A program made the translations under genes and the position numbers. DNA of 64,000 nt from Phytohabitans rumicis (GTDB lineage: Bacteria > Actinomycetota > Actinomycetes > Mycobacteriales > Micromonosporaceae). The notes below the pieces were generated by a model. It was not told the origin of the DNA and did not search any database. It saw only the letters and a list, made by a program, of their open reading frames with translations. Each line of letters begins with the position of its first letter. The stretch's first letter is position 1. This document shows positions 1 through 64,000 of the stretch, piece after piece. The DNA lies in NCBI RefSeq assembly GCF_011764445.1, contig NZ_BLPG01000001.1, forward strand, positions 7,705,001 to 7,769,000, read 5' to 3'.

Positions 1-799
1 GCCGGCCGCACACACAGGCGGGGCCGTCCGGCAGCACCTGGATGTGTCCGATGCCGCCGCTGAAACCTCGATTCCCGCGCAGCAGCCGGCCGTCGACGAC
101 CACGCCCGCGCCGATCGAGGCGCCGCCGGTCAGGTACGCCAGGTTCGTGGCCTCGGGGTACGGGCCGTACCGCTGCTCGGCGAGCACCGCGAGGTTTGCT
201 TCGTTGTCCACGGCGATGGCGTAACCCGGTTGGCGCAGCGCGGTCACCAGTTCGCCGCGCAGATCCATGTCACGCCAACCGAGGGTGGGGGAGCGGCGTA
301 CCACCCCATCCCCGTCGACCAGACCGGGTACGCCCACGGTGAGGCCGAGCACGTACCGGCCCTGGCTGGTGACGCGGGCCGCGGCGCGCCGGGCCAGCGT
401 GGAGATCGCCGCCACCGCCAGGCCGGGGGAGGCGGCGTGCTCGGCGAAGGACCGGTGCCAGGACAGCAGGCAGGTGCCCGGCAGGTCCACCGCCATCGCG
501 GTGAGGTGGTCGGAACCGACCGCGATCCCGATCGCCGCGTACGGCTCCCCGTCGAGGGCGAGCATGATGGCGGGGCGGCCGATGCGGTGGCCGCTGGGGC
601 CGGTCTCGCGCAGCAGCCGGCGCCGGATCAGGTCGCCGACGATGCTGGAGACGGTGGCCTTGTTCAGACCGGTGGCGGCGGCGATGTCGGCGCGGGAGCA
701 CGGGCCGTTGGCGCGTACGTGCCGCAGCACCACCGCGAGGTTGGTGGCCCGTACGTCTCCGAAGTCGACCGCGTGCGGGCTGGTGCGCATAGTGATCAT
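1..799 (-). CDS. ROK-family transcriptional regulator (C-terminus beyond window)
   Basis: The N-terminus holds a winged helix-turn-helix (SRADIAAATGLNKATVSSIV, about residues 35-55). A ROK sugar-kinase-like domain follows, with the GGASIGAGVVVDGRLLRG phosphate-binding region and the start of the zinc motif (CVCG) right at the window edge. The gene continues past base 1, so the last part is unseen. Two in-frame ATGs are possible (799 and 790). The start lies only 6 nt after the stop of the upstream permease, so it is the last gene of the binding-protein/permease operon. ROK regulators of this kind usually repress a neighbouring sugar uptake operon and respond to a sugar or sugar phosphate; that role is inferred from position. 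Confidence 0.9.
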   Translation of the reverse strand, partial: MITMRTSPHAVDFGDVRATNLAVVLRHVRANGPCSRADIAAATGLNKATVSSIVGDLIRRRLLRETGPSGHRIGRPAIMLALDGEPYAAIGIAVGSDHLTAMAVDLPGTCLLSWHRSFAEHAASPGLAVAAISTLARRAAARVTSQGRYVLGLTVGVPGLVDGDGVVRRSPTLGWRDMDLRGELVTALRQPGYAIAVDNEANLAVLAEQRYGPYPEATNLAYLTGGASIGAGVVVDGRLLRGNRGFSGGIGHIQVLPDGPACVCGR

Positions 800-805
800 G
801 TGGTG

Positions 806-1702
806 TCAGCCTTTGACCGCGCCGATGAGTACGCCCTTGATGAAGTGGCGCTGGATGAACGGGTAGACCGCGACGATGGGTGCGACCGTGAGGACGACGA
901 CGGCCATCTTGATCGCCTCGGTGGGTGGCATGGTGACGCCGACGTTGGCGCCGGACGTGTGCGGTGCCTGGCCGGCCAGCAGGTAGCTCTGCAGGACCCG
1001 CTGGATCGGGTACATGTCGTTGCGGTCGATGAACAGCAGCGCGTCGAACCAGACGTTCCAGTAGCCGACCGCGTAGAACAGGCCGACGACGGCGATGACC
1101 GCCTTGGACAGCGGTAGCACGATGCGGCTCAGGATCCGGAAGTCGCTGGCGCCGTCGATGCGGGCGCTGTCGAGCAGTTCCGCGGGGATGCCCTGGAAGA
1201 AGCCGCGGACGACGACGAGGTTGAACACGCTGATGGCCGGCGGCAGGATCAGCGCCCAGATGGTGTCTTTGAGGCCGAGGCCGGTGACCACCAGGTACTT
1301 GGGCACGAGCGGCGGGTAGACCAGGAACGGCAGCAGGAAGTAGCCGAGAAGCCAGCGGTAGCCGAGCGAGCGGGGGCGGGACAGGCCGTACGCGGCGAGC
1401 ACGGTGACGGCCAGCGCGACGGCGGTGCCGATGACGGTGACCAACGTGCTGATCCACATCGCCCGGGTCACCGCGCCGCCGGCGAAGATGGTCTCGTACG
1501 CCGAGGCGTCGATTCCTCGGGGAATGACCACGAACCCACCGGCCCGCGCGATGGTCTCGCGAGAGGACAGGCTGGTCACGAGGATCACCCACAGTGGAAA
1601 CAGCACGCCCAGCACCAGCAGGGTGAGCACGATGGCCTTGAGGACCTGGCCGATCCGTGTCGGTTGCTCTTCCCAGACCGGACGGCGGGTGGTGGCTGTC
1701 AC
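806..1702 (-). CDS. Carbohydrate ABC transporter permease (LplC/MalG type)
   Basis: This is a 298-residue inner-membrane permease with a cytoplasmic N-terminus, a first hydrophobic segment (IVLTLLVLGVLFPLWVILV) and about six membrane spans. The loop that docks the ATPase is clear: ARIDGASDFRILSRIVLPLS, in the C-terminal half. The GTG start overlaps the upstream permease stop by 4 nt (GTGA), which fixes the start and implies translational coupling. It pairs with the permease at 1699-2640. No ATPase gene is in the operon; actinobacteria commonly share one MsiK-type ATPase between several sugar importers. The substrate cannot be read from sequence. Confidence 0.92.
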   Translation of the reverse strand: MTATTRRPVWEEQPTRIGQVLKAIVLTLLVLGVLFPLWVILVTSLSSRETIARAGGFVVIPRGIDASAYETIFAGGAVTRAMWISTLVTVIGTAVALAVTVLAAYGLSRPRSLGYRWLLGYFLLPFLVYPPLVPKYLVVTGLGLKDTIWALILPPAISVFNLVVVRGFFQGIPAELLDSARIDGASDFRILSRIVLPLSKAVIAVVGLFYAVGYWNVWFDALLFIDRNDMYPIQRVLQSYLLAGQAPHTSGANVGVTMPPTEAIKMAVVVLTVAPIVAVYPFIQRHFIKGVLIGAVKG

Positions 1703-2640
1703 TTCGAGTAGATCCCTTGTTCGCCGAGCTTGTGCGCCACCTTGTTGGCGGCCAGGATCAGGCACAGGCCGATCGCGGCCTTGAACAGGCCGGCCGCGGC
1801 GCCGTAGCCGTAGTTGCCGGTGGCGATGGAGAAGTAGTAGACGAAGGTGTCGAGCACCTCCGACGCCTCCCGACCCACCGCGTCGCGCTGCAGGATGAAC
1901 TGTTCGAAGCCGACCGACAGCGCGTCGCCGAGGCGGAGGATCAGCAGCAGCACGATCACCGGGCGCAGGCCGGGCAGCGTGATGTGCCACAGCCGTCGCC
2001 ACCGCCCGGCGCCGTCCGCGGCGGCCGCCTCGTACAGGTTCTGGTCGATAGTGGACAGTGCGGCGAGGAACACGATGGTGCCCCAGCCGATGTCCTTCCA
2101 CAACGCCTCCGCGGTGACCAGGAGGATGAACGTGTCCGGATTGGTCATGACGTTCCACGGCTCGAGCCCGGCGTCGCGCATCGTCTGGGCCAGCAGCCCG
2201 GCGCCGCCGAGCATCTGCACGAAGAACGTCACCACCAGCACCCAGCTGAAGAAGTGCGGCAGGTACACGACGGTCTGGATGAAGCCGCGCAGCCGGCTGG
2301 ACAGCAGGTTGTGCAACATGATCGCCAGGGCGATCGGCAGCGGGAAGAAAAAGACGATCTGGAACGCGGTGATCGTGAGCGTGTTGCGGAACGCGTGCCA
2401 GAACGCCGGGTCCTCGAACAGCAGCTGGAACTGGCCGAAGCCGATCCAGTTGCTGTGCAGGAACGCCTCCAGCGGATTGCTGCCGACGTACGGGTTGTAG
2501 TCCTGGAACGCGATGACGTTGCCGAGGATCGGCACGTAGCTGAAGACCAGCAGGATGAGGAAGCCGGGCACCAGCATCACCAGCAGTTGCCAGTCGCGCC
2601 GCAGGCGTACCCGCAGCGGCTGGCGCCGGCTCCCACTCAT
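1699..2640 (-). CDS. Sugar ABC transporter permease (LplB/MalF type)
   Basis: A 313-residue permease with about six membrane helices; the first is LLVMLVPGFLILLVFSYVPI near residues 19-38. The ATPase-docking motif reads YEAAAADGAGRWRRLWHITL. It is most like the LplB/YtcP group that works with large LplA-type binding proteins, and the binding protein beside it is of that type. The ATG overlaps the binding-protein stop by 4 nt (ATGA) and its own stop overlaps the next permease start by 4 nt, so all three genes are translationally coupled. Confidence 0.92.
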   Translation of the reverse strand: MSGSRRQPLRVRLRRDWQLLVMLVPGFLILLVFSYVPILGNVIAFQDYNPYVGSNPLEAFLHSNWIGFGQFQLLFEDPAFWHAFRNTLTITAFQIVFFFPLPIALAIMLHNLLSSRLRGFIQTVVYLPHFFSWVLVVTFFVQMLGGAGLLAQTMRDAGLEPWNVMTNPDTFILLVTAEALWKDIGWGTIVFLAALSTIDQNLYEAAAADGAGRWRRLWHITLPGLRPVIVLLLILRLGDALSVGFEQFILQRDAVGREASEVLDTFVYYFSIATGNYGYGAAAGLFKAAIGLCLILAANKVAHKLGEQGIYSK

Positions 2641-4295
2641 CGTCCGGCCTCGGACAGCGCCTTCGCCAGCAGTTGCCGCGCCTCCTCGCCGCCGTTGGCC
2701 TTCCACTCCTGCACAATGGAGTCCACATCGGACACCGGTCGGCGGCCGCGCACGACGTCGGTGAACTTCTCCTCGGCCGGTACGGCAAATCCCTTGAACG
2801 CGGCCGGCATCTCCAGCTTCAGCCCGTCCCACGGGTCCGGCTCGAGGTACTTGACCGTCTCGTTCGACCAGGTGAGCAGGTCCGGCACGAAGTGCGGGGT
2901 GTCGGGGAACGGCCCGATGACCGGGTTGCGGCCACTGATGAAGAAGTACTGGTTGGCGATCTCCTTGAAGGCCAGGTCGGTCTTGACCGGTCCGCCCGGG
3001 GTCTTGGTGTGGTGCTTGCCTTCCACGCCGTAGTCGCGCAGCTGCGCCTCCTGAGATCCCAGCGGGGCGGAACACCAGTTGATGATCCGCAGCAGCTCCT
3101 CGATCCGCTCCTTGCCGACGCCCTTCTTGACGAAGGTGTAGGAAATCGGCTCGTCGGCGCGCCACATCAGGGGATCGCCACCGGCGGCGGAGAAGACCGG
3201 CACCGGCTGGATGTTCAGCTTCGGGTTCACCTTCTGGTGCTCGGCCTGGGCGCCCTGCCAGAAGCCCACGCCGGCCTGCTTGAAGATGATGCTGCCGGCC
3301 TGCGCGAACAACAGGTTGGCGTCGGCGCCCTTGCTGGCGACGACGTCCGGGTGGACCAGGCCGTCCTTGTAGATCTTGGCCATGGCCTCGAGCGCCTGGC
3401 GGTACTCCGGTGTCTCGTACTTGAACTCGGGCGTCTTATCGGCCTTGAGCCGCCAGCCCTGCTTCGAGCCGGGCACCTTGTGGTAAATCTGGATCATTGC
3501 GAAGACGTCGTCGAACGCCCACACCTTCTTGGCCGGGTCGGTGACCTCCTTGGCCACGGTCAGCAGCTCGTCCAGGCTCTTCGGCATCGTCAGGCCGCGG
3601 GCGTCCAGTAGGTCCTTGCGGGTGAACAGCGCCCACGGGAACGGGCCTTCGCTGGGGTTGGGCACCGCGTACAGCCGCTGGTTCCAGATCGCGTTGCGCC
3701 AAGCGCCGGTCGGGAACGTCGCGAGCATCGGGTACGCGTTGACCGCGTCGCCCTTGACGTAGTCGGTGAGGTCCTCGAAGAGCACCTTGGCGGCCTCGTC
3801 GAAGCGGGGGATCTTCCCCACCTCCCAGCCCGGTACGCACAGCAGCTCGGGTACGTCGCGGGCGCCGAACATCGCGTTGAGCTTGTCCGCGTACGTGTTG
3901 CCGTCCTGGATGGTGAAGTTGACCGGTGTGCCCAGCTCGGCGTTGACCGCTTGCAGGTAGGCGCTCTGCTGGTAGCCGGGCGGGGCGGGACCCCACACCG
4001 GCGTCATCGCGGTCACGGCCTTTCCGCTGGTACCGGGCTTGTCGGTGATCGCGTCGACGAGCGTGCCGGGGTATTTGACGTAGCCGTCGGGCACCGGACG
4101 GGTGCCCTTGACGTCCGGGGAGATGCCCAGCGCCGGGTCCTTCTGCGCCGGCAGGAGGCCGGCGAACTTGTCCAGGTTCGCTGCCGCACCGGTGCCGGCC
4201 GGCTTCTCGCTGCATCCCGCCAGCAGCGGTCCGCCGGCGGTCGCCGCGGCGCCCAGGCCGAGGAGGCCCAGGAAGTTCCGCCGTGAAGTGGTCAT
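2637..4295 (-). CDS. Extracellular sugar-binding lipoprotein (LplA-like, family 1)
   Basis: A 552-residue substrate-binding protein of a sugar importer. The N-terminus combines a twin-arginine-like signal (TTSRRNFLGLLGLG) with a lipobox (LLAGC, Cys28), so it should be exported folded and anchored to the outer face of the membrane. Its length suits the LplA subgroup (about 500-560 residues), longer than maltose-type binding proteins. An AAAGGA ribosome site lies 6 nt before the ATG. It is the first gene of a four-gene operon ending in a ROK regulator. The ligand is unknown; an oligosaccharide is the usual guess for this family. Confidence 0.93.
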   Translation of the reverse strand: MTTSRRNFLGLLGLGAAATAGGPLLAGCSEKPAGTGAAANLDKFAGLLPAQKDPALGISPDVKGTRPVPDGYVKYPGTLVDAITDKPGTSGKAVTAMTPVWGPAPPGYQQSAYLQAVNAELGTPVNFTIQDGNTYADKLNAMFGARDVPELLCVPGWEVGKIPRFDEAAKVLFEDLTDYVKGDAVNAYPMLATFPTGAWRNAIWNQRLYAVPNPSEGPFPWALFTRKDLLDARGLTMPKSLDELLTVAKEVTDPAKKVWAFDDVFAMIQIYHKVPGSKQGWRLKADKTPEFKYETPEYRQALEAMAKIYKDGLVHPDVVASKGADANLLFAQAGSIIFKQAGVGFWQGAQAEHQKVNPKLNIQPVPVFSAAGGDPLMWRADEPISYTFVKKGVGKERIEELLRIINWCSAPLGSQEAQLRDYGVEGKHHTKTPGGPVKTDLAFKEIANQYFFISGRNPVIGPFPDTPHFVPDLLTWSNETVKYLEPDPWDGLKLEMPAAFKGFAVPAEEKFTDVVRGRRPVSDVDSIVQEWKANGGEEARQLLAKALSEAGR

Positions 4296-4330
4296 CGCTG
4301 TCCTTTCGAAGAGGTCACACGGGTGTGCTA

Positions 4331-4344
4331 TCGAACCGATTCGA
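4331..4344. promoter_or_regulatory. Imperfect palindrome upstream of the binding-protein operon
   Basis: TCGAACCGATTCGA matches its own reverse complement at 12 of 14 positions and lies 36 bp before the start of the binding-protein gene at 4295. Size and symmetry suit a LacI- or ROK-type operator. The regulator is not known; both the ROK gene at the operon end and the adjacent LacI gene are candidates. Confidence 0.35.
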
Positions 4345-4393
4345 ACCGCGGGACGTCGTTCCCTCGCAGGATCGTGAACTGAGCTGAGCTTTA

Positions 4394-4403
4394 GAAACTT
4401 TCG
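4394..4403. promoter_or_regulatory. GAAACTTTCG box, LacI-operator-like
   Basis: GAAACTTTCG resembles the GAAA-N-TTTC operators bound by several actinobacterial LacI-family repressors of glycoside use. It lies in the only AT-richer part of the 200-bp gap between the binding-protein gene and the LacI gene, about 100 bp upstream of the former. It is a short motif, so chance occurrence is possible. Confidence 0.3.
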
Positions 4404-4495
4404 CTAATGAGGCGGAAATTTAGCACGCGTCAGCATCGAAAGCCATACGTGAATCGATGAGATGGCCGCGCCGTCGCCGCGGCGACGCTCCGCTA

Positions 4496-5536
4496 CTACG
4501 CCGGAGGCGGAGCGGTCGTGCGGCGGGTGACCAGCGTGGGGGAGAGCTTGATCTGGGTGGCTGGCCGCTGGCGGTCGGCGATGCGGTCTAGCAGGAGACG
4601 GGCGGCGTTCCTCCCGATCTGATGGCCGGCCTGGTCGACGCTGGTCAGCGAGATGGGGCGGAAGGCGGCGAAGGTGGTGTTGTCGTAGGCGGCGACGGAG
4701 ATGTCCTCGGGGACGCGCAGGCCGGCCTCGGCGATCGCGTCGAGGGCGCCCATGGCGACGATGTCGGCGCCGGCGAAGATGGCGGTGGGCCGTACGGGCC
4801 GGGCGAGCAGTTGCTGGGCGCCGAGGTAGCCGCCTTCTTGGGTGTAGCTGGTGGAGGCGATGTCGATCTCGCCGGCCAGGCCGCGGGCACGCATGGCGTG
4901 CTGGTAGCCGTCGGCGCGGATCGCGTTGGGCATTTCGGCGAGACGGTCGGGGTCGGTCTCGTGGTGCTCGATGTGCGCGATCCGCCGGTGGCCGAGGTCG
5001 GCGAGGTGGTCGACGACGAGGCCGGCGCCGGCGAAGTCGTCGTCCGCCACGGTGTCGTAGGTCGCGGAGCGTCCGTGCCGGCCGACGACGACGGTGGGCA
5101 CGGTACGGGCGACGTGTTCGAGATGCGCGCGCGAGGAGACCGGCGCGATGAGGATCATCCCGTCCATGCTGCGGTCGATCATGGCGTGGGTGACCTTGGC
5201 CTCGGCCTCCTCGCCGTTGCAGCCGGGTCCGAGGAGCACCTGGTAGTCGGTGTCCGCGAGGTGGTCGTTGAGGCCGTCGAGGATCTCGGCGAAGAACGGG
5301 TTGCGGATGTCGGGCAGCATCACGCCGATGGTGTACGTCTGACCCCGCATGCCCCGCGCGGCGGCGCTGGGCCGGTAGCCGAGTTCGGCGATCGCCTGGC
5401 GCACCTTGGCCTGCATCGTCGGGCTGACCCCGTAGGCGTTGCGCAGCACCTTGGAGACGGCGGTCGTGGAGACCCGGGCGTGCTGCGCGACGTCGACGAT
5501 GGTGATGCGTCGCGACGGTGCTGGCGGCTTGTCCAT
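4496..5536 (-). CDS. LacI-family transcriptional repressor
   Basis: A 346-residue protein with the classic LacI N-terminal helix-turn-helix (ITIVDVAQHARVSTTAVSKV) and hinge helix (RPSAAARGMRGQ), then a periplasmic-binding-like sugar domain (IGVMLPDIRNPFFAEILDG onward). The ATG at 5536 gives the normal short N-terminus; the frame stays open further upstream, but that part shows no conserved sequence. It is divergent from the rhamnoside operon that begins at 5670. The shared upstream region holds three palindromes centred on AACGTT, the usual core for this family. It most likely represses both that operon and itself, with a rhamnose-containing sugar or its breakdown product as inducer (inferred from the neighbours). 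Confidence 0.93.
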   Translation of the reverse strand: MDKPPAPSRRITIVDVAQHARVSTTAVSKVLRNAYGVSPTMQAKVRQAIAELGYRPSAAARGMRGQTYTIGVMLPDIRNPFFAEILDGLNDHLADTDYQVLLGPGCNGEEAEAKVTHAMIDRSMDGMILIAPVSSRAHLEHVARTVPTVVVGRHGRSATYDTVADDDFAGAGLVVDHLADLGHRRIAHIEHHETDPDRLAEMPNAIRADGYQHAMRARGLAGEIDIASTSYTQEGGYLGAQQLLARPVRPTAIFAGADIVAMGALDAIAEAGLRVPEDISVAAYDNTTFAAFRPISLTSVDQAGHQIGRNAARLLLDRIADRQRPATQIKLSPTLVTRRTTAPPPA

Positions 5537-5550
5537 CCGGCCTTTCCTTC

Positions 5551-5564
5551 GATGCCTCGTGGGG
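5551..5564. promoter_or_regulatory. LacI-type operator 1
   Basis: GGGGAACGTTGCCC is a near-palindrome with an AACGTT centre, 15 bp upstream of the LacI gene start. Binding here would block transcription of the repressor gene itself. Confidence 0.55.
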
Positions 5565-5594
5565 AACGTTGCCCGAGTGTAGACCTTGCCGCTC

Positions 5595-5623
5595 TTGACG
5601 TCGGAACGGTGACCTCCTAGGGT
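5595..5623 (+). promoter_or_regulatory. Sigma-70-like promoter of the rhamnoside operon
   Basis: A TTGACG -35 box (5595-5600), exactly 17 bp of spacer and a TAGGGT -10 box (5618-5623). The expected start of transcription, near 5630, falls just ahead of operator 2. Confidence 0.6.
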
Positions 5624-5637
5624 CAGGCGAAATATTT

Positions 5638-5651
5638 GGGAAACGTTACCC
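5638..5651. promoter_or_regulatory. LacI-type operator 2
   Basis: GGGAAACGTTACCC matches its reverse complement at 12 of 14 bases and lies just downstream of the predicted -10 box. A third, shorter relative (TGAAACGTTCCA, 5671-5682) overlaps the start codon of the first permease. Three sites about 87 and 33 bp apart would allow looping by a tetrameric or paired repressor. Confidence 0.55.
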
Positions 5652-5669
5652 ATTCGGCGGGACACATAG

Positions 5670-6563
5670 ATGAAACGTTCCAAGAGAGACGGACGGAGCA
5701 CGGCGCCGCCGTGGTGGTTCGCGGCGCCGGCGATGTTGCTGTTCGCTTTCGTGGTTTTGGTGCCCAGCGCGCGGGGCGTGTACTACGCCTTTACCGACTG
5801 GGACGGTCTGAGCCCGGACTTCTCGTTCGTCGGGCTCGGCAACTTCGCCGACATGGCGCGTGACCCGGACGCGCGGCAGGCGGTCTGGCACACGCTGGTG
5901 ATCGCCGTGGCCATCACCGTCATCCAGAACGGATTCGGGCTGCTGCTCGCGCTCGGCGTCAACAGCATGATCAAGTCTCGAAACCTGCTGCGGGTGCTGC
6001 TGTTCGCGCCAGCGGTGGTGACCCCGATCGTGACAGCGTACCTGTGGCGGAACCTGCTGGGTCCCGATGGCGCGGTCAACAGCCTGTTCGGCGCGGTCGG
6101 GCTGGACTCGTGGCAGCAGGACTGGCTGGGGGACCCGCAACTGGCGCTGTGGTCGATCGTCGGCGTGATCGTGTGGCAGTTCGGCGGCTATTCGATGGTC
6201 ATCTTCCTGGCCGGGCTGCAATCGGTGCCCAAGGAGATCTACGAGGCCGCGGCGATCGACGGCACCGGGCCGGTGCGGCGGTTCTGGTCGGTGACCCGTC
6301 CGCTGCTGGCGCCGGCGTTCACCATCAACCTGATGCTGTCGATCATCGGCGGGATCAAGCTGTTCGACCAGGTGTACGCGCTGACCGGGGGCGGGCCGGG
6401 GCACGCCACCGACACCATCTCCACGCTCATCTACAAGGACGCGTTCACGCTGGGCGAGTTCGGCTACAGCATCGCCCTCGCCGTGGTGTTGACGATCATC
6501 GTGGCGGTCGCCTCGACCAGCCAGTACTTCGTGCTGGCCCGCAACGAGAGGGCGGCGTCGTGA
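5670..6563 (+). CDS. Sugar ABC transporter permease (MalF type)
   Basis: A 297-residue permease with about six membrane helices. The first is WWFAAPAMLLFAFVVLVP at residues 14-31. The ATPase-docking motif reads YEAAAIDGTGPVRRFWSVTR. It is the first gene of the operon under the LacI-type operators. Its stop overlaps the GTG of the partner permease by 4 nt (GTGA). As with the left-hand importer, no ATPase gene accompanies it. Neighbouring rhamnosidases suggest a rhamnose-containing oligosaccharide or glycoside as substrate. Confidence 0.92.
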   Translation: MKRSKRDGRSTAPPWWFAAPAMLLFAFVVLVPSARGVYYAFTDWDGLSPDFSFVGLGNFADMARDPDARQAVWHTLVIAVAITVIQNGFGLLLALGVNSMIKSRNLLRVLLFAPAVVTPIVTAYLWRNLLGPDGAVNSLFGAVGLDSWQQDWLGDPQLALWSIVGVIVWQFGGYSMVIFLAGLQSVPKEIYEAAAIDGTGPVRRFWSVTRPLLAPAFTINLMLSIIGGIKLFDQVYALTGGGPGHATDTISTLIYKDAFTLGEFGYSIALAVVLTIIVAVASTSQYFVLARNERAAS

Positions 6564-7381
6564 ACCGGTACCGCTGGCGCACCTTCGCCCTGGAGATGGT
6601 GATGATCGCCGCCGCCGTGGTGGTCGCCTTCCCGGTGTACGTGCTGGTCAACCTGGCGATCCGGCCGCCGTCGGACAACTCCTCGCCGATCCGGCCGACG
6701 GTCAGGCCCACATTGGACAACTTCACCCAGGCATGGCAGGAAGGCGGGCTCGGCGGCGCACTGGTCAACAGCGTGCTGGTGACCGCCGGCAGCGTTCTCA
6801 TCGTCCTGGCGGTCTCGTCGCTGGCCGCGTACCCGATCGCCCGCGCCACCGCGCGCTGGTCACGCGGGATGTTCCTGCTGATCATGTTGGGGCTGATCCT
6901 GCCGTTCCAGCTCGCGGCCCTGCCGCTGTACCAGACGATGCGCGACCTCGGCCTGCTCGGCACGGTATGGGCGCTGATCCTGTTCTACTCCGGCCTGCAG
7001 GTGCCCTTCACCACGTTCCTCTACATCGGATTCATACGCGCCCTACCGCGCGACTTCGAGGACGCCGCACTGATCGACGGATGCCGGCCACTGGAGGCGT
7101 TCCGGTACATCGTCTTTCCCATGCTCAAGCCGATCACGGTGACCGCGTTGGTGCTCAACGCGATCGCGGTGTGGAACGACTTCTTCACCCCGCTGCTGTA
7201 CCTGTCCGGCAGCGACCAGCAGACCGTGCCGGTCGCCCTCGCGGGGTTCGTGGGCCAGTTCGTGTCGGACTGGAACCTCATCTTCGCCGCGCTGGTGATC
7301 AGCATCGTGCCGATCCTGGCCGTCTACTTCGCGCTGCAACGCAGCATCATCAACGGCTTCGCCGGAGGGCTCAAGGGATGA
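6560..7381 (+). CDS. Carbohydrate ABC transporter permease (MalG type)
   Basis: A 273-residue permease starting at a GTG that overlaps the previous stop (GTGA). Membrane segments include LEMVMIAAAVVVAFPVYVLV near the N-terminus. The docking motif is FEDAALIDGCRPLEAFRYIV. The C-terminal RSIINGFAGGLKG is typical of the family. The DNA encoding this tail has been tandemly duplicated across the junction with the next gene (see 7339-7422), but the permease itself is intact. Confidence 0.92.
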   Translation: MNRYRWRTFALEMVMIAAAVVVAFPVYVLVNLAIRPPSDNSSPIRPTVRPTLDNFTQAWQEGGLGGALVNSVLVTAGSVLIVLAVSSLAAYPIARATARWSRGMFLLIMLGLILPFQLAALPLYQTMRDLGLLGTVWALILFYSGLQVPFTTFLYIGFIRALPRDFEDAALIDGCRPLEAFRYIVFPMLKPITVTALVLNAIAVWNDFFTPLLYLSGSDQQTVPVALAGFVGQFVSDWNLIFAALVISIVPILAVYFALQRSIINGFAGGLKG

Positions 7382-7422
7382 CGCAGCATCATCAACGGCT
7401 TCGCCGGAGGGCACAAAGGATG
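7339..7422 (+). repeat. 42-bp tandem duplication of a gene junction
   Basis: Two head-to-tail copies of 42 bp (7339-7380 and 7381-7422) differ at only two positions (CTCAAGGG versus CACAAAGG near the 3' end). Each copy carries the permease tail codons, a GGAGGG ribosome site and an ATG. Since 42 is a multiple of three, the two ATGs are in the same frame, so the rhamnosidase has two complete translation starts: 7378 (ATGA overlap with the permease stop) and 7420. Confidence 0.95.
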
Positions 7423-10121
7423 ACACTGTACGGTCTGACGACGGAGCAGCGGTGCCAGCCGCTCGGGATGGGGGAGCCGCGCCCGCGGCTGTCCTGGAAG
7501 CTCGATTCCGAGCGACGCGGGGCGGCGCAGAGCGCGTACCGGATCACCGCCGCCGAACGCGCGGCGGACCTGGACGACGCCGACCGGCTGCTGTGGGACA
7601 CCGGCCGCCGCGACGCCACCGACTCGATCGGCGTGCCATGGCAGGGCCCTGCGCTGCGCTCGGCCACCCGCTACCACTGGCGCGTCGAGATCTGGGACGA
7701 GACCGGCACCCCGGCAGGGGCGGCGCAGACCTGGTTCGAGACCGGGCTGCTGCACCGCGAGGACTGGACCGCGGTGTGGGTCGGCCGGGATCCGTTCGCC
7801 GCGCCGCACGTCGATCCGCCGAGCGATAACGACGGCCCCACGGGGGCGGCGCCGTTGTACCTGCGCCGCGAGTTCCGCGTGGCGCAACGGCCGGTACGGG
7901 CCCGGCTGTACGCGACCGCGCGCGGCGTGTACGAGCCCCGGCTCAACGGCGACTGGGTCGGCGACCTCGAGCTGGCTCCAGGGTGGACGGAGTACCACCA
8001 CCGGTTGCAGTACCAGACGTACGACGTCACTGACCAGCTGCGTGAGGGCGCGAACACGCTCGCGGCGATCGTCGCGGACGGGTGGTGGTGCGGCTTCGTC
8101 GGCTTCGACCCGCGCCGCCCCGCGCATCACTACGGCGACCAGCCGGCGTTCCTCGCCCAGCTGGTGCTCGACTTCACCGACGGCTCCCAGCAGGTGGTGG
8201 CCACCGACGCCGGCTGGACCGAACAGCCTGGCGCGATCCGCGCCGCCGACCTGCTCATGGGCGAGCATGTCGATGCCCGGCACCACGTGCCCGGCTGGGA
8301 TCAGCCCGGTCCGGTCGGCGGCTTCCGGCCGGTCGCCGTGCTCGACGCCGAGCCAGGACCGCTGGTTGCCGAGCCCGACGACCCGATCCGCGTCACCCAC
8401 GAGATGCCGGCTGCCAAGGTCGAGCGCCGGGCTCCGGGCCGGTTCATCGTCGACTTCGGACAGAACCTGGTCGGCCGGGTCCGCCTCAACGTGCGGGCGG
8501 CCGAGGCCGGGCATCGGATCGTGCTGCGGCACGCGGAGATGCTCGACGCCGGCGAGCTGTACGTGGACAGCCTGCGCCGCGCGAAGGCCACCGACGTCTA
8601 CGTCACCGGCGGCGGCGAGATCGAGGTGTTCGAGCCGCGGTTCACCTTCCACGGCTTCCGGTACGTCGAGATAGCCAACCACCCCGGCGACCTGTCCACA
8701 TCGGACGTCGTGGCACAGGTACTGCACAACGATACGCCGTACACGGGGACCTTCCAGTGCTCTGACCCGATGGTCAACCAGTTGCAGTCCAACATCGTGT
8801 GGGGGCAGCGGGGAAACTTCCTCGCCGTACCCACGGACTGCCCGCAGCGGGACGAGCGCCTGGGCTGGCTGGCCGACGCGCAGATCTTTGCCCCGACCGC
8901 CAGCCGCAACGCCGACGTGTCCGCGTTCTTCGCCCGCTGGATGCGCGACGTGGTGGACGGGCAGGACGTCGAGGGTGCGTTCCGGGACGTCGCCCCGGTC
9001 GTCTCGATGTACCGGGAGGCGGCGCCGGCGTGGGGCGACGCCGGGGCGATCATCCCGTGGCACCTGTGGCGGACGTACGGCGATCGGCGCGTGCTGGAGC
9101 GTTCGTTCGACGCGATGGTCGCCTGGGTCCGGTACGTCCACAAGCACAATCCCGATCTGCGATGGCGGCACCGCACGGGCAACTCGTACGGGGACTGGCT
9201 CCAGGTCGACGCCGCCACCCCGCGGGACGTGCTGGCGACGGCGTACTTCGCCCGCAGCGCGCAGATCGTCGGGTTGTCCGCCGAGGTGCTGGGCCGGCAC
9301 GCCGAGGCGGAAGAGATGCGGGCCCTGCACGCCGCGATACGGGCGGCGTTCATCGAGTCCTATGTGGATGACGACGGCACCGTGGAGGGCGGTACCCAGA
9401 CCGGCTACCTGTTGGCGCTGGCGTTCGGGCTGCTCCCGGACGCGCTGGTGCCGGCGGCGGTCGGGCACCTGGCCGCCGACATCGAGAAGCGGGACAACCG
9501 GCTCACCACCGGGTTCGTGGGAGTGGCGCTGCTATGCCCGGTGCTGACCGACCACGGCCGCGCGGACCTGGCGTACGCGCTGCTGCACCAGGACGAGTAC
9601 CCGTCGTGGGGCTACTCGATCCGGCACGGCGCCACCACGATCTGGGAGCGCTGGGACGGCTGGACCGAGCACGCCGGGTTCCAGTCGCCGGCGATGAACT
9701 CGTTCAACCACTACAGCCTCGGCAGCGTCGGCGACTGGCTCTACGGCCGCGTCGCCGGCATCGACCAGACACCGCGGTCGGTCGCGTACCGGGAACTGCT
9801 CCTGCGCCCGCTCCCCGGTGGCCGGCTCACCTGGGCCCGCGCGGAGCAGGAGACCGTACGGGGGCGAATCGCCTGCGGCTGGCAGGTCGAGGACGGCCGG
9901 ATCACCGTGACCGCAACGGTGCCACCCGGCAGCACCGCAGTACTGGAGATCCCCACCGCCGACCCGGACAGCGTCCGCGAAGACGGCGCGCCCATGTCGG
10001 GGCGGCCGGGGTTCTCGGGGTCGAGCCGTCCGCCGCGGGGGTCACCCTGCGGCTGGCGTCCGGCAGCTACACCGTCACCGCTCAGGCTCAATCGGCTCCT
10101 TCCCCATGGGAGACACCATGA
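7420..10121 (+). CDS. Alpha-L-rhamnosidase, GH78 (cytoplasmic; apparent frameshift near the 3' end)
   Basis: Hydrolyses terminal alpha-L-rhamnose from glycosides. About 900 residues with N-terminal beta domains and the (alpha/alpha)6 catalytic domain. The general-acid region DCPQRDERLGWLADA is near residue 470 and the general-base region TTIWERWDGW near 740. There is no signal peptide, so it should act on imported substrate. The start is 7420 or the duplicated 7378. After VREDGAP (about 9990) the frame changes: the natural family end (VTLRLASGSYTV) lies in another frame and stops at 10121, overlapping the next ATG as ATGA. One base seems missing, probably in the C run at 9991-9993. Read without correction the frame runs on to 10263, with an atypical tail that overlaps the next gene. 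Confidence 0.92.
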
Positions 10122-11383
10122 AGATACGCACACTTCCGGCCCTGGCCGCCGCGTTCACCGCGGCGACCCTCTTGACCGCGTGCAGCGGCGGCACCAACGC
10201 CGGCTCCGGCGACGGCGACAACAAGACCCTGACCCTGGCCTCGGTCGACCAGGGGTCCGTTGAGGACGTCGTCAAGGCGTTCGAGGCGGCCAACCCCGGC
10301 GTGAAGGTCAACTTCACCACCAGCGGCGCCGACCAGTACCAGCAGCAGATCCGTACCCAGCTGGCCTCCGGCACCGCGCCGGACGTGATGACGGTGTGGC
10401 CGGGCAACGGCAACCCCGGCGCCACCTACGTGCTGGCCAAGCCGGGCTACCTGCTCGACCTGTCGGACCGGCCATGGGCCGCGAGGTATCCAGAGTCCGT
10501 CAAGAGCGTCGCGCAGTACGACGGCAAGACGTACAACGCGGTGTTCGGGCTCAACGGGATCGGCGCCATCTACAACCAGCAGGCCATGGACAAGGCCGGG
10601 CTGACAGCGCCGGGCACCTGGACCGAACTGCTGGCCTTCTGCAGGGCCGCGGCCGCCAAGAAGACGCCGGCGTTCGCGCTCGGCATCCAGGACAACTGGG
10701 TGACCCAGATCGCCCTCTACGCGTTGGTCGCCACCACCGTCTACGCCGGCGACAAGGACTTCGACAAGAAGATGCAGGCCGGCCAGGCCACCTTCGCCGG
10801 GTCGCCGTGGACCACCGCCATGGCCAAGTACCAGGAGATGAACAAGACCGGCTGCTTCCAGAAGAACCCACTCGGCACCAGCTACGAGGCCAGCCAGGAA
10901 CTCGCCGCCACCGGCAAGACCCTCGGCATCATCCAGGGCAACTGGGTCGTCGCCCTGCTCAAGGGCAAGAACCCGGCCGGCACCTTCACCCTCAAGGCGC
11001 TACCGGCCACCGATGACCCGGCCACGTTCATCATGCCCGCCGCCGCGGGCGCCGGCTACGGCGTGAACGCCAAGGCGAAGAACAAGGAGCTGGCGCTGAA
11101 GTTCGTCGACTTCGTCATGTCACCGGCGGGCATGAAGGTGTTCAACGGCAAGCAGGGCAGCCTGCCCTCCCTGCCGGACAGCGGCTCGGCGGTCGACCCG
11201 GCGCTCACCGAGCTGACCACGTTCATCCAGGGCAACCGCACGGTGCCGTTCATGGACCAGCTGTGGCCCAACGCCAAGGTGCAGCAGACGATGCTCTCGG
11301 GGATCCAGGAAGTCTTTAGTGGACAGTCCACGCCCGACAAGATGCTCGCCGCCATGGACGCCGACTACAAGGCCGGCAGCTAG
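10118..11383 (+). CDS. Extracellular sugar-binding lipoprotein of the rhamnoside operon
   Basis: A 421-residue family-1 substrate-binding protein. The signal peptide ends in a lipobox (LLTAC, Cys22). The mature part starts with a Gly/Ser/Asp linker and then LTLASVDQGSVEDVVKAFEA, typical of the fold. The ATG at 10118 has a GGGAG ribosome site and overlaps the corrected stop of the rhamnosidase by 4 nt (ATGA); the in-frame ATG at 10106 would remove that arrangement. It presumably feeds the two permeases at 5670-7381. Placing the binding protein after a glycosidase, not ahead of the permeases, is unusual. Confidence 0.9.
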   Translation: MKIRTLPALAAAFTAATLLTACSGGTNAGSGDGDNKTLTLASVDQGSVEDVVKAFEAANPGVKVNFTTSGADQYQQQIRTQLASGTAPDVMTVWPGNGNPGATYVLAKPGYLLDLSDRPWAARYPESVKSVAQYDGKTYNAVFGLNGIGAIYNQQAMDKAGLTAPGTWTELLAFCRAAAAKKTPAFALGIQDNWVTQIALYALVATTVYAGDKDFDKKMQAGQATFAGSPWTTAMAKYQEMNKTGCFQKNPLGTSYEASQELAATGKTLGIIQGNWVVALLKGKNPAGTFTLKALPATDDPATFIMPAAAGAGYGVNAKAKNKELALKFVDFVMSPAGMKVFNGKQGSLPSLPDSGSAVDPALTELTTFIQGNRTVPFMDQLWPNAKVQQTMLSGIQEVFSGQSTPDKMLAAMDADYKAGS

Positions 11384-11405
11384 TCACGAGCAGGGGAGGG
11401 CACCA

Positions 11406-14400
11406 GTGTCACCAACCAAGCATCGCCGGCGCGTGTTCGCGGGCGTGGGAGTATGCATGACCCTGCTCGCATCGCAAGCGCTGATCGCCACGCCCGCCGC
11501 CGGGCATGGCACCGATCGACCGAACGTCGAGGTCGTCAACCTGACGGTCGACGGCCGGCACGATGAGCTCCTCGGCATCGACAATCCCAACCCCACACTC
11601 GGCTGGCAGTTCATCGAAACCCGGCGGGCCGCCGGCCACCCGGGTGACCGGCAGACCGCGTACCAGATCCAGGCCGCCACCAGCGAGTCCAACCTCAAGC
11701 GCGGCAGACTGATCTGGGACACCGGCAAGGTTGCCGCAGACCGGCAGACCGGCATCGCGTACGCGGGCAAGCCGCTGGCCTCCCGCGACCGGGTCGTCTG
11801 GCGGGTGCGGGTCTGGGACGCCGACCGGCGCCCGTCCGACTGGAGCGAGCCGGGCTCGTGGGAGATGGGGCTGCTCGACCAGAGTGACTGGGGATCGGCC
11901 CGCTGGATCGAGTACCCGGGCCGGACCGAGAGCCAGCCGATGCCGGTCTTCGCCCGCCAGTTCACCGTCGACCACCGCCGGCACGTCGCCGGCGCCCGCC
12001 TCTACCTGTCCGGCGTCGGCCTGCATCTGCCGACCATCAACGGCCGGACGCTGACCGACGAGGTTCTCGCCCCCGGCAACTCCAACTACCAGCTCTCCAG
12101 CGAGTACCGGACCTACGACGTCACCGGCGAGCTGCGCAAGGGCGGCAACACGCTCGGCGTGCGGCTCGGCAACGGCCCGGCGTACGTGCGCCGCAGCGTC
12201 ACCAACCCCGCCGTCGGTCGCACCGCGCCGTACTCGTGGTGGCAGAGCCAACTCAAGGGTGCCGGAGCCTTGGCGGCCGACGCCGAATCCGGCGCCACCA
12301 CCGTGAAGCTCGACAACGTCGCCAACTACCACGTGGGCGGCACCATCAACGTCGACACCGGCGATGGCGGCGACAGCCTGGAATCCCGCGTCATCACCGC
12401 GATCGGCACGGCGGACATCTCCTTTGCCCCCGGCCTGACCAAGCCGCACACCACCGGCGCGCTCGTGACCGGGTCGGGCAACAACGTCGCCGCCAGCGAT
12501 CCCAGCGCCGGCGCCGCCGTCACCCCGCGGCTGATCGCCCGGCTGGAGATCTCGTACACCAACGGCACCCGTGACGTCGTCGTCTCCGACCGGGGCTGGC
12601 GTACGGCGCTCGGCGCGCTCGTCACCGACGCCTGGTACTCCGGCGCGGACTACGACGCCCGCCGCGAACAGCCCGGCTGGGACCGGCCCGGGTCCGACCT
12701 GTCCGCCACCGCCAAGCGCCGCGACGGAACCGCCACCGGCTGGATCGACGCCGGCATCGCGCCGCAGCCGAACCTGGCCACCACACTGGTCGCCCGCGCC
12801 GCCGAGCCGGTCACGCTCGTCGAGACGTTCACGCCGGTGTCGGTGACCAATCCTGTCCCGGGCACCTGGGTGTTCGACTTCGGGCAGAACATCGTCGGCT
12901 GGCCGCAACTGCGCCTCGCCGAAGACGTGCCGGCGGGCACCACCGTCCGGATGTCGCCGGCCGAGTCGCTGGCCGCGGACGGCACGGTCGACCAGGCATC
13001 GCTGATGGGCGGCGGAGGCGGTCGCGGCCGGGACCTTTTCAACACGTACACCACTGCCGGGCTGCCCGGCGGGGAGACGTGGCATCCGGACTTCAACTAC
13101 TTCGGCATGCAGTGGGTCCAGGTGACCGGACTGCCGGAGGGGTACGTCCCGACCAAGGACACGGTCAAGGGTCTGCGGCTGCAGGCCGCCACGCCCCAGG
13201 CCGGCGACGTGACCACCTCCAACGCGCGGATCAACCGGATCCATACGATGGCGCGGTACTCGTTCGCGGCCAACGTCATGTCGGTGTTCACCGACTGCCC
13301 AGGCCGGGAGAAGCTGTCGTACCCGGCGGACTACACCATGCCGATGGGCGCCATCCACCGAAACCACGAGCTGGGCGCGTATCTGCGTACCACCATGCAC
13401 CACCTCGTCGAAGGTCAGTCCATTGCGGACACTCCGATGTTCGGCAACGTGGCGCTGAAGACCCCGGTCTACGACTGGGGCTACACCGGGCGCTTCGGCG
13501 ACGAAATCAACTGGGGCAACGCCATCGTCCTGGTGCCCGCCCTGCTGTACGAGCTGTACGGCGACACCCAGACGATGGCGCGCTACTACGACCGGATGGT
13601 CGACTTCGCCGACTACATCCAGCGGCAGAAGGTGCTGACCGGTGCCGACGCGCATATCGTCGACGCCGCCCTCGCCGATTGGGTCTCGGCCGACCAGACC
13701 TCCGGCCGGATCACCGGCACCTGGGGCTACTACACGATGATCAGCAAGCTCGCCATGATGGCGGAGCTGACCGGCCACTCAGCCGACGCCGCGCGCTACC
13801 GCACGCTCGCCGGTGACATCAAGAACGCCTTCAACGCCCACTTCTACAACATCTCGCTGCGCCGGTACACCACCGCGGGCAACGCCGGCACCGCCGGAGC
13901 CACGCAGGCGGCCCAAGCGCTCGCGCTCGACGCCGGGCTGGTCCCGGACGGCGAACGTGCGGCCGTCCTGGACGCGCTCGTCGAGCTCGTGTACGCGTTC
14001 CACCCCAGCGGCGACGGCCCGCACTTCAGCGGCGGCACCATCGGCATGGCCGCGACCGTCCGCGCGCTCGCCGCCGCCGGCCGCGACGAGGTGCTGTGGG
14101 ATCTGCTCCAGGAGGACGAGGAGCCCAGCTACGGGTTCTTCATGGAGCCCACCGTCGCCAACCCCAACGGCATGACCACGATGGGGGAGCGGTGGAACCG
14201 CCGGGACTCCAAGAACCACATGATTCTCGCCCAGATCGAGGAGTGGCTCCACAGTGGACTCGCGGGCATCCGGCCGGCGGACGGCTCCGTCGCCTACCGG
14301 TCGCTGGTCGTCCAACCCAAGCTCGTCGGCGACGTCACGTTCGTGCAGGGCAGCTACCAGACACCGCAGGGCGCCGTCCGCTCGACCTGGAGCAGGGCGG

Positions 14401-14582
14401 ACCGCTGGTTCCGGCTCACGGTGGACGTCCCCACGAACACCGCCGCCGAGGTCTGGGTGCCGCTGCGAGGCGGGCACGTCGCCGCCAAGCCACACCGGGC
14501 CGAGTACGTCCGCGTCGACGGCGACTACGCCGTCTACCGCGTGCCGTCCGGCTCGTTCACCTTCGTGTCCGTACCCGCATGA
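11406..14582 (+). CDS. Secreted alpha-L-rhamnosidase, GH78, with inserted module
   Basis: A 1058-residue enzyme starting at GTG 11406 behind a GGGGAGGG ribosome site. A signal peptide (VFAGVGVCMTLLASQALIA) predicts export, unlike the first GH78. The general-acid region is DCPGREKLSYPADY (near residue 630) and the base region TTMGERWNRRDSKNHM (near 925), so both catalytic glutamates appear present. An extra module of roughly 80 residues (about 282-363, containing VGGTINVDTGDGGDSLESR) interrupts the N-terminal beta domains; this region likely contacts substrate. The stop overlaps the GH1 start by 4 nt. The pair of secreted and cytoplasmic rhamnosidases suggests attack on both polymeric or bulky substrates and imported pieces. 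Confidence 0.93.
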   Translation: MSPTKHRRRVFAGVGVCMTLLASQALIATPAAGHGTDRPNVEVVNLTVDGRHDELLGIDNPNPTLGWQFIETRRAAGHPGDRQTAYQIQAATSESNLKRGRLIWDTGKVAADRQTGIAYAGKPLASRDRVVWRVRVWDADRRPSDWSEPGSWEMGLLDQSDWGSARWIEYPGRTESQPMPVFARQFTVDHRRHVAGARLYLSGVGLHLPTINGRTLTDEVLAPGNSNYQLSSEYRTYDVTGELRKGGNTLGVRLGNGPAYVRRSVTNPAVGRTAPYSWWQSQLKGAGALAADAESGATTVKLDNVANYHVGGTINVDTGDGGDSLESRVITAIGTADISFAPGLTKPHTTGALVTGSGNNVAASDPSAGAAVTPRLIARLEISYTNGTRDVVVSDRGWRTALGALVTDAWYSGADYDARREQPGWDRPGSDLSATAKRRDGTATGWIDAGIAPQPNLATTLVARAAEPVTLVETFTPVSVTNPVPGTWVFDFGQNIVGWPQLRLAEDVPAGTTVRMSPAESLAADGTVDQASLMGGGGGRGRDLFNTYTTAGLPGGETWHPDFNYFGMQWVQVTGLPEGYVPTKDTVKGLRLQAATPQAGDVTTSNARINRIHTMARYSFAANVMSVFTDCPGREKLSYPADYTMPMGAIHRNHELGAYLRTTMHHLVEGQSIADTPMFGNVALKTPVYDWGYTGRFGDEINWGNAIVLVPALLYELYGDTQTMARYYDRMVDFADYIQRQKVLTGADAHIVDAALADWVSADQTSGRITGTWGYYTMISKLAMMAELTGHSADAARYRTLAGDIKNAFNAHFYNISLRRYTTAGNAGTAGATQAAQALALDAGLVPDGERAAVLDALVELVYAFHPSGDGPHFSGGTIGMAATVRALAAAGRDEVLWDLLQEDEEPSYGFFMEPTVANPNGMTTMGERWNRRDSKNHMILAQIEEWLHSGLAGIRPADGSVAYRSLVVQPKLVGDVTFVQGSYQTPQGAVRSTWSRADRWFRLTVDVPTNTAAEVWVPLRGGHVAAKPHRAEYVRVDGDYAVYRVPSGSFTFVSVPA

Positions 14583-15804
14583 GTGAGTTTCCGGCCGACT
14601 TCCTCTGGGGCGCGGCCACGGCCGCGCACCAGGTGGAAGGCGGTAACGTCAACAACGACTGGTGGGACTTCGAGCACGCCCCCGGCACGGCGGCCCGCGA
14701 GTCGTCCGGCGACGGGATCGACCACTTCCACCGGTACGCCGAAGATTTCGCGCTGCTGGCCTCGCTGGGCCACAACGCGCACCGGCTGTCGCTGGAGTGG
14801 TCGCGGATCGAACCCGCGCCGGGGAGTTCAGCCGTGCCGCGATCGCGCACTACCGGCGCGTCCTGACCGCGCTCGCCGATGCCGGCCTGACCGCGTTCGT
14901 GACCCTGCACCACTTCACGCTGCCGCGCTGGTTCGCCGCCCGTGGCGGCTGGCTCGCCCCCGACGCCGTCGCCGTGTTCGGCCGGTACTGCGCCCGCGCG
15001 GCCGCCGAACTCGGCGACCTGATGCCGTACGTGTGCACGGTCAACGAGCCGCAGATGGTCGCCCTGCACGGATATCTGGAGGGCTACCACGCGCCCGGCA
15101 TCACCAACCCGATCCTGTGGAAGCGGGTCGGCCGGGTGCTGCTCGACGCCCACCGGGCGGCCGTCCGTGCGGTGCGGGACCGGTCGCCCGCGTCGCAGGT
15201 GGGCCTGGCGGTGCAACTGCCGCTGCTGGCGCCGCTGCGCAACGACGAGGCGTGCTGGGCGTTCCACGGCCACCTGCGGCACGAGATCGTCGACCGGTAC
15301 CTGGACGGACTGGTCGGCCCGGACCGCGGCGACTGGCTCGGCGTGCAGTACTACCGCAAGCAGTGGGTCGACCCAGCCTCGCCGACGGTCTTCGCCGCCC
15401 CGCCGGACGGCTACCGGCTGACCCAGATGGGCTGGGCCGTCCACCCGGACGGCCTGCGCCAGGTCCTGCACCGGGCCGCCGCCACCGGCCTGCCGCTCGT
15501 CGTCACCGAGAACGGCATCGCCACCGGCGACGACAGCGAACGCCTCGACTACCTCAAGTCACACCTCGCGGCCCTGGCCCTGGCCATCAACGAGGGCGTC
15601 GACGTACGCGGGTACCTGCACTGGTCCGCGTTCGACAACTTCGAGTGGAGCGAAGGGTACGCCCCCACGTTCGGCCTGATCGCCGTCGACCACGACAAGG
15701 ACTTCGCCCGGATCCCCAAGCCCAGCGCATATGCCTTCGCCGCGGTCGCCGCTACGGGACGGCTCGACTGCGCCGGGCGCGCCATCACGCCGGCCGGAAC
15801 GTGA
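14579..15804 (+). CDS. GH1 beta-glucosidase (apparent 1-nt deletion)
   Basis: About 408 residues, cytoplasmic. It begins FPADFLWGAATAAHQVEGG, the family-1 N-terminus, and has the acid/base motif TVNEPQ and the nucleophile motif VTENGIAT. The family trademark LHHFTLPRWFAARGGW is also present. The first frame ends soon after WSRIEPAPG; the rest of the protein continues in another frame from GEFSRAAIAHYRRVL. Adding one G to the GGGG run at 14821-14824 restores a continuous enzyme. It overlaps the GH78 stop (ATGA). With rhamnosidases upstream, removal of the exposed glucose from rhamnosyl-glucosides (rutinose or neohesperidose type) is a natural role, but this is inference. Its 3' end overlaps the convergent immunity gene by 20 bp. 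Confidence 0.88.
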
Positions 15805-16345
15805 CCCCGCGATGGCGTCCGGTGGCACGGATGAGCTCCACCGTGTCGGATGTGAAATAGAGGGGCCCAAAGGGCATCTGCGGGATCTTGAACACGGCCG
15901 GTCCCGTCAGGAGCTCACCGCGGAACGTGGCCTTCTTGATGTCCATGATTCGCCCCGAGCTGAACCGGACAATGTCGGAGCGCTCCTCGTCGAGCGCGTC
16001 GACGACCCGGGTGACGTTGAGGACGACCAGGCCCGCGTCGGCGCACTCGAGCGGCAGCAGTTCGCCGTGGTCGGCGAGGATCGGGCCGACCTCGGCGATC
16101 GCCTCGTCCCGGAGGATGAGGACGTGGCTGCCCAACCACGGCAGGTCCGCGCGCCGCCGTGGCCCGCCCTCATCCGACCGCAGCAGGTACATCGGCACGG
16201 GAGACCAGGCGCCGGCGCGTGGTGTGCCGTCGAACCCGCCGAAGAGCAAGGCGTGCTTGCCATCGAGCGGCAGCGCCCACTCGAAGCCCTCCTCGACCTC
16301 CGGTTCGTAGACCTGGGGAGGGCTAGTACGGTTGGTGCTCAACAA
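15785..16345 (-). CDS. Imm11/DUF1629-like immunity protein
   Basis: A 186-residue cytosolic protein whose second half matches the Imm11 (DUF1629) pattern: LPLECADAGLVVLNVTRVVD, then an SGRIMDIKKATF segment, then PAVFKIPQ and GPLYFTSDTVELIRATG. No ATG or GTG fits; the start is TTG at 16345 (or 16342) behind an AGGGAGA ribosome site, and it overlaps the last 23 nt of the toxin gene, so the two are translated together. Position directly after a toxin with a nuclease tip is the standard place for the cognate immunity gene. Imm11 proteins are found beside many RHS toxins. That it neutralises this particular AHH nuclease is inferred. Confidence 0.8.
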   Translation of the reverse strand: MLSTNRTSPPQVYEPEVEEGFEWALPLDGKHALLFGGFDGTPRAGAWSPVPMYLLRSDEGGPRRRADLPWLGSHVLILRDEAIAEVGPILADHGELLPLECADAGLVVLNVTRVVDALDEERSDIVRFSSGRIMDIKKATFRGELLTGPAVFKIPQMPFGPLYFTSDTVELIRATGRHRGVTFRPA

Positions 16346-19300
16346 AGTCTCCCTGCAACAGCCCTGTCCTGATGGACTCTAGCGTTTCCAGCACCTCTTC
16401 CTTGCGACCGGTGGCGCCGGCGCGGAGGACCAGCTCGTTGACCTTGGTGTAGTACTTGTCGGGCAACGTGCGGTGGACCGTCGCGCCCGTCGGATTCGGC
16501 GACTTCGTGTGCGCCGGCAGGAATACGCCGTTCTCCGCCGCGTTGATGCTGATTCCGTATGCCTCCAGCACTTGCCGCGCCGGGTCCGCAATCGCCTTCT
16601 CGCCCGCCACGATGTGGTGCGCGTCGGTGCCCTCCGGGCGCTGCACGCCGGCATCCACGAGGTTCCTGCCGAGGACCTTGGAACTCGCCTTTTCGGGCTT
16701 CGGCGCGGTCGGCGGCCCGTTCCCCGACTTGGGTGCGCCGGCGGGCGCTGGCCCGGCGGGCGGGGCCGCGATGACCGAACCGGCGGTGCCCTCGCCGCCG
16801 CCCGTCGGCCGGTCGGGGGGCATCGACGTGGCGTGCAACATCGTCGCCACGCCGGAAGCCACGTCGATGGCGGCCTCGCCCATCGCGGCCCCCGAGACGG
16901 CCACTACCGGCACGCCGGCGGGGGCACCGGCCCCGGTCGCGGTGAGGGCCCCACCGCCGGCCGTCCCGACACCGCCGGCGATGAACTGGCCGACGCCGTA
17001 CGCGGCCTCACCGGCGCCGCGGAAGAACTCGAACGTCCGGCTGGGCGGGTCCAGCGACAGTGCGGCTCCGGCGATCGAGCCACCGGGTACGGCGGCGATC
17101 GCCACACCGGCGGTGAATCCGGCGACGGCCTCGCCCAGTGTCGAATCGCGGACCGCGTCGGCAACCTGCTCCACGGCCGCCTGCATGGTGTAGAACGCCC
17201 TCGGGTCCTGACCGGTCGGGTCCAGGTAGGCGACCGGGTTGTTCGCGGCGTACGCGTACGGCTGGAGCAGATCGGCGGCGGCCATCGTCGGGGCGGCGCC
17301 GCCACCGGGCGCGCCGGCCTCGGCCGCCCGCGCGATGAACGTGTCCGCGGGTGCCGCGCCCGCGTCCACCGCGAACAGTTTCGGGTCGACGGTGAGGAAC
17401 CTGCCCAGGACCGGGTCGTAGAGCCGTCCGTCCATGTCGATCAGGCCGAGGTCGGCGTCGTGGTCGTGCCCGGCGAAGCCGCGCTCACCGGTCGTGCGCC
17501 AGTTCGGGTCGAGGTTCGTGCCGAACGCCTCGAACCGTTGGCTGTTGTTGGGAATCGGGGTCGAGTTGGTAAATTCCAATGGCGAGCCGAGCCGGTCGGC
17601 GTGCGGGTAGTTGGTGAACCTGCTCTGGACCGCGCCGGCGACCTCGGTCTTCACGACCTGCGCGACGTTCTTGTCGCCGGCCTGTACGTAGTAGCGGTGC
17701 TCGATGCTGCCGCCGCCGGCCGCCTCGCGGCGCTCGTACAGTCCGGAGATGTACGTGGTCGTGGCGTTCGGGGCGCGGCGCTGCACCCGCTCTTCGGCGG
17801 CGTTGTACCGGAACGTGGTGGTGACCAGGTTCGCCCCGGTGCCCACGGCGACGGAGGTCGGCAGGTTCGCCGGCGACCACGTGATCGCCTGCCGGCCGCC
17901 GGCGACGCCGGGACCGACGCGGCCGACCTGGTTGCCGGCCAAGTCGTAGCTGTAGGCGTTCTGCCCGGCCGCGAAGGCGGCGTTGGGCAGGATGTCGGTC
18001 GCCGGACGGTAGTTGTACGCCCCGACGCCGCTCTTGGACGTGAAGCCGCCGGAGGCGTTGTAGGCGAACGACTCGACCACGTCACCGGGCAACGCGGGGT
18101 CGTTGCCTTGCAACAGCTGCGTCTGCGTCAGGCGGTTGAGAGTGTCGTAGGTGTAGTAACGGGAGCGGTTCGCGCGTACGACGTCGCGCATGTGTTTGAC
18201 GTTGCCGACCGCGTCGTAGCCGTAAAAGAGCTGCAGCACCCTGCCGGGACTGGATATCGCGGACGAGGACGCCAACCTTCCGCTCAACGGCTGGAAGCTC
18301 GACGTCGTCGTGGTGCCGTTGCGGAGCCGTTCCTCGCCGATGCGGTAGCCCTGGTTGTCGTCCACAAAGGTCCAGTACGGCGGGCTCGTGGTGCCGTCGC
18401 TGACGGTGGTGAGCAGGCCGCCGGCGTCGTACGAGTACGTCACAGCGAACGCCTCGCCGGCGGCGCTCGGGTACTCCACGCGTATGGTGCGGCCGAACTG
18501 GTCGTAGCCGTAGCCGAGGCGGTATGTGCGTCCGTCCACGACCTGCTCCGTCGCGGCGAGCAGGCCGCGGTTCGGAGCGCTCGCCGGCACCGCCTCGTAG
18601 CTGAGCCGGGTGATGTCGCCTTCCGCACTGCGCGCCTGCACGAGCTTGCCGATCGTGTTGGCCCCCGGCCCGTCGTAGGCCCAGGTCGCCGCGCCGCGCG
18701 GATCGGCACGCCTGGTCATCCGGCCGAGCTCGTCGTACGTGTACTGCGTCGCGATCCCGCGCGGGTCGTTGTGCGTGGCCACCTGACCGAACGCCGTCCA
18801 GGTGTACGCCTGCCGGCCCCCGTCGCGGGTCGTGACGGCGGTGGTGCGGCCCCACCGGTCGGTGTCGAACGTGGTGACGACGCCGCGCGGGTCCACGGCC
18901 CGGCGCGCCGCGCCGAACGGTCCATACTCGACCTGGGTGACCGAGCCGACCGGGTCCACGGTGGCCGCCAGCGCGTCGTTGACGTCCTTGACCTGCACAG
19001 TGCGCCGGTTCAGCGGGTCGGTGACCGCGACTGCTTCGACCGCCGAGGCGCGGACGACGGAGGTGAACGACGCCACCGACGGCGCCTCGTCGGGCCAGCC
19101 GTACCGCACGTTCGTGACGGCCACGTCGCCGGTGGCGTCTTCGTCCGGCCGGCTCACGGTGATGAGGCGGCCGAGCTGGTCGTACGTGTTTCGGATGACG
19201 CCCTGCGTGGTGTCGCCCGGCAAATGCGGGCGGGACACCGAGAGCGGGCGGCCGTCGTGGTCGAATGTGGACTCGGTGACCACCGTCGTGCCGGCGTACC

Positions 19301-22300
19301 CGTTCGCCCACGTCTCCACGGTCCGGCCGAGCGCGTCCTGGAACTCGGTCGAGGAGGCACCGCCCGCGATCTGTTGCGTGGTGCGGGTGCGGGCCCGCAG
19401 GTTCGCGCTCGTGTCCGTGTCGGCGCGGGCGTACGCGGTGACGGTGTCCCCGTTCGGCCCGCGCAGGCGGACCTGCCTGCCGAAGCCGTCGTACGCGGAC
19501 CGGGTGACGACGCCGTTCGGGTCGACGCGCACGAGCACCTTGCCGAGCTTGGTGTCGGTGACCATCGTCGTGACGTGACCCCTGGGGTTGACCTCCCGCA
19601 CCGGGAAGAGGGTCGCCATGTCGTACCCGGTCTGCGTCGTCCGCGTCGCCAGGCCCGGCGCGCTGACCTGCTGGCTGATCACGTGGCCGTACTCGTCGTG
19701 GACGCCGGTCTCGGTCATGGTGTACGCGGCGTCGTCCGGTTCCCGGATGGCCGTGAAGGGCAGACCGCGGTCGTTGTAGGTGAACGCGGTCGTGCGCACC
19801 TCGGTGTTGCCCTGGCGGATACTGGTGGCCTTGTGCCGCAGTCGCAGGCCGATCAGCCATTGATTGCGCCGGGCCGCGCTGGTGTCGTACCCGCTCTCTT
19901 CGACGGTTCGTTCGATCACCGTCCCGGAGCCGTTGCGCAGCACGGTGTCCGTGGACGTCGCGTTGCCGTTCGCGTCGTACAGCATCACCGTGTCCGACGA
20001 CATCACGCTCCGCCGGGTCCCCGTGGGCGCGGGCAGCATGTCCACACTCCTGGCCGCGCGCTCCTCCACGACGAACGGCACGGAATCCCCGGACAGCTTC
20101 ACCGAGTACCCGATCGGGCCTTGGCGCACCTGTTGCCCCACGGTCACCGCGGTGCCCAAGCCGTGCTGCACCGTCCCGGACGTGGCCAGCGCGTTGGTCA
20201 CCCGGCCGGCGTACGGGTACCAGTGCCGGATCGGCGAACCGGCCGTCGCGTCCACGTGCGTGGCGTTGTCGAAGTCGCGGAGGGCCGTCTCGACCAGGAC
20301 GCTGTTGGTCTCCCCGAACGTCCTGTCGAGACGCCGGGCGAAGCCCAGGTTCCCACGCCCGTACCAGGCGCTCCGGCCGTTCTGGTACCGGAACGTCTGC
20401 CATTTGACCCGGCGCAGCGTCTCCAATGGACTACCGGGTTGCCGCTCCGCCGCGCGGACCATGACGCTGGACACCAGCGGGCCGGCCCGGTTCAGGCACC
20501 AGGTCTGCGCCGATACGCAGCTGGTCGTGCGTTCGTAGACGCGTTCCCCCTGCGCGTCGCGGTGCGAATAGTCGAACAGGATGCTTTCGCCCAGGCCGTC
20601 GCGCGCGACCACGAGCAGGTTGCCTTTGGCGTGGGCACCCCACCGGATCGTCAGCTGGGCAGCCGTGTTGCCGGCCGCGTCGACCAGGCCCGGCGCGTCG
20701 GCCACCAGGATGAGGTCGCTGCTGCCGTCGCCGTCGACGTCGCCGCGCATCGGCAGCGCCCGCTCGGCCAGGCTCATCGTGCCGACCTCTTCGGGCCGGT
20801 ACGTGGAATTCTCCTGCGTCTTGTGGACGACCCAGCGCAGGCTCGCCGGCTGCCGCGGGTCACCGATCGGCACCAGCACGTCGTCGCGGCCGTCGTTGTT
20901 GTAGTCGAGGAACTGCGCGCGGGCGAAGCCGTACGCGCTGACCCGGTACCAGGTCCACGCCGCGTCGCCGATCAACGTGGGCGACCCGGACCCGGTGGCG
21001 AAGCCCTTGCCGGTGTTGACGTGCAGCCGTACCGGGTTGGCCAGGCTCCCGTCGTAGCGCAGGATGTCGTCCAGGCCGTCGCCGTTGACGTCCAACACGC
21101 GCAGCTGCCACTTCCGCGCGTACGTCGTGACCGTGACCTGGCCGCTGTCGTCGCCGGGGTCCGTGTTGGTCACGTCGCCCGCCCAGTACGGCGTAAGGTC
21201 GTAGATCTCCTCCGGGGCGGGCACCGAGGCGTCGATCGTCTCGTTGAACGTCAGCCCGGTGTCGACCCAGCGGGCGCCGCTCGCGTCGATCGACAGCGCC
21301 TTCCACGTCTGGGCCCACACGTACGTGTTCGCGGCGGGCGAGTTGACGAACGTCCACTGTCGCTTGAGTGCGTTGACCGCGCCGTCGCCGTCGACGTCGA
21401 CGAGCGTCGGTGCCTCGCACGGCTCCGGCGTGCCGCCGGCGAAGCCGGTCAGCGGCGACTGGCCCTGGTGGCCGTAGTTCGGCAACGCGCGGCCGGCGTC
21501 GAACCCAGCACCGGGACCGCGGTTGAGGTGCAGCAACAGGTCGGTCCGCCGGCACACCAGCACATCGGCGAGCGCGTCGCCGTTGAGGTCGGCCAGCCAG
21601 AACGGATCCGCGGGTCCGGTCGTCGGTATCACCGGGATGTGATCGCGGGTGAAGGTCGTGCCGGTGGACACGAGCACCTCGCCGTTCGTGTGGATGTCAC
21701 ACGTGCTGACCAGGTCGTCGCGGCCGTCGCCGTTGTAGTCCACGACGCTGTCCTGCGAGATGCACCAGAAGCTGAAGCCGAGGGAGGGCTGCGACCCGAG
21801 CCCGGTGTCCCGCACGGTGTACGGGCTGGCCCGGTTGCCGGTGGCAAGCGCGAGCTGGTACGTCCACGATCCGCTACAGCTGCTCAGCGCCGGGTCACAC
21901 GTGTACCGTGTCGTCGGTGCGGGATACAGGAGGTCGTCGAAGCCGTCGCCGTTCGCGTCGAGCACGATCGTACGACCGACCGCCTGGCTGCCCAGCCCGT
22001 TGCCGAACAGCAGCGGAACGACCGGCCCGTTCGTCGGCGTGGCCGAGAACCCCTGCGAGTTGTCGTACGTGAACGTGGTCGGCGGCTTGCACACCTCACC
22101 GCTCGCGTCGTCGACACACTCGCGCAGCCGCAGGAGCCGGCTGACGTCCGTGCGCGCGTCGTACTCGAACTTGTACCGGCGTACCACCGCACCGCCAACC
22201 ACCGTCTCGATCCGGTTGATCCGCCGCCACTCCAGGTCGCGCAGCCCGCGGTTGAACGACGACCACCCGTCGGCCCGGTCGTCGTACACGAATCGGATCA

Positions 22301-23162
22301 ACCGGTCGTGTGCCCGCGCGCCGGTCCCGGACGAGCGGTGACCGCCGAAGCGCACCTCCGACGGCGCGTACCGGGTACAGGTCAGCACCGGGGTTTGCGT
22401 ACACCGCTGCGTGTACACCATCTCCAGGTAGTTGCCGTTGCGGTCCTGCTCCTCCTTGACCGTCCACCGCCGCTTGATCCCGTCCACTGTGGTCACCGCG
22501 TCGGTGGCGAAGCCGTAGCGCAGGATCCGGCCGTCCTTGCGGCGTACCTCGAAGCCCTCCGGCCCGGCCGCGGCCCCACCCGGCCGGCTCAGCACGACGC
22601 GGGAGAAGGTGTCCACCTCGGTGCGGTACTCCGAACCGTCCGCGCCGTAGGTGCCCCGCACCATCACGAGCAGCTGCCCGTCGAGGCAGAACGCGTCCGC
22701 CCGCCCACCAGGGTCCTCGACCGGCCGCGCGTAGCCGTCCGACTGTGCCGAGGCCAACGCGCAGCGCTCGATCACGGAGAAGCCGGAGACCGCCCAACCC
22801 TCGCCGGCGATCCCGTCGCTGCTCCCGGACGTGTACGACAGCGCGATGCTCGGGGTCAGACCGGCGATCCCCGGCGGCGCCTCGATCGGCACCGTGTACG
22901 TGGAGTGGCCGTCGTCGGTGACGCCGTGCGTGCCGTCCAGCGCGCCCACCGCCGCGGTCGGCTCACGCGGCAGCGGGTCCGTCTCCGCGGCCGACGCCAG
23001 GCGAGGCAACCAGGCCAACGCGACGACCGTGAGCGACGCGGTGACCGCGAGCACGAGCCAGAGCGCGAACCACCGCCGGGTCCCGTCGGCGCGGACCCGC
23101 GCATGCCTCGGCCTCGACCGCCACGATCTATCCATCGACGCAGCATGCGCCGGCACATTCAT
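16323..23162 (-). CDS. RHS/SpvB-type polymorphic toxin with C-terminal AHH nuclease
   Basis: A 2279-residue protein. In order: a membrane segment or signal anchor (about 31-55); an SpvB-like N-terminal domain (YTVPIEAPPGIAGLTPSIAL); seven FG-GAP/VCBS-type calcium loops of the D-x-[ND]-x-DG form (for example DANGDGFDDLL, DYNGDGRDDLV, DVNGDGLDDIL); many YD repeats (YDQLGRLITV, YDELGRMTRR, YDAVGNVKHM); the RHS core GLIDMDGRLYDPVLGRFLTV; YAYAANNPVAYLDPTG; a Gly/Ala/Pro-rich pretoxin stretch; and a final AHH nuclease of about 100 residues (DAHHIVAGEK near 2181, then NGVFLPAH and HRTLPDKYY). The RHS shell is expected to encapsulate and deliver the nuclease. A single copy with one immunity gene; no further orphan tips are seen. 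Confidence 0.9.
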   Translation of the reverse strand: MNVPAHAASMDRSWRSRPRHARVRADGTRRWFALWLVLAVTASLTVVALAWLPRLASAAETDPLPREPTAAVGALDGTHGVTDDGHSTYTVPIEAPPGIAGLTPSIALSYTSGSSDGIAGEGWAVSGFSVIERCALASAQSDGYARPVEDPGGRADAFCLDGQLLVMVRGTYGADGSEYRTEVDTFSRVVLSRPGGAAAGPEGFEVRRKDGRILRYGFATDAVTTVDGIKRRWTVKEEQDRNGNYLEMVYTQRCTQTPVLTCTRYAPSEVRFGGHRSSGTGARAHDRLIRFVYDDRADGWSSFNRGLRDLEWRRINRIETVVGGAVVRRYKFEYDARTDVSRLLRLRECVDDASGEVCKPPTTFTYDNSQGFSATPTNGPVVPLLFGNGLGSQAVGRTIVLDANGDGFDDLLYPAPTTRYTCDPALSSCSGSWTYQLALATGNRASPYTVRDTGLGSQPSLGFSFWCISQDSVVDYNGDGRDDLVSTCDIHTNGEVLVSTGTTFTRDHIPVIPTTGPADPFWLADLNGDALADVLVCRRTDLLLHLNRGPGAGFDAGRALPNYGHQGQSPLTGFAGGTPEPCEAPTLVDVDGDGAVNALKRQWTFVNSPAANTYVWAQTWKALSIDASGARWVDTGLTFNETIDASVPAPEEIYDLTPYWAGDVTNTDPGDDSGQVTVTTYARKWQLRVLDVNGDGLDDILRYDGSLANPVRLHVNTGKGFATGSGSPTLIGDAAWTWYRVSAYGFARAQFLDYNNDGRDDVLVPIGDPRQPASLRWVVHKTQENSTYRPEEVGTMSLAERALPMRGDVDGDGSSDLILVADAPGLVDAAGNTAAQLTIRWGAHAKGNLLVVARDGLGESILFDYSHRDAQGERVYERTTSCVSAQTWCLNRAGPLVSSVMVRAAERQPGSPLETLRRVKWQTFRYQNGRSAWYGRGNLGFARRLDRTFGETNSVLVETALRDFDNATHVDATAGSPIRHWYPYAGRVTNALATSGTVQHGLGTAVTVGQQVRQGPIGYSVKLSGDSVPFVVEERAARSVDMLPAPTGTRRSVMSSDTVMLYDANGNATSTDTVLRNGSGTVIERTVEESGYDTSAARRNQWLIGLRLRHKATSIRQGNTEVRTTAFTYNDRGLPFTAIREPDDAAYTMTETGVHDEYGHVISQQVSAPGLATRTTQTGYDMATLFPVREVNPRGHVTTMVTDTKLGKVLVRVDPNGVVTRSAYDGFGRQVRLRGPNGDTVTAYARADTDTSANLRARTRTTQQIAGGASSTEFQDALGRTVETWANGYAGTTVVTESTFDHDGRPLSVSRPHLPGDTTQGVIRNTYDQLGRLITVSRPDEDATGDVAVTNVRYGWPDEAPSVASFTSVVRASAVEAVAVTDPLNRRTVQVKDVNDALAATVDPVGSVTQVEYGPFGAARRAVDPRGVVTTFDTDRWGRTTAVTTRDGGRQAYTWTAFGQVATHNDPRGIATQYTYDELGRMTRRADPRGAATWAYDGPGANTIGKLVQARSAEGDITRLSYEAVPASAPNRGLLAATEQVVDGRTYRLGYGYDQFGRTIRVEYPSAAGEAFAVTYSYDAGGLLTTVSDGTTSPPYWTFVDDNQGYRIGEERLRNGTTTTSSFQPLSGRLASSSAISSPGRVLQLFYGYDAVGNVKHMRDVVRANRSRYYTYDTLNRLTQTQLLQGNDPALPGDVVESFAYNASGGFTSKSGVGAYNYRPATDILPNAAFAAGQNAYSYDLAGNQVGRVGPGVAGGRQAITWSPANLPTSVAVGTGANLVTTTFRYNAAEERVQRRAPNATTTYISGLYERREAAGGGSIEHRYYVQAGDKNVAQVVKTEVAGAVQSRFTNYPHADRLGSPLEFTNSTPIPNNSQRFEAFGTNLDPNWRTTGERGFAGHDHDADLGLIDMDGRLYDPVLGRFLTVDPKLFAVDAGAAPADTFIARAAEAGAPGGGAAPTMAAADLLQPYAYAANNPVAYLDPTGQDPRAFYTMQAAVEQVADAVRDSTLGEAVAGFTAGVAIAAVPGGSIAGAALSLDPPSRTFEFFRGAGEAAYGVGQFIAGGVGTAGGGALTATGAGAPAGVPVVAVSGAAMGEAAIDVASGVATMLHATSMPPDRPTGGGEGTAGSVIAAPPAGPAPAGAPKSGNGPPTAPKPEKASSKVLGRNLVDAGVQRPEGTDAHHIVAGEKAIADPARQVLEAYGISINAAENGVFLPAHTKSPNPTGATVHRTLPDKYYTKVNELVLRAGATGRKEEVLETLESIRTGLLQGDFVEHQPY

Positions 23163-23215
23163 CGAAACTGCATCGCCACGTTCATCGGCTGGGGCGCGTC
23201 AGCGATGATCGGCGT

Positions 23216-24364
23216 ATGACGCTCGATGTGCCCATCCGTCGCCTCGGCGACCTGCGCTCCCGTACCGCGGAGATGGTTCGTTACCTCGACCGCCTGGTCT
23301 CGGTCGAAACTCCGTCGGAAGATCTGGCGGCCTGCCGCGCCGGCGCCGACGTGGTCGGCGCCGTCGGCGAGGAGATCATGGGCGACCAGGCGGAGCCCGT
23401 CGAGGTCGACGGACGTGTCCACCTGCGCTGGAGCTGGCCCGCCGGCCCGGACCGGCCGACGATCGGGCTGATCGGGCACTACGACACCGTGTGGCCGATG
23501 GGGACCCTGGACCGCTGGCCGTTCACCCTGGACCAGACCGCCGGCACCGCGACGGGCCCGGGCTGCTTCGACATGAAGGCCGGGATCGTCCAGCTCTTCC
23601 ACGCGATCGCGGCGCTGCCGGACCGCGCCGGCCTGGAGGTCCTGCTGACGTGCGACGAGGAGCTCGGGTCGCCGACGAGCCAGGAGCTCGTGCGGGAGCT
23701 GGCCCGCCGCGCCGCCGCCGCGCTCATCCTCGAGCCGTCGGCGGGCGGCGCGCTCAAGACCAGCCGCAAGGGAATCGGCCGGTACCGGTTCGACGTGCAC
23801 GGGCGCGCCGCGCACGCGGGGCTGGAGCCGGAGAACGGCCGCAACGCGCTCACCGTCCTGGGCAAGCTCCTGCTGGACGTCGGTGCCATGGCCCGGCCCG
23901 ACGTGGGTACGACAGTGACGCCGACCCTGGCCGCGGGCGGGACGGCGAGCAACGTGGTGCCCGCGCACGCGTGGCTTCAGGTCGACGTCCGGGTGGCCGT
24001 CGAGGGCGAAGCCGAGCGCGTCGACGATCAGATGCGCGGTCTTGCACCCGGGATGCCGGATGTCACGCTCGCCCTCACCGGCGGCCCGAACCGGCCTCCG
24101 ATGCCGGCCACCTCCAGCGCGGCCCTGTTCGCGCGGGCGACGGCCGCCGCGGCGGTGCTGGGCGTCGGCCCACTGGCGGGCGTCGCGGTGGGCGGCGGAT
24201 CGGACGGCAACTTCACCGCGGCGGCGGGCTGCCCGACGCTGGACGGTCTCGGCGCGGTCGGGGCCGGCGCGCACGCCGAGGGCGAGTACGTCGTGATCGC
24301 GGGCATGCCGGAGCGGGCGGCGCTGGTGACGGAGCTCATCCAGGACATCCGTGGCGGTCGCTGA
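23216..24364 (+). CDS. M20 metallopeptidase (carboxypeptidase G2-like)
   Basis: A 382-residue cytosolic enzyme of the M20/M28 zinc hydrolases. Metal and catalytic motifs are in order: GHYDTVWP (His near 88), GCFDMKAG, the CDEELGS glutamate pair, an EPS ligand segment and GAGAHAEGEYV near the end. A dimerisation domain (RFDVHGRAAHAGLEPENGRNA) sits between. This pattern is the glutamate carboxypeptidase/CPG2 branch, which removes C-terminal glutamate or related residues from N-acyl compounds. It is divergent from the toxin gene with a 53-bp gap. The exact substrate is unknown. Confidence 0.88.
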   Translation: MTLDVPIRRLGDLRSRTAEMVRYLDRLVSVETPSEDLAACRAGADVVGAVGEEIMGDQAEPVEVDGRVHLRWSWPAGPDRPTIGLIGHYDTVWPMGTLDRWPFTLDQTAGTATGPGCFDMKAGIVQLFHAIAALPDRAGLEVLLTCDEELGSPTSQELVRELARRAAAALILEPSAGGALKTSRKGIGRYRFDVHGRAAHAGLEPENGRNALTVLGKLLLDVGAMARPDVGTTVTPTLAAGGTASNVVPAHAWLQVDVRVAVEGEAERVDDQMRGLAPGMPDVTLALTGGPNRPPMPATSSAALFARATAAAAVLGVGPLAGVAVGGGSDGNFTAAAGCPTLDGLGAVGAGAHAEGEYVVIAGMPERAALVTELIQDIRGGR

Positions 24365-24365
24365 G

Positions 24366-24371
24366 TAGCAT
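24366..24371 (+). promoter_or_regulatory. -10 box of a leaderless transcript
   Basis: TAGCAT ends 6 nt before the ATG of the next gene, with no ribosome site between. This spacing puts the transcription start at the ATG, the common leaderless layout in actinobacteria. Confidence 0.4.
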
Positions 24372-24377
24372 CCCGGT

Positions 24378-24839
24378 ATGCCCGGTGGATCCATTGTGTA
24401 CGCCTGCGGAGCCGTCGTCGTCGCGCTGGTGGTCGTCCTTCTGCTCCTCCGGTATCTGGCCAGGGGATCCGCCCGCCGGACGATCAAGTCGGTCGAGAGG
24501 GCGCTGCAGATCTTCCTCGCCGGCGTCAACCGGTCCGACGACGAGCTCGCCCGCGGGCAGATGGTTCCCGAGCAGCGCGAGGCGCTGTCGCCCGGCCGCC
24601 CGGCAAGTGACTTTCCCGAGTACATCGCGCACTGCGAGATCGTGCGCGGGCAGTTCACCCGCGCACGCTCGTCCGACGGCCGCTGGAGCAGCCTCGCCAA
24701 GCTCCTGGTCCGCCTCGACTACCAGAGCGGCACCAGCGTCGAGTTCCTCTTCCTGATGCTGAAGCGGGCGGATGCCTGGCAGGTCGACGCCTGGCAGGAG
24801 GGCGGCTCCTACGACCTGGTCGACTACACAGTGGAGTGA
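24378..24839 (+). CDS. Small membrane-anchored protein of unknown function
   Basis: A 153-residue protein with one N-terminal hydrophobic helix (IVYACGAVVVALVVVLLLLRYLA, residues 6-28), then a basic stretch and a soluble cytoplasmic domain. The domain is rich in charged residues and has a conserved-looking SVEFLFLMLKRADAWQVDAW segment. I do not recognise the family. It follows the M20 peptidase by 13 bp but has its own -10 box. Confidence 0.75.
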   Translation: MPGGSIVYACGAVVVALVVVLLLLRYLARGSARRTIKSVERALQIFLAGVNRSDDELARGQMVPEQREALSPGRPASDFPEYIAHCEIVRGQFTRARSSDGRWSSLAKLLVRLDYQSGTSVEFLFLMLKRADAWQVDAWQEGGSYDLVDYTVE

Positions 24840-24852
24840 CGCCGGGCCGGGT

Positions 24853-26004
24853 TCACGGCACCGTCGCCGGGACGTTGCGGTCGACCTCGTCGCCGACACC
24901 GAGCTGGCCGTAGTGGTTTTGACCCCAGCACTGCAGCGTGCCGGTCAACCTGATGCCGCAGGTGTGGTCGTCGCCGACGGAGATGACCGACCAGCCGGCC
25001 TCATCGAGCAGCCGGCGCGGTGCGTTGCGGTTCGTGTTGTCACCGATGCCGAGCTGGCCGTCCCCGTTGTAGCCCCAGCAGAATCGGGTGCCGTTGGTGT
25101 ATAGCCCGCACGTGGAGGCGTCGTACCAGGTGTTGTCGCGGTGACCACCGGCATCCACGCTGGACCAGTTGCTGGTCGAGCCGACCCGGGTCGGTACGTT
25201 GGTCGAGGTGGTGCTGAGGGTACCGATGCCCAGCTCACCGCTGCGGTTGGCGCCCCAGCAGTAGAGCCGGTGAGCGGTCGAGACGCCGCAGGTGTGCCCG
25301 GCGGAGGTGTCGATGTCGAGCCAGTCGCCGGTGCTGGAGATCGGGGCGGGCGACCACTGGTCGTCGACGTCCCCCATGCCGAGCTCGCTGTGGTAGTTCG
25401 AGCCCCAGCAGTGCGCGGTGCCGGACGTGTTGATGGCGCAGGTGGCGAAGTCGCCTGCCGACACGACCGACCAGCCCGAACTCACCAGGCGCGGTGAGGT
25501 CCACTCGGTCTCCGTGCCGAGGCCCAGGGAGCCGGAGCGGCCGTCGCCCCAGCAGTAGAGCTGAGTGGTGGTGGCGATGGCGCACGTGTGGGAGCCACCG
25601 GCGGAGATCGCCACCATGGTGCGGGCGATGGCGACGCTGCGCGGTGTCAGGTAGGTGACCTTGTCGTTTGTGCCAAGCTGGCCGTAGAAGTTGCTGCCCC
25701 AGCAGTACGCGGTGCCGCCGGTGGTCAGCGCGCAAGCGTGGACGCCTCCGACGCTCACCGACGCCCACAGGACGTTCGGCGTCGTGACCTGCACCGGAAC
25801 GTCCTCGTCGTAGATGAGGACGGCGTAGCCGCCCCAGCACCACAGGGTGTTGTCCGTCTTGATGCCGCAGGTGAGGCTTTGGCCCGCGCTGACGGATATC
25901 CACGAAGACGCGGCGCTCGCGGGTGTGGTGATGGCGACGGCGCCCACGGCGGCGGCGAGCACCGCGACGACCGCGCCGACGCGCAATCGAGCCTTGGAAG
26001 TCAT
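24853..26004 (-). CDS. Secreted seven-repeat RCC1 beta-propeller with paired cysteines
   Basis: A 383-residue protein with a Sec signal peptide (cleavage near TTPASAASS, residue 32) and seven consecutive RCC1 repeats of about 50 residues, each with the form VSAG-x-HTCGI-x-LYCWG-x-GQLG. Seven repeats make one closed propeller. Every repeat keeps two cysteines about 10 residues apart (C-G/A-I ... C-W-G), which could form a disulfide within each blade. Repeat 6 carries an insert (RDNTWYDAS). The ribosome site AGGAGGA precedes the ATG. Bacterial RCC1 proteins act as adhesins or lectin-like binders; no catalytic motif is seen and the role here is unknown. Confidence 0.88.
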   Translation of the reverse strand: MTSKARLRVGAVVAVLAAAVGAVAITTPASAASSWISVSAGQSLTCGIKTDNTLWCWGGYAVLIYDEDVPVQVTTPNVLWASVSVGGVHACALTTGGTAYCWGSNFYGQLGTNDKVTYLTPRSVAIARTMVAISAGGSHTCAIATTTQLYCWGDGRSGSLGLGTETEWTSPRLVSSGWSVVSAGDFATCAINTSGTAHCWGSNYHSELGMGDVDDQWSPAPISSTGDWLDIDTSAGHTCGVSTAHRLYCWGANRSGELGIGTLSTTSTNVPTRVGSTSNWSSVDAGGHRDNTWYDASTCGLYTNGTRFCWGYNGDGQLGIGDNTNRNAPRRLLDEAGWSVISVGDDHTCGIRLTGTLQCWGQNHYGQLGVGDEVDRNVPATVP

Positions 26005-26094
26005 GCGAGAGTTCCTCCTGGACGGAATCGACCTCGATATTTACATCTATTGATACAACATGGGTGCACGGCGACTGCGGTACGGTCGGGGACG

Positions 26095-26673
26095 ATGTCG
26101 TACCTGTCATTGGGGTTGATGGCGACGCTGTGGTGCACGTTCGCCGCGTCCGCGTGGAGCAAGCTGCGCAGCCGTGCCGCCCAGAAGGCGTTCGCGGAGT
26201 CGCTGCGCCCGCTGCCGTTCGTACCGGCTGGCCTGGTGCACCGGGCGGCGGCGGCGACCACCATGGCGGAGGCCGGCGTCGTACTCGGCCTGGGCCTGGC
26301 CGTCGTGGCCGTGGCCGGCGGGTGGTCACCGGCGCGGCCGCTCGCGACGGTGATGCTCGCCCTGACCGGCGGCCTGCTGGCGGTGTTCACCGCGGGTGTG
26401 GCGCTCGCCGTGCGCCGCGACACCGGCGCGCGGTGCGCGTGCTTCGGCGCGGCGGAGCAGCCGTTGGGCGCCCGCCACCTGGTCCGAAACGGCCTGCTGC
26501 TGGCGGCGGTCGCGGTCGCGGTGCTGGGCATCGCCGCGGCCCGGGTGCAGCCGCTCGGGCTGGCCGGCGTGGCGGTGGCGTTGCCGGCCGGGGCGGTCGG
26601 CGCGCTGGTGCTGATCCGCCTGGACGACCTGATCTATCTGTTCACGCCGCGCCCGGTCCGCGGATCACCGTAG
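26095..26673 (+). CDS. MauE/DoxX-like redox membrane protein
   Basis: A 192-residue inner-membrane protein with four or more helices and the motif ARCACFGA (near residues 112-119), the cysteine pair of the MauE family. In methylotrophs MauE works with the thioredoxin-like MauD to form the disulfides of the methylamine dehydrogenase small subunit. Here a MauD-like protein (30428) and a six-cysteine peptide (30134) lie a few kb downstream, so a matching disulfide-forming role is likely. A TACGGT -10 box 8 nt before the ATG suggests a leaderless transcript. Its stop is only 1 nt from the regulator start, so the two form an operon. Confidence 0.8.
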   Translation: MSYLSLGLMATLWCTFAASAWSKLRSRAAQKAFAESLRPLPFVPAGLVHRAAAATTMAEAGVVLGLGLAVVAVAGGWSPARPLATVMLALTGGLLAVFTAGVALAVRRDTGARCACFGAAEQPLGARHLVRNGLLLAAVAVAVLGIAAARVQPLGLAGVAVALPAGAVGALVLIRLDDLIYLFTPRPVRGSP

Positions 26674-26674
26674 C

Positions 26675-29472
26675 GTGCCCGATGTGGAGTTGCGGCTGCT
26701 CGGGCCGGTAGAAGTCCGATCCGAGACCGGCGTGCTGATCCCACTGCGGCGGCGCCAGGAACGGCTCGCGCTGGCGGTGTTGCTGTTGGAGCCCGGCCGG
26801 GCGGTCCCCGTCGACCGCCTGGTCGACCTGCTCTGGAACCAGAAGCCGCCGCCGATGGCTCGGGCGGCGCTGCAGACCGTGATGTCGCACATCCGGACCG
26901 CGCTACGGTCGGCGACCGACGGTGCCGCCGACGAGTCGGTGCGGCTGCTGGCCCGGGGCGGGGCTACCTGCTGCAGGTCCGGCCGGAGTGCGTGGACCTG
27001 CACCGGTTCAACCGCCTCGTGGACGAGGCGCGCGCCGTTCAGGATCCCTCCGCGCGCTCCGCGCGGCTGGCCTCGGCGCTTGACCTGTGGCGAGGGCCGG
27101 CGCTCGGGGACGCGGCGACGGGCGACGCGCGCGAACGGTTGTGCAGTGAGCTGGAGGAGTCGCGATTCGCGGCGATCTCCGACCGGATCGACGCGGAGCT
27201 CGACGCCGGGCGGCACGCGGACGTGGTCGCCGAACTGTCCAGCCTCACCATCGAGCACCCGTTGCGGGAACGGCTGCACGGCCAGCTGATGATGGCCCTG
27301 TACCGGTGCGGCCGGCGCGCCGACGCCCTCGATGCCTTCCGCCGAGCTCGCCAGCTGCTCGTCACCGAGCTCGGCCTGGAACCGGGTCCGCAGCTGCGCG
27401 CGCTGGAGGCGTCCATCATCGCCGACACCGCCCGGACCGAGGACCTGCTCCCCGTGGGTACGCGGGCGCGCGTCGTGCCGGCCCAACTCCCGCCCGATCT
27501 GGCCAGTTTCGCCGGTCGTTCCGAGGAACTGCGCCGACTCGACGCGCTGCTGGCCGAGAATGGCAGCGCGACCGCACCCTCGATCTGCCTGGTCACCGGG
27601 ACGGCCGGGGTGGGTAAGACGACGCTGGCGGTGCGTTGGGCGCAGCGGGCCCGCGATCGTTTTCCGGACGGCCAGATGTACCTGAACCTGCGCGGCTTCG
27701 ATCCGGTCGACCCGCCGGCCGGCCCGAGCGAAACGCTGCCGGTACTGCTGCAGACACTGCAGGTGCCCGCGGAGCGGATCCCGGCCACGCTGGAGGCCCA
27801 GGTCGCCTCCTACCGCGGCCTCTTGGCCGGCCGGCGCATGTTGATCATCTTGGACAACGTCCGCGACGCGGACCAGGTGCGGCCGTTGCTGCCCGGGGCG
27901 CCCGGTTGTGCCGTCGTGATAACCAGCCGCAACCAACTCGCCAGCTTGCTGGTCGTCGACGGTGCCCGGTTGCTGCCGCTGGACCTGCTGTCCGCGGACG
28001 AGGCCCGCGAGCTGCTGGCCCACCGTCTCGGTGCCGAACGCGTCGCCGCCGAGGCCGGCGCGGTCGACGACATCATCGCCAAGTGCGCGCGACTGCCGTT
28101 GGCGTTGGCGATCGTGGCGGCCCGCGCGGCGACGCACCCGGCGTTCGCCCTCGCCGCGCTCGTCGGTGCGTCACACGATCCGCGCGTCAGCCTGGACACC
28201 CTCGACGGTGGCGACCAGGCCACCCGGGTACGCGCCGTCTTCTCCTGGTCCTACCAATCACTGAGCCACGGCGCGGCGCGGCTCTTCCGGCTGCTCGGCC
28301 TGCACCCCGGGCCCGACATCGCGGCGCCCGCCGCGGCGAGCCTCGCCGGCACGCCGATCGGGCCGGCGCGCCTGCTGCTGGACGAACTGGCCCGAGCGCA
28401 TCTGGTCAGCGAGAACAGCCCCGGCCGGTACGGTTTCCACGACCTTCTGCGGGCGTATGCCGCGGAGCTCGCCCATACCCATGACCACGGCACCGAACGC
28501 CACGCGGCGCTGCACCGGCTGTTCGACCACTACCTGCACACCGCCCACGCGGCGCATCGACTGCTGACCCCGCATCGAGACCCGGTCGCGGTCGGCGTAC
28601 CTGTGCCGGAGGTCGCCACGGAGCCTCTCACCGACGACGTACAGGCGCTTGCCTGGTTCGTCGCTGAGCGCGCCGTCCTGGTCGCCGTCGTGGCGCAGGC
28701 CGCCAAGGCAGGCTTCGACACCCACTCCTGGCAACTGGCCTGGGCGCTCACGGAGTTCTTCGCCCGGCAGGGCCACTGGCACGAGTGGGCTGCCACGCAC
28801 CGCACCGCTCTGCAAGCCATCCATGGCCAGACCGACCACCTTGGACAGGCCCACACCCATCGGGGCCTCGCCATCGCGTACGCGCGGCTGAGCCGGCACG
28901 ACGACGCGTTCACACACTTCAACCGGGCCCTTGAGCTGTTCACCGAGCTCGACGACCGGACCAGCCAGGGCCATACCCACCTTGGGGTGGCATGGCTGTT
29001 CGACCGCCAGGGCCGCCGTCCGCAGGCACTCGATCACGCGATCCAGGCCCTCGCCCTGTACCGCGAGGCAGGCAACGCGGCAGGACAGGCGAACGCCTTG
29101 AACGCCGTCGGCTGGTACCACGCCCAACTGGGCAACTACGAACAGACTCTGGTCCACTGTGAACCGGCCATCGCGCTGCACCGGGACTCCCGCGACCGCA
29201 GAGGCGAGGCCAGCACCTGGGACAGCCTCGGGTACGCCCACCGCCATCTCGGCCACCACGAACAGGCCACCGCCTGCGGTCGAAACGCCGTGGAGCTGTA
29301 CCGCGAGATCGGCGACCGGTACAACGAAGCCGACACGCTCATCCGCCTCGGCGACACCCGGCACGCGGTGGGGGACCACCACACCGCTCGGGAGCACTGG
29401 CGCCGTGCCCTGACCATCCTGCACGAACTCGGCCACCCGGACGCCGGCGAAGCCCGAGCGAGGCTGGGCTAG
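26675..29472 (+). CDS. AfsR/SARP-type regulator with NB-ARC and TPR domains (apparent 1-nt deletion)
   Basis: About 932 residues. In order: an OmpR-like winged helix (VELRLLGPVEVRSETG, residues 4-95), the BTAD helical domain (to about 260), an NB-ARC ATPase with P-loop VTGTAGVGKTTLAV and a LLIILDNV-type Walker B equivalent, and a C-terminal run of TPRs (LGQAHTHRGLAIAYARLSRH and repeats). The architecture matches AfsR-class activators of secondary metabolism. The frame breaks at the GGGG run 26960-26963: after LLARGG the protein continues in another frame as GYLLQVRPECVDLHRFN, and one extra G restores it. GTG 26675 directly follows the mauE-like stop. It is the obvious regulator of the peptide locus downstream. 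Confidence 0.88.
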
Positions 29473-29478
29473 CCGTAC

Positions 29479-29934
29479 TCACAGGGGGCGCCCGCCGAGC
29501 CGGCGTACCGCCACGCCGAGGAGCCGAGCGGACTCGAAGAGCCCACGCTGCCGCGAGTCGACACCGTCCGGGTTGTCCCCGAAGACCACCAGCGAGCCGG
29601 CCGGCACCCGATCGACCCCCTCGACCGGGACATCATCGGGCACCGGGTCACCCGCGACCGCGACGACCCGTTTGATATTCCACCGCGGGCCAACCGGGCC
29701 ACCGGGCCCGGTACCGGCGGATGCGTCCGCGGGCGGTTCCAGGACCACGACGTCGCCCGGACGGACCTCGGTCGCCGATCGACGGCGTACCACCACCCGG
29801 TCGCCGTCGACGAGGGTCGGCGCCATGCTCACGCCCTCCACCGTGACCACGACATACCGGCCGCGGACCGAACGCACGCCCAATGCGACCGCCAACCCGA
29901 CAACGACCAGCACTCCCACCAACCACCCTGACAT
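29479..29934 (-). CDS. S26-family signal peptidase-like protein
   Basis: A 151-residue membrane protein with one N-terminal helix (WLVGVLVVVGLAVALGV). It carries the type I signal-peptidase serine box (GVSMAPTL), the lysine box (WNIKRVVAVAGDP) and a GDNPDGVDSRQ segment, so the Ser/Lys catalytic dyad is present. It is shorter than housekeeping LepB. It is convergent with the regulator (6-bp gap) and divergent from the small peptide. The peptide contains an AKA-D site after its leader, which such an enzyme could cut; this pairing is inference. Confidence 0.85.
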   Translation of the reverse strand: MSGWLVGVLVVVGLAVALGVRSVRGRYVVVTVEGVSMAPTLVDGDRVVVRRRSATEVRPGDVVVLEPPADASAGTGPGGPVGPRWNIKRVVAVAGDPVPDDVPVEGVDRVPAGSLVVFGDNPDGVDSRQRGLFESARLLGVAVRRLGGRPL

Positions 29935-29956
29935 CGCAGCGATCCTAGGGCGACGT

Positions 29957-30017
29957 GTTGATCAGGGTGTGGCTCGGGCGTGTTGCGGTGTGTCGGGGGA
30001 GCCAGTCCCTGATCAAC
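29957..30017. repeat. Long hairpin upstream of the peptide gene
   Basis: GTTGATCAGGGTGTGGCTC (29957-29975) pairs with GAGCCAGTCCCTGATCAAC (29999-30017): 19-bp arms with two adjacent mismatches and a 23-nt loop. It lies between the S26-like gene and the peptide, about 117 bp before the peptide ATG. It could be a regulatory RNA structure, a terminator for the minus-strand side or a dispersed palindromic element. Confidence 0.8.
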
Positions 30018-30133
30018 GCGATCTTGGAGGTTTGGCTCGCGGACCTGGGGCTCTCCTCGGTCAACCGTTTGACAAGGATTTGCCAAGTCGAGGGTGCCAA
30101 GCTCCGGTCCGATCTACACGGAGGAGGACCTCA

Positions 30134-30322
30134 ATGACAGATAGCTTGCTTCGGTTCGCTGACCGGATGTTGGAGCGGCTGGTGCCGAAGGCCACCGCGA
30201 AGGCCGACTCCACCTACTGGGTCACCTGCTACTGCTCGGGTGGCACCAAGTGGATCAAGCGGTGTCACAACATCAACGGCACGACGAGTTGTGAGCCGTG
30301 CATCCTGGGCGGCGGCTGCTGA
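30134..30322 (+). CDS. Six-cysteine small peptide, candidate exported disulfide-rich precursor
   Basis: A 62-residue peptide with a very strong ribosome site (GGAGGAGG, 6 nt before the ATG). Residues 1-24 are an amphipathic, positively charged helix ending in PKATAKA with no hydrophobic core, so it is not a standard Sec signal. Residues 25-62 form a compact core: cysteines at 32, 34, 44, 53, 56 and 62 (three possible disulfides), aromatic residues YW at 28-29 and a Gly-rich C-terminal end (LGGGC). The CYCSGG segment recalls the CDCSGG stretch of the methylamine dehydrogenase small subunit. The next genes encode a MauD-like thioredoxin and an ABC exporter. I do not recognise the family; function is unknown. 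Confidence 0.85.
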   Translation: MTDSLLRFADRMLERLVPKATAKADSTYWVTCYCSGGTKWIKRCHNINGTTSCEPCILGGGC

Positions 30323-30335
30323 GCTGACGCTCTGC

Positions 30336-30388
30336 CCCGGGTCGGGTGGCTGACCGGCGCGCCCCCCGCGCAGGCCACCCGACCCGGG
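30336..30388 (+). terminator. Strong hairpin between the peptide and export genes
   Basis: CCCGGGTCGGGTGGC (30336-30350) pairs perfectly with GCCACCCGACCCGGG (30374-30388), a 15-bp stem with a 23-nt loop and no U-tract. It begins 13 bp after the peptide stop and ends 39 bp before the thioredoxin gene. Such a partial terminator would make peptide mRNA abundant and let only some transcripts continue into the folding and export genes. It could also protect the 3' end of the peptide mRNA. Confidence 0.8.
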
Positions 30389-30427
30389 CGTGCCTCCGCC
30401 GCTCGCCCCGACACAGTTGAGGTACCC

Positions 30428-30943
30428 ATGATGGCTTTTCTGGCCGCGGCCGTGGTGCTGCTCGCCGCGATCTGTCTGCTCAACCTGCTGCTCATCTTCG
30501 CGGTGCTGCGCCGGCTGCGGGAGCACACCGACGAACTGGACCGGCTGCGGTCGCGACCGGCCGATCCGGCGGCCGAGGAGGCGGGCGCGCTGATCGGGCG
30601 TAGCCTGTCCGACCTGGTGACCGCGACCGGCGACCGGCCCGAGCTGGTGGGCTTCTTCGACGCGGGTTGTTCGTCCTGCCACGAGCTGGCGCCGGACTTC
30701 GCGGTCGCCTCCCGGCGGGCTCCGAGCGTCGCGGTCGTCACCGGCACGGGGCAAGGGGTCGACGAGTTGGTCGCCCTGCTGGCGGGCGGTCCGACCGTGC
30801 TGCTGGGCAAGCGGGCCACCGACGTGTCGGCCAGCGTGGGCATCCGGGCGTACCCCACCTTCGTGCGGGTCGACGCCGAAGGCACCGTACTGCACGCGCA
30901 ACTGACCACAGTGGATGGCCTGATGGCGACGGCGCCGGCGTGA
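30428..30943 (+). CDS. MauD/TlpA-like membrane-anchored thioredoxin
   Basis: A 171-residue protein with one N-terminal helix (MAFLAAAVVLLAAICLLNLL), a coiled-coil-like charged segment, and an extracytoplasmic thioredoxin fold with the active-site motif GCSSCHE (Cys81 and Cys84) and the cis-proline region AYPTFVRVD. This layout is that of MauD and TlpA proteins, which make or reshuffle disulfides outside the membrane. A GAGG ribosome site precedes the first ATG. The stop overlaps the ABC exporter start by 4 nt (GTGA). Proposed client: the six-cysteine peptide just upstream. Confidence 0.87.
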   Translation: MMAFLAAAVVLLAAICLLNLLLIFAVLRRLREHTDELDRLRSRPADPAAEEAGALIGRSLSDLVTATGDRPELVGFFDAGCSSCHELAPDFAVASRRAPSVAVVTGTGQGVDELVALLAGGPTVLLGKRATDVSASVGIRAYPTFVRVDAEGTVLHAQLTTVDGLMATAPA

Positions 30944-32784
30944 CACCGCCGGTCGGCCCGCCGTCACCCGACGCGCGGCGGCTGATCCGGCACGCCGGGA
31001 CGGCATGGTGGCTCTGCTGGTGCGCCGGGCGCGGCCAGACCGTTGGACACCTGGTGGTCGCCGGCCTGGCCGGTCTCCTGCCAGCCGGCACGACCTGGTT
31101 GACGAAGCTGCTCGTGGACGGGCTCACCGCCGGACGGTCCGGGGCCGTGCTGGGCTGGGCGGCCGGGCTGGCCGCGATCGGGCTGGCCGTCGCCGCGCTG
31201 CCGCACCTGACCGGCTATCTGCACGCCGAACTGAGCCGCCGGCTCGACCGGCTGATGCAGGACGAGCTGTACACGGCGGTCAACCGGTTCCAGGGTCTGT
31301 CGCGGTTCGAGAACCCGCACTTCCTCGACCAGCTCCGGATGGCCACGCAGGCGACGGGCGGCTCGCTGGGACCGGTGACGACCGGGTTGTTCGACAGCGT
31401 ACGCAACGTCATCACGCTGGTGAGCCTGCTGGCGACGCTGTCCGTCCTGAGCCCGGTGATGGCGGCCGTGGTCACCGCGGCGGCGGTGCCGGTGTTGATC
31501 GCCCGGGTGAGACTGTCCAAGCGGCGGGTGACGGTGCTCGCCGGGCTCTCCGCGGCCGGGCGGCGGCAGCTCTTCTACTCCTCGCTCATCACCGATGTCC
31601 AGGCCGCCAAGGAGATCCGCCTCTTCGGGCTGGGCGACTTCCTCCGGCAGCGGCTGCTCGGGCAGCTGGACATCATCCAAGCCGGCGAGCGCCGGCTCGA
31701 TCGCCGGGAGGCCCTGACCCAGGCGCTCCTCGCACTCTTCTCGGCGGGGGTCGCCGGCCTCGGGCTCGTCTGGGCGGCCCGATCCGCCACGGCGGGCCAC
31801 CTGAGCGTGGGTGACGTGATGGCCTTCGTCGCCGCCGTGGCCGGCGCACAGGCTGCCCTGGTTGGGCTGGTCGACAACCTGGCCACCGCACACCAGGCCC
31901 TGCTGCTGTTCGGCTATCACGCGGCGGTGACGGCGCTGCCGGACGACCTCCCGCCGCCTCGGGCGGCGGCCCTGGCACCCCTGCGCCGCGGGATCGAGCT
32001 ACGCGACGTGTGGTTCCGCTACGACGAGAGCCTTCCGTGGGTGCTGCGCGGGGTCGATCTGACCATCCCGTACGGCCGATCGGTCGCGCTGGTCGGGCTC
32101 AACGGCGCCGGCAAGAGCACCCTTGTCAAGCTGTTGTGCCGGTTCTACGACCCGACCCGTGGAGTGATCTTGTGGGACGGCGTGGACATCCGGCACGTCC
32201 CCGTCGGCGAGCTCCGCCGCCGGATGGGCGTCCTCTTCCAGGACTTCATGAGCTACGACCTGACGGCGGCCGAGAACGTCGGGATCGGTGAACTGGACGC
32301 GCTGCAGGACCGCTCCCGGATCACCACCGCCGCTCGGATGGCCCACGCCGACACCATCGTCGAGGCCCTGCCGCGCGGGTACGACACGCTGCTGAGCCGG
32401 ATCTTCTTCGGCCAACCGGACGAGGACGATCCGGCGGCGGGAGTAACCCTGTCCGGCGGGCAGTGGCAGCGGCTGGCCCTGGCCCGCACGCTCCTGCGCG
32501 ACGGCCGTGACCTGCTCATCCTCGACGAACCCAGCTCCGGCCTGGACGCGCAGGCCGAACATCGGGTACACCGCCGGCTGCAGGAGCACCGGGCGGGGCG
32601 TACCAGCCTGCTGATCTCGCACCGGCTCGGGGCGGTCCGGGACGCCGACCTGATCGTGGTCCTGGGCGGCGGGCTGATCCTCGAACAGGGCACGCACGAC
32701 GAGCTGATCGCCGCCGGTGGCGAGTACGCCCAACTGTTCACCGTCCAGGCCAGCGGCTACCGGGTCCACCCCGTACCCCTGTGA
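30940..32784 (+). CDS. ABC exporter, fused membrane and ATPase domains
   Basis: A 614-residue half-transporter with an exporter-type six-helix membrane domain (about 1-330) and an ATPase domain with Walker A GLNGAGKST, signature LSGGQWQRLALART, Walker B LLILDEPSSGLD and switch histidine (LLISHRLG). No N-terminal C39 peptidase domain is present, so leader removal, if any, needs another protease. A homodimer is expected. The membrane part resembles ABC exporters next to RiPP and lanthipeptide genes. GTG 30940 overlaps the thioredoxin stop. It likely exports the peptide encoded at 30134. Confidence 0.88.
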   Translation: MTPPVGPPSPDARRLIRHAGTAWWLCWCAGRGQTVGHLVVAGLAGLLPAGTTWLTKLLVDGLTAGRSGAVLGWAAGLAAIGLAVAALPHLTGYLHAELSRRLDRLMQDELYTAVNRFQGLSRFENPHFLDQLRMATQATGGSLGPVTTGLFDSVRNVITLVSLLATLSVLSPVMAAVVTAAAVPVLIARVRLSKRRVTVLAGLSAAGRRQLFYSSLITDVQAAKEIRLFGLGDFLRQRLLGQLDIIQAGERRLDRREALTQALLALFSAGVAGLGLVWAARSATAGHLSVGDVMAFVAAVAGAQAALVGLVDNLATAHQALLLFGYHAAVTALPDDLPPPRAAALAPLRRGIELRDVWFRYDESLPWVLRGVDLTIPYGRSVALVGLNGAGKSTLVKLLCRFYDPTRGVILWDGVDIRHVPVGELRRRMGVLFQDFMSYDLTAAENVGIGELDALQDRSRITTAARMAHADTIVEALPRGYDTLLSRIFFGQPDEDDPAAGVTLSGGQWQRLALARTLLRDGRDLLILDEPSSGLDAQAEHRVHRRLQEHRAGRTSLLISHRLGAVRDADLIVVLGGGLILEQGTHDELIAAGGEYAQLFTVQASGYRVHPVPL

Positions 32785-32797
32785 TATCCCTGATGCC

Positions 32798-33541
32798 GTG
32801 GAGTTCTCCGCGTTGGCCGCCGCGAGGGATCTGGAGCGTCGCTGGGGGCTGACCCTGGTCTCGTTCGCGCGGAGCGGGTCGGCTGCCCCGCTGCTGCGGC
32901 TTCAGCGGCTCGTGCAGAAGGTGCTGGACCGTCACCTGGTCGTCGGGTCGGACGAGCCGTTGGTCGAGTTCTACGACATCGAACAGCTGCACTGCACGCA
33001 CCTGACGCTGACCCGTAGCAGCGCCTGGGGACCCGTCCGCCTCGCCGACTTCGTGAAGCCAGGAATTGAAACGCAGCGATTGTGCGACATCCTGGCGCGC
33101 GAGACGGAGGGACTCGGCACCATCACGGTCAGGCTTGACCGGTTGGATCTGTCCGACAATGGGTTCCAGCTGCTCGGTAGCTGCGCCGACGACGATTCGA
33201 CGGGACGAAGGTCCGGGTTGCTGGACCGCCTGAACACGCGGCTTCCCCGTTATTTCAATCTGGGTCGGCGGGCGTGGGATACCGATCCGGCTCGGCACGG
33301 GTTCGTGCACATGCGCTTGGGCTTCATGAAGCGTCCTTGCCGCGACTACGACTCGCTCGTTGACGATGTGGCGAGGCTATTCGTCGATCCGATCACGCTG
33401 ACTTTCGCCGACGTCACGCTGGTTCATCACCGCTACCGGTCGCTCCGTGCACCACATGCCGGATCGTTGCGGTTCCCGCTGAACGGCCGGGTGAGGAGCG
33501 ACCGTGTGGCTCCGTCGTTCGGGCACCTCAACCTGATGTAG
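32798..33541 (+). CDS. Possible 2H phosphoesterase-like protein
   Basis: A 247-residue soluble protein. It has two histidine strand motifs, HLTLTR (near residue 68) and HMRLGF (near 170), spaced as in the 2H phosphoesterase superfamily (2'-5' RNA ligase-like), but the second lacks the usual Thr/Ser two residues on, so the assignment is tentative. The start is GTG 32798 with a TATCCC-like -10 nearby and no ribosome site; it sits 13 bp after the exporter. Codon use looks slightly less GC-extreme than its neighbours. It may not belong to the peptide locus. Confidence 0.65.
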   Translation: MEFSALAAARDLERRWGLTLVSFARSGSAAPLLRLQRLVQKVLDRHLVVGSDEPLVEFYDIEQLHCTHLTLTRSSAWGPVRLADFVKPGIETQRLCDILARETEGLGTITVRLDRLDLSDNGFQLLGSCADDDSTGRRSGLLDRLNTRLPRYFNLGRRAWDTDPARHGFVHMRLGFMKRPCRDYDSLVDDVARLFVDPITLTFADVTLVHHRYRSLRAPHAGSLRFPLNGRVRSDRVAPSFGHLNLM

Positions 33542-33577
33542 CCTTTTGCGCCGTACCCCGAAAGGCAGGGAGGCGTG

Positions 33578-34951
33578 ATGGGCGACCGGCTGATCTTTCA
33601 GCTCGGCACCAACAACTGGCAACGCGGTGGCGAGTTCGCTCCGGGATCGGGAATCCTGCACGAGGCGCACCACCACGCGTACAACGCGCTGCCCGGCTTG
33701 CGGTGTTACTCGATGTATCCCTCGCGGCGGCAGCGGTTCCAGGAAGAGTACGTGCGGGTCTTCGCGCTCGACCATGACATCCCGATCTGCGAATCCATCT
33801 CTCCGGTCAGCAACTATCGCTGGCACGGCATGAGCGAGGCGGAGGTCGCCGCGTACCGCAAGCGGCTGACCGACGAGGTCGCGAGCTGGATGGACGAGAT
33901 CGAGGAGACGACCGGCGACCGGTTTGAGCTCGCGATCGCCCACCACGCCTTCATGAATACGGTGGTGATGCGCGACGTGATCCGGCGCCGCGCCGAGGCG
34001 GGCCGGGGCACGATGCCTCTGCTCTGCTTCACGCACGGCACCGAGCTGAAGATGTACGCCAACGAGCAGCGCGGTGATCGACCCGACGAGTTCCCGTCGC
34101 GTTTCCTGCCGTTCATGCGGGACGAGAAGATCTTCGACTACGCCGACCCGGCCCACGGCGTCGACGTGGTGGCGACGATCTCGGCCGAGCAGGTCGAGGC
34201 GTTTCTCGCGGTGTTCCCGGAGTTCCCGCGCGACCGCGTGGTGCTCTCGCCGAACGGCTACAACCAGGACATCTTCCGCAGGCTGACCGAGCCGACCGAC
34301 GTGTACGCCGATCGCGCGAACGTGCTGTCCGGCTTCCTGACCCAGCCGCCCGAGGGCAGTGACCGGAAGCCCGAACCGGTGGCGCCGCCGGACGGGTTCG
34401 ACGCGGTGGTGGCGTTCTGCGGCAAGTTCGCCGACTGGAAGCGGCTCGACGCCCTGCTCCGCGCCGCGGCCATCTACGAGCAGCACGAGCTGCGGATCCT
34501 CACCCTGGTGATCGGCTCCGGACCGGTCGAGGCGCAAGTCCAGATGCACGACCTCGCCGCCGACCTCGGCCTGCGGCGGACCTACTTCGTCGGCCCGCGG
34601 CCGCAGGACGAGCTCGCGCTGCTGTTCAACTGCGCCGATATCGGCTGCTTCCCGTCCTATCGCGAGCCCTTCGGCCTGGTGTTCATCGAATGCATGGCCT
34701 GCGGCACGCCCGTGATCGGCGCCGACTCCGGCGGGCCGCGCGACTTCGTGACCCCCGAGGTCGGCGTGCTGGTGCCGGAGACCGACGATCGGCAGGAGCT
34801 CGCGGCGTCGCTCGCCGCCGCGGTGATCCGTTCTCTCGACGAGGGCTGGAAGGGCGCCAAGGGCCCAGCCGCCGAGGCGTACGCCACGGAGAACTTCAGC
34901 CTGGTGAGCCAGGTGTCGAAGCTGCTCGAGGATGTCGACCGCCTGACATAG
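33578..34951 (+). CDS. GT4-family glycosyltransferase
   Basis: A 457-residue enzyme with two Rossmann-like domains. The C-terminal donor-binding half has VAFCGKFADWKRLDALLRAA, LVIGSGPV and the GT4 signature PSYREPFGLVFIECMACGTP with the EX7E-type glutamates, which hold the nucleotide-sugar. The N-terminal half has an unusual HEAHHHAYNALPGLRCYSMY segment and LLCFTHGTELKMYANEQ. ATG 33578 is preferred because AGGGAGG lies 5 nt upstream. Acceptor and sugar are unknown. It stands alone between the 2H-like gene and the GH3 gene. Confidence 0.88.
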   Translation: MGDRLIFQLGTNNWQRGGEFAPGSGILHEAHHHAYNALPGLRCYSMYPSRRQRFQEEYVRVFALDHDIPICESISPVSNYRWHGMSEAEVAAYRKRLTDEVASWMDEIEETTGDRFELAIAHHAFMNTVVMRDVIRRRAEAGRGTMPLLCFTHGTELKMYANEQRGDRPDEFPSRFLPFMRDEKIFDYADPAHGVDVVATISAEQVEAFLAVFPEFPRDRVVLSPNGYNQDIFRRLTEPTDVYADRANVLSGFLTQPPEGSDRKPEPVAPPDGFDAVVAFCGKFADWKRLDALLRAAAIYEQHELRILTLVIGSGPVEAQVQMHDLAADLGLRRTYFVGPRPQDELALLFNCADIGCFPSYREPFGLVFIECMACGTPVIGADSGGPRDFVTPEVGVLVPETDDRQELAASLAAAVIRSLDEGWKGAKGPAAEAYATENFSLVSQVSKLLEDVDRLT

Positions 34952-35017
34952 ACGTACCGATCACTATTCTCAAGGGGTATACACGACAGGTAGAGCTGTC
35001 TAGCCCCGGAGGTTGGC

Positions 35018-36862
35018 ATGTGCCATCGGATCGGTCGGCGAGCCTTGTTCGCTGTCGTGTTGGTTGGTGTGCTTCTGTCGTCCGCGGCCGTGCCGTCCGC
35101 CGCCCTGGGCCAGCCGGCTCAGGCCGGCGCGGGGGAGCGCGGCAAGATCATGAGGCTGCTTCGGCACATGACGCTGGAGGAGAAGGTCGGGCAGCTGTTC
35201 GTCGTCGAGGTCTACGGCCAGGACGCCCAGACCGTGACCGAGACCGCGGCCGCGGGCAACCAGAGGCTGTACGGCGTCAGCACCCCGGCGCAGGTCATCG
35301 ACAAGTACAAGCCGGGCGGCGTCATCTACTACACCGAGGGCCGCGGCCCGGACAACCTGCGGAATCCGCGGCAGATCGCCACGCTGTCCAACGGGTTGCA
35401 GGCGGCGGCGACCGGCCAGCGGCGACCGATCCCGCTGCTGATCGCCACCGACCAGGAGGGCGGCTCCCTCGTCTTCCGGCTCTCCGCGCCGGCGACGGCG
35501 ATGCCGGGCAACATGGCTCTCGGCGCCGGGCGGTCGGCGGCTGACGCGTACCGCTCCGCCGAGGTCATCGGCGCCGAGCTGGCGGCGGTCGGGATCAACC
35601 AGAACTACGCGCCCGTCGCCGATGTCAACGTCAACCCGGCCAACCCGGTCATCGGGATCCGGTCCGTCGGCGAGGACCCGGATCTGGTTTCCGACCTGGT
35701 TGCCGCTCAGGTCGACGGCTACCACGACGGCGGCGTGGCGGCCGTGGCCAAGCACTTCCCGGGGCACGGCGACACCGCCGTCGACAGCCACTTCGGACTG
35801 CCCGAGGTCACCCACACGCGCGCACAGCTGGAGGCCATCGACCTGCCTCCGTTCCGGGCGGCGATCGACGAACGCGTCGACGCGATCATGACCGCGCACG
35901 TCGTGCTCCGCTCGGTCGATCCCAGCGGCGCCCCGGCGACCATGTCCAAATCCATCCTCACCGGACTGCTGCGCAAGCGGCTGGACTACGACGGGCTCAT
36001 CGTCACCGACGCGCTCGACATGCGCGGCGCCACGAGCACATACCCACCGCATGTCGCGCCGGTCGAAGCGGTCAAGGCCGGCGCCGACCAGCTCGTGCTC
36101 GCGCCGCAGATGGACGTCGCCTACAACGCGGTGCTCGACGCCGTCCGCAGCGGGCAGATCTCGATGCGACGCCTCGACGAGTCCGTGTACCGGATCCTGC
36201 GCGTGAAGCTGAAGCGTGGGCTGTTCGCCGATCCGTTGGTCGACGTCGAGCTGGCGGAGAAGGTCGTGGGCGCGCCCGGCCACCTCGCCGACGCGCAGGT
36301 CATCACGGATCGCACCACGACCCTCGTCAAGAACGACGCCGGCGTGCTGCCGCTGACCGGCGACCCGCGCAGCGTTCTCGTGACGGGCTGGGGCGTGACG
36401 ACGACGAGAACGCTCGGCGAAGCGGTCCGCCGGCGGGGCCAGACCGTCACGGTCCTGGAAACCGGTCTGACGCCGAGCCCGGCCAGGATCGCCGAGGCGG
36501 TCGCGGCCGCGGCGGCGAACCACCTCGTGGTGGTGTCGACGAACAACGCGGCGGGCATCGACGCCACCACCGGGCTGCCCACCGCGTCGGCGGCCGCCCA
36601 GCAGGCCCTGATCACGGCGCTGCTCGCGACCGGCGTGCCGATCGTGGTCTCGGCGATGCGCAACCCCTACGACATCTCACGCCTCACCGGCGTGTCGACC
36701 TTCCTCGCGACGTACGGCTACACGGCCGGCGCGGTCGAGTCCCTGACCCGCGTGCTGTTCGGGGAGGTCAACCCCGCCGGCAGGCTACCCGTCACGATCC
36801 CCCGGGCGGATGGGTCCGGTGCCCTCTATCCCTTCGGGCACGGGCTCCGCTACGGCAGCTGA
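35018..36862 (+). CDS. Secreted GH3 beta-N-acetylglucosaminidase-like (NagZ type)
   Basis: A 614-residue exported enzyme with a signal peptide (RALFAVVLVGVLLSSAAVPSAALG). The family-3 TIM barrel has the NagZ signature KHFPGHGDTAVDSHFGLPEV with the Asp-His acid/base pair, and the nucleophile aspartate in GLIVTDALDM. A second alpha/beta domain follows (RTTTLVKNDAGVLPL onward). These features predict release of N-acetylglucosamine from cell-wall or chitin fragments, outside the cell. A GGAGG ribosome site lies 5 nt before the ATG, and a TATACA box (34978-34983) further up may be the -10. It ends before a strong terminator shared with the convergent gene. Confidence 0.9.
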   Translation: MCHRIGRRALFAVVLVGVLLSSAAVPSAALGQPAQAGAGERGKIMRLLRHMTLEEKVGQLFVVEVYGQDAQTVTETAAAGNQRLYGVSTPAQVIDKYKPGGVIYYTEGRGPDNLRNPRQIATLSNGLQAAATGQRRPIPLLIATDQEGGSLVFRLSAPATAMPGNMALGAGRSAADAYRSAEVIGAELAAVGINQNYAPVADVNVNPANPVIGIRSVGEDPDLVSDLVAAQVDGYHDGGVAAVAKHFPGHGDTAVDSHFGLPEVTHTRAQLEAIDLPPFRAAIDERVDAIMTAHVVLRSVDPSGAPATMSKSILTGLLRKRLDYDGLIVTDALDMRGATSTYPPHVAPVEAVKAGADQLVLAPQMDVAYNAVLDAVRSGQISMRRLDESVYRILRVKLKRGLFADPLVDVELAEKVVGAPGHLADAQVITDRTTTLVKNDAGVLPLTGDPRSVLVTGWGVTTTRTLGEAVRRRGQTVTVLETGLTPSPARIAEAVAAAAANHLVVVSTNNAAGIDATTGLPTASAAAQQALITALLATGVPIVVSAMRNPYDISRLTGVSTFLATYGYTAGAVESLTRVLFGEVNPAGRLPVTIPRADGSGALYPFGHGLRYGS

Positions 36863-36868
36863 ACCGGG

Positions 36869-36902
36869 CCGGGCGCCGCGGCCGGGGGGCCGCGACGCCC
36901 GG
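36869..36902. terminator. Bidirectional terminator hairpin
   Basis: CCGGGCGCCGCGGCC pairs with GGCCGCGACGCCCGG (one C-A mismatch in 15 bp, GGGG loop). It fills the 54-bp gap between two convergent genes, so it can end transcription from both sides. Confidence 0.85.
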
Positions 36903-36916
36903 GTAGGGGAACGTGG

Positions 36917-37714
36917 TCAGAGGCTGGCGAGCCACGCCCGGATCGCGCGGTCGCGGCGGGACTGCTCGCTTTCCGCCGGTGCGCCGGGCGGCACCGGATC
37001 GCGGTACTGCTCCAGCAGCGGCACCAGGAAGAACCCGTCCGGCTGGGTCATCTCCTCGATGATCAGCGGGACGATGCCGTCCCCGAGGCCGACCACCGCC
37101 TCGAACTCCGGGCCGGTCGCGAAGTCGTACGTGTTCTCGCTGGTCAGCAGCTCCGGTCCGTCCCAGGTCGCCTTCCAGGCCGTCAGCCGCTCGTCGAAGG
37201 CGGCCTTGAGACCCGGATCCACCCGGCCCGACTGCTCGGCGATCTGCCGCAACTCGTCGTCGCCGTACTCCGGCATGGACACCCCCTCGGTCTCCTCGCC
37301 CCGTGCGAAGCTCGGCAGGAAGTGGGTGAGCACCGTGCCGTAGCGCGTGCCCACCAACTGGTCGCGCCCGTGCGTGATGCGGAACCACCGGCCCAGCTTG
37401 GACTCCCACAGTCCAGTCTGCGGCCTCGTGGTCGACTGGCGGCTGCCGTGGGTCATCTCGGCACCGTCGTCCTTGCCCCAACCGTCGACGGAGGCGGTGT
37501 CGGCGGGCGCCACCACGAAGCCTTCCGTGCCGTACTGCTGCTCGAACGCGGTCAGCGGCGAGTCCGGGTTGATCCACTGCCGCAGGCCCATCGAGTACCC
37601 GATGCAGTTGTACTGGCGGGTCGGCTCGTCGGTGATCTCGACGTCGTGCCAGACGAGGCCGGGGAAACGGCGGGCGAGCTCGCGCCATTCGTACTCATTC
37701 GGTGGACGTGCCAT
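36917..37714 (-). CDS. DUF7689-like protein
   Basis: A 265-residue soluble protein. The N-terminal 150 residues hold the pattern QYNCIGYSMG, then EMTHGSRQ, WESKLGRWFRITHGRDQL and GTRYGTVLTHFLP. This resembles the DUF7689 group, where a Cys and two His form a putative papain-like or toxin-associated core (Cys-Ile-Gly/Ala ... Thr-His-Gly). The remainder is helical and charged. It follows the RhiA-like gene by 14 bp, in one operon. Function is unknown; the family assignment is from memory of the motif and is tentative. Confidence 0.65.
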   Translation of the reverse strand: MARPPNEYEWRELARRFPGLVWHDVEITDEPTRQYNCIGYSMGLRQWINPDSPLTAFEQQYGTEGFVVAPADTASVDGWGKDDGAEMTHGSRQSTTRPQTGLWESKLGRWFRITHGRDQLVGTRYGTVLTHFLPSFARGEETEGVSMPEYGDDELRQIAEQSGRVDPGLKAAFDERLTAWKATWDGPELLTSENTYDFATGPEFEAVVGLGDGIVPLIIEEMTQPDGFFLVPLLEQYRDPVPPGAPAESEQSRRDRAIRAWLASL

Positions 37715-37728
37715 GACAACCCTCCTCC

Positions 37729-38379
37729 TCAGGACGTCGAGACGGACCAGGTGTGGTCCGGGTTGAAGGTGGCGACGAGCGAGGTGACGCCGGCGAACTG
37801 CAGCTCGACGGCGTTGCTGATCTCCTCCTCCAGCACCTGGCCCTGCTGCATGCTCACGCTGGCGGCGACGTAGTACGTCGGGTCGGGCGTGAACTCCGCG
37901 GTGATGTTGGTCAGCGCGGGCAGCGCGAACGTGCCGGCGTTGGACATGCCGATGCCGACCGACGCGATGCCGTTCGGCACCGAGGAGTCGCTGCTCACGT
38001 AGAGCGTCCCGGGCGATGGGAGCACCAGCAGGCCGTCGTTGGTGAACTCGAAGTAGTCCTGCTCTTGGTGGTAGGACAGGATGGCCTGGTCGCCGGCCTT
38101 GGACGCGGTCGCCAGCCCCGCGACGAACGGGTCCGCCGGGAACGACTGGCTGGCCTCGAAGACCACGCCGGGCGTCAGGTCGCCGGTGTTCGACCACATG
38201 AAGTTGTAGTCCAGCTCCCAGGTGAACTTGGCCTGGCTGTGCGCCGCCGTGTACTTGGTGAACCACGCCAGCGAGACCAGCGCCGGGCTGTTGAGGTTGA
38301 GCAGCGGGTTCTTCTGGAACGTGAAGATGTCCCAGGGCTCGTTCGAGTCGTTCCTGACGGTCAGGTTGTAGGTGGTCAT
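37729..38379 (-). CDS. RhiA-like protein
   Basis: A 216-residue protein without a signal peptide, beginning TTYNLTVRNDSNEPWDIFTF. The segments SLAWFTKYTAAHSQAKFTW, LTPGVVFEASQSFPAD and ASVGIGMSNAGTFALP, with the end LVATFNPDHTWSV, match the RhiA family, named for a rhizosphere-induced protein of Rhizobium. The biochemical role of that family is not known. It is the first gene of a two-gene operon. The 190 bp upstream hold SARP-type direct repeats and the preceding gene encodes a SARP regulator, so activation by that protein is likely. Confidence 0.82.
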   Translation of the reverse strand: MTTYNLTVRNDSNEPWDIFTFQKNPLLNLNSPALVSLAWFTKYTAAHSQAKFTWELDYNFMWSNTGDLTPGVVFEASQSFPADPFVAGLATASKAGDQAILSYHQEQDYFEFTNDGLLVLPSPGTLYVSSDSSVPNGIASVGIGMSNAGTFALPALTNITAEFTPDPTYYVAASVSMQQGQVLEEEISNAVELQFAGVTSLVATFNPDHTWSVSTS

Positions 38380-38479
38380 GTCCCATCTCCGTTCTCGATC
38401 GCCGATCTGGCGTGCCCGAAGACAACCAGCCGGCCCGCCTCGGACCCGCCGGAGCGCCATGGCCGTACCGGCCCCAGGG

Positions 38480-38571
38480 CGTGACCGGTACGTGACCGGA
38501 GCGTCACCGTGGCGTCACGGCCGCCGCTCGCGTGGATCTTCAGGATCGGCGGAGCGTCACCGGGGCGTCAC
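38480..38571 (-). promoter_or_regulatory. SARP-type heptamer direct repeats, three pairs at 11-bp spacing
   Basis: On the minus strand GTGACGC-N4-GTGACGC occurs twice (38554-38560 with 38565-38571; 38501-38507 with 38512-38518). A related pair on the plus strand, GTGACCG-N4-GTGACCG, lies at 38481-38487 and 38492-38498. A seven-base unit repeated every 11 bp is the known binding layout for SARP activators. The block starts right after the stop of a SARP gene and lies 100-190 bp before the RhiA-like gene. Confidence 0.8.
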
Positions 38572-39300
38572 TCAATCAACAAGATTTGGTGCATACCGGG
38601 ACAGGAGGGAGCGCAGCCCGACGCCCGGCTCGATGCCCAGATCGCGGCGGACCAGGCGCTCGTACCGGCGGTACTGCCGCAGCGCCTCGTGCACGTTGCG
38701 CTGGCGCAGGTGCAGCTCGACCATGAGCTGCTGTGCGCTCTCCCGGAGCGGGTCGATCTCGGTGACCTGGAGCAGGTACGGCAGCGCCTCCGCCGGTCGC
38801 CCGGCGGTGAGCAGTCGCTCCGCCACCGACTCGAACGCCTGTACGGTCAGTAGCCGGATCCGCTCCCGGGCGTCCTCCAGCCACTCCTCGTCCCAGCCGG
38901 GCAGCAGCTCGCGGCCACTGCCTCGCGGCGGCGGTGGACGGTCGCCGGCGCTGGCGACCGTCTGGGTCGCCCAGTCGGTCACCTGCTGCACGTCCACCGC
39001 GACCAGCTCCGAGATGGCCAGCGTCTCCCCGCCGACGAGGACGAACTCGTCGGCGGCGCGATGCAACCGCCACAGCGCCGTACGCAGGTCGGAGCTGGCG
39101 CGCGACTGCGGGACATCCGGCCAGAGCGCGCCGGAGACCTGCTGCCGGCTGGCCGCGGAGTGGATGGCCAGGAAGGCGAGCACGCGGGCGGCACTGCGGG
39201 GGAGCGTTACGGGGTGCTCGCCGCGCCGCGCGCGGAACGGACCGAGCAGGTGCAACGACAACTGCGCGGCCAGCCCGGTCACCCCCCGATGTCGGTGCAC
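38572..39300 (-). CDS. SARP-family transcriptional activator
   Basis: A 242-residue protein of the short SARP class: an OmpR-like winged helix (LSLHLLGPFRARRGEHPVTL, LWPDVPQSRASSDLRTALWR) and the BTAD helical domain (ESVAERLLTAGRPAEALPYL, HLRQRNVHEALRQYRRYERL). No ATPase or TPR part is attached. The start is GTG at 39300, or GTG at 39282 six codons later. The direct repeats immediately downstream, ahead of the RhiA-like operon, are a natural target. Other targets elsewhere are possible. Confidence 0.9.
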   Translation of the reverse strand: MHRHRGVTGLAAQLSLHLLGPFRARRGEHPVTLPRSAARVLAFLAIHSAASRQQVSGALWPDVPQSRASSDLRTALWRLHRAADEFVLVGGETLAISELVAVDVQQVTDWATQTVASAGDRPPPPRGSGRELLPGWDEEWLEDARERIRLLTVQAFESVAERLLTAGRPAEALPYLLQVTEIDPLRESAQQLMVELHLRQRNVHEALRQYRRYERLVRRDLGIEPGVGLRSLLSRYAPNLVD

Positions 39301-39444
39301 AAAGGGTATTTATCGGGCAACCATGCGTAACGGAAACGCTTTGTCAATCCTTCGATAGCGGTGTCTGGGCCTTGGACAACGCCGCTCAGGCCCGCCCAAA
39401 GGCTGGCCGCCCGGCGCGAGCCGGGCGGCCAGCGGGGCCTAGGT

Positions 39445-41591
39445 TCAGGCCACGGTGCAGCTGGCGTTGTTGAGCGTGAACGCGGTCGGCTTGGCGTTCG
39501 TGCCCGTCCAGCTCGCGGTGAAGCCGAAGGCGGCGGTGCCGTTGGGGGCGATGGTTCCGTTCCACCCGGCGTTGGTGGCCGTCACCTGGGCGCCGGACTG
39601 GGTGTAGGTGGTGTTCCACGCCTGGTTGATCAGTTGCCCGTTGGCGAAGCTCCAGCGCAGCGTCCAGCCGTTGACGGCCGTCGTGCCGGTGTTGGCGATC
39701 GTGACGTCGCCCTGGAACCCGCCGGTCCACTGGCTGGTGATGGTGTAGGTGACCCGGCAGGCGGCGGTACCGGGGTGGTGCCGGGCGTGGTCGGGGTGAC
39801 GGTGGTCGGCGCCGGGCCGGGGGTCGTCGGGCTCGCGGAGGTCGGGCCGGTCGTCACGCTCGTGCCGGTGGCCGTCGCGGTGCCGGCCAGGGTGGCGCCG
39901 GTGACGCTTCCGCCGGGGTACAGCCCGCCCACGGGGGTACCGGAGACGCTGCCTCCGGTGTACACGTTGTAGCTGCGCCCGCCGATGACCTGGCTGGACG
40001 AGAGGGTGATCTGCTGGAACGCCTTCGTCGCCCGGTAGGCGGCGATCACGGTGGTGCCCGACGCGACCTGAACGATGCTGTTGGCGGCCTGGGTGGCCGC
40101 GAACCGGTAGGTGATCCAGCGCTGCGGCGAGGTGTTGGCGATGGTACCGGTGACGGCGGTCAGGCCGGTGGCGAAGGTGGTGCCGCCGGTGAAGGTGACG
40201 GGGCCGTTGGAGTCGAGGCCGCCCTCACCGCCGGCGCGGGTGGCCGAGCCGTGCGCGGCGACGGTGCCGCCGGAGATGGTGAGCGTCCCGTTGGTGTCGA
40301 TGGCGTCGGTGCCGCCGTTGGTCGCCACCGAGCCGCCGGTGATCCGGATGAACGCGTTGGGCGCCACGGCGAACTCGTTGACGCCCTCTTCGGCGGAGTT
40401 GAGCCCGTCGTCGGTGGAGTTGACGTTGACGACGCCACCGCTGATGGTGAGCTTGAGCGCCTCCAACCCCTCGTACGAGTTGGTCACGTTGATCGTGCCG
40501 GCGGTGACGTCCAGCGTGGTCTCGCCGTGCACCGCGTCGTCGGCGGTGGCGAGGGTGAGCGTGCCGCCGTCGATGGCGATCGCGATGTCGGAGTTGAGGG
40601 CGTCGTCGGCGGCGTCCACTGTGATCTGTCCACCGCCGGTGACGATGAGGACGCCGGCCTTGAGGCCCTTGGCGGACGCGTCAGCGGGCAGGGTCGCGGT
40701 GCGCCCGCCGCCGGCCCGGACGGTGAGCGTGCCGCCGGTGGTGATCACGTCGGTCTCGCCGTGCACGCCGTCGCCGGCCGCGGTGACGTTGACCGTGCCG
40801 TTGGTCAGGAGCACGTACCCGAGGGTGGCGTCACCGTCCTCATCGGACTTCAGCCCGTCGCCGGCGCGGGTGGTGACGGTGATGGTGCCGCCGTTGACCA
40901 CCAGGTAGTCCTTGCCCCGGATGCCCTCGTCGACCGCGGTCACGGTGATCGTGCCAGCGGCGATGACCAGGCCGTCCTTGCTGGTGATGCCGTCGTACGC
41001 GTTGCCGGTCACGGTCAGCGAGCCGGTGCCGGCGATGGTGAGGTCCGCCGTGCTGAACAGCGCGGCGTTGGGCTCGTCGGTGCTCGCGTCGGGGTACACG
41101 TAGCTGGTGGCGTCGGACAGCCGGTTGGTGGTGCCGGCGTTCAGGAACACCATCACCTCGCCGGCGTCCACGACGTTGATGGCGGAGCTGGTCGAGTTGG
41201 CGATGGTGACGCCGTTCAGGATCAGCCGGACGATCCCGGACTCGGTGGTGTTGACCACGATCTGGCCGTTGGTGAGCGAGCCGCTCAGCTGGTACGTGCC
41301 CGCCCCGGTGATCGTCACGACGCCGCCGCTGACCGAGACGTCGGAGCTGGCGCTCGTCGCGCTCGAACCGGTCAGGGTGATGGCCGCGACGTCCGCGGAG
41401 TTCCACGAGTGGTCGGCGGGATCGTCGTGGTCCGCCGCGTTGGCCGCGATGGCGGCCGCCGCCGCGTCACCCGCGGCGAGCACCCCCACGTCGTCGGTCT
41501 CCGCCGCGGCGCCGGTGACCGCGCCCATCCACGCGGTGACCGATATCGCCGCGGCGGCGATGGGGATGGCGAACTTCCGGGTACGTCGCAT
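39445..41591 (-). CDS. Cthe_2159-type beta-helix carbohydrate-binding protein with CBM2 (apparent frameshift)
   Basis: About 715 residues: signal peptide (FAIPIAAAAISVTAWMGAVTGAAA), a right-handed beta-helix of the Cthe_2159 family (repeats such as GTITVTAVDEGIRGKDYLVV and DGLKSDEDGDATLGYV), a Pro/Thr linker and a C-terminal CBM2 (ACRVTYTITSQWTGGFQGD, ending LNNASCTVA). The linker frame is lost at about 39754-39768; the whole CBM2 lies in the next frame and ends at a stop at 39445, so one base appears to be missing. Family members bind polygalacturonate or cellulose. It is the last gene of the DUF4956/VTC trio and would be exported to the cell surface or medium. Confidence 0.87.
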
Positions 41592-41654
41592 CTTCCGTCC
41601 TGTCCTGTGGTAGCTGGCCGCGCGGCCAGCGGGTGGGGGTGAGGGGGTACGCCG

Positions 41655-42425
41655 TCAGCGAGGTGAGTGGCCGAGCGGCGGGTCGAAGTGCCGGCGAAGG
41701 GTGCGCCGCCATGGCGCGTGGGGCAGGTCCCGGCGCAGCGCGGCGAGTCCGGTGCCGTACTTCGAGATCCGGATCGGGCGGTGCCCGCGGGCCCAGAGGG
41801 CCCGGTCGACCGGCGAGGGAGTGGACCCGGTCTTGGTCTCGACGACCACCAGGTGCGGCAGCGACAGGTGGAGAAGGCCGGCGTCCCAGGTGAGGTCCGT
41901 GTCGATGGTGACCCGGGCGGCGTGCTCGGGCAGCAGGATGGTGCTGCGCCGGAAGCGGGTCACCAGGGTGGGGGTGAGCGTTTCGCCGCGGCAGCCGCTC
42001 AGCAGCTCGTCGATGAAGCCGCGCCCGTGATCCACAGTGGATCGCGAGTCCAGCGGGTGCGGGATCCGTTGCTTGACGGTGCTTCCGCGCCCACCTTCGG
42101 TCTTGACCTCCAGCCAGCATTCCGCCGAGTCCACATAGGTCCTGGTCCGTACCTTGAAGCGGTGCCGGCGTCGCAGGGCGGTGAGCCGGTAGCTGGTCAG
42201 CGCGGCGGTGTCGAAGTACACCGAGTCATACCCGAACGCGCGTGTGCGGCCGATCTCCAGGGCCCGGGCGTCCGCGGGCATGGCGGCCAGCAGCGCCACC
42301 ACCTCACGCGCCGGCAGGACGTACTTGCGGTCCATCCGGGTCTGCAGCGCGGCCCGCTCGATGAGCTCCACGAGGCCGACCGGCGCGAACCTCCACAGTA
42401 GCGGGTCGAGCTCGACGGCGGTCAA
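41655..42425 (-). CDS. VTC-domain polyphosphate polymerase-like protein
   Basis: A 256-residue cytosolic protein with the VTC/CYTH-like tunnel fold: TRMDRKYVLPAREVVALLA, FGYDSVYFDT, RRRHRFKVRTRTYVDS, CWLEVKTEGG and VVVETKTGS, giving the basic and acidic residues that line the tunnel in yeast Vtc4. The start is best taken as TTG 42425, which overlaps the DUF4956 stop (TTGA); no ATG or GTG fits well. VTC proteins in eukaryotes make polyphosphate. Bacterial members are linked to DUF4956 and to CotH or Cthe_2159 proteins as here, but their reaction is not established. Confidence 0.85.
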   Translation of the reverse strand: MTAVELDPLLWRFAPVGLVELIERAALQTRMDRKYVLPAREVVALLAAMPADARALEIGRTRAFGYDSVYFDTAALTSYRLTALRRRHRFKVRTRTYVDSAECWLEVKTEGGRGSTVKQRIPHPLDSRSTVDHGRGFIDELLSGCRGETLTPTLVTRFRRSTILLPEHAARVTIDTDLTWDAGLLHLSLPHLVVVETKTGSTPSPVDRALWARGHRPIRISKYGTGLAALRRDLPHAPWRRTLRRHFDPPLGHSPR

Positions 42426-43024
42426 CGGCCAGCCCCGATCCTGGCCGTGACCTCGGCGTGCGTGCCGGCCGGAGCCTTGGCCGGGTGCGAGTAGCGGACC
42501 TCCACCACGGTGGTGTCGTTGACCAGGTCGATCCGTTCCACGTTGGCTGAATGCACACGGGCGCCGAGCAGCCGCTCCAACTCGGCCACCAGAGCGACAT
42601 GGTCGACGACCGCCGAGTCCAGGACCACGAACTGGCGGCGGTAGCCGCGGAACAGGCGCGGGTGGTCGCCGAGGTACATCACGACGAGCACCAGAGCGGT
42701 GAGGCCGGTGGTGTACCAGATTGACGACGCGGCGCCGAGCGGGCCCATGATGCCCAACGCGAGCGCGGAGAAGTAGTAGGCCACCTCGTGCTGGTCCAGC
42801 TCGGTGGAGCGCAGCCGGATGATGGACAGCACCCCGAACAGTCCCAGGCCCAGCCCGGCGCCCACGGTGGCGGAGCCGAGCAGGCTGGCGACCGCCAGCA
42901 CGCCGACGTTGACGCCCAGGTAGGCCACGATGAGGTCGCGTCGCCGATGCCGCCGGAAGTACAGCCCGAACACGAGCAGGGTCACGGCAAAGAGGTCGAT
43001 CGCCAGCGTCACGAGCCGCGCCAT
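42422..43024 (-). CDS. DUF4956 membrane protein
   Basis: A 200-residue protein with about four membrane helices (VTLAIDLFAVTLLVFGLYF; LIVAYLGVNVGVLAVASLL; FSALALGIMGPLG; LTALVLVVMYLG) and a cytoplasmic C-terminal domain. The conserved FGVLSIIRLRSTELDQHEVA segment between helices marks DUF4956. A GGGAGGG ribosome site precedes the ATG. It is the first gene of the trio with the VTC protein and the beta-helix protein. It is probably the membrane part of that system. Confidence 0.87.
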   Translation of the reverse strand: MARLVTLAIDLFAVTLLVFGLYFRRHRRRDLIVAYLGVNVGVLAVASLLGSATVGAGLGLGLFGVLSIIRLRSTELDQHEVAYYFSALALGIMGPLGAASSIWYTTGLTALVLVVMYLGDHPRLFRGYRRQFVVLDSAVVDHVALVAELERLLGARVHSANVERIDLVNDTTVVEVRYSHPAKAPAGTHAEVTARIGAGR

Positions 43025-43041
43025 GGTGGTGGTCCCTCCCG

Positions 43042-43107
43042 TCCATTCGTGTCCGCCGGGTGAACATCTGCCTGCCACAGGGTTAGATATTCACGAACAC
43101 GAATGGA
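43042..43107. promoter_or_regulatory. Inverted repeat upstream of the DUF4956 operon
   Basis: TCCATTCGTGT (43042-43052) and ACACGAATGGA (43097-43107) are perfect reverse complements 44 bp apart, directly upstream of the DUF4956 start. Two regulator half-site clusters in the promoter are a fair reading. Confidence 0.5.
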
Positions 43108-43184
43108 GGGTACCGTCGGGAGGGTGCGGGTGATCTATCGATGAACCTCAAAATATGCTGGGAGTTTCTTGAGGCGCGACCCTT

Positions 43185-45545
43185 CTACTGCACCAGGAGG
43201 CAGGCCGAGAACTCAGATGTTGACCCCAGCACGGTTCCGCCGGGGACGAGGGTTGCCGTCGCGACGACCGACGCGCCGGCGAATGTGTTCGCTGTTTGGG
43301 TGATGCCGGCCGCCTTTCCGTTGGCGTCGGTGGTGGCGAGCGTGGCGCCGAGGAACTTGCGGCCCTCGCCGTGGCCGGAGCCGTCGCAGGCGCCGTTGGC
43401 GAAGAACTCGACGCGGTACTGCGTCAGCGGCATGGTGTCGACGCTCCAGGTGATCGTGGTCGCGACCGGGGTGGTGACCGCGGTGAAGATCACCGGGTGG
43501 TTCTGCAGATCGTTCGGGCCGGCGTCGCTGTCGGGCGCGCCGTCGTTCGCGGTGACGTTGACCGGGATGAGGTCGATGCCCAGGCCGGCGTTGTCGAAGA
43601 TCGAGTTACCGGTGACCGCGTTGTTGGTGCCGGCGTCGATGGTTACCCCGTCGCCGCCGTTGTGGGCGATCGTGTTCATCCGTCCGGACGCGCCGTCGGT
43701 GCCGATGCGGTTGCCGTCGCCGCTGTAGACGCGTATGCCGCTGCCCGCGTTGGCGAGGTTCATGGTGCCGTTGGCGTTGGTGCCGATGGCATTGCCCAGG
43801 ATCTGGTTGCCGGCGGCGCCGAAGTCGATCGCGACGCCGTCGCCGGCGTTGGCGGAGATGACGTTGCCGGCGCCCGGCTCGGCCCCGCCCACCAGGCTGG
43901 TGTCGGCACCGCCGAGGAGGATCCCCGCACCGCCGTTGCCGAGCCCCGCGACGCCGGCGGCGTTGGTACCGATCTTGTTGCCGAGCACCTGGACGCCGGT
44001 TGTCCCGGACAGGTAGATGCCGGCGGCGGTGTTGGCCGAGATGAGGTTCCCCGCCCCGGGTTGCGATCCACCGACCCAACCGGTGTTGCGCAGGTGTACC
44101 CCGTCATCGAGGTTGCCCAGCGCCGCCGTGCCGGCCGCGTTGGTGCCAATCCGGTTGCCCTCGATGCGGGTGTTGCCTCCCCACACGGAAATGCCGTCGT
44201 TCGCGTTGGCCGAGATGACGTTGCCGGCGCCGGGTTGGCTGCCGCCCACCCAGTTCTCACCCTCGGCGTTGACCTGCACGCCGTTGTCGCCGTTGCTCAA
44301 CGCCATCGCGCCGTTGAGCCGGGTGCCGATCAGGTTGCCCAGCAGCCGGTTGCCCGTGGCGGTGCCGTCGTTCGGGTCCTCGATCTCGATGCCGTCGTCG
44401 TTGTTGCCCGAGATGAGGTTTCCCTCGCCGACGCCGGGCCCGCCGATCGTGTTTTCGCTGCCCTCGATGTAGACGCCGGTGTCGTTCGGCAGCTGGGCGT
44501 TGCCCGCGGCGTTCGTGCCGATCTTGTTTCCCCGGACCGTGTTCGCGCTGCCCAGCTCATTGATGGATACGCCGACGTCGTTGCCGGCGATGACGTTGCC
44601 GTCGACCTGGTTGCGGTCACCGAAGAGGGCCACGCCGTCGCCGCCGTTGCCGATTCCGGCGTTGCCGGCCGCGTTGGTGCCGATCAGGTTGTCCAGGACG
44701 GTGTTGTCGTCGCCGTCGACGCTGACCGCGTCGCCGAGGTTGCCGGAGATGACGTTACCGGCGATGACGTTGCCGTCGGCCACCTTGGCGCCGCCGCTGA
44801 CGGACACTCCGTCTTGGCCGTTTCCCAGGGTGCCGCCGATGGCGTCGATGCCGATCCAGTTGCCTTCCACGCGGTTGCCCACGCCCGCGAGGTCCACCCC
44901 GTCGTTGTCGTTGGCTGAGATCAGGTTGCGGTCACCGACCGAAGCGCCGCCGATGATGTTGCCGTCGCCGGTGAGCTCAATGCCCTCGCCGCGGTTGGGG
45001 ATCGGAAACAGGCCGGCGTGGTCGACGCCGATGTAGTTGCCCGCGATGACGTTGTTGTCCCCGACGACGCAGATGCCATCGTTCACGCAGACCTCGCCGT
45101 CGGCGACGGGGCCGCTGGCCTGGTAGATGACGAGTCCGTAGATCTCGGCGCCGTCCGTACGGACGGACAGGCCCCACGATGTGTTGGCCCCGTCGATGGC
45201 GACCTTCAGGATCGCGGGTGCTTGGGCGGTCGCCCGCTGGGCGCCCGGCTCGGAGTAACCGTCGATCGTCACCGGGTCGGTGATCTCCGGCAGGTCGGTC
45301 ACCGGTGTGATCGCATATCCGCCGACGTTGAAGACGCCGAACGTGATGCGGTCCTTGCCCTGGTGCCCGTTCGCGTCGCGGATGGCCTGCCGCAGCGAAC
45401 CCGCCCCGCTGTCACTGGTATTCGTCACGGTAAACGTAGACACCCATACCGTGGCGGCGAGCGCCCCGCTGGCCGCGACCAGCAGGACGGCGGCCACCGC
45501 CCCGACCAGGGTTGAGCCACGTGCGAGTCTTCGTGTGCTCCTCAT
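43185..45545 (-). CDS. Secreted right-handed beta-helix repeat protein
   Basis: A 786-residue exported protein with a signal peptide (STLVGAVAAVLLVAASGALA). The mature start FTVTNTSDSGAGSLRQAIRD is typical of CSLREA-like surface proteins. More than 20 short repeats of the type GNVIAGN-x-IGTNAAG-x-ALGNGGDGV follow and would form a long parallel beta-helix. The C-terminus (about 660-786) is a separate beta domain with two cysteines. No catalytic residues of polysaccharide lyases were recognised, so binding or structural function is as likely as enzymatic. DNA repeats here come from the protein repeats. Confidence 0.85.
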   Translation of the reverse strand: MRSTRRLARGSTLVGAVAAVLLVAASGALAATVWVSTFTVTNTSDSGAGSLRQAIRDANGHQGKDRITFGVFNVGGYAITPVTDLPEITDPVTIDGYSEPGAQRATAQAPAILKVAIDGANTSWGLSVRTDGAEIYGLVIYQASGPVADGEVCVNDGICVVGDNNVIAGNYIGVDHAGLFPIPNRGEGIELTGDGNIIGGASVGDRNLISANDNDGVDLAGVGNRVEGNWIGIDAIGGTLGNGQDGVSVSGGAKVADGNVIAGNVISGNLGDAVSVDGDDNTVLDNLIGTNAAGNAGIGNGGDGVALFGDRNQVDGNVIAGNDVGVSINELGSANTVRGNKIGTNAAGNAQLPNDTGVYIEGSENTIGGPGVGEGNLISGNNDDGIEIEDPNDGTATGNRLLGNLIGTRLNGAMALSNGDNGVQVNAEGENWVGGSQPGAGNVISANANDGISVWGGNTRIEGNRIGTNAAGTAALGNLDDGVHLRNTGWVGGSQPGAGNLISANTAAGIYLSGTTGVQVLGNKIGTNAAGVAGLGNGGAGILLGGADTSLVGGAEPGAGNVISANAGDGVAIDFGAAGNQILGNAIGTNANGTMNLANAGSGIRVYSGDGNRIGTDGASGRMNTIAHNGGDGVTIDAGTNNAVTGNSIFDNAGLGIDLIPVNVTANDGAPDSDAGPNDLQNHPVIFTAVTTPVATTITWSVDTMPLTQYRVEFFANGACDGSGHGEGRKFLGATLATTDANGKAAGITQTANTFAGASVVATATLVPGGTVLGSTSEFSACLLVQ

Positions 45546-45645
45546 GATGACTGAGGCTCCACACGCACGTCATCGTGGTATCAGCACGCCCCGTCGTCGT
45601 AGTACAGATGTTCTGAGACGCGCATAGGTTCGTAGCTGTCAGACG

Positions 45646-45882
45646 TCAGCCGGTGCGGCGGTTGCCCCATTGACGCTGGGCCTGGACCGAGCCGCGACCG
45701 CCCGGGTACGTGCCCTTACCCGGCAGCTGCGCCTGCGCCGACGACTTGCCCTTGCCCTTGGCGCGCCGCTCGGCTCGGTTGGCGAAGACGGGAACGTCCG
45801 GCGCGGCATCGTCAGCGGGCGCGGACTGGTCGTCCGTAGCCTCGTCGGGCTCGCCGTTCGGCGGCGTCGCGGTGTCAGGCAT
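45646..45882 (-). CDS. Small basic actinobacterial protein of unknown function
   Basis: A 78-residue protein: an acidic, disordered N-terminal half (GEPDEATDDQSAPADDAAPD) and a basic C-terminal half with VFANRAERRAKGKGKSS and a closing QWGNRRTG. Similar small proteins occur widely in Micromonosporaceae and relatives; the charge pattern suggests nucleic-acid or ribosome association, which is a guess. A GGGAGG ribosome site precedes the ATG. Confidence 0.75.
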   Translation of the reverse strand: MPDTATPPNGEPDEATDDQSAPADDAAPDVPVFANRAERRAKGKGKSSAQAQLPGKGTYPGGRGSVQAQRQWGNRRTG

Positions 45883-45959
45883 CGAAGCCTCCCGGAATGG
45901 TCGGAACAGCGGCGTGGACGACGCCCACTACAGCTTACCTGCGACCTGCGCACCCATGA

Positions 45960-48279
45960 TCAGGGCGTCCCTAAGTAGCCCAAACCGGCGTCCAGGTAGA
46001 CGGCAACCTCGCGGCCCTCGTACCTGAGACTCGCCCGCTCCCCGTCCGCCGTGCGCAGCGGGCGACCGTCCGGGCTGACGAACCGCACGATCGTCCCGTC
46101 AACCAGCCACTGGCGTCGGCGTCCCGGTTGCCGGACGCCGTCTCCTTCGGCAGCCGCGAGATGGACGCACCGGTCGGCATCGGTGTACGTGACCTTGACC
46201 CGGCGGTAGGCGCCGCCCTCGTAGTCGTAGGACTCCCCATCATCGTCGTACAACCAGCACGCACGGTCGGCGCCCGGGTAGACCCACAGCTCAAGCGAAC
46301 GATCCTCGCCCAGGCGCGGGATGACCGACCCTGCCCGCACATACACCGGTACGGTGTCGAGCGGTACGTCGACCACCAGGTGCTGGCCCCCGCCAGCCGG
46401 CGGCCCGAGCCTAGTTCGTACCAGTCGGTGCCTCGAACCCGACGTGCCGCAAAAGCGGCAGCCCTTCGAAATGCGCGGACGCCGCCAGCGCGTAGATGTA
46501 CGGCAGCAGGCTCGCCCGCAGCTCGATTGCCGCCACGATCGCGTCATAGAACGGCTCGCCGGCCTCGCCGAACCGCCAGGGCTCGCGTGGAGTGTCGGTG
46601 CCGTGCGAGCGGAACATGGGAAGAAACGCACCCACCTGAAGCCATCTCACATACAGCTCGCGGTATCCGAGATCGGCCACCCCGTCGTCGAAGTCGCCGT
46701 CCCAGAACCACGCCGTCGGGTCGCGGCGTACGAAGAAACCTCCAATGTCGAAGGTCCAGTACGGTTGCGCGGTGATCGACAGGTTGAGCGCTGCCGGGAT
46801 TTGATCGCGCAGCACCTGCCAGGTCGCGGCCACGTCGCCCGACCACGCGAACGTGCCGTAGCGCGGCTGGCCGAACGACGACGACCGGGTGAGCGTTACC
46901 ACTCGACGGCGATCGGTCGCTGTCCGTTGGCCTTCGTAGATTCCCCGCGTGTGGGCCAGCGAGTAGTGGTTGACCAGGGTCGGATCAACGTACTTCTGTG
47001 CCTCGGCGACGTTGAGCCGAGCGCGATCTTCGGCCGTGAGCCTGACCGCGCCGGTCCAGTCGGCCTCGAACGGCTCGCTGCAGTCGCACCACCAGTAGTC
47101 GATACCGTGCCGGAACAGCCCCCGCAGCGGCCTGCCGCCAGTACAGGGAACGCGCGCCGGGCTGGAAGGGGTCGTAGGTGGCACGGTTGCCAAGCAGGTA
47201 GCCGTGTGCCTCGAGTTCGGCATGATCGGGTGCGTCCTTGTTCAGCGTCGGCCAGATCGACACCATGAGGTGCGTGCCATCGGCGTGCAATGTGTTCATC
47301 AGTGCGTCCGGGTCCGGGAATCGGTCCGGATCAAGGGTTTTCTGGCCCCATAGCTCGCCGGTCCAGGACTGCCAGTCCAGCACGAGTACGTCGAGCGGGA
47401 TACCGCGGCGGGCGAACTCCTCAGCCACGTCGACCAGCTCCGCTTGCGAGCCGTAGCGCTCCTTCGACTGGACGTATCCGAAGATCGCCTTGGGCGGGAT
47501 GGGCGCCGGACCCGCCAGTGCCGTGAGGCCGGCGAGGACACCCGGGTAGTCCCCTGGTTCCGCGCCGACCACCACGTACAGGTCGAGTTGGTCGACCGTG
47601 TCCACGTCGAGCCGGCCGCCGTCGGCGTCGTCGGCGAACGCCATGGCCGAGCCCGAGTCGACGACCACCGCGTAGCCGTAGCTCGACACGAGCACAGGAA
47701 CCGAGATCTTGGTGTTCTGCTGGTAGAGGTATTGGCTCGTGCCGCGCAGGTCCAGCAGACCGTCGTCGTGCTGGCCGAGGCCGTGCAGCGACTCGTCGGG
47801 CGCCCAGCCGAATCGCAGGTGGGCGGCGAACGCGTGCCGGTCGACGACCGCCTTGCCGTCCGCGGAGGACCGGATACCGTCGGCGCTCATCCGCACGGTC
47901 GCGTCGGCGTGCGGTGCGAAGCGGGTCCGCAGGACGTCCTTCGGGACGAGACGCCGGCCACCGGGACCGTTGCGCAGGTCGAAGAGGCGACCACCGTCCG
48001 GCCGTCGCCACTCGATGTCGCCGCTCGCCCGGTCCACCTCGACGCGTACGGCCGAGGTGGTGAGCACCACGGCCTCGTCGTCGTACGACATGTGCCAGGC
48101 CCGCGCGCCGAGATCGCGGGTGAGTATCGACCATGAGCGGTCGTCGACCGGCTCGCCGTGGTTTACGACGAGGCGGACCACGGTCGGCGAGCACACTTCG
48201 AGGGTGAGCACCTCATCGCCCGCCCTGAGACCAGGCGGTCGTGCACGGACTCGACGTCGGTAATCCGTAGATTTCTCAA
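45960..48279 (-). pseudogene. GH31 alpha-glycosidase, multiply frameshifted and internally deleted
   Basis: All parts of a GH31 enzyme are present in order but in different frames. The N-terminal domain starts at TTG 48279, overlapping the GH95 stop as TTGA. The barrel has FGYVQSKERYG and the nucleophile region DYWWCDCSEPF. The acid/base region is RSHGTDTPREPWRFGE, and the C-terminal part is PVYVRAGSVIP. Frame changes: -1 at 48219-48225, +1 in the C5 run 47119-47123, -1 in the C5 run 46387-46391. Near 46433-46450 about 40 residues that normally hold the DQFLFGP-type segment are missing between LPLLRHVGF and GTDWYELGSG. The homopolymer shifts may be sequencing errors; the 40-residue loss may be real. 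With the fucosidase next door, alpha-xylosidase is one possible activity. Confidence 0.8.
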
Positions 48280-50664
48280 CGGCCCAGCCGTTCCTTGCTG
48301 GGTGCGGACGTGGCGAGGTGGTACCGGGTGTGCGGGGTGCCGCTCCAGCGCAGGCGCCGCCGTCCGGCGATCGCGCCGGGGACCGCTTCGGCGTCGATGT
48401 GGTGGCCGTTCTCGTCGGTCACCACCAGCGGTGGGGTGGTGCCCGGGACCTCGACGACGATGTCGCCGCCGCTTCCGGCAGTGACGGTGGCGTGGGCGAG
48501 CGTGCCGTCGGCCCATTCGGTGTCGATCCCGTGGCCGCCACGGCAGCGGATACCGCGCAGGGCGCCGCTGTGCCAGCCGGCCGGGAGTGTCTTGAGCAGG
48601 CTGATCGCGTGCTCGTGGCTCTGGACGATCAGCTCGGTCAGGCCGGCGACCGCGCCGAAGTTGCCATCGATCTGGAAGATCCAGCCGCTGGGCTGGCCGT
48701 CGTCGGGATGCAGGTCCAGCATCGAGGCGGAGCTGAGACTGTCCAGCAGGATAGAGATCGAACCCTCGGCGAGCTCTGCGTCGCGCAGCCGTGCGGCCAG
48801 GCAGAGGGATCCATGCCTGGCTCCAGCCCGTGTACCCGCTTCCGTGGTCCAGCCTGGTCCGCAGGGCGCGGCGGGCGGCCGCGAAGTCGCGAGGCGTGCC
48901 GGCTTCGGTGATGCGGACGCCGGGGTACAGGCCGTAGAGGTGGGAGACGTGGCGGTGCCCCGGTTCGCGGGAGGGGCGCTCGTCGTACCACTCCAGCAGC
49001 GCGCCGTCGGTGCCGACCGCCGGTGGACGCAGCAGGGCGAGCGCCGCGCGGGCCCGGGCGGCGAGGTCGTTGTCGCCGGGCTCGCCGGGGGCGAGCCGGT
49101 CGACCAGCAAGGTGTACCGGGTCAGCACCTCGCGGACGAGTTCCTGGTCCATAGTGGACCCCTCGGACGTCGCGGCGTGGCCGGTGCCGGTCAGGAAGTG
49201 GTGTTCCGGTGAGGTGGAAGGGCTCATCACGAGCTCGCCGTTGGCGTCGGCGACGAGCATGTCGAGCGCGAACGCGGCCGCGGCGCGCAACACCGGAAGG
49301 GCGGTGTCGCGGACGAACTCCTCGCCGGCGCCGTACTCGATGTGGTCCCAGAGGTGACCGGCCAGCCACAGCAGGCCGCTGGGCCAGTTGGCGAACTGGG
49401 GATCGCCGACCACCGGCGTGGAGAACCGCCAGATGTCGGTGTTGTGGTGCACGGCCGACCCGGCGGCCGCGTAGTACCGGGCCGCCGTGGCGGCGCCGGC
49501 GCGGGCCAGGTCGCGGGCCAGGTCGAACAGCGGCTGGTGCAGGTCCTGCAGGGCGGTGGACTCGGCCAGCCAGTAGTTCATCTGGGCGTTGATGTTGGTG
49601 GTGTAGTTGCAGCTCCATCCGGGCCGCACGTCGGCGTTCCAGATGCCCTGCAGGTTCGCCGCCTCGGTCCCCGGTCGCGAACTGGAGATCAGCAGGTAGC
49701 GGCCGTAGTGGAAGAAGAACTCCGCGCGGGCCGGGTCGTCGGCGGCGGAGCCGTACGACGGCGACAGATCCAGGTCCACCCGGTCGAAAAGGCCGCGGTA
49801 GTCCGTGGTGTGCGCCATGCGCAGCTCGGCCGTGCCGGTCGCCAACGCCGCCGACACCCGACCTCGCGCCCGCTCGGTGATCGCCGCGAGATCGGCGCTC
49901 GGTCGTTGGTCGTACCCGCGGAAGCCGCTGGCGGCGCCGACAATCAGCCGGACCTCGTCCGCCCCCGCGCGTTGCACGGCCACGACGAGAGCGAAGCCCA
50001 TGCCGGCGGCGACCGTACCGTCCGGGCTTGGAACGTCGTCCGCGTAGACGACGGCCGGCTCGCGGTCGACATAGTTGGGCAGCACGTGTGCGGGAGCCCG
50101 GCCGGTGGCCACCAGCCACGCCTCCTGCTCGGCCACCTCGACCGACGGGTGCGGCGAGGTGAACCGGGGCAGCTCAACCGGGTCGATCCGCGCCCCCGCG
50201 CCGGTGACGGAGACAACCAGCACCCCGGCGGGTGCCGAAACGAAGCTGACGACCTCGACCGGCCCGCCGGCGTTTCGGTAGCTGGTCGTCGCGACCGCGT
50301 CCGCGACGTCGAGCTCCCGGCGGTAGCCCTCGACATCACCGTCCGCGGCGTAACGCCAGTCCAGCCAGCCGATCGGCTGGTACGACTGGGTCCAGCCGGG
50401 GCCCTGCATCTGGCGCGCGAGCACATCCGCGTCGAGAAACTGTCCACTGCGGAGGGTCTGGCGCAACGAGGGCAGCAACCGGCTCGGCGGCGGCCCTTGC
50501 TCGGCCGGGAGCGGGCCACCGGACCACAGGGTGTCGAGGTTCAGGTCGAACCGCTCCACCCCGGGCCGGCCATGGACCATCGCGCCGAGCGCGCCGTTGC
50601 CGAGCGGGAAGCCGTCGTGGAACGCGGCGGCGGGCGTGGCGAGCTGGAGACGGTGACGTGCCAT
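48276..50664 (-). CDS. GH95 alpha-L-fucosidase-like (apparent 1-nt insertion)
   Basis: About 796 residues, no signal peptide. It starts with the GH95 N-terminal domain (PAAAFHDGFPLGNGALGAMV) and has the catalytic-domain signatures NLQGIWNADVRPGWSCNYTT, NINAQMNYWLAES and GHRHVSHLYGLYPG. The frame changes after GYTGWSQAWI in the GGG run 48806-48808 (plus strand); removing one base joins it to LAARLRDAELAEGS and then GWIFQIDGNFGAVAGLTELI, ending at 48276. A TATAAA box (50673-50678) lies close before the ATG, so the leader is very short. GH95 members cleave alpha-1,2-fucose or galactose. Coupled to GH31, it could act on xyloglucan-type side chains (inference). Confidence 0.87.
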
Positions 50665-50821
50665 GGGATGTTTTTATAGACTGCGCCTCCTATCGTGTCG
50701 AGTCATCGCCCAGAAACGACCCATTTGAGTTTCCAAGACATGGGATCTCTCTGCCCGCAGCAGCTCCGCGTGCGTCGCGTAGGGTTCGTGAGCTGGCGAG
50801 ATGCAGAGGCGGGTGGTGGGC

Positions 50822-51816
50822 ATGGCACCAAGGGAAGTGACTCGGGACCATTTGGCGGGGGCGGCGCGGGCCGCGCTGGGCGGCGGGCGGCGGCTGGCGG
50901 CGGTCCGGCGGCTCGCGGGCGGTAGCCGGAAGGGCGTGTACCGGCTGACGATGGACGACGCGACGACCGCGATCGCCTACCTGTGGGAGGACTCCGAGAA
51001 CTACTGGCCGGCGGCTGACGGCGACGACGACCTAGCGGACCCGTTCTCGCCCGGTGTCGGGCTCGACCTGTTCGAGGCGGCGCACGCGCGGCTGCGCTCG
51101 CTGGGCCTGCGGGTCCCCGCGGTCCACCTGGTCGACCGTGACCGCACCCACTACCCGGCCGACCTGGCGATGGTGGAGGACTTCCCAGGCGAGAACCTGA
51201 TGGACTGGCTCGAGCGGGATCCGGGCTCCGCGGAGCCGACGATGGCGCGCCTCGCCGAGGCTCTGGAAGCGATGCGGCGCTACCGGGGCCGTCATACGGC
51301 AAGGTGGCGCTGATCGACGGGGGAGGGACGTCGCGGGGGACGTCCTGCGAGGCAGCCGCGCTCGACTTCGCGCTGGATTGCCTCGCCGAGGCGGCGTCGA
51401 GGGACCAGCGGATCGCCGGCGCCCGCGACCGGCTGGAGGAGCGGCTGCGGGAGCTTGCCGCGGCGGTGCGGCCGCGCGCCGAGTACGCGGTCGTCCACGG
51501 CGAGCTTGGCCTGGACCATGTGCTGGTGGACCGGGACGGCAATCCCGTCCTGATAGACGTCGAAGACCTGATGTACTTCGACGTCGAGTGGGAGCACGTG
51601 TTCCTGCGAATCCGACTCGGCAGCGACTACCCGCGGCTCGCGGTGAACGATCTGGACGAAGACCGGCTCGCGCTGTACATGCTCGCCCAACGGCTGTCAC
51701 TGACCGCGGGTCCGCTACGGCTGCTCGACGGTGACTTCCCCAACCGGGCGTTCATGCAGGACGTCGCCGAGCACAACCTGAACGAGGCGCTCGCGCTGGT
51801 TTCGGTCGGCCGTTAG
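50822..51816 (+). CDS. APH-family phosphotransferase (apparent 1-nt deletion)
   Basis: About 331 residues of the aminoglycoside/homoserine kinase-like fold. Motifs: an N-lobe segment GGSRKGVYRLTMDD, the catalytic VVHGELGLDHVLVDRDGNPV and the metal-binding LIDVEDLMYFDVEWEH. The frame breaks at the GGGG run 51285-51288; one more G joins RYRG to PSYGKVALIDGGG and restores the enzyme. Possible starts are ATG 50801, ATG 50822 and GTG 50837. The substrate is unknown and a resistance role should not be assumed. The stop overlaps the convergent gene by 4 bp. Confidence 0.82.
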
Positions 51817-53111
51817 GGGCACGGGTCCGACAGCCATTCGGTCGTGGGCACGGCTCGCCGGGTCGCGTCGAGCCGCCGCAGGATCGGCGGCAGCCGGTCC
51901 GATGCCGGATCCGACAGAAACTCCAGTACGCCGGCGGCGAAGACGTTCGCGACGGTCTGCGGCATGAAGTCGGACGCGTCGAGACACCGGTTGCCGGCCG
52001 TGGCGGCGAGTTGTTCGGCGATCCGGCCGCCGACCGCGTCCGACCGGTACGCGGCCGCCCGGTCAATGTCGGTGCGCGCCGAGAAGAATGAACCACCCGC
52101 GTGTGCGATCCAATCCTCCTGGCCGGCCTGGGAGGCGAGATAGGTCAGCAGTTGACGGGCCGCCGGCTTCGCGCTGAAAAGACCGGCGGCGTCGACCGAC
52201 ACCTCGACGCCGGAGCCGTCGGGCCCTGGGCCGGGCTCGAATCGAGGGAGGGGAGAGAACGTTTCGTAGCCGTCGCGGAGGGCACGGACGAAGGAGCCCT
52301 GATGCTCCATGGCGCATCCCGTACCGCCGCCGGTCAGGTCGGCTCCGGCCTCGTGCCAACCGGTGAGGAGCATTCGCTGGACGTTGGCGCCGTCGGTCAT
52401 CCCGGCGGCGGCCAGCAGTTGCCGCCACGCCTCCCACGCCGATCGGACCTCCGGTGACGTCCACGCGAGGGATCCGTTGGCCCATCGGCGGTACGCCTCG
52501 ACGCCGGACTGGTGCAGCAGGATGTCTTCCACCCAGTCGGTGCCGGGCCAGCCCGACTCGGCGCCGGACTTCATGCCCAGGCACCATGGCGGGTTCCGTC
52601 CAGCGGCCCGCAGGTCGGCGCCGCGACGTACCAGGTCGGTCCAGGTCTGCGGCGCGCCCTCGCCCGCCTCCGTGCCGTACCAGATGAGGCTTTTCAGATC
52701 GGTCTTGAGCACCACACCGTAGGGTTGCCGGTCGCCGCCGCGGAGCAGTTGGTGGTTTTGGATCCGGTCGTCGGGGGACAGCGGCACCAGCCGGCCGGCG
52801 CGGGCGTACCGGGCGAGCTCGGCCGGGCTGGACAGCACCGCGATGTCCGGCAGCGCGTCGCCGAGGTCCGCCAGCCGCAGGACGGAGGTGATTGTGCGGA
52901 CACCCTGGTATCGAACGTCGATGCCCGTTTCGCGGCTGAAACGGGCGAGCGTCGCCTGGAACGCGGCTCCTTCCCGCTGCTGCGGGTCCCAGGACGCCAT
53001 CACGGTGACCGACTCCGACTCACCGGCGACGGCGGCACACGCCGTGGCGCTGGTCGGGGCCAGCGCCGCGATGGCCAGCACCGCCAGTCGGTACCAGCGG
53101 CTACCACTCAT
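51813..53111 (-). CDS. Orphan extracellular substrate-binding lipoprotein
   Basis: A 432-residue family-1 binding protein with a signal peptide and a probable lipobox (ATAC, Cys25). The mature part begins SVTVMASWDPQQREGAAFQA and contains YGVVLKTDLKSLIWYG and SAEPAA-like linker regions typical of the fold. No permease or ATPase is near; instead it is coupled by an ATGA overlap to a four-helix membrane protein. A ligand-sensing or accessory role with that partner is therefore more likely than classical import. Confidence 0.85.
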   Translation of the reverse strand: MSGSRWYRLAVLAIAALAPTSATACAAVAGESESVTVMASWDPQQREGAAFQATLARFSRETGIDVRYQGVRTITSVLRLADLGDALPDIAVLSSPAELARYARAGRLVPLSPDDRIQNHQLLRGGDRQPYGVVLKTDLKSLIWYGTEAGEGAPQTWTDLVRRGADLRAAGRNPPWCLGMKSGAESGWPGTDWVEDILLHQSGVEAYRRWANGSLAWTSPEVRSAWEAWRQLLAAAGMTDGANVQRMLLTGWHEAGADLTGGGTGCAMEHQGSFVRALRDGYETFSPLPRFEPGPGPDGSGVEVSVDAAGLFSAKPAARQLLTYLASQAGQEDWIAHAGGSFFSARTDIDRAAAYRSDAVGGRIAEQLAATAGNRCLDASDFMPQTVANVFAAGVLEFLSDPASDRLPPILRRLDATRRAVPTTEWLSDPCP

Positions 53112-54100
53112 GACGCCTCGAATTCGTATTCGCGTAACCGATCCCGAAAGCCAGCGACGATCAGCGCCAGAAGCGCTAGCGCGAGCACCGGCATGAGGTA
53201 CTGCAAGGAGTGCGAGTCGGCGGCGGCGTGCGTGAGGTCGACGAGGCGGCTCTCTGGCGCCGCGGGCAGCGAAACCTCGGTGGCGGGCGCGTTGACCAGC
53301 CGCTCCAGGTCCGTCGCGGCCCGCGCGAACCGCCCGCCGGTCAGCACCGGTTGGCCGGCCACGAGACCGAGGCCGACAAGGCCGATGGTGCCGATCGCCA
53401 GCGGCACGTTGAGCCGGCGGCGGAACCGGGCGGCGAGGTACAGCTGGGTCAACACCAGCAGGGAGAGGCCGAACACCAGCGGGAGCAGCCAGAGGAACGC
53501 GGTGGCCGGCGCACGCCAGGCTGATTCTCGCTGCTCGGCCAGCTCTTCGTCGATGACCCTGCGGTACATGTCGAGTTCGGTCAGGACGGTGTCGTGCAGC
53601 AGGTCCTTGGCGTACCGCAGGAAAGCCTCCGCCAGCACGCCCTGGCCGCGGCTGAGACTCAGGTTCGCCTGCTCGATCAGGCCGAGATAGCGGATGAGCA
53701 GCCCTTGGGCCACGCGCAACACCCGGCGGTCCGCGGCGTCGCCGACATCGCGTTCGGCGAGCACCGCCAGTCGCTGCACCGCGTCGGCGACGATGTCGCG
53801 GTACTCGCCGCTGGCGAGCACGCCGGCACAGTCCACTGTGTCCCCGCCGCCGGCCGGGTCGATCCGGCAGCCGCTGATCCGCGCGTCGGCGTCGCGCAGC
53901 TGTCGCCAGACCGCCGAAACCGCCGCGACGCTCGGCACCACGTCGTCCGCCACGGCACCGGCCGTCCGGTACGCGCCAAGGAATGTGGACAGTCCACCGA
54001 GGAGCGTCGCGACCACCGTGACCACCAACGCGACCCGCAACAGCCGCAGCATGCGCGGCGTAGGGATCGATCCGCCGGTCAGCCGGTCAGTCCACGACAC
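53108..54100 (-). CDS. Four-helix membrane protein of unknown function
   Basis: A 330-residue protein. It has helix 1 (LLRVALVVTVVATLLGGLST), a long extracytoplasmic domain of about 150 residues rich in helices, then helices FLWLLPLVFGLSLLVLTQLY, VPLAIGTIGLVGLGLVAG and a last one at 302-320 (YLMPVLALALLALIVAGF). The layout resembles a sensor input module without a kinase. It starts at GTG 54100 behind a GGAGG ribosome site and overlaps the binding-protein start by 4 nt. I do not recognise the family. A receptor kinase gene lies about 2 kb away. Confidence 0.78.
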   Translation of the reverse strand: MSWTDRLTGGSIPTPRMLRLLRVALVVTVVATLLGGLSTFLGAYRTAGAVADDVVPSVAAVSAVWRQLRDADARISGCRIDPAGGGDTVDCAGVLASGEYRDIVADAVQRLAVLAERDVGDAADRRVLRVAQGLLIRYLGLIEQANLSLSRGQGVLAEAFLRYAKDLLHDTVLTELDMYRRVIDEELAEQRESAWRAPATAFLWLLPLVFGLSLLVLTQLYLAARFRRRLNVPLAIGTIGLVGLGLVAGQPVLTGGRFARAATDLERLVNAPATEVSLPAAPESRLVDLTHAAADSHSLQYLMPVLALALLALIVAGFRDRLREYEFEAS

Positions 54101-54178
54101 GGAGCCTCCGCAATCCGATCGTCCTCGGATCGACCGTACTCGGACGGCGCCACCCGCGGCCGAGCCGCCGCAGGCAAA

Positions 54179-54197
54179 CGACTACGTAGAGTAGTCG
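54179..54197. promoter_or_regulatory. Palindromic operator overlapping a leaderless promoter
   Basis: CGACTAC-GTAGA-GTAGTCG is a perfect 7-bp-arm palindrome. It ends 7 bp before a TATGCT -10 box (54205-54210), which itself is 6 nt before the ATG at 54217. A repressor bound here would cover the -35 region. Confidence 0.55.
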
Positions 54198-54216
54198 GCT
54201 GTCGTATGCTGGCGGT

Positions 54217-54837
54217 ATGGCAAGGCGCTTGGAGCGTCTCGCACCGCTGACCGGGGTAGCTTTCCTGATCCTGGTGCTGGTCGCTTTCATCGTGGGCGGC
54301 GAGACGCCGGACAACGACGATTCCACCGCGGAGATCGTGTCGTATTGGCGGGACGAGGACGCCCGGCAGGTCGTGGCCGCCTGGATCCTCGGCGTCGCGG
54401 CCCTGCTCCTGGTGTGGTTCGGCGGCAGCCTGCGGCGGACCATCTCCCGCGCCGAGGGCGGCGACGGCCGGCTCGCGGCGATCGGCTTCGCCGGCACCGC
54501 AATCGCCTCCGTCGGGATGCTGCTGTTCGGCAGCCTGACGTTCGCGGCGGCGTCCGAGGCGGACGAGGTACCGCCGGAGGTCATCCACACGATCTCGGTG
54601 CTCAACAACGTGCTCTTCTTCCCCCTCAGCGGGGGAGCCGCGCTCATGCTGCTGGCCGCGGGCCTCGCGCTCGTCTACACCGCGGCGTTGCCCCGCTGGC
54701 TCGGCTGGGTGGCGATCGTGATCGGGGTCCTCATCCTGACGCCGCTGGGCTTTTTCGCGTTGCTCGCCTGGCTGCTGTGGGTCGGGGTGGTAAGCATCCT
54801 GCTCTACGTGCGAAAGCCGGACGCCGCCGGACGCTGA
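54217..54837 (+). CDS. Six-helix membrane protein of unknown function
   Basis: A 206-residue protein with about six hydrophobic helices (LTGVAFLILVLVAFIVGG; VAAWILGVAALLLVWFGG; IGFAGTAIASVGMLLFGSL; VLFFPLSGGAALMLLAAGLA; WLGWVAIVIGVLILTPLGFF; LLAWLLWVGVVSILLYV). The helix order resembles DUF4386-type proteins but no sure motif is present. It is transcribed from its own leaderless promoter with an operator-like palindrome, so it is probably controlled by a dedicated repressor encoded elsewhere. Confidence 0.78.
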   Translation: MARRLERLAPLTGVAFLILVLVAFIVGGETPDNDDSTAEIVSYWRDEDARQVVAAWILGVAALLLVWFGGSLRRTISRAEGGDGRLAAIGFAGTAIASVGMLLFGSLTFAAASEADEVPPEVIHTISVLNNVLFFPLSGGAALMLLAAGLALVYTAALPRWLGWVAIVIGVLILTPLGFFALLAWLLWVGVVSILLYVRKPDAAGR

Positions 54838-54870
54838 GCCGATACCGGCGCCTGCGGGTGCCGAGGCGGG

Positions 54871-54876
54871 TAGCGT
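54871..54876 (+). promoter_or_regulatory. -10 box of the GH3-like lipoprotein gene
   Basis: TAGCGT lies 7 nt before ATG 54884. This is the leaderless layout and favours that ATG over the in-frame GTG at 54875. Confidence 0.4.
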
Positions 54877-54883
54877 GGATCCG

Positions 54884-56086
54884 ATGACGGGGCGTGGAGT
54901 CACGCGCCGCGAGTTGCTCACGGCCATCGGTTCGGCCGCGGCCGCCACCGGCTTGAGCGCGTGTGGCGCCGGGAACGCGCCAACCCCAGACGCGGCGACC
55001 GCGTCCACGGGTACGGCGCCCGCAACGTCGCCGCCGGCCGCGTCGCCCGCACCCGACGAGGCGGCGCTGCGCAAGAAGATCGCCAGGATGCTGATCGTGG
55101 GGTTCCGCGGCGATCAAGTCGGCCCCAACGACTGGATCATGCGCGCGATCAGCGAGCAGGGCCTGGGTGGTGTCATCCTGTTCGACCGCGACCAGGAGTC
55201 CGGCGGCAGCCGAAACATCAACTCTCCGCAGCAGGTCACCGCCTTGATCGAAACCCTGAGGGAGGCGGCACCCGAAACGCTGATCGTCTCCGTCGACCAG
55301 GAGGGCGGCAGGATCGCGAGGCTCGGGCCGTCCAACGGGTTCCCGGCCACCCGGTCGCAGGCCGAGATCGGCGCGCTCGACTCGCCCGCGGTTACCCGCG
55401 GCTGGGCGCGGGACATGGCGCAGACGCTGGCGCAGATCGGGGTGAACCTCAACTTCGCCCCCGTGGTCGACCTGGCGGTCAACCCGGCCAACCCGGCGAT
55501 CGCGCGGCTCGACAGGGCATTCTCCGCCGACCCGGACGTCGTGGTCTCATGCGCGACCCAGACCATCGACGCGTACCGCGCGGCGGGCGTACGGACGTCG
55601 ATCAAACACTTTCCCGGTCTGGGCAGCGCCAGTGGCAACACCGACTTCGAGGCCGTCGACGTCACCGGCACGTGGACGCGTACCGAGATCGAGCCGTTCC
55701 AGAAGCTGATCCGCGCCGGCACCGCAGACACGGTCATGGTCACCCACTTCCTCAACAAGCGGCTCGACCCGGACCGTCCGGTGTCACTGTCGCACGCGGT
55801 GGTCACCGACCTGCTGCGTGGCGAGTTGGGCTGGGACGGCATCGTCGTGACCGACGACATGCAGGCGGTGGCGATCACCAGCCGCTACGGCCGGGACGAG
55901 GCCACCCAGTACGCGCTGCAGGCCGGTGTGGACCAACTGGTCATCTGCAACCAGGCGGTTTACGACGAGGCGGTCGTCGAGCAGACCGTCGACAAGGTCC
56001 TGTCGATGGTGAAGACCGGCCTGATCACCGCCGCACAGATCGACCGGTCGGTCGCTCGCATCAACGCGCTGTGGCCGCCCAGGTAG
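54884..56086 (+). CDS. GH3-like lipoprotein lacking the NagZ Asp-His dyad
   Basis: A 400-residue protein with a twin-arginine-like start (VTRRELLTAIG), a lipobox (LSAC, Cys27) and a Thr/Pro/Ala linker, then a single family-3 TIM barrel. It keeps the substrate loop VDQEGGRIARLG and the nucleophile aspartate (IVVTDDMQAV). The NagZ acid/base loop reads KHFPGLGSASGNTDFEAV, so the Asp-Ser-His motif of active NagZ (present in the GH3 at 35018) is absent. It may bind cell-wall sugars or use another acid/base group. The kinase gene follows after 11 bp. Confidence 0.85.
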   Translation: MTGRGVTRRELLTAIGSAAAATGLSACGAGNAPTPDAATASTGTAPATSPPAASPAPDEAALRKKIARMLIVGFRGDQVGPNDWIMRAISEQGLGGVILFDRDQESGGSRNINSPQQVTALIETLREAAPETLIVSVDQEGGRIARLGPSNGFPATRSQAEIGALDSPAVTRGWARDMAQTLAQIGVNLNFAPVVDLAVNPANPAIARLDRAFSADPDVVVSCATQTIDAYRAAGVRTSIKHFPGLGSASGNTDFEAVDVTGTWTRTEIEPFQKLIRAGTADTVMVTHFLNKRLDPDRPVSLSHAVVTDLLRGELGWDGIVVTDDMQAVAITSRYGRDEATQYALQAGVDQLVICNQAVYDEAVVEQTVDKVLSMVKTGLITAAQIDRSVARINALWPPR

Positions 56087-56097
56087 GCTCTGACACC

Positions 56098-57461
56098 GTG
56101 ATCCCGCCCGCGCGGATTGGGACCTATCGCATCGAGCGGCTGCTGGGCGCCGGTTCGTTCGCCACCGTGTGGCTGGGCTTTGATCCTTCGCTCGGCGCCC
56201 GCGTCGCCATCAAGGTGCTGGCCGACAATTGGAGCCATGACCTGAGGGTCAGGGAGCGGTTCCTTGACGAGGGGCGGCTGCTGTGGCGGCTGGATCACCA
56301 ACGCGTCGTGCGGGTGTACGCGCTCGACGAGTTGCCCGACGGCCGGCCGTACCTGGTGATGCTGTGGGCCGACGGGGTAGCCTGCGCGATCGGTTGGCCG
56401 CCGGGCCGGTGCCGGTGGACCAGGGTCTGGCCCTGTTAGGGGAGATCGCCGCCGGGGTCGCCGTCCTTCATGCCAGCGGCATCGTGCACCGCGACCTCAC
56501 CCCGGGCAACGTACTGTTCCGGTCCCGGCCGGCCGGCGGTGAACAGGTCATGATCGCCGATCTCGGTCTGGCGAAAGCGGTCGCGGCGGCCTCCGGTTTG
56601 ACCGCCCGCGCGGGTACGCCGGGTTACATGGCGCCGGAGCAGGACGATCCGCTGGCCGTGGTCGACACCCGGGCCGATGTCTACGGCCTGGGCCGGTTGG
56701 GCGCCGTGCTGCTCGGCACGCCAGGCGCCGGCGGGTTCGACACGGCGATTCGGCTGCGCGACGGCGTACCGGAACCGGTGGCCGGCGTGCTGCGGAGGGC
56801 GACGGCGCGGCTGCCCGCGAGCCGATACCCGGACGCGGCGGCGTTCGCGGCGGCGCTTGGCCGGGCCGCGGCGGCGCGAGCGCCGGTGGGGACGATCGCC
56901 GCTCGGCGGCGCCGCCGAGCGGTGGCCTTCGCCGGTGTACTGGTGGCGGCGGTCGTCTCGGCGACGGCGTCCGACTCGGTGGGCGGTCAGGCGCCGCGGG
57001 ATCCCGGCGTCGCGGTGGACTCGACCGGGCGGATCAGGGTCGCGCTCCCGGCCGGCTGGCGCGCCACGGGATCGGGCTGGGAGGGCCGATGGGTGGGCGG
57101 GGCACGGGAACCGGCCCTGGTGGTGACGCCGGCTCCGGACCGGTGGAGGTCCGACCCGGCGGTGCCGGCGGCGTTCATCGGGCTGTCGCGGGAGCTGGCC
57201 ACGCGGACCACACCGGCCGCGTTCGTCGCCGAACAGCCGCACGCGGAATGCCTCGCGGCGCCGGTGCGCACCAGCCGCCAGGCCGGGATCGACTGGGTGG
57301 TGGCGCTCTACACCTCATGCGCCAGCGGCAAGGCGGTGATCGTCGAGACGGCCGGCCTCGCGCCGGGGGACGCCGGCCTGGTGTACGTGCAGATCGCGCC
57401 CCCGGCGGGCAGCGGTCCGGCTTTCGTGGACACGCTGCTCGCCGGGGTACGGGTGCGGTAG
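56098..57461 (+). CDS. Membrane serine/threonine protein kinase (apparent 1-nt deletion)
   Basis: About 454 residues: an N-terminal kinase domain with Gly loop LLGAGSFATVWLG, VAIKVL lysine, catalytic loop IVHRDLTPGNVLF, ADLGLAKA in place of DFG, and GYMAPEQ. A basic stretch and one membrane helix (VAFAGVLVAAVVSATA, near 285) follow, then an extracellular domain of about 150 residues with two cysteines. The frame breaks at the GGGG run 56374-56377; one extra G joins VMLWADG to GSLRDRLAAGPV. The start is GTG 56098, 8 nt after a TAGGCT box. It likely senses an external signal, perhaps with the neighbouring lipoproteins. Confidence 0.87.
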
Positions 57462-57464
57462 CGG

Positions 57465-57980
57465 CTACCGGATCACCACGGTGACGGTGTAGGTCTGCTC
57501 GTCCTGCGGGATGTTCACCGTGACGGTGCCCCGACGGACGAACCGGATGTCGACCACACCGGCCTCGTAGCTCTGCGAGACGAGCGAGGCGGGCTCCACG
57601 GTCACGAGCCCGGGCCCGATTCCCTGCAACCGCAGGACGGCGCCGGTCGCGAAGCACATCGACTTGAGCAGCGCGAGCTCCGTGTTCTGAAGGTCGACGT
57701 CGTACCGGATGGCGCCCATGCAACTGGGCGTCGGGCCCGTCGGCCGCGGGGTGCTTGTCTTCGAGCGCTGGACGGCGGGCGGATTCTGCGCGCTGGGAGG
57801 GGCGTTGGCCGGCGGCGTGGATTCCACAGCGGACGGTGAAGCCGTCTGGCTGGGCGTGGCGGTGCCGGGCTGGATAGGCAGCGGCGACACCGGCTCCGAC
57901 CCGCAGGCGGCGGCGGGAGCGATCGCGATCAGTGCGAGCGCACCGACGGCGGCGAGGTGACGAATTGAGGGGCGTTTCAT
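57465..57980 (-). CDS. Lipoprotein of unknown function
   Basis: A 171-residue exported protein: signal peptide with lipobox (PAAAC, Cys26), a Pro/Thr/Ser linker of about 60 residues, and a small beta-rich domain (YDVDLQNTELALLKSMCFAT to the C-terminus) with a Cys pair about 20 residues apart. I recognise no family. A GGAGAA ribosome site precedes the ATG. It lies just downstream of an ECF sigma factor gene on the same strand and may belong to its regulon. Confidence 0.75.
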   Translation of the reverse strand: MKRPSIRHLAAVGALALIAIAPAAACGSEPVSPLPIQPGTATPSQTASPSAVESTPPANAPPSAQNPPAVQRSKTSTPRPTGPTPSCMGAIRYDVDLQNTELALLKSMCFATGAVLRLQGIGPGLVTVEPASLVSQSYEAGVVDIRFVRRGTVTVNIPQDEQTYTVTVVIR

Positions 57981-58060
57981 GACGGGTTCTCCTTTGTCGA
58001 TCGGACCTTTCACCCTGTTAGTCAGCCCGTCATCGACTAATGTTCGCCCCGCGCTGTGTC

Positions 58061-58627
58061 TCACATCCGACCGTTGACGAGCCGCTGCCGCAGTTGGCGC
58101 CGCGCCTCGTGGATCCGCGACTTCACGGTCCCCTCCGGTATTTCCAGGAGCATGGCGATCTCGCGGTAGCTCAACCCGAGGACGTCACGCAACGCCACCG
58201 ATTCGGCGAGGTCGGGCGCCAAGCGTCCGAGGGCATCGAGCAGATCCAACCGGGTCCCCGCCACGACGCTTGTGCGCTGCGGGTCGGGACGGTCCGGCAG
58301 CGGCACGCCCGCCGCCTCTGCGAGAAAACGACGCCGCAATCCCTGGTACGTGGACCGGGCCCGGTTGGCGGCCAACCGGTGCAACCAGGTCCGGAACGAG
58401 GAACGCCCCTCGAACCGCCCGATCCCGCGGGCCAACGCGAGCAACGTGTCCTGGCATGCCTCCTCGGCGTCCTCCCGGTTCGGCAGGAACCGCGCGCACA
58501 GCCGCAACACCTCCGGACGTACCGCCACCAGCAACGTGTCCAGCGCCGCCAAGTCCCCGGTGGACGCCCTCCGGGCGAGGGCCTCGATGTCGGCCGAGTC
58601 AACGTGAACGTTGCGGGTCTTCTCCAT
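58061..58627 (-). CDS. ECF-type RNA polymerase sigma factor
   Basis: A 188-residue sigma factor with region 2 (REDAEEACQDTLLALARGIG, SSFRTWLHRLAANRARS) and region 4 (VALRDVLGLSYREIAMLLEI, GTVKSRIHEARRQLRQRL). No separate anti-sigma gene is recognisable beside it; the lipoprotein downstream has no cytoplasmic part. Its own promoter and targets cannot be deduced from the window. Confidence 0.9.
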   Translation of the reverse strand: MEKTRNVHVDSADIEALARRASTGDLAALDTLLVAVRPEVLRLCARFLPNREDAEEACQDTLLALARGIGRFEGRSSFRTWLHRLAANRARSTYQGLRRRFLAEAAGVPLPDRPDPQRTSVVAGTRLDLLDALGRLAPDLAESVALRDVLGLSYREIAMLLEIPEGTVKSRIHEARRQLRQRLVNGRM

Positions 58628-58657
58628 AGGTACGGCCTGGTCTCATCGGTGGGTCGG

Positions 58658-60190
58658 TTAGCTCGCGGGCTGGCCGAAGTCGGGGTCGAACGGTCGGCGG
58701 TCGGAGGGGCAGACGGTACCTGGGCGCGGCGTGACGAGTCTGACGAGGTAGTCGCCGGTGGCTCGGGTGACGCAAGTGCTCGGGTCGGCAACGCTCAGGT
58801 GCCCGTACCCGTCATGGACGAGCAGGACCGCGTTGCCGAGCAGTCGCTCGACCTTGCGGGCCACGGCAAGCGGCGCGTTGGGCTCGTACCGGTTGCCGAG
58901 GAGCAGGATCGGAGTGCGGGTGGTCGCGTTCCATGGACCGGTGTACCGGTTGGTGTTGCGGGTCGGCCAGGATGTGCACGCGGCCCCCATGCCCCATCCC
59001 ACCGGCGCGCCGCCGATGCGGCTGATCTTGGTGAGCTTCCGGACGACCCGGGGCCAGTCGGCGGCGTCCTGCCGGGCGGGGCTGTCCGCGCAGCTGATTG
59101 CCTGCCCGGGCTCGACCAGGCGGTGGAACACCTCGCTCGAATCGAAGTTGGCGGCGTCCTTGATCGCTGAGCCGTCGCCCTGGATTGCCATCTCAAGCGC
59201 GGCGGCCGCCTCCGGCCAGAGGCTCGGGTGACCGAGGATCGCGAACTTCAGCGGCGCCAGTGCCTCGTTGTACGCCAGCGTCCCGGGCGGTGTCGCGTTC
59301 GGCGCCGGCAGCGGAGTGGTCCGGAGCCGGTCGAGCATCGCGTTGACGCGCGGTGCGACCGGTCCGTGGCCGGCCAGCGGGCACAGTTCGGGGCCGGCGG
59401 CCGCACAGGTCGCCAGGAACTGGTCGAAGGTCTCGTCGGTGCCGGTGAGCCCGGCCGCAATGGCCGCCGCGGTCCCGTGGGTCGCGGCGGTGGGGTCGGC
59501 CAGTCCGTCCAGGGCCATCGCGCGCACCCGGCTCGGGAACATGTTCGCGTACACCTGTCCGATGAGGGTGCCGTACGACTCACCCAGGTAGGTCAGCTGC
59601 CGGTCGCCGACGAGCCGGCGCAGGTGGTCGAGGTCGCGGGCGGTGTCCGCGGTGGAGATGTGGGCGAGCAGGTCGCCGTTTCTTTCTCCGCACCGGCGGG
59701 CGAACTCCGTCGTGGCCGCGAGGTATCGCCGCTGGTCGGGGCCGGTGGTGGGGATGGGAAGGTTGGCCCAGAAGCTTTCCCGGGCGGCAACGTCGCCGAA
59801 GCAGTCGACACGGGCGTCGCCCCCGGCACCCCGGATGTCCCAGCCGACGACGTCGAAGCGTCCCTCCGTGGCGGCGTCGAGGGCCGCTCCCCGGGTGGCG
59901 GCCATCTCGACGCCGGAGTCACCCGGCCCGCCCGGGTTCACGAACAGCGAACCGATGCGCCGCTCCGGATGGCTGGCCAGATGGCGAATCACCGGGAGGG
60001 TGATCGTTGGTCCGCGGGGGTGGGCCCAGTCCAGCGGCACCGTGACGTCCGCGCATTCCAGCCGCGGCCCGCACGCGGTCCAACTGAGGCGCGTGGTGGC
60101 GGTGGCGGTGCCGGGCGTGCCGACGATCGCGATCGCCGCCACGGTCGCCAGCGCCAGTGCCGCCGTACCGGCTCGCCGCAGCGTCCTCAT
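58658..60190 (-). CDS. Secreted alpha/beta-hydrolase, tripeptidyl aminopeptidase type
   Basis: A 510-residue exported protein with a signal peptide (TAALALATVAAIAIVGTPGTATA). It has the oxyanion region LFVNPGGPGDSGVEM, the nucleophile elbow LTYLGESYGTLIG and, after a helical lid, the C-terminal TAP-like domain with PILLLGNRYEPNAPL (Asp position) and LLVHDGYGHLSV (catalytic His). These are hallmarks of the Streptomyces SlpD/SlpE and tripeptidyl aminopeptidase group, which cut peptides from the N-terminus. A penicillin-acylase-like gene ends 12 bp upstream, so both may be co-transcribed. Confidence 0.9.
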   Translation of the reverse strand: MRTLRRAGTAALALATVAAIAIVGTPGTATATTRLSWTACGPRLECADVTVPLDWAHPRGPTITLPVIRHLASHPERRIGSLFVNPGGPGDSGVEMAATRGAALDAATEGRFDVVGWDIRGAGGDARVDCFGDVAARESFWANLPIPTTGPDQRRYLAATTEFARRCGERNGDLLAHISTADTARDLDHLRRLVGDRQLTYLGESYGTLIGQVYANMFPSRVRAMALDGLADPTAATHGTAAAIAAGLTGTDETFDQFLATCAAAGPELCPLAGHGPVAPRVNAMLDRLRTTPLPAPNATPPGTLAYNEALAPLKFAILGHPSLWPEAAAALEMAIQGDGSAIKDAANFDSSEVFHRLVEPGQAISCADSPARQDAADWPRVVRKLTKISRIGGAPVGWGMGAACTSWPTRNTNRYTGPWNATTRTPILLLGNRYEPNAPLAVARKVERLLGNAVLLVHDGYGHLSVADPSTCVTRATGDYLVRLVTPRPGTVCPSDRRPFDPDFGQPAS

Positions 60191-60201
60191 GGCATTTCCT
60201 C

Positions 60202-61992
60202 TCAGAGCAGCGGGTAGTGCTCGTTGACGAGGTATCTCGACAGCAGGTCGGTTTGCCCGTGGCGTGGCGTGCCGTCGTCGATGTCGCCGGCCAGGGAGTC
60301 AACGCCCCGCGGTCCGGTCGAAGTGACCTCGACGATGTAGCGGCGGGCCGGGCCGTCGGAGAACATGTAGTCGGCCGCGGTGGTGGCGCGAACGTTGTGG
60401 TAGGCCGCGTCCACGGTTCCGTACGCCCCGTCGACCGACAGGCCGGGCAGGCCCGGGATGGATGGCGGGAACGGACCGGGTACGCGGGGCACGGAGAACG
60501 CCGGCCCGAGGGGCGAATCGAGGACGATGCGGTGCAGCTGGCCCCAGCGGTAGTCCCGTTGGTCGTGCGAGCCGGCGAACGCCGGGGCGTAGTCGGGGCC
60601 GGCGAGCGCGTCGAGCGCTCGGGCGAGGGAGCGCAGCAGTACGACGTCGCGTGCGACAGCGTGGTCGCCGATGCCGGGTACGGCGAAGAAGTCGATGCCG
60701 GTGGCGCCAACGCCCGGTTGTGGCCGGCCCTCCAGGAGGATGCGCAGGTCGGCGAGGGCGATGTCACCGCCGGGTGGCGGGAGGCCGAGTGACGCGAGCG
60801 GGGCGTCGATGGCATCGCGCAGGATCTGGGAGCGCCACGCACTGTAGACGGTCGCGTTGACACTTCGAGCCTTCTCCACAGCAGACGGTCCACTGGGGAC
60901 ATTCGCGCGGTACGTATCCCCGGCGTCGTAGCCACGCCGTACCCCGGTGGGAGTGGTGAAGTCCCATCCCCGCAGCCGGCCGGCGGCCTCGACCACGGCG
61001 GGGTTGCCGCCGAGGGCTCGAAGGGTGGGATCCGCCGAGCGTCGCGCGCGGTCGAACGCGGCGAGCAGGTGGGTGGACGGTGCGCCCAGGCCGAGGTGCG
61101 GGTCATTGACCAGCAACGGCCGGCCGGTGGTCGTCCGTGCACCGCTGACCACCCATTCGTTGGAGCCCCGCCGGCGTTCACCCGCCAGCAGCGGCACCAA
61201 GGCGTCGAGACCTCCCGCGGCCGCGAGCCACCGGGCCGACAGCCGCGCCGCGTCGGCCAGCCGCGCGGGATCCACCCGCGCCGCGGTCGCATTTCCGGCA
61301 CCGGCCGCCTTGGCTGTCGTGGGCGCGGGTGCGCGGGTCGCGTCCGGCACGCTGGCGGCGCTGGTGAACGGCTGCGAGCGGTAGGCGTCCTCGGCGAACA
61401 GCAGACCACCGTCGAAGCCGCCGGCCGCGCCCGCGGCCATCGCGGCCTGCAAGGCGACCGTCGAGCTCAGATCCCGCAGGCCGTCGAACAGCGACACCTG
61501 GAAGGAGATCCACTTGAGGGCCGTGACGCTGTCCAACGGCTGCCAAGGAACGAATGACCGCGCGCCCGCTGCGGCGTACTGCGCGGGTAGCGGGTGCTGG
61601 GCGACCCAGCGGTTGACGCCCTCGGTGTAGGAGGTGAGATCGCGGCGCGTCGACGCCGACAACGCCGCCAGCGACCGCTGCGCGGCCCGGCGGACCCCGA
61701 ACGTGCGGAACTGGACATCCTGCGGGATCGCTGCGTCGCCGAGCAGCTCGGCGAGCGTCCCGCTGGTTTCGCGCCGGTTGAGGTCCATCTGGAACAGCCG
61801 GTCCTGCGCGTGCACCCAGCCCTGGAGGAAGAACAGCTCATGGCGGTTGCCCGCCCGTACGTGCGCCAGTCCAAACTGGTCACGCACCACACCGGCGACC
61901 GGTGTCGCCGGCTTCGCGGCCACGGCGCCCGCCGGTGCGGTCGTGACCACAAGCGCGGCGACGATCAGCACCGCGGCACCAGCGGGCTTCAC
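60202..61992 (-). CDS. Penicillin acylase-family protein with a large internal gap
   Basis: A 596-residue exported protein of the Ntn-hydrolase penicillin/acyl-homoserine-lactone acylase family: signal peptide; alpha-chain signature FFLQGWVHAQDRLFQMDLNR; the processing site and nucleophile serine in RRGSNEWVVSGART (near residue 276); TTGRPLLVNDPHLGLGAPST. Family members are about 750-850 residues. Here the sequence passes straight from GAPST (near 305) to HLLAAFDRARRSADPTLRAL, so roughly 200 residues of the beta chain, including the region of the oxyanion-hole asparagine, are absent without a frame change. It may be inactive or processed differently. It is the first gene of a two-gene operon with the peptidase. 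Confidence 0.85.
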   Translation of the reverse strand: MKPAGAAVLIVAALVVTTAPAGAVAAKPATPVAGVVRDQFGLAHVRAGNRHELFFLQGWVHAQDRLFQMDLNRRETSGTLAELLGDAAIPQDVQFRTFGVRRAAQRSLAALSASTRRDLTSYTEGVNRWVAQHPLPAQYAAAGARSFVPWQPLDSVTALKWISFQVSLFDGLRDLSSTVALQAAMAAGAAGGFDGGLLFAEDAYRSQPFTSAASVPDATRAPAPTTAKAAGAGNATAARVDPARLADAARLSARWLAAAGGLDALVPLLAGERRRGSNEWVVSGARTTTGRPLLVNDPHLGLGAPSTHLLAAFDRARRSADPTLRALGGNPAVVEAAGRLRGWDFTTPTGVRRGYDAGDTYRANVPSGPSAVEKARSVNATVYSAWRSQILRDAIDAPLASLGLPPPGGDIALADLRILLEGRPQPGVGATGIDFFAVPGIGDHAVARDVVLLRSLARALDALAGPDYAPAFAGSHDQRDYRWGQLHRIVLDSPLGPAFSVPRVPGPFPPSIPGLPGLSVDGAYGTVDAAYHNVRATTAADYMFSDGPARRYIVEVTSTGPRGVDSLAGDIDDGTPRHGQTDLLSRYLVNEHYPLL

Positions 61993-62306
61993 GGTGCCCT
62001 GCCCTCAGTGGCGGGTGCGATGTAGCTCTGATCCCCGAGCCCCAGAGTGACATGGTCGCCCACCTTCGGCTGAAAAACGGACCTTGGCGTTGCGGGTACG
62101 CCACCGGGGTCCAGGGCAGCAGGAAGAAGGCGTTGAGAACGCTGAATGTCAGGCTCAACGTACCCCTGTTCGGGTCGCCTGGGAACCGCTCACATCGATC
62201 GGGCGTAGGCTCGTGGTGTCGCTCTGGACCCCGGTGATCTGAAAAGAGTCCGCTTGGCGACGAGAGCTCCCTCGGTCGCAACGTGCCTACGCAGGGAGAT
62301 GAAGAC
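61993..62306. other. Intergenic region, no gene recognised
   Basis: A 314-bp gap between divergent genes. A hairpin-like GGACC-GGCGT / ACGCC-GGTCC structure (62079-62113) and a short GTTGAG/CTCAAC repeat are visible. Short open frames here have no ribosome site or family motif. An AGGGAG ribosome site (62293-62298) belongs to the next gene. Confidence 0.6.
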
Positions 62307-63002
62307 GTGAAGATCTGCATCGTTGGGGCTTCTGGAAAGCTCGGGCAGTACATGGTGCGGCACGCGCTGGACCGGGGCTACGAGGTGGTCGGCGTGTGCC
62401 GGGAACGCAGCGTGGACAAGCTGGGCGCGTTCAAGGGGCGTATCTCCGTCGTCGCGGGAGCGACGAACGACCGGGAGGTCATCGCACGCGCGGTCGCCGG
62501 TTGCGATGGCGTACTGACCGTGTTGGTGCCGCTCGGGGTCGACAACTACTCATCGGGAACGGCCCAGGCCGTGCTCGACCACGCACGTCCCGGGGCACGT
62601 CTCGTGTTCTCCTGCGGGTGGCACATCACGCGCGACGGCCTGGACGTGTACTCCTGGAAGGTCAAGGCACTTGTCAAGGTCGTCGGCCGGCTCGCGAAGC
62701 TCGCACGCCTCGTCGACCTCGACGACCAGGTAGAAGCCTGCCGGCGGATCTTCGCCAGCGACACCCGGTGGACCGTCGTACGCGGCAGCGACCTGGAGGA
62801 GGGCGACAGCCAGGGCCTACCGGTGTGGAGCCGCCACACGGGCGATCCGATCCTCGATAGCAACATCACCCGCCGTGTGGACTTCGCCCTGTTCATGGTG
62901 GAGGCCCTCAGGAACGACGAGTTGGTCCATGAGGCCCCGGCGATCGTCGGCCGCCAAACACCGTCGGCGATCGCGCACGCCGCCACGACTCCCGCGCCGT
63001 GA
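62307..63002 (+). CDS. NmrA-like NAD(P)-binding protein
   Basis: A 231-residue soluble Rossmann protein with the N-terminal dinucleotide motif ICIVGASGKLGQYMV, GYEVVGVCRE after strand 2 and a VVRGSDLEEGD segment, as in atypical short-chain dehydrogenases of the NmrA/SDR_a5 group. The YxxxK catalytic pair is not evident (a YSWKVKAL segment is the nearest), so it may be a sensor or isomerase instead of a dehydrogenase. GTG 62307 has an AGGGAG ribosome site 8 nt upstream and is preferred to the GTG at 62283. Confidence 0.82.
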   Translation: MKICIVGASGKLGQYMVRHALDRGYEVVGVCRERSVDKLGAFKGRISVVAGATNDREVIARAVAGCDGVLTVLVPLGVDNYSSGTAQAVLDHARPGARLVFSCGWHITRDGLDVYSWKVKALVKVVGRLAKLARLVDLDDQVEACRRIFASDTRWTVVRGSDLEEGDSQGLPVWSRHTGDPILDSNITRRVDFALFMVEALRNDELVHEAPAIVGRQTPSAIAHAATTPAP

Positions 63003-63030
63003 CGGCGTACGACCTGGACGCCCGCGCGAT

Positions 63031-64000
63031 CTACTGTGCCGCCTTGTCGGCGACGAGCACCTCCGTGGTCAGGAACAGCGCCGCGATCGACGCGGCGTTC
63101 TGCAGCGCGCAGCGGGTGACCTTGGCGGGTTCGACGATGCCCGCCTTGAACATGTCGACATATTCGCCGGTGGCGGCGTTGAGGCCGTGGTCCGGCGGGA
63201 GGGAGTGGACCTTCTCGGCCACCACGCCGCCCTCGAGGCCGGTGTTGACGGCGATTTGCTTGAGCGGCGCGGTCAGCGCGACCCGCACGATGTTCGCCCC
63301 CGTGGCCTCGTCGCCGGCGAGGTCGAGCTTGTCGAATGCGCTGGCCGCGGCGTTGGCCAGCGCCACCCCGCCACCGGCCACCAGCCCTTCCTCGACGGCG
63401 GCCTTGGCGTTGCGTACGGCGTCCTCGATGCGGTGCTTGCGCTCCTTCAGTTCGACCTCGGTGGCCGCGCCGACCTTGACCACCGCGACTCCGCCGGCCA
63501 GCTTGGCCAGCCGCTCCTGCAGTTTCTCGCGGTCGTAGTCGGAGTCGCTGTTCTCGATCTCGGTGCGCAACTGGGCGACCCGGCCGGCGATCTGGTCGGC
63601 GTCCCCGGCGCCGTCGACAATGGTCGTCTCGTCCTTGGTGACGACGACCCTGCGAGCCACCCCCAGGGTGTCGAGTCCGGCGTTGTCCAGGGTGAGGCCC
63701 ACCGTCTCGCTGATGACCTGGGCACCGGTGAGGATCGCGAGGTCGGTCAGCATCGCCGTACGCCGGTCTCCGAAGCCGGGTGCCTTGACGGCCACCGACG
63801 TGAAGGTGCCACGGACCTTGTTGACGACCAGGGTCGCGAGGGCCTCGCCCTCGACGTCCTCCGCGATGATCATCAGCGGCTTGCCCGCCTGCATGACCTT
63901 CTCCAGGATCGGCAGCAGGTCGTTCAGGTTCGAGATCCTCTTCTCGACGATGAGCAGGTACGGATCGTCGAGAACGGTCTCCATCCGTTCGACATCGGTG
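63031..64000 (-). CDS. groEL: Chaperonin GroEL (N-terminal part beyond window)
   Basis: The visible 322 codons are the C-terminal 60% of a GroEL subunit: [40 protein letters not shown] in the apical domain, and [20 protein letters not shown] and [18 protein letters not shown]-like segments of the equatorial ATPase domain. It folds proteins in the cytoplasm with GroES. The C-terminus ends [16 protein letters not shown] with neither the Gly-Gly-Met tail of group I chaperonins nor a His-rich tail, which suggests an accessory paralogue; actinobacteria often carry two or more. Confidence 0.93.

Follow-up and report, generated by a model that had tools for sequence, protein, structure and literature searches.

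A candidate actinobacterial cassette for the maturation and export of disulfide-rich peptides at a locus of Phytohabitans rumicis

The gene clusters of sublancin and the glycocins hold a Cys-rich peptide, an ABC exporter and thiol-disulfide enzymes, and are characterized by double-glycine leaders and a C39 peptidase-exporter. The laterosporulins, defensin-like bacteriocins (PDB 4ozk, 6lwy, 6lwz), are also counted among the systems closest to the one described here. In the decRiPPter study, three candidate RiPP families with mauE, one of them also with mauD, were reported from Streptomyces, and a role of mauE in precursor modification was inferred by the authors (PMC7794033, 2020). Disulfide formation by MauE is "speculated" in that article and the function of MauD is called unclear, so that the preliminary description of the present locus, which took the MauD/MauE role as established, went too far. 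In the LPP RiPPs of Bacillota, the signal-peptidase-I-like enzyme LppS removes the leader, as shown by gene deletion and by cell-free and E. coli assays (PMC13381572, 2026).

Here we report a locus within a 64,000-nucleotide stretch of the Phytohabitans rumicis genome (contig NZ_BLPG01000001.1, hereafter the window), which, judging from sequence comparison, is one member of a widespread actinobacterial cassette that probably makes and exports disulfide-bonded peptides. Like the decRiPPter mauE families, the cassette loci are actinobacterial putative RiPP clusters with Cys-rich precursors, and the families are likely to be the same; the decRiPPter precursors differ in having at least eight Cys and in having been mined from Streptomyces. 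The main text of that article contains no occurrence of "s26", and we found in it no mention of a leader motif common to the precursors, of their topology or of peptides present in many copies; our literature searches found no description of the shared leader, the topology or the peptide expansion. The earlier description of the locus as a candidate new system has to be qualified in that three mauE-bearing candidate RiPP families had been listed before. The likeness to LppS lies in the predicted use of a signal-peptidase-I-like enzyme as leader remover; LppS, however, needs an RRE protein and its product is phosphorylated (PMC13381572), whereas BLAST clustering of 40 cassette loci gave no further recurrent partner.

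Nickel superoxide dismutase (SodN) likewise has a short leader, which lacks a hydrophobic core of the Sec type and ends in P-x3-[AV]-x-A in 20 of 20 SodN, and a Cys-bearing mature end, although the leader likeness is strong for only 4 of the 20 and weak for many others. Its leader is removed by an S26 peptidase (SodX), as is predicted for the cassette peptides, and an S26-type gene adjoins sodN in 17 of 20 loci. In contrast to the cassette peptides, SodN is one conserved enzyme, and SodX lacks a clear anchor in most rows examined. The cassette differs from sublancin and the glycocins in that a double glycine lies near the predicted cut in 1 of 114 leaders and in that the exporter, in line with the preliminary description, has Pfam hits to PF00664 and PF00005 and none to a C39 peptidase domain at E<=0.1. 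A class II bacteriocin with a GG leader and a C39 exporter was rejected on these two counts.

Organization of the locus

All parts of the locus noted earlier were confirmed at the positions given in Table 1. The exporter gene start overlaps the 3' end of the thioredoxin gene, and the RNA hairpin ahead of the latter has a minimum free energy of -57.2 kcal/mol (z -3.0; 0/200 shuffles as low). The regulator is read in two frames, with its N-terminal part in the 26675-27289 frame and the remainder in 26992-29472. Its counterpart in Virgisporangium (locus L003) is a single uninterrupted frame, from which the window differs by a single-base indel near 26,960; the frame change may be a sequencing error or real damage. 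The regulator gene is therefore not one open frame.

Table 1. Features of the locus (positions refer to the window).
Feature	Position	Strand	Remarks
MauE/DoxX-like membrane protein	26095..26673	+	PF07291, E 1.2e-15
AfsR/SARP-type regulator	26675..29472	+	BTAD, NB-ARC and TPR parts; frame change near 26,960
Short membrane-anchored S26 peptidase	29479..29934	-	PF10502, E 2.2e-17; Ser36, Lys88
Inverted repeat	29954..30020	.	22-nt, 86% complementary; in the gap separating the S26 gene from the divergently oriented peptide gene
Precursor peptide gene	30134..30322	+	62 aa, six Cys
Precursor leader	30134..30205	+	24 aa, no Cys, amphipathic, P-x3-A-x-A end; predicted cleavage point
Precursor core	30206..30322	+	38 aa, six Cys, plus stop codon
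Strong RNA hairpin	30323..30427	+	Separates the peptide gene from the thioredoxin gene; may be an attenuator
Membrane-anchored thioredoxin-like protein	30428..30943	+	CSSC; TM then RRLR
ABC exporter	30940..32784	+	Membrane and ATPase domains; PF00664, PF00005

Precursor peptides and their distribution

All six cysteines of the peptide are kept by its relatives (21/21 in the CxC subgroup), and dN is lower than dS across the whole peptide in 6/6 pairs of close relatives, the weakest being the window and Virgisporangium L003 (dN 0.098, dS 0.149), which argues against a chance ORF. No Cys occurs in 1377 leader residues, and 60 of 61 family peptides have a leader ending in P-x3-[AV]-x-A. By reading, the leader has no Sec-type hydrophobic core, in agreement with the amphipathic, non-Sec leader noted earlier. 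With a leader and a core encoded beside predicted maturation genes, the peptide has the layout of a ribosomal RiPP precursor.

The cores are hypervariable, also in their Cys framework. Their Cys number is nonetheless even in 101 of 107 cores and, after 45% clustering, in 57 of 62 (p 1.5e-12), while for other core residues near half of the counts are even. Nearly constant even parity is what full disulfide pairing predicts, and we infer that the core cysteines form disulfides. Even counts are compatible with some metal sites too. The bacterial cis-defensin pattern CX(2,18)CX(3)CX(2,12)CX(4,17)CXC (PMC11561630) was rejected, its Cys-strict form matching 0/103 cores; the C-C-CC-C-C framework with knottin spacing occurs in 7/103.

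Homologues of the peptide were found in more than 120 genomes, including 87 of 250 genomes (26 of 44 genera) of the family to which the window belongs and 27 of 199 genomes of a second large genus. A class-wide search with the peptide profile alone gave 39 non-own matches, 26 of which lie in 20 loci (set 3). Within 6 kb of the 19 peptides recognized there by regular expression we found MauE at 18, thioredoxin at 18, S26 at 18, ABC at 16 and AfsR at 14, against a chance expectation below 0.2 for MauE and thioredoxin; at the twentieth locus (L080), where the peptide was recognized by eye, all five partners are present. In 20 further loci selected by the authors (set 4), the counts are S26 20, thioredoxin 19, ABC 19, MauE 17 and AfsR 15. 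The preliminary description had proposed that the genes of the locus cooperate in making a secreted peptide rich in disulfides, a link said to depend on homologues beside the same genes elsewhere and on conservation of the six cysteines; the set 3 and set 4 loci and the Cys counts given above bear out both points.

The reverse search, started from thioredoxin hits, gave a leader-type Cys-rich peptide in 16 of 18 fetched loci (13 by pattern, 3 by eye), no peptide being seen in L049 and L050; on the reversed DNA of these loci the peptide pattern gave 2 hits in 316 kb. It gave none in the LepB and SodX control loci, all 16 hits falling in loci fetched for cassette-type S26. Sets 3 and 4 together comprise 40 loci. 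An FtsX permease recurs in 7 of them, and apart from it and the cassette families no family occurs in more than 3 (own gene caller, BLAST clusters), so that no further modifying enzyme is shared. The genes lie side by side on the Streptomyces atratus plasmid NZ_CP108285.1 (regulator, peptide, MauE, thioredoxin, ABC and S26). In Virgisporangium L003, the closest relative, regulator and peptide are kept and the other genes are absent within 10 kb on each side.

MauE was found within 6 kb in 0/19, 5/13, 18/19 and 17/20 loci of sets 1 to 4, respectively, and is thus present at 40 and absent at 31 of 71 loci, so that the protein may come from another locus or not be required. Cassette thioredoxin, S26 and exporter are all absent within about 9.5 kb on each side of 11 of the 19 set-1 peptides; these 11 all come from three peptide-rich genomes. 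In multi-peptide genomes the peptide genes are scattered and outnumber the one or two exporters: the two genomes examined have dozens of peptide matches each, one of them (G012) having 47 matches and 1 cassette-type exporter. This suggests that one exporter may serve many peptides in trans. The exporter has a self score of 1336 bits, against at most 262 bits for the other ABC proteins listed in genome G000.

Redox pair, S26 peptidase and predicted topology

The thioredoxin-like protein of the window scores 16.4 bits against Pfam Thioredoxin (cut-off 23.5), and CxxC and cis-Pro are invariant in 47/47 homologues. The NCBIfam hits of this protein and 10 relatives include no MauD model; among the relatives, two gave weak ResA/StoA hits and one a DsbE hit. 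The earlier term MauD/TlpA-like is therefore apt only at the level of the fold, and the MauD label is not supported. The MauE family membrane protein, a feature of mau-type maturation, carries a CxC-F-G motif (C114, C116) in the segment that joins its long helices 3 and 4, and its AF2 model has a mean pLDDT of 94. K23, E59, C114, C116, G118, R131 and L135 are invariant in 39 aligned rows, and the two CxC residues are kept in 28/28 and 27/28 homologues.

The cassette S26 proteins, in which Ser and Lys are invariant in 39/39 homologues, group separately from both LepB and SodX in the tree, as a clade of their own. The residues that follow the anchor include more K and R than those that precede it in 64/65 thioredoxins and 54/59 S26 proteins, the opposite of the pattern in 13/13 LepB controls, and the CxC side of MauE is the more positive one in 39/39. 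By the charge rule, with these 13 LepB as controls, the active sites of all three proteins are predicted to face the cytoplasm, opposite to those of ordinary signal peptidases. Assignment of the cassette S26 to LepB was rejected on the separate clade and the inverted anchor charges, and assignment to SodX because the two do not group in the tree.

Proposed maturation and alternatives

We tentatively favour an inward-facing disulfide machine. The precursor with its Cys-free leader would be oxidised on the inner side by the membrane thioredoxin and its MauE partner, the latter passing electrons from thioredoxin into the membrane. The dedicated, inverted S26 peptidase would cut after A-x-A, much as SodX clips nickel superoxide dismutase inside the cell, and the folded peptides would be released by the dedicated ABC exporter. 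Cut at this point and with three disulfides, the core of the window peptide would have a monoisotopic mass of 4106.73, compared with 4112.78 when reduced. In the boldest form of this reading, which we consider less probable than not, one such machine would serve some 30-50 scattered, hypervariable and venom-like peptides in certain genomes. It is rather unlikely, if conceivable, that the sides are the conventional ones, the reduced precursor being exported first and then oxidised and trimmed outside by thioredoxin, MauE and S26: disulfides usually form outside the cytoplasm, which is also the side on which type I signal peptidases and the majority of TlpA/ResA proteins work, but the anchor charges of thioredoxin and S26 and the positive CxC side of MauE speak against such an arrangement.

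Improbable, in our judgement, are metal-binding peptides of a metallothionein- or Ni-hook-like kind whose thiols the redox pair would keep reduced for loading. The even Cys numbers would suit some metal sites, and SodN, with its similar leader, binds nickel at an N-terminal hook (PMC3919588); the Cys framework of the cores is, however, hypervariable, MauE recurs in 40 of the 71 loci, and, at the cytoplasmic face, a membrane partner would fit an oxidising role better than a reducing one. The leader and core, exporter, protease and SARP-type regulator would suit a thioether or otherwise enzymatically modified, lanthipeptide-like RiPP with incidental disulfides, which we consider very unlikely, as beyond the redox pair no modifying enzyme family is common to the 40 loci and Cys parity would be unexpected if Cys paired with Ser/Thr. 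That the genes are chance neighbours, or parts of methylamine dehydrogenase maturation, can practically be discounted. The MauE label and the CYCSGG motif, which the preliminary description likened to a small-subunit segment, point that way, but co-location is far above chance, with peptides beside the same genes elsewhere, and at E<=1 PF02975 has no match among the 33 family peptides compared, nor was it found in 10 genomes (a search without positive control). The small-subunit link, and with it a MauA-type substrate, is accordingly not supported.

The likeliest role of the secreted product is antagonism between microbes, as suggested by cores that are hypervariable and multiplying while leader and machinery stay constant. 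With the leader and machinery signatures, genes so far annotated here and there as "hypothetical protein" can be recognised as a single class. If the peptides are folded, stable miniproteins, they would form a large unexplored set of disulfide-rich peptides with their own folding genes, useful for peptide discovery and production. If the inside-facing topology is true, the usual rule that disulfides form outside the cytoplasm would be broken and MauE would gain a testable biochemical role.

The locus and its peptide

All six genes placed between 26,095 and 32,784 by the preliminary description (MauE, an AfsR/SARP-type regulator, an S26 peptidase, a 62-residue six-cysteine peptide, a thioredoxin-like protein and an ABC exporter) were found. 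That description made conservation of the six cysteines decisive for its proposal, and all six are kept in five relatives, with identities to the window peptide of 84% (the closest relative of the locus, L003, Virgisporangium), 76% (P0010 and P0011), 78% (P0012, 51 aa) and 53% (P0013). Across the whole peptide, dN was lower than dS in 6 of 6 pairs of close relatives, with a dN of 0.098, a dS of 0.149 and a ratio of 0.66 for the window and L003, and ratios of 0 to about 0.39 for the other pairs. The window peptide has no significant relative in Pfam, NCBIfam or PDB.

The thioredoxin scores under the Pfam cut-off and carries the CSSC motif and cis-proline that are invariant in 47 homologues. A strong hairpin (z -3.0) lies between the peptide and thioredoxin genes. 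The exporter gene starts before the thioredoxin gene ends, overlapping its final codons, and among the Pfam hits of the exporter there is no C39 domain. The regulator reading frame is broken and is whole in one relative, which reflects either damage or an assembly error.

Coordinates of features in the window and of one related locus
Feature	Position	Strand	Remark
Window	C1:7705001-7769000		10.7 Mb genome (G000)
AfsR-type regulator	26675-29472		two frames, broken near 26,960; single-base difference from the uninterrupted relative
Inverted repeat, 22 nt	29954-30020		between S26 and peptide genes; GTTGATCAGGG on each arm
Near copy of repeat	46969		one more within the window
RHS, FG-GAP, TcdB-middle-like and SpvB-like protein	16323-23135	-	very large, AHH nuclease domain at the C-terminus; resembles polymorphic toxins of the RHS type
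RCC1-repeat protein	24853-26004	-	likely signal peptide; immediately adjoins the cassette
Second BTAD/SARP-type regulator	38572-39282	-	
FtsX-type permease	L076:5826-8684		beside a related cassette

Distribution and gene neighbourhood of the family

With the window peptide as sole query, matches were obtained in 10 of 101 related genomes (E<=0.01), several in some of them, and reading these matches revealed a common leader, (L)xDRxLxRLVPxxxAxA, followed by very different cysteine-rich cores. Family profiles built from the matched peptides were then searched more widely, giving 15 of 296 genomes class-wide (E<=0.001), 27 of 199 genomes from the G277 genus, presumed to be Streptomyces (E<=1e-4), and 87 of 250 genomes and 26 of 44 genera in the Micromonosporaceae, the family of the window (E<=1e-4); these counts, which pool to 126 genomes with shared genomes counted once, are likely lower bounds because only 21, 30 and 24 candidates per genome, respectively, were scored.

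HMMs for MauE, thioredoxin, S26, ABC and AfsR were run on four sets of loci, and genes within 6 kb of the peptide were counted. The single-query search gave 24 non-own matches, and set 1 covers 21 of them in 20 loci, 19 with a pattern peptide. Set 2 comprised 18 loci for 19 of 29 thioredoxin hits, the remainder being the window (1), set-1 loci (8) and one weak hit left unfetched; peptides were found by pattern in 13 loci and by eye in three (L046, L052, L060), the least typical being that of L043 (4 Cys). L049 and L050 both have the cassette thioredoxin, L050 together with MauE, ABC and S26, and no recognisable peptide was found close by in either. Set 3 covers 26 of the class-wide search's 39 non-own matches in 20 loci, the other 13, mostly weaker, being left out; its twentieth locus, L080, has all five gene types and a peptide read by eye. 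Set 4 comprised 20 loci of our choosing, mostly strong matches from the G277-genus and Micromonosporaceae searches, one of them truncated by a contig end.

Loci with each gene type within 6 kb of the peptide
Set	Loci	MauE	Thioredoxin	S26	ABC	AfsR
1 (pattern peptide)	19	0	8	7	6	4
2 (pattern peptide)	13	5		9	10	7
3 (pattern peptide)	19	18	18	18	16	14
4	20	17	19	20	19	15

The chance expectation for sets 3 and 4 is below 0.2, based on genome-wide frequencies of 0.72 MauE and 0.33 thioredoxin hits per Mb in 10 set-1 genomes. The peptide pattern gave 2 hits in 316 kb of reversed set-2 DNA and 16 hits in 12 of 53 control loci; all 12 had been fetched for a cassette-type S26, and there were none in the loci of type I signal peptidase (LepB) or of SodX, the S26 peptidase of nickel superoxide dismutase (SodN). 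Neighbouring genes across sets 3 and 4 (40 loci), called with our own gene caller and clustered with BLAST, yielded as recurrent only the cassette families, the peptides and an FtsX-type permease, any other family reaching at most 3 loci. The permease, beside the cassette in 7 of the 40, could be a self-protection (immunity) pump.

On a Streptomyces atratus plasmid (NZ_CP108285.1, L187), a BTAD regulator, MauE, thioredoxin, ABC and S26 are contiguous with a gene for a 73-residue peptide that bears the annotation hypothetical protein. This complete cassette adjoins an integrase gene, a plasmid and integrase setting that hints at mobility. All five cassette genes occur in a Nonomuraea gerenzanensis record, together with two peptides, and on an S. 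nigrescens plasmid, where the pattern matched no peptide. Two or three precursor genes, some head to tail, occur in each of L061, L069, L048, L027 and L186, with similar leaders and diverged cores.

Leader, peptidase and core

The motif P-x3-[AV]-x-A ends 60 of 61 leaders. Of 22 genomes with family peptides, 20 proved to carry SodN, and in 20 of 20 the same motif stands ahead of HCDLPCG. With a peptide-derived matrix, four SodN leaders scored 11.7-19.8 versus 6.0 for the best unrelated N-terminus (n=629); one L060 entry scoring higher was discounted because it belongs to the peptide family. The median for SodN falls within the top 1.6%, and the weakest SodN leaders are unremarkable. According to PMC3919588, SodN is processed by its cognate peptidase SodX. 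Cassette S26, SodX and LepB formed three separate groups in a tree (support 96/80, 100/95 and 99/96) built from few columns with the bootstrap not settled. Leader removal from a RiPP by a signal-peptidase-like enzyme is described for Bacillota in PMC13381572 (2026).

Cores hold 4, 6, 8 or 10 cysteines, with few exceptions, and leaders none in 1377 residues. Cysteine number is even in 101 of 107 cores (79/85 once clustered at 60% identity, 57/62 at 45%), in core lists drawn from patterns demanding at least 3 or 4 cysteines, with no bias for even versus odd; Ser, Thr, Gly, Tyr, Arg and Ala counts are even in about half of the cores. Such parity is a prediction of full disulfide pairing, not of thioethers. 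AlphaFold is uncertain on the leader of the window peptide and predicts four strands for the core (block pLDDT 70 to 90); a fold search gave no convincing match.

Proposed pathway and possibly shared machinery

Co-location, motifs and invariant residues are observed; each catalytic step, its membrane side and its order are inferred. The precursor would be made in the cytosol and brought to the membrane by its leader, the core would be oxidised by the thioredoxin, itself re-oxidised by MauE, and the product would be cleaved by S26 after A-x-A and exported by the ABC protein. Among the literature matches listed, PMC7794033 is the sole paper naming mauE in candidate RiPP clusters, and no description of the features added here was found; the cassette probably makes a predicted class concrete and widens it with added features.

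Eleven of the 19 set-1 peptides, all from genomes G009, G012 or G031, have no thioredoxin, S26 or cassette-type exporter within about 9.5 kb on either side, and at L003 only the regulator and peptide are kept within 10 kb on each side. Peptide matches at E<=1e-4 number 47 in G012 and 30 in G031, and the best 30 loci of these 77 matches, when read through, all showed leader-plus-core peptides, some loci sharing one peptide; G009, G601 and G594 have at least 10, 16 and 19 matches, with at most 24 candidates scored per genome. Cassette-type exporters, scoring at least 457 bits versus at most 327 for other ABC proteins among the matches listed, number one each in G000, G009, G012 and G601, two in G031 and 19 in the exporter-rich G594, whose genus is inferred to be Virgisporangium. 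The machinery of G012 is dispersed: L131 holds the exporter and an S26, L132 another S26 and two peptides, L049 a thioredoxin and a regulator, and L060 a weaker thioredoxin beside a peptide. Given many peptides, few exporters and scattered parts, either most precursors are unused or one set of machinery may serve many precursors in trans.
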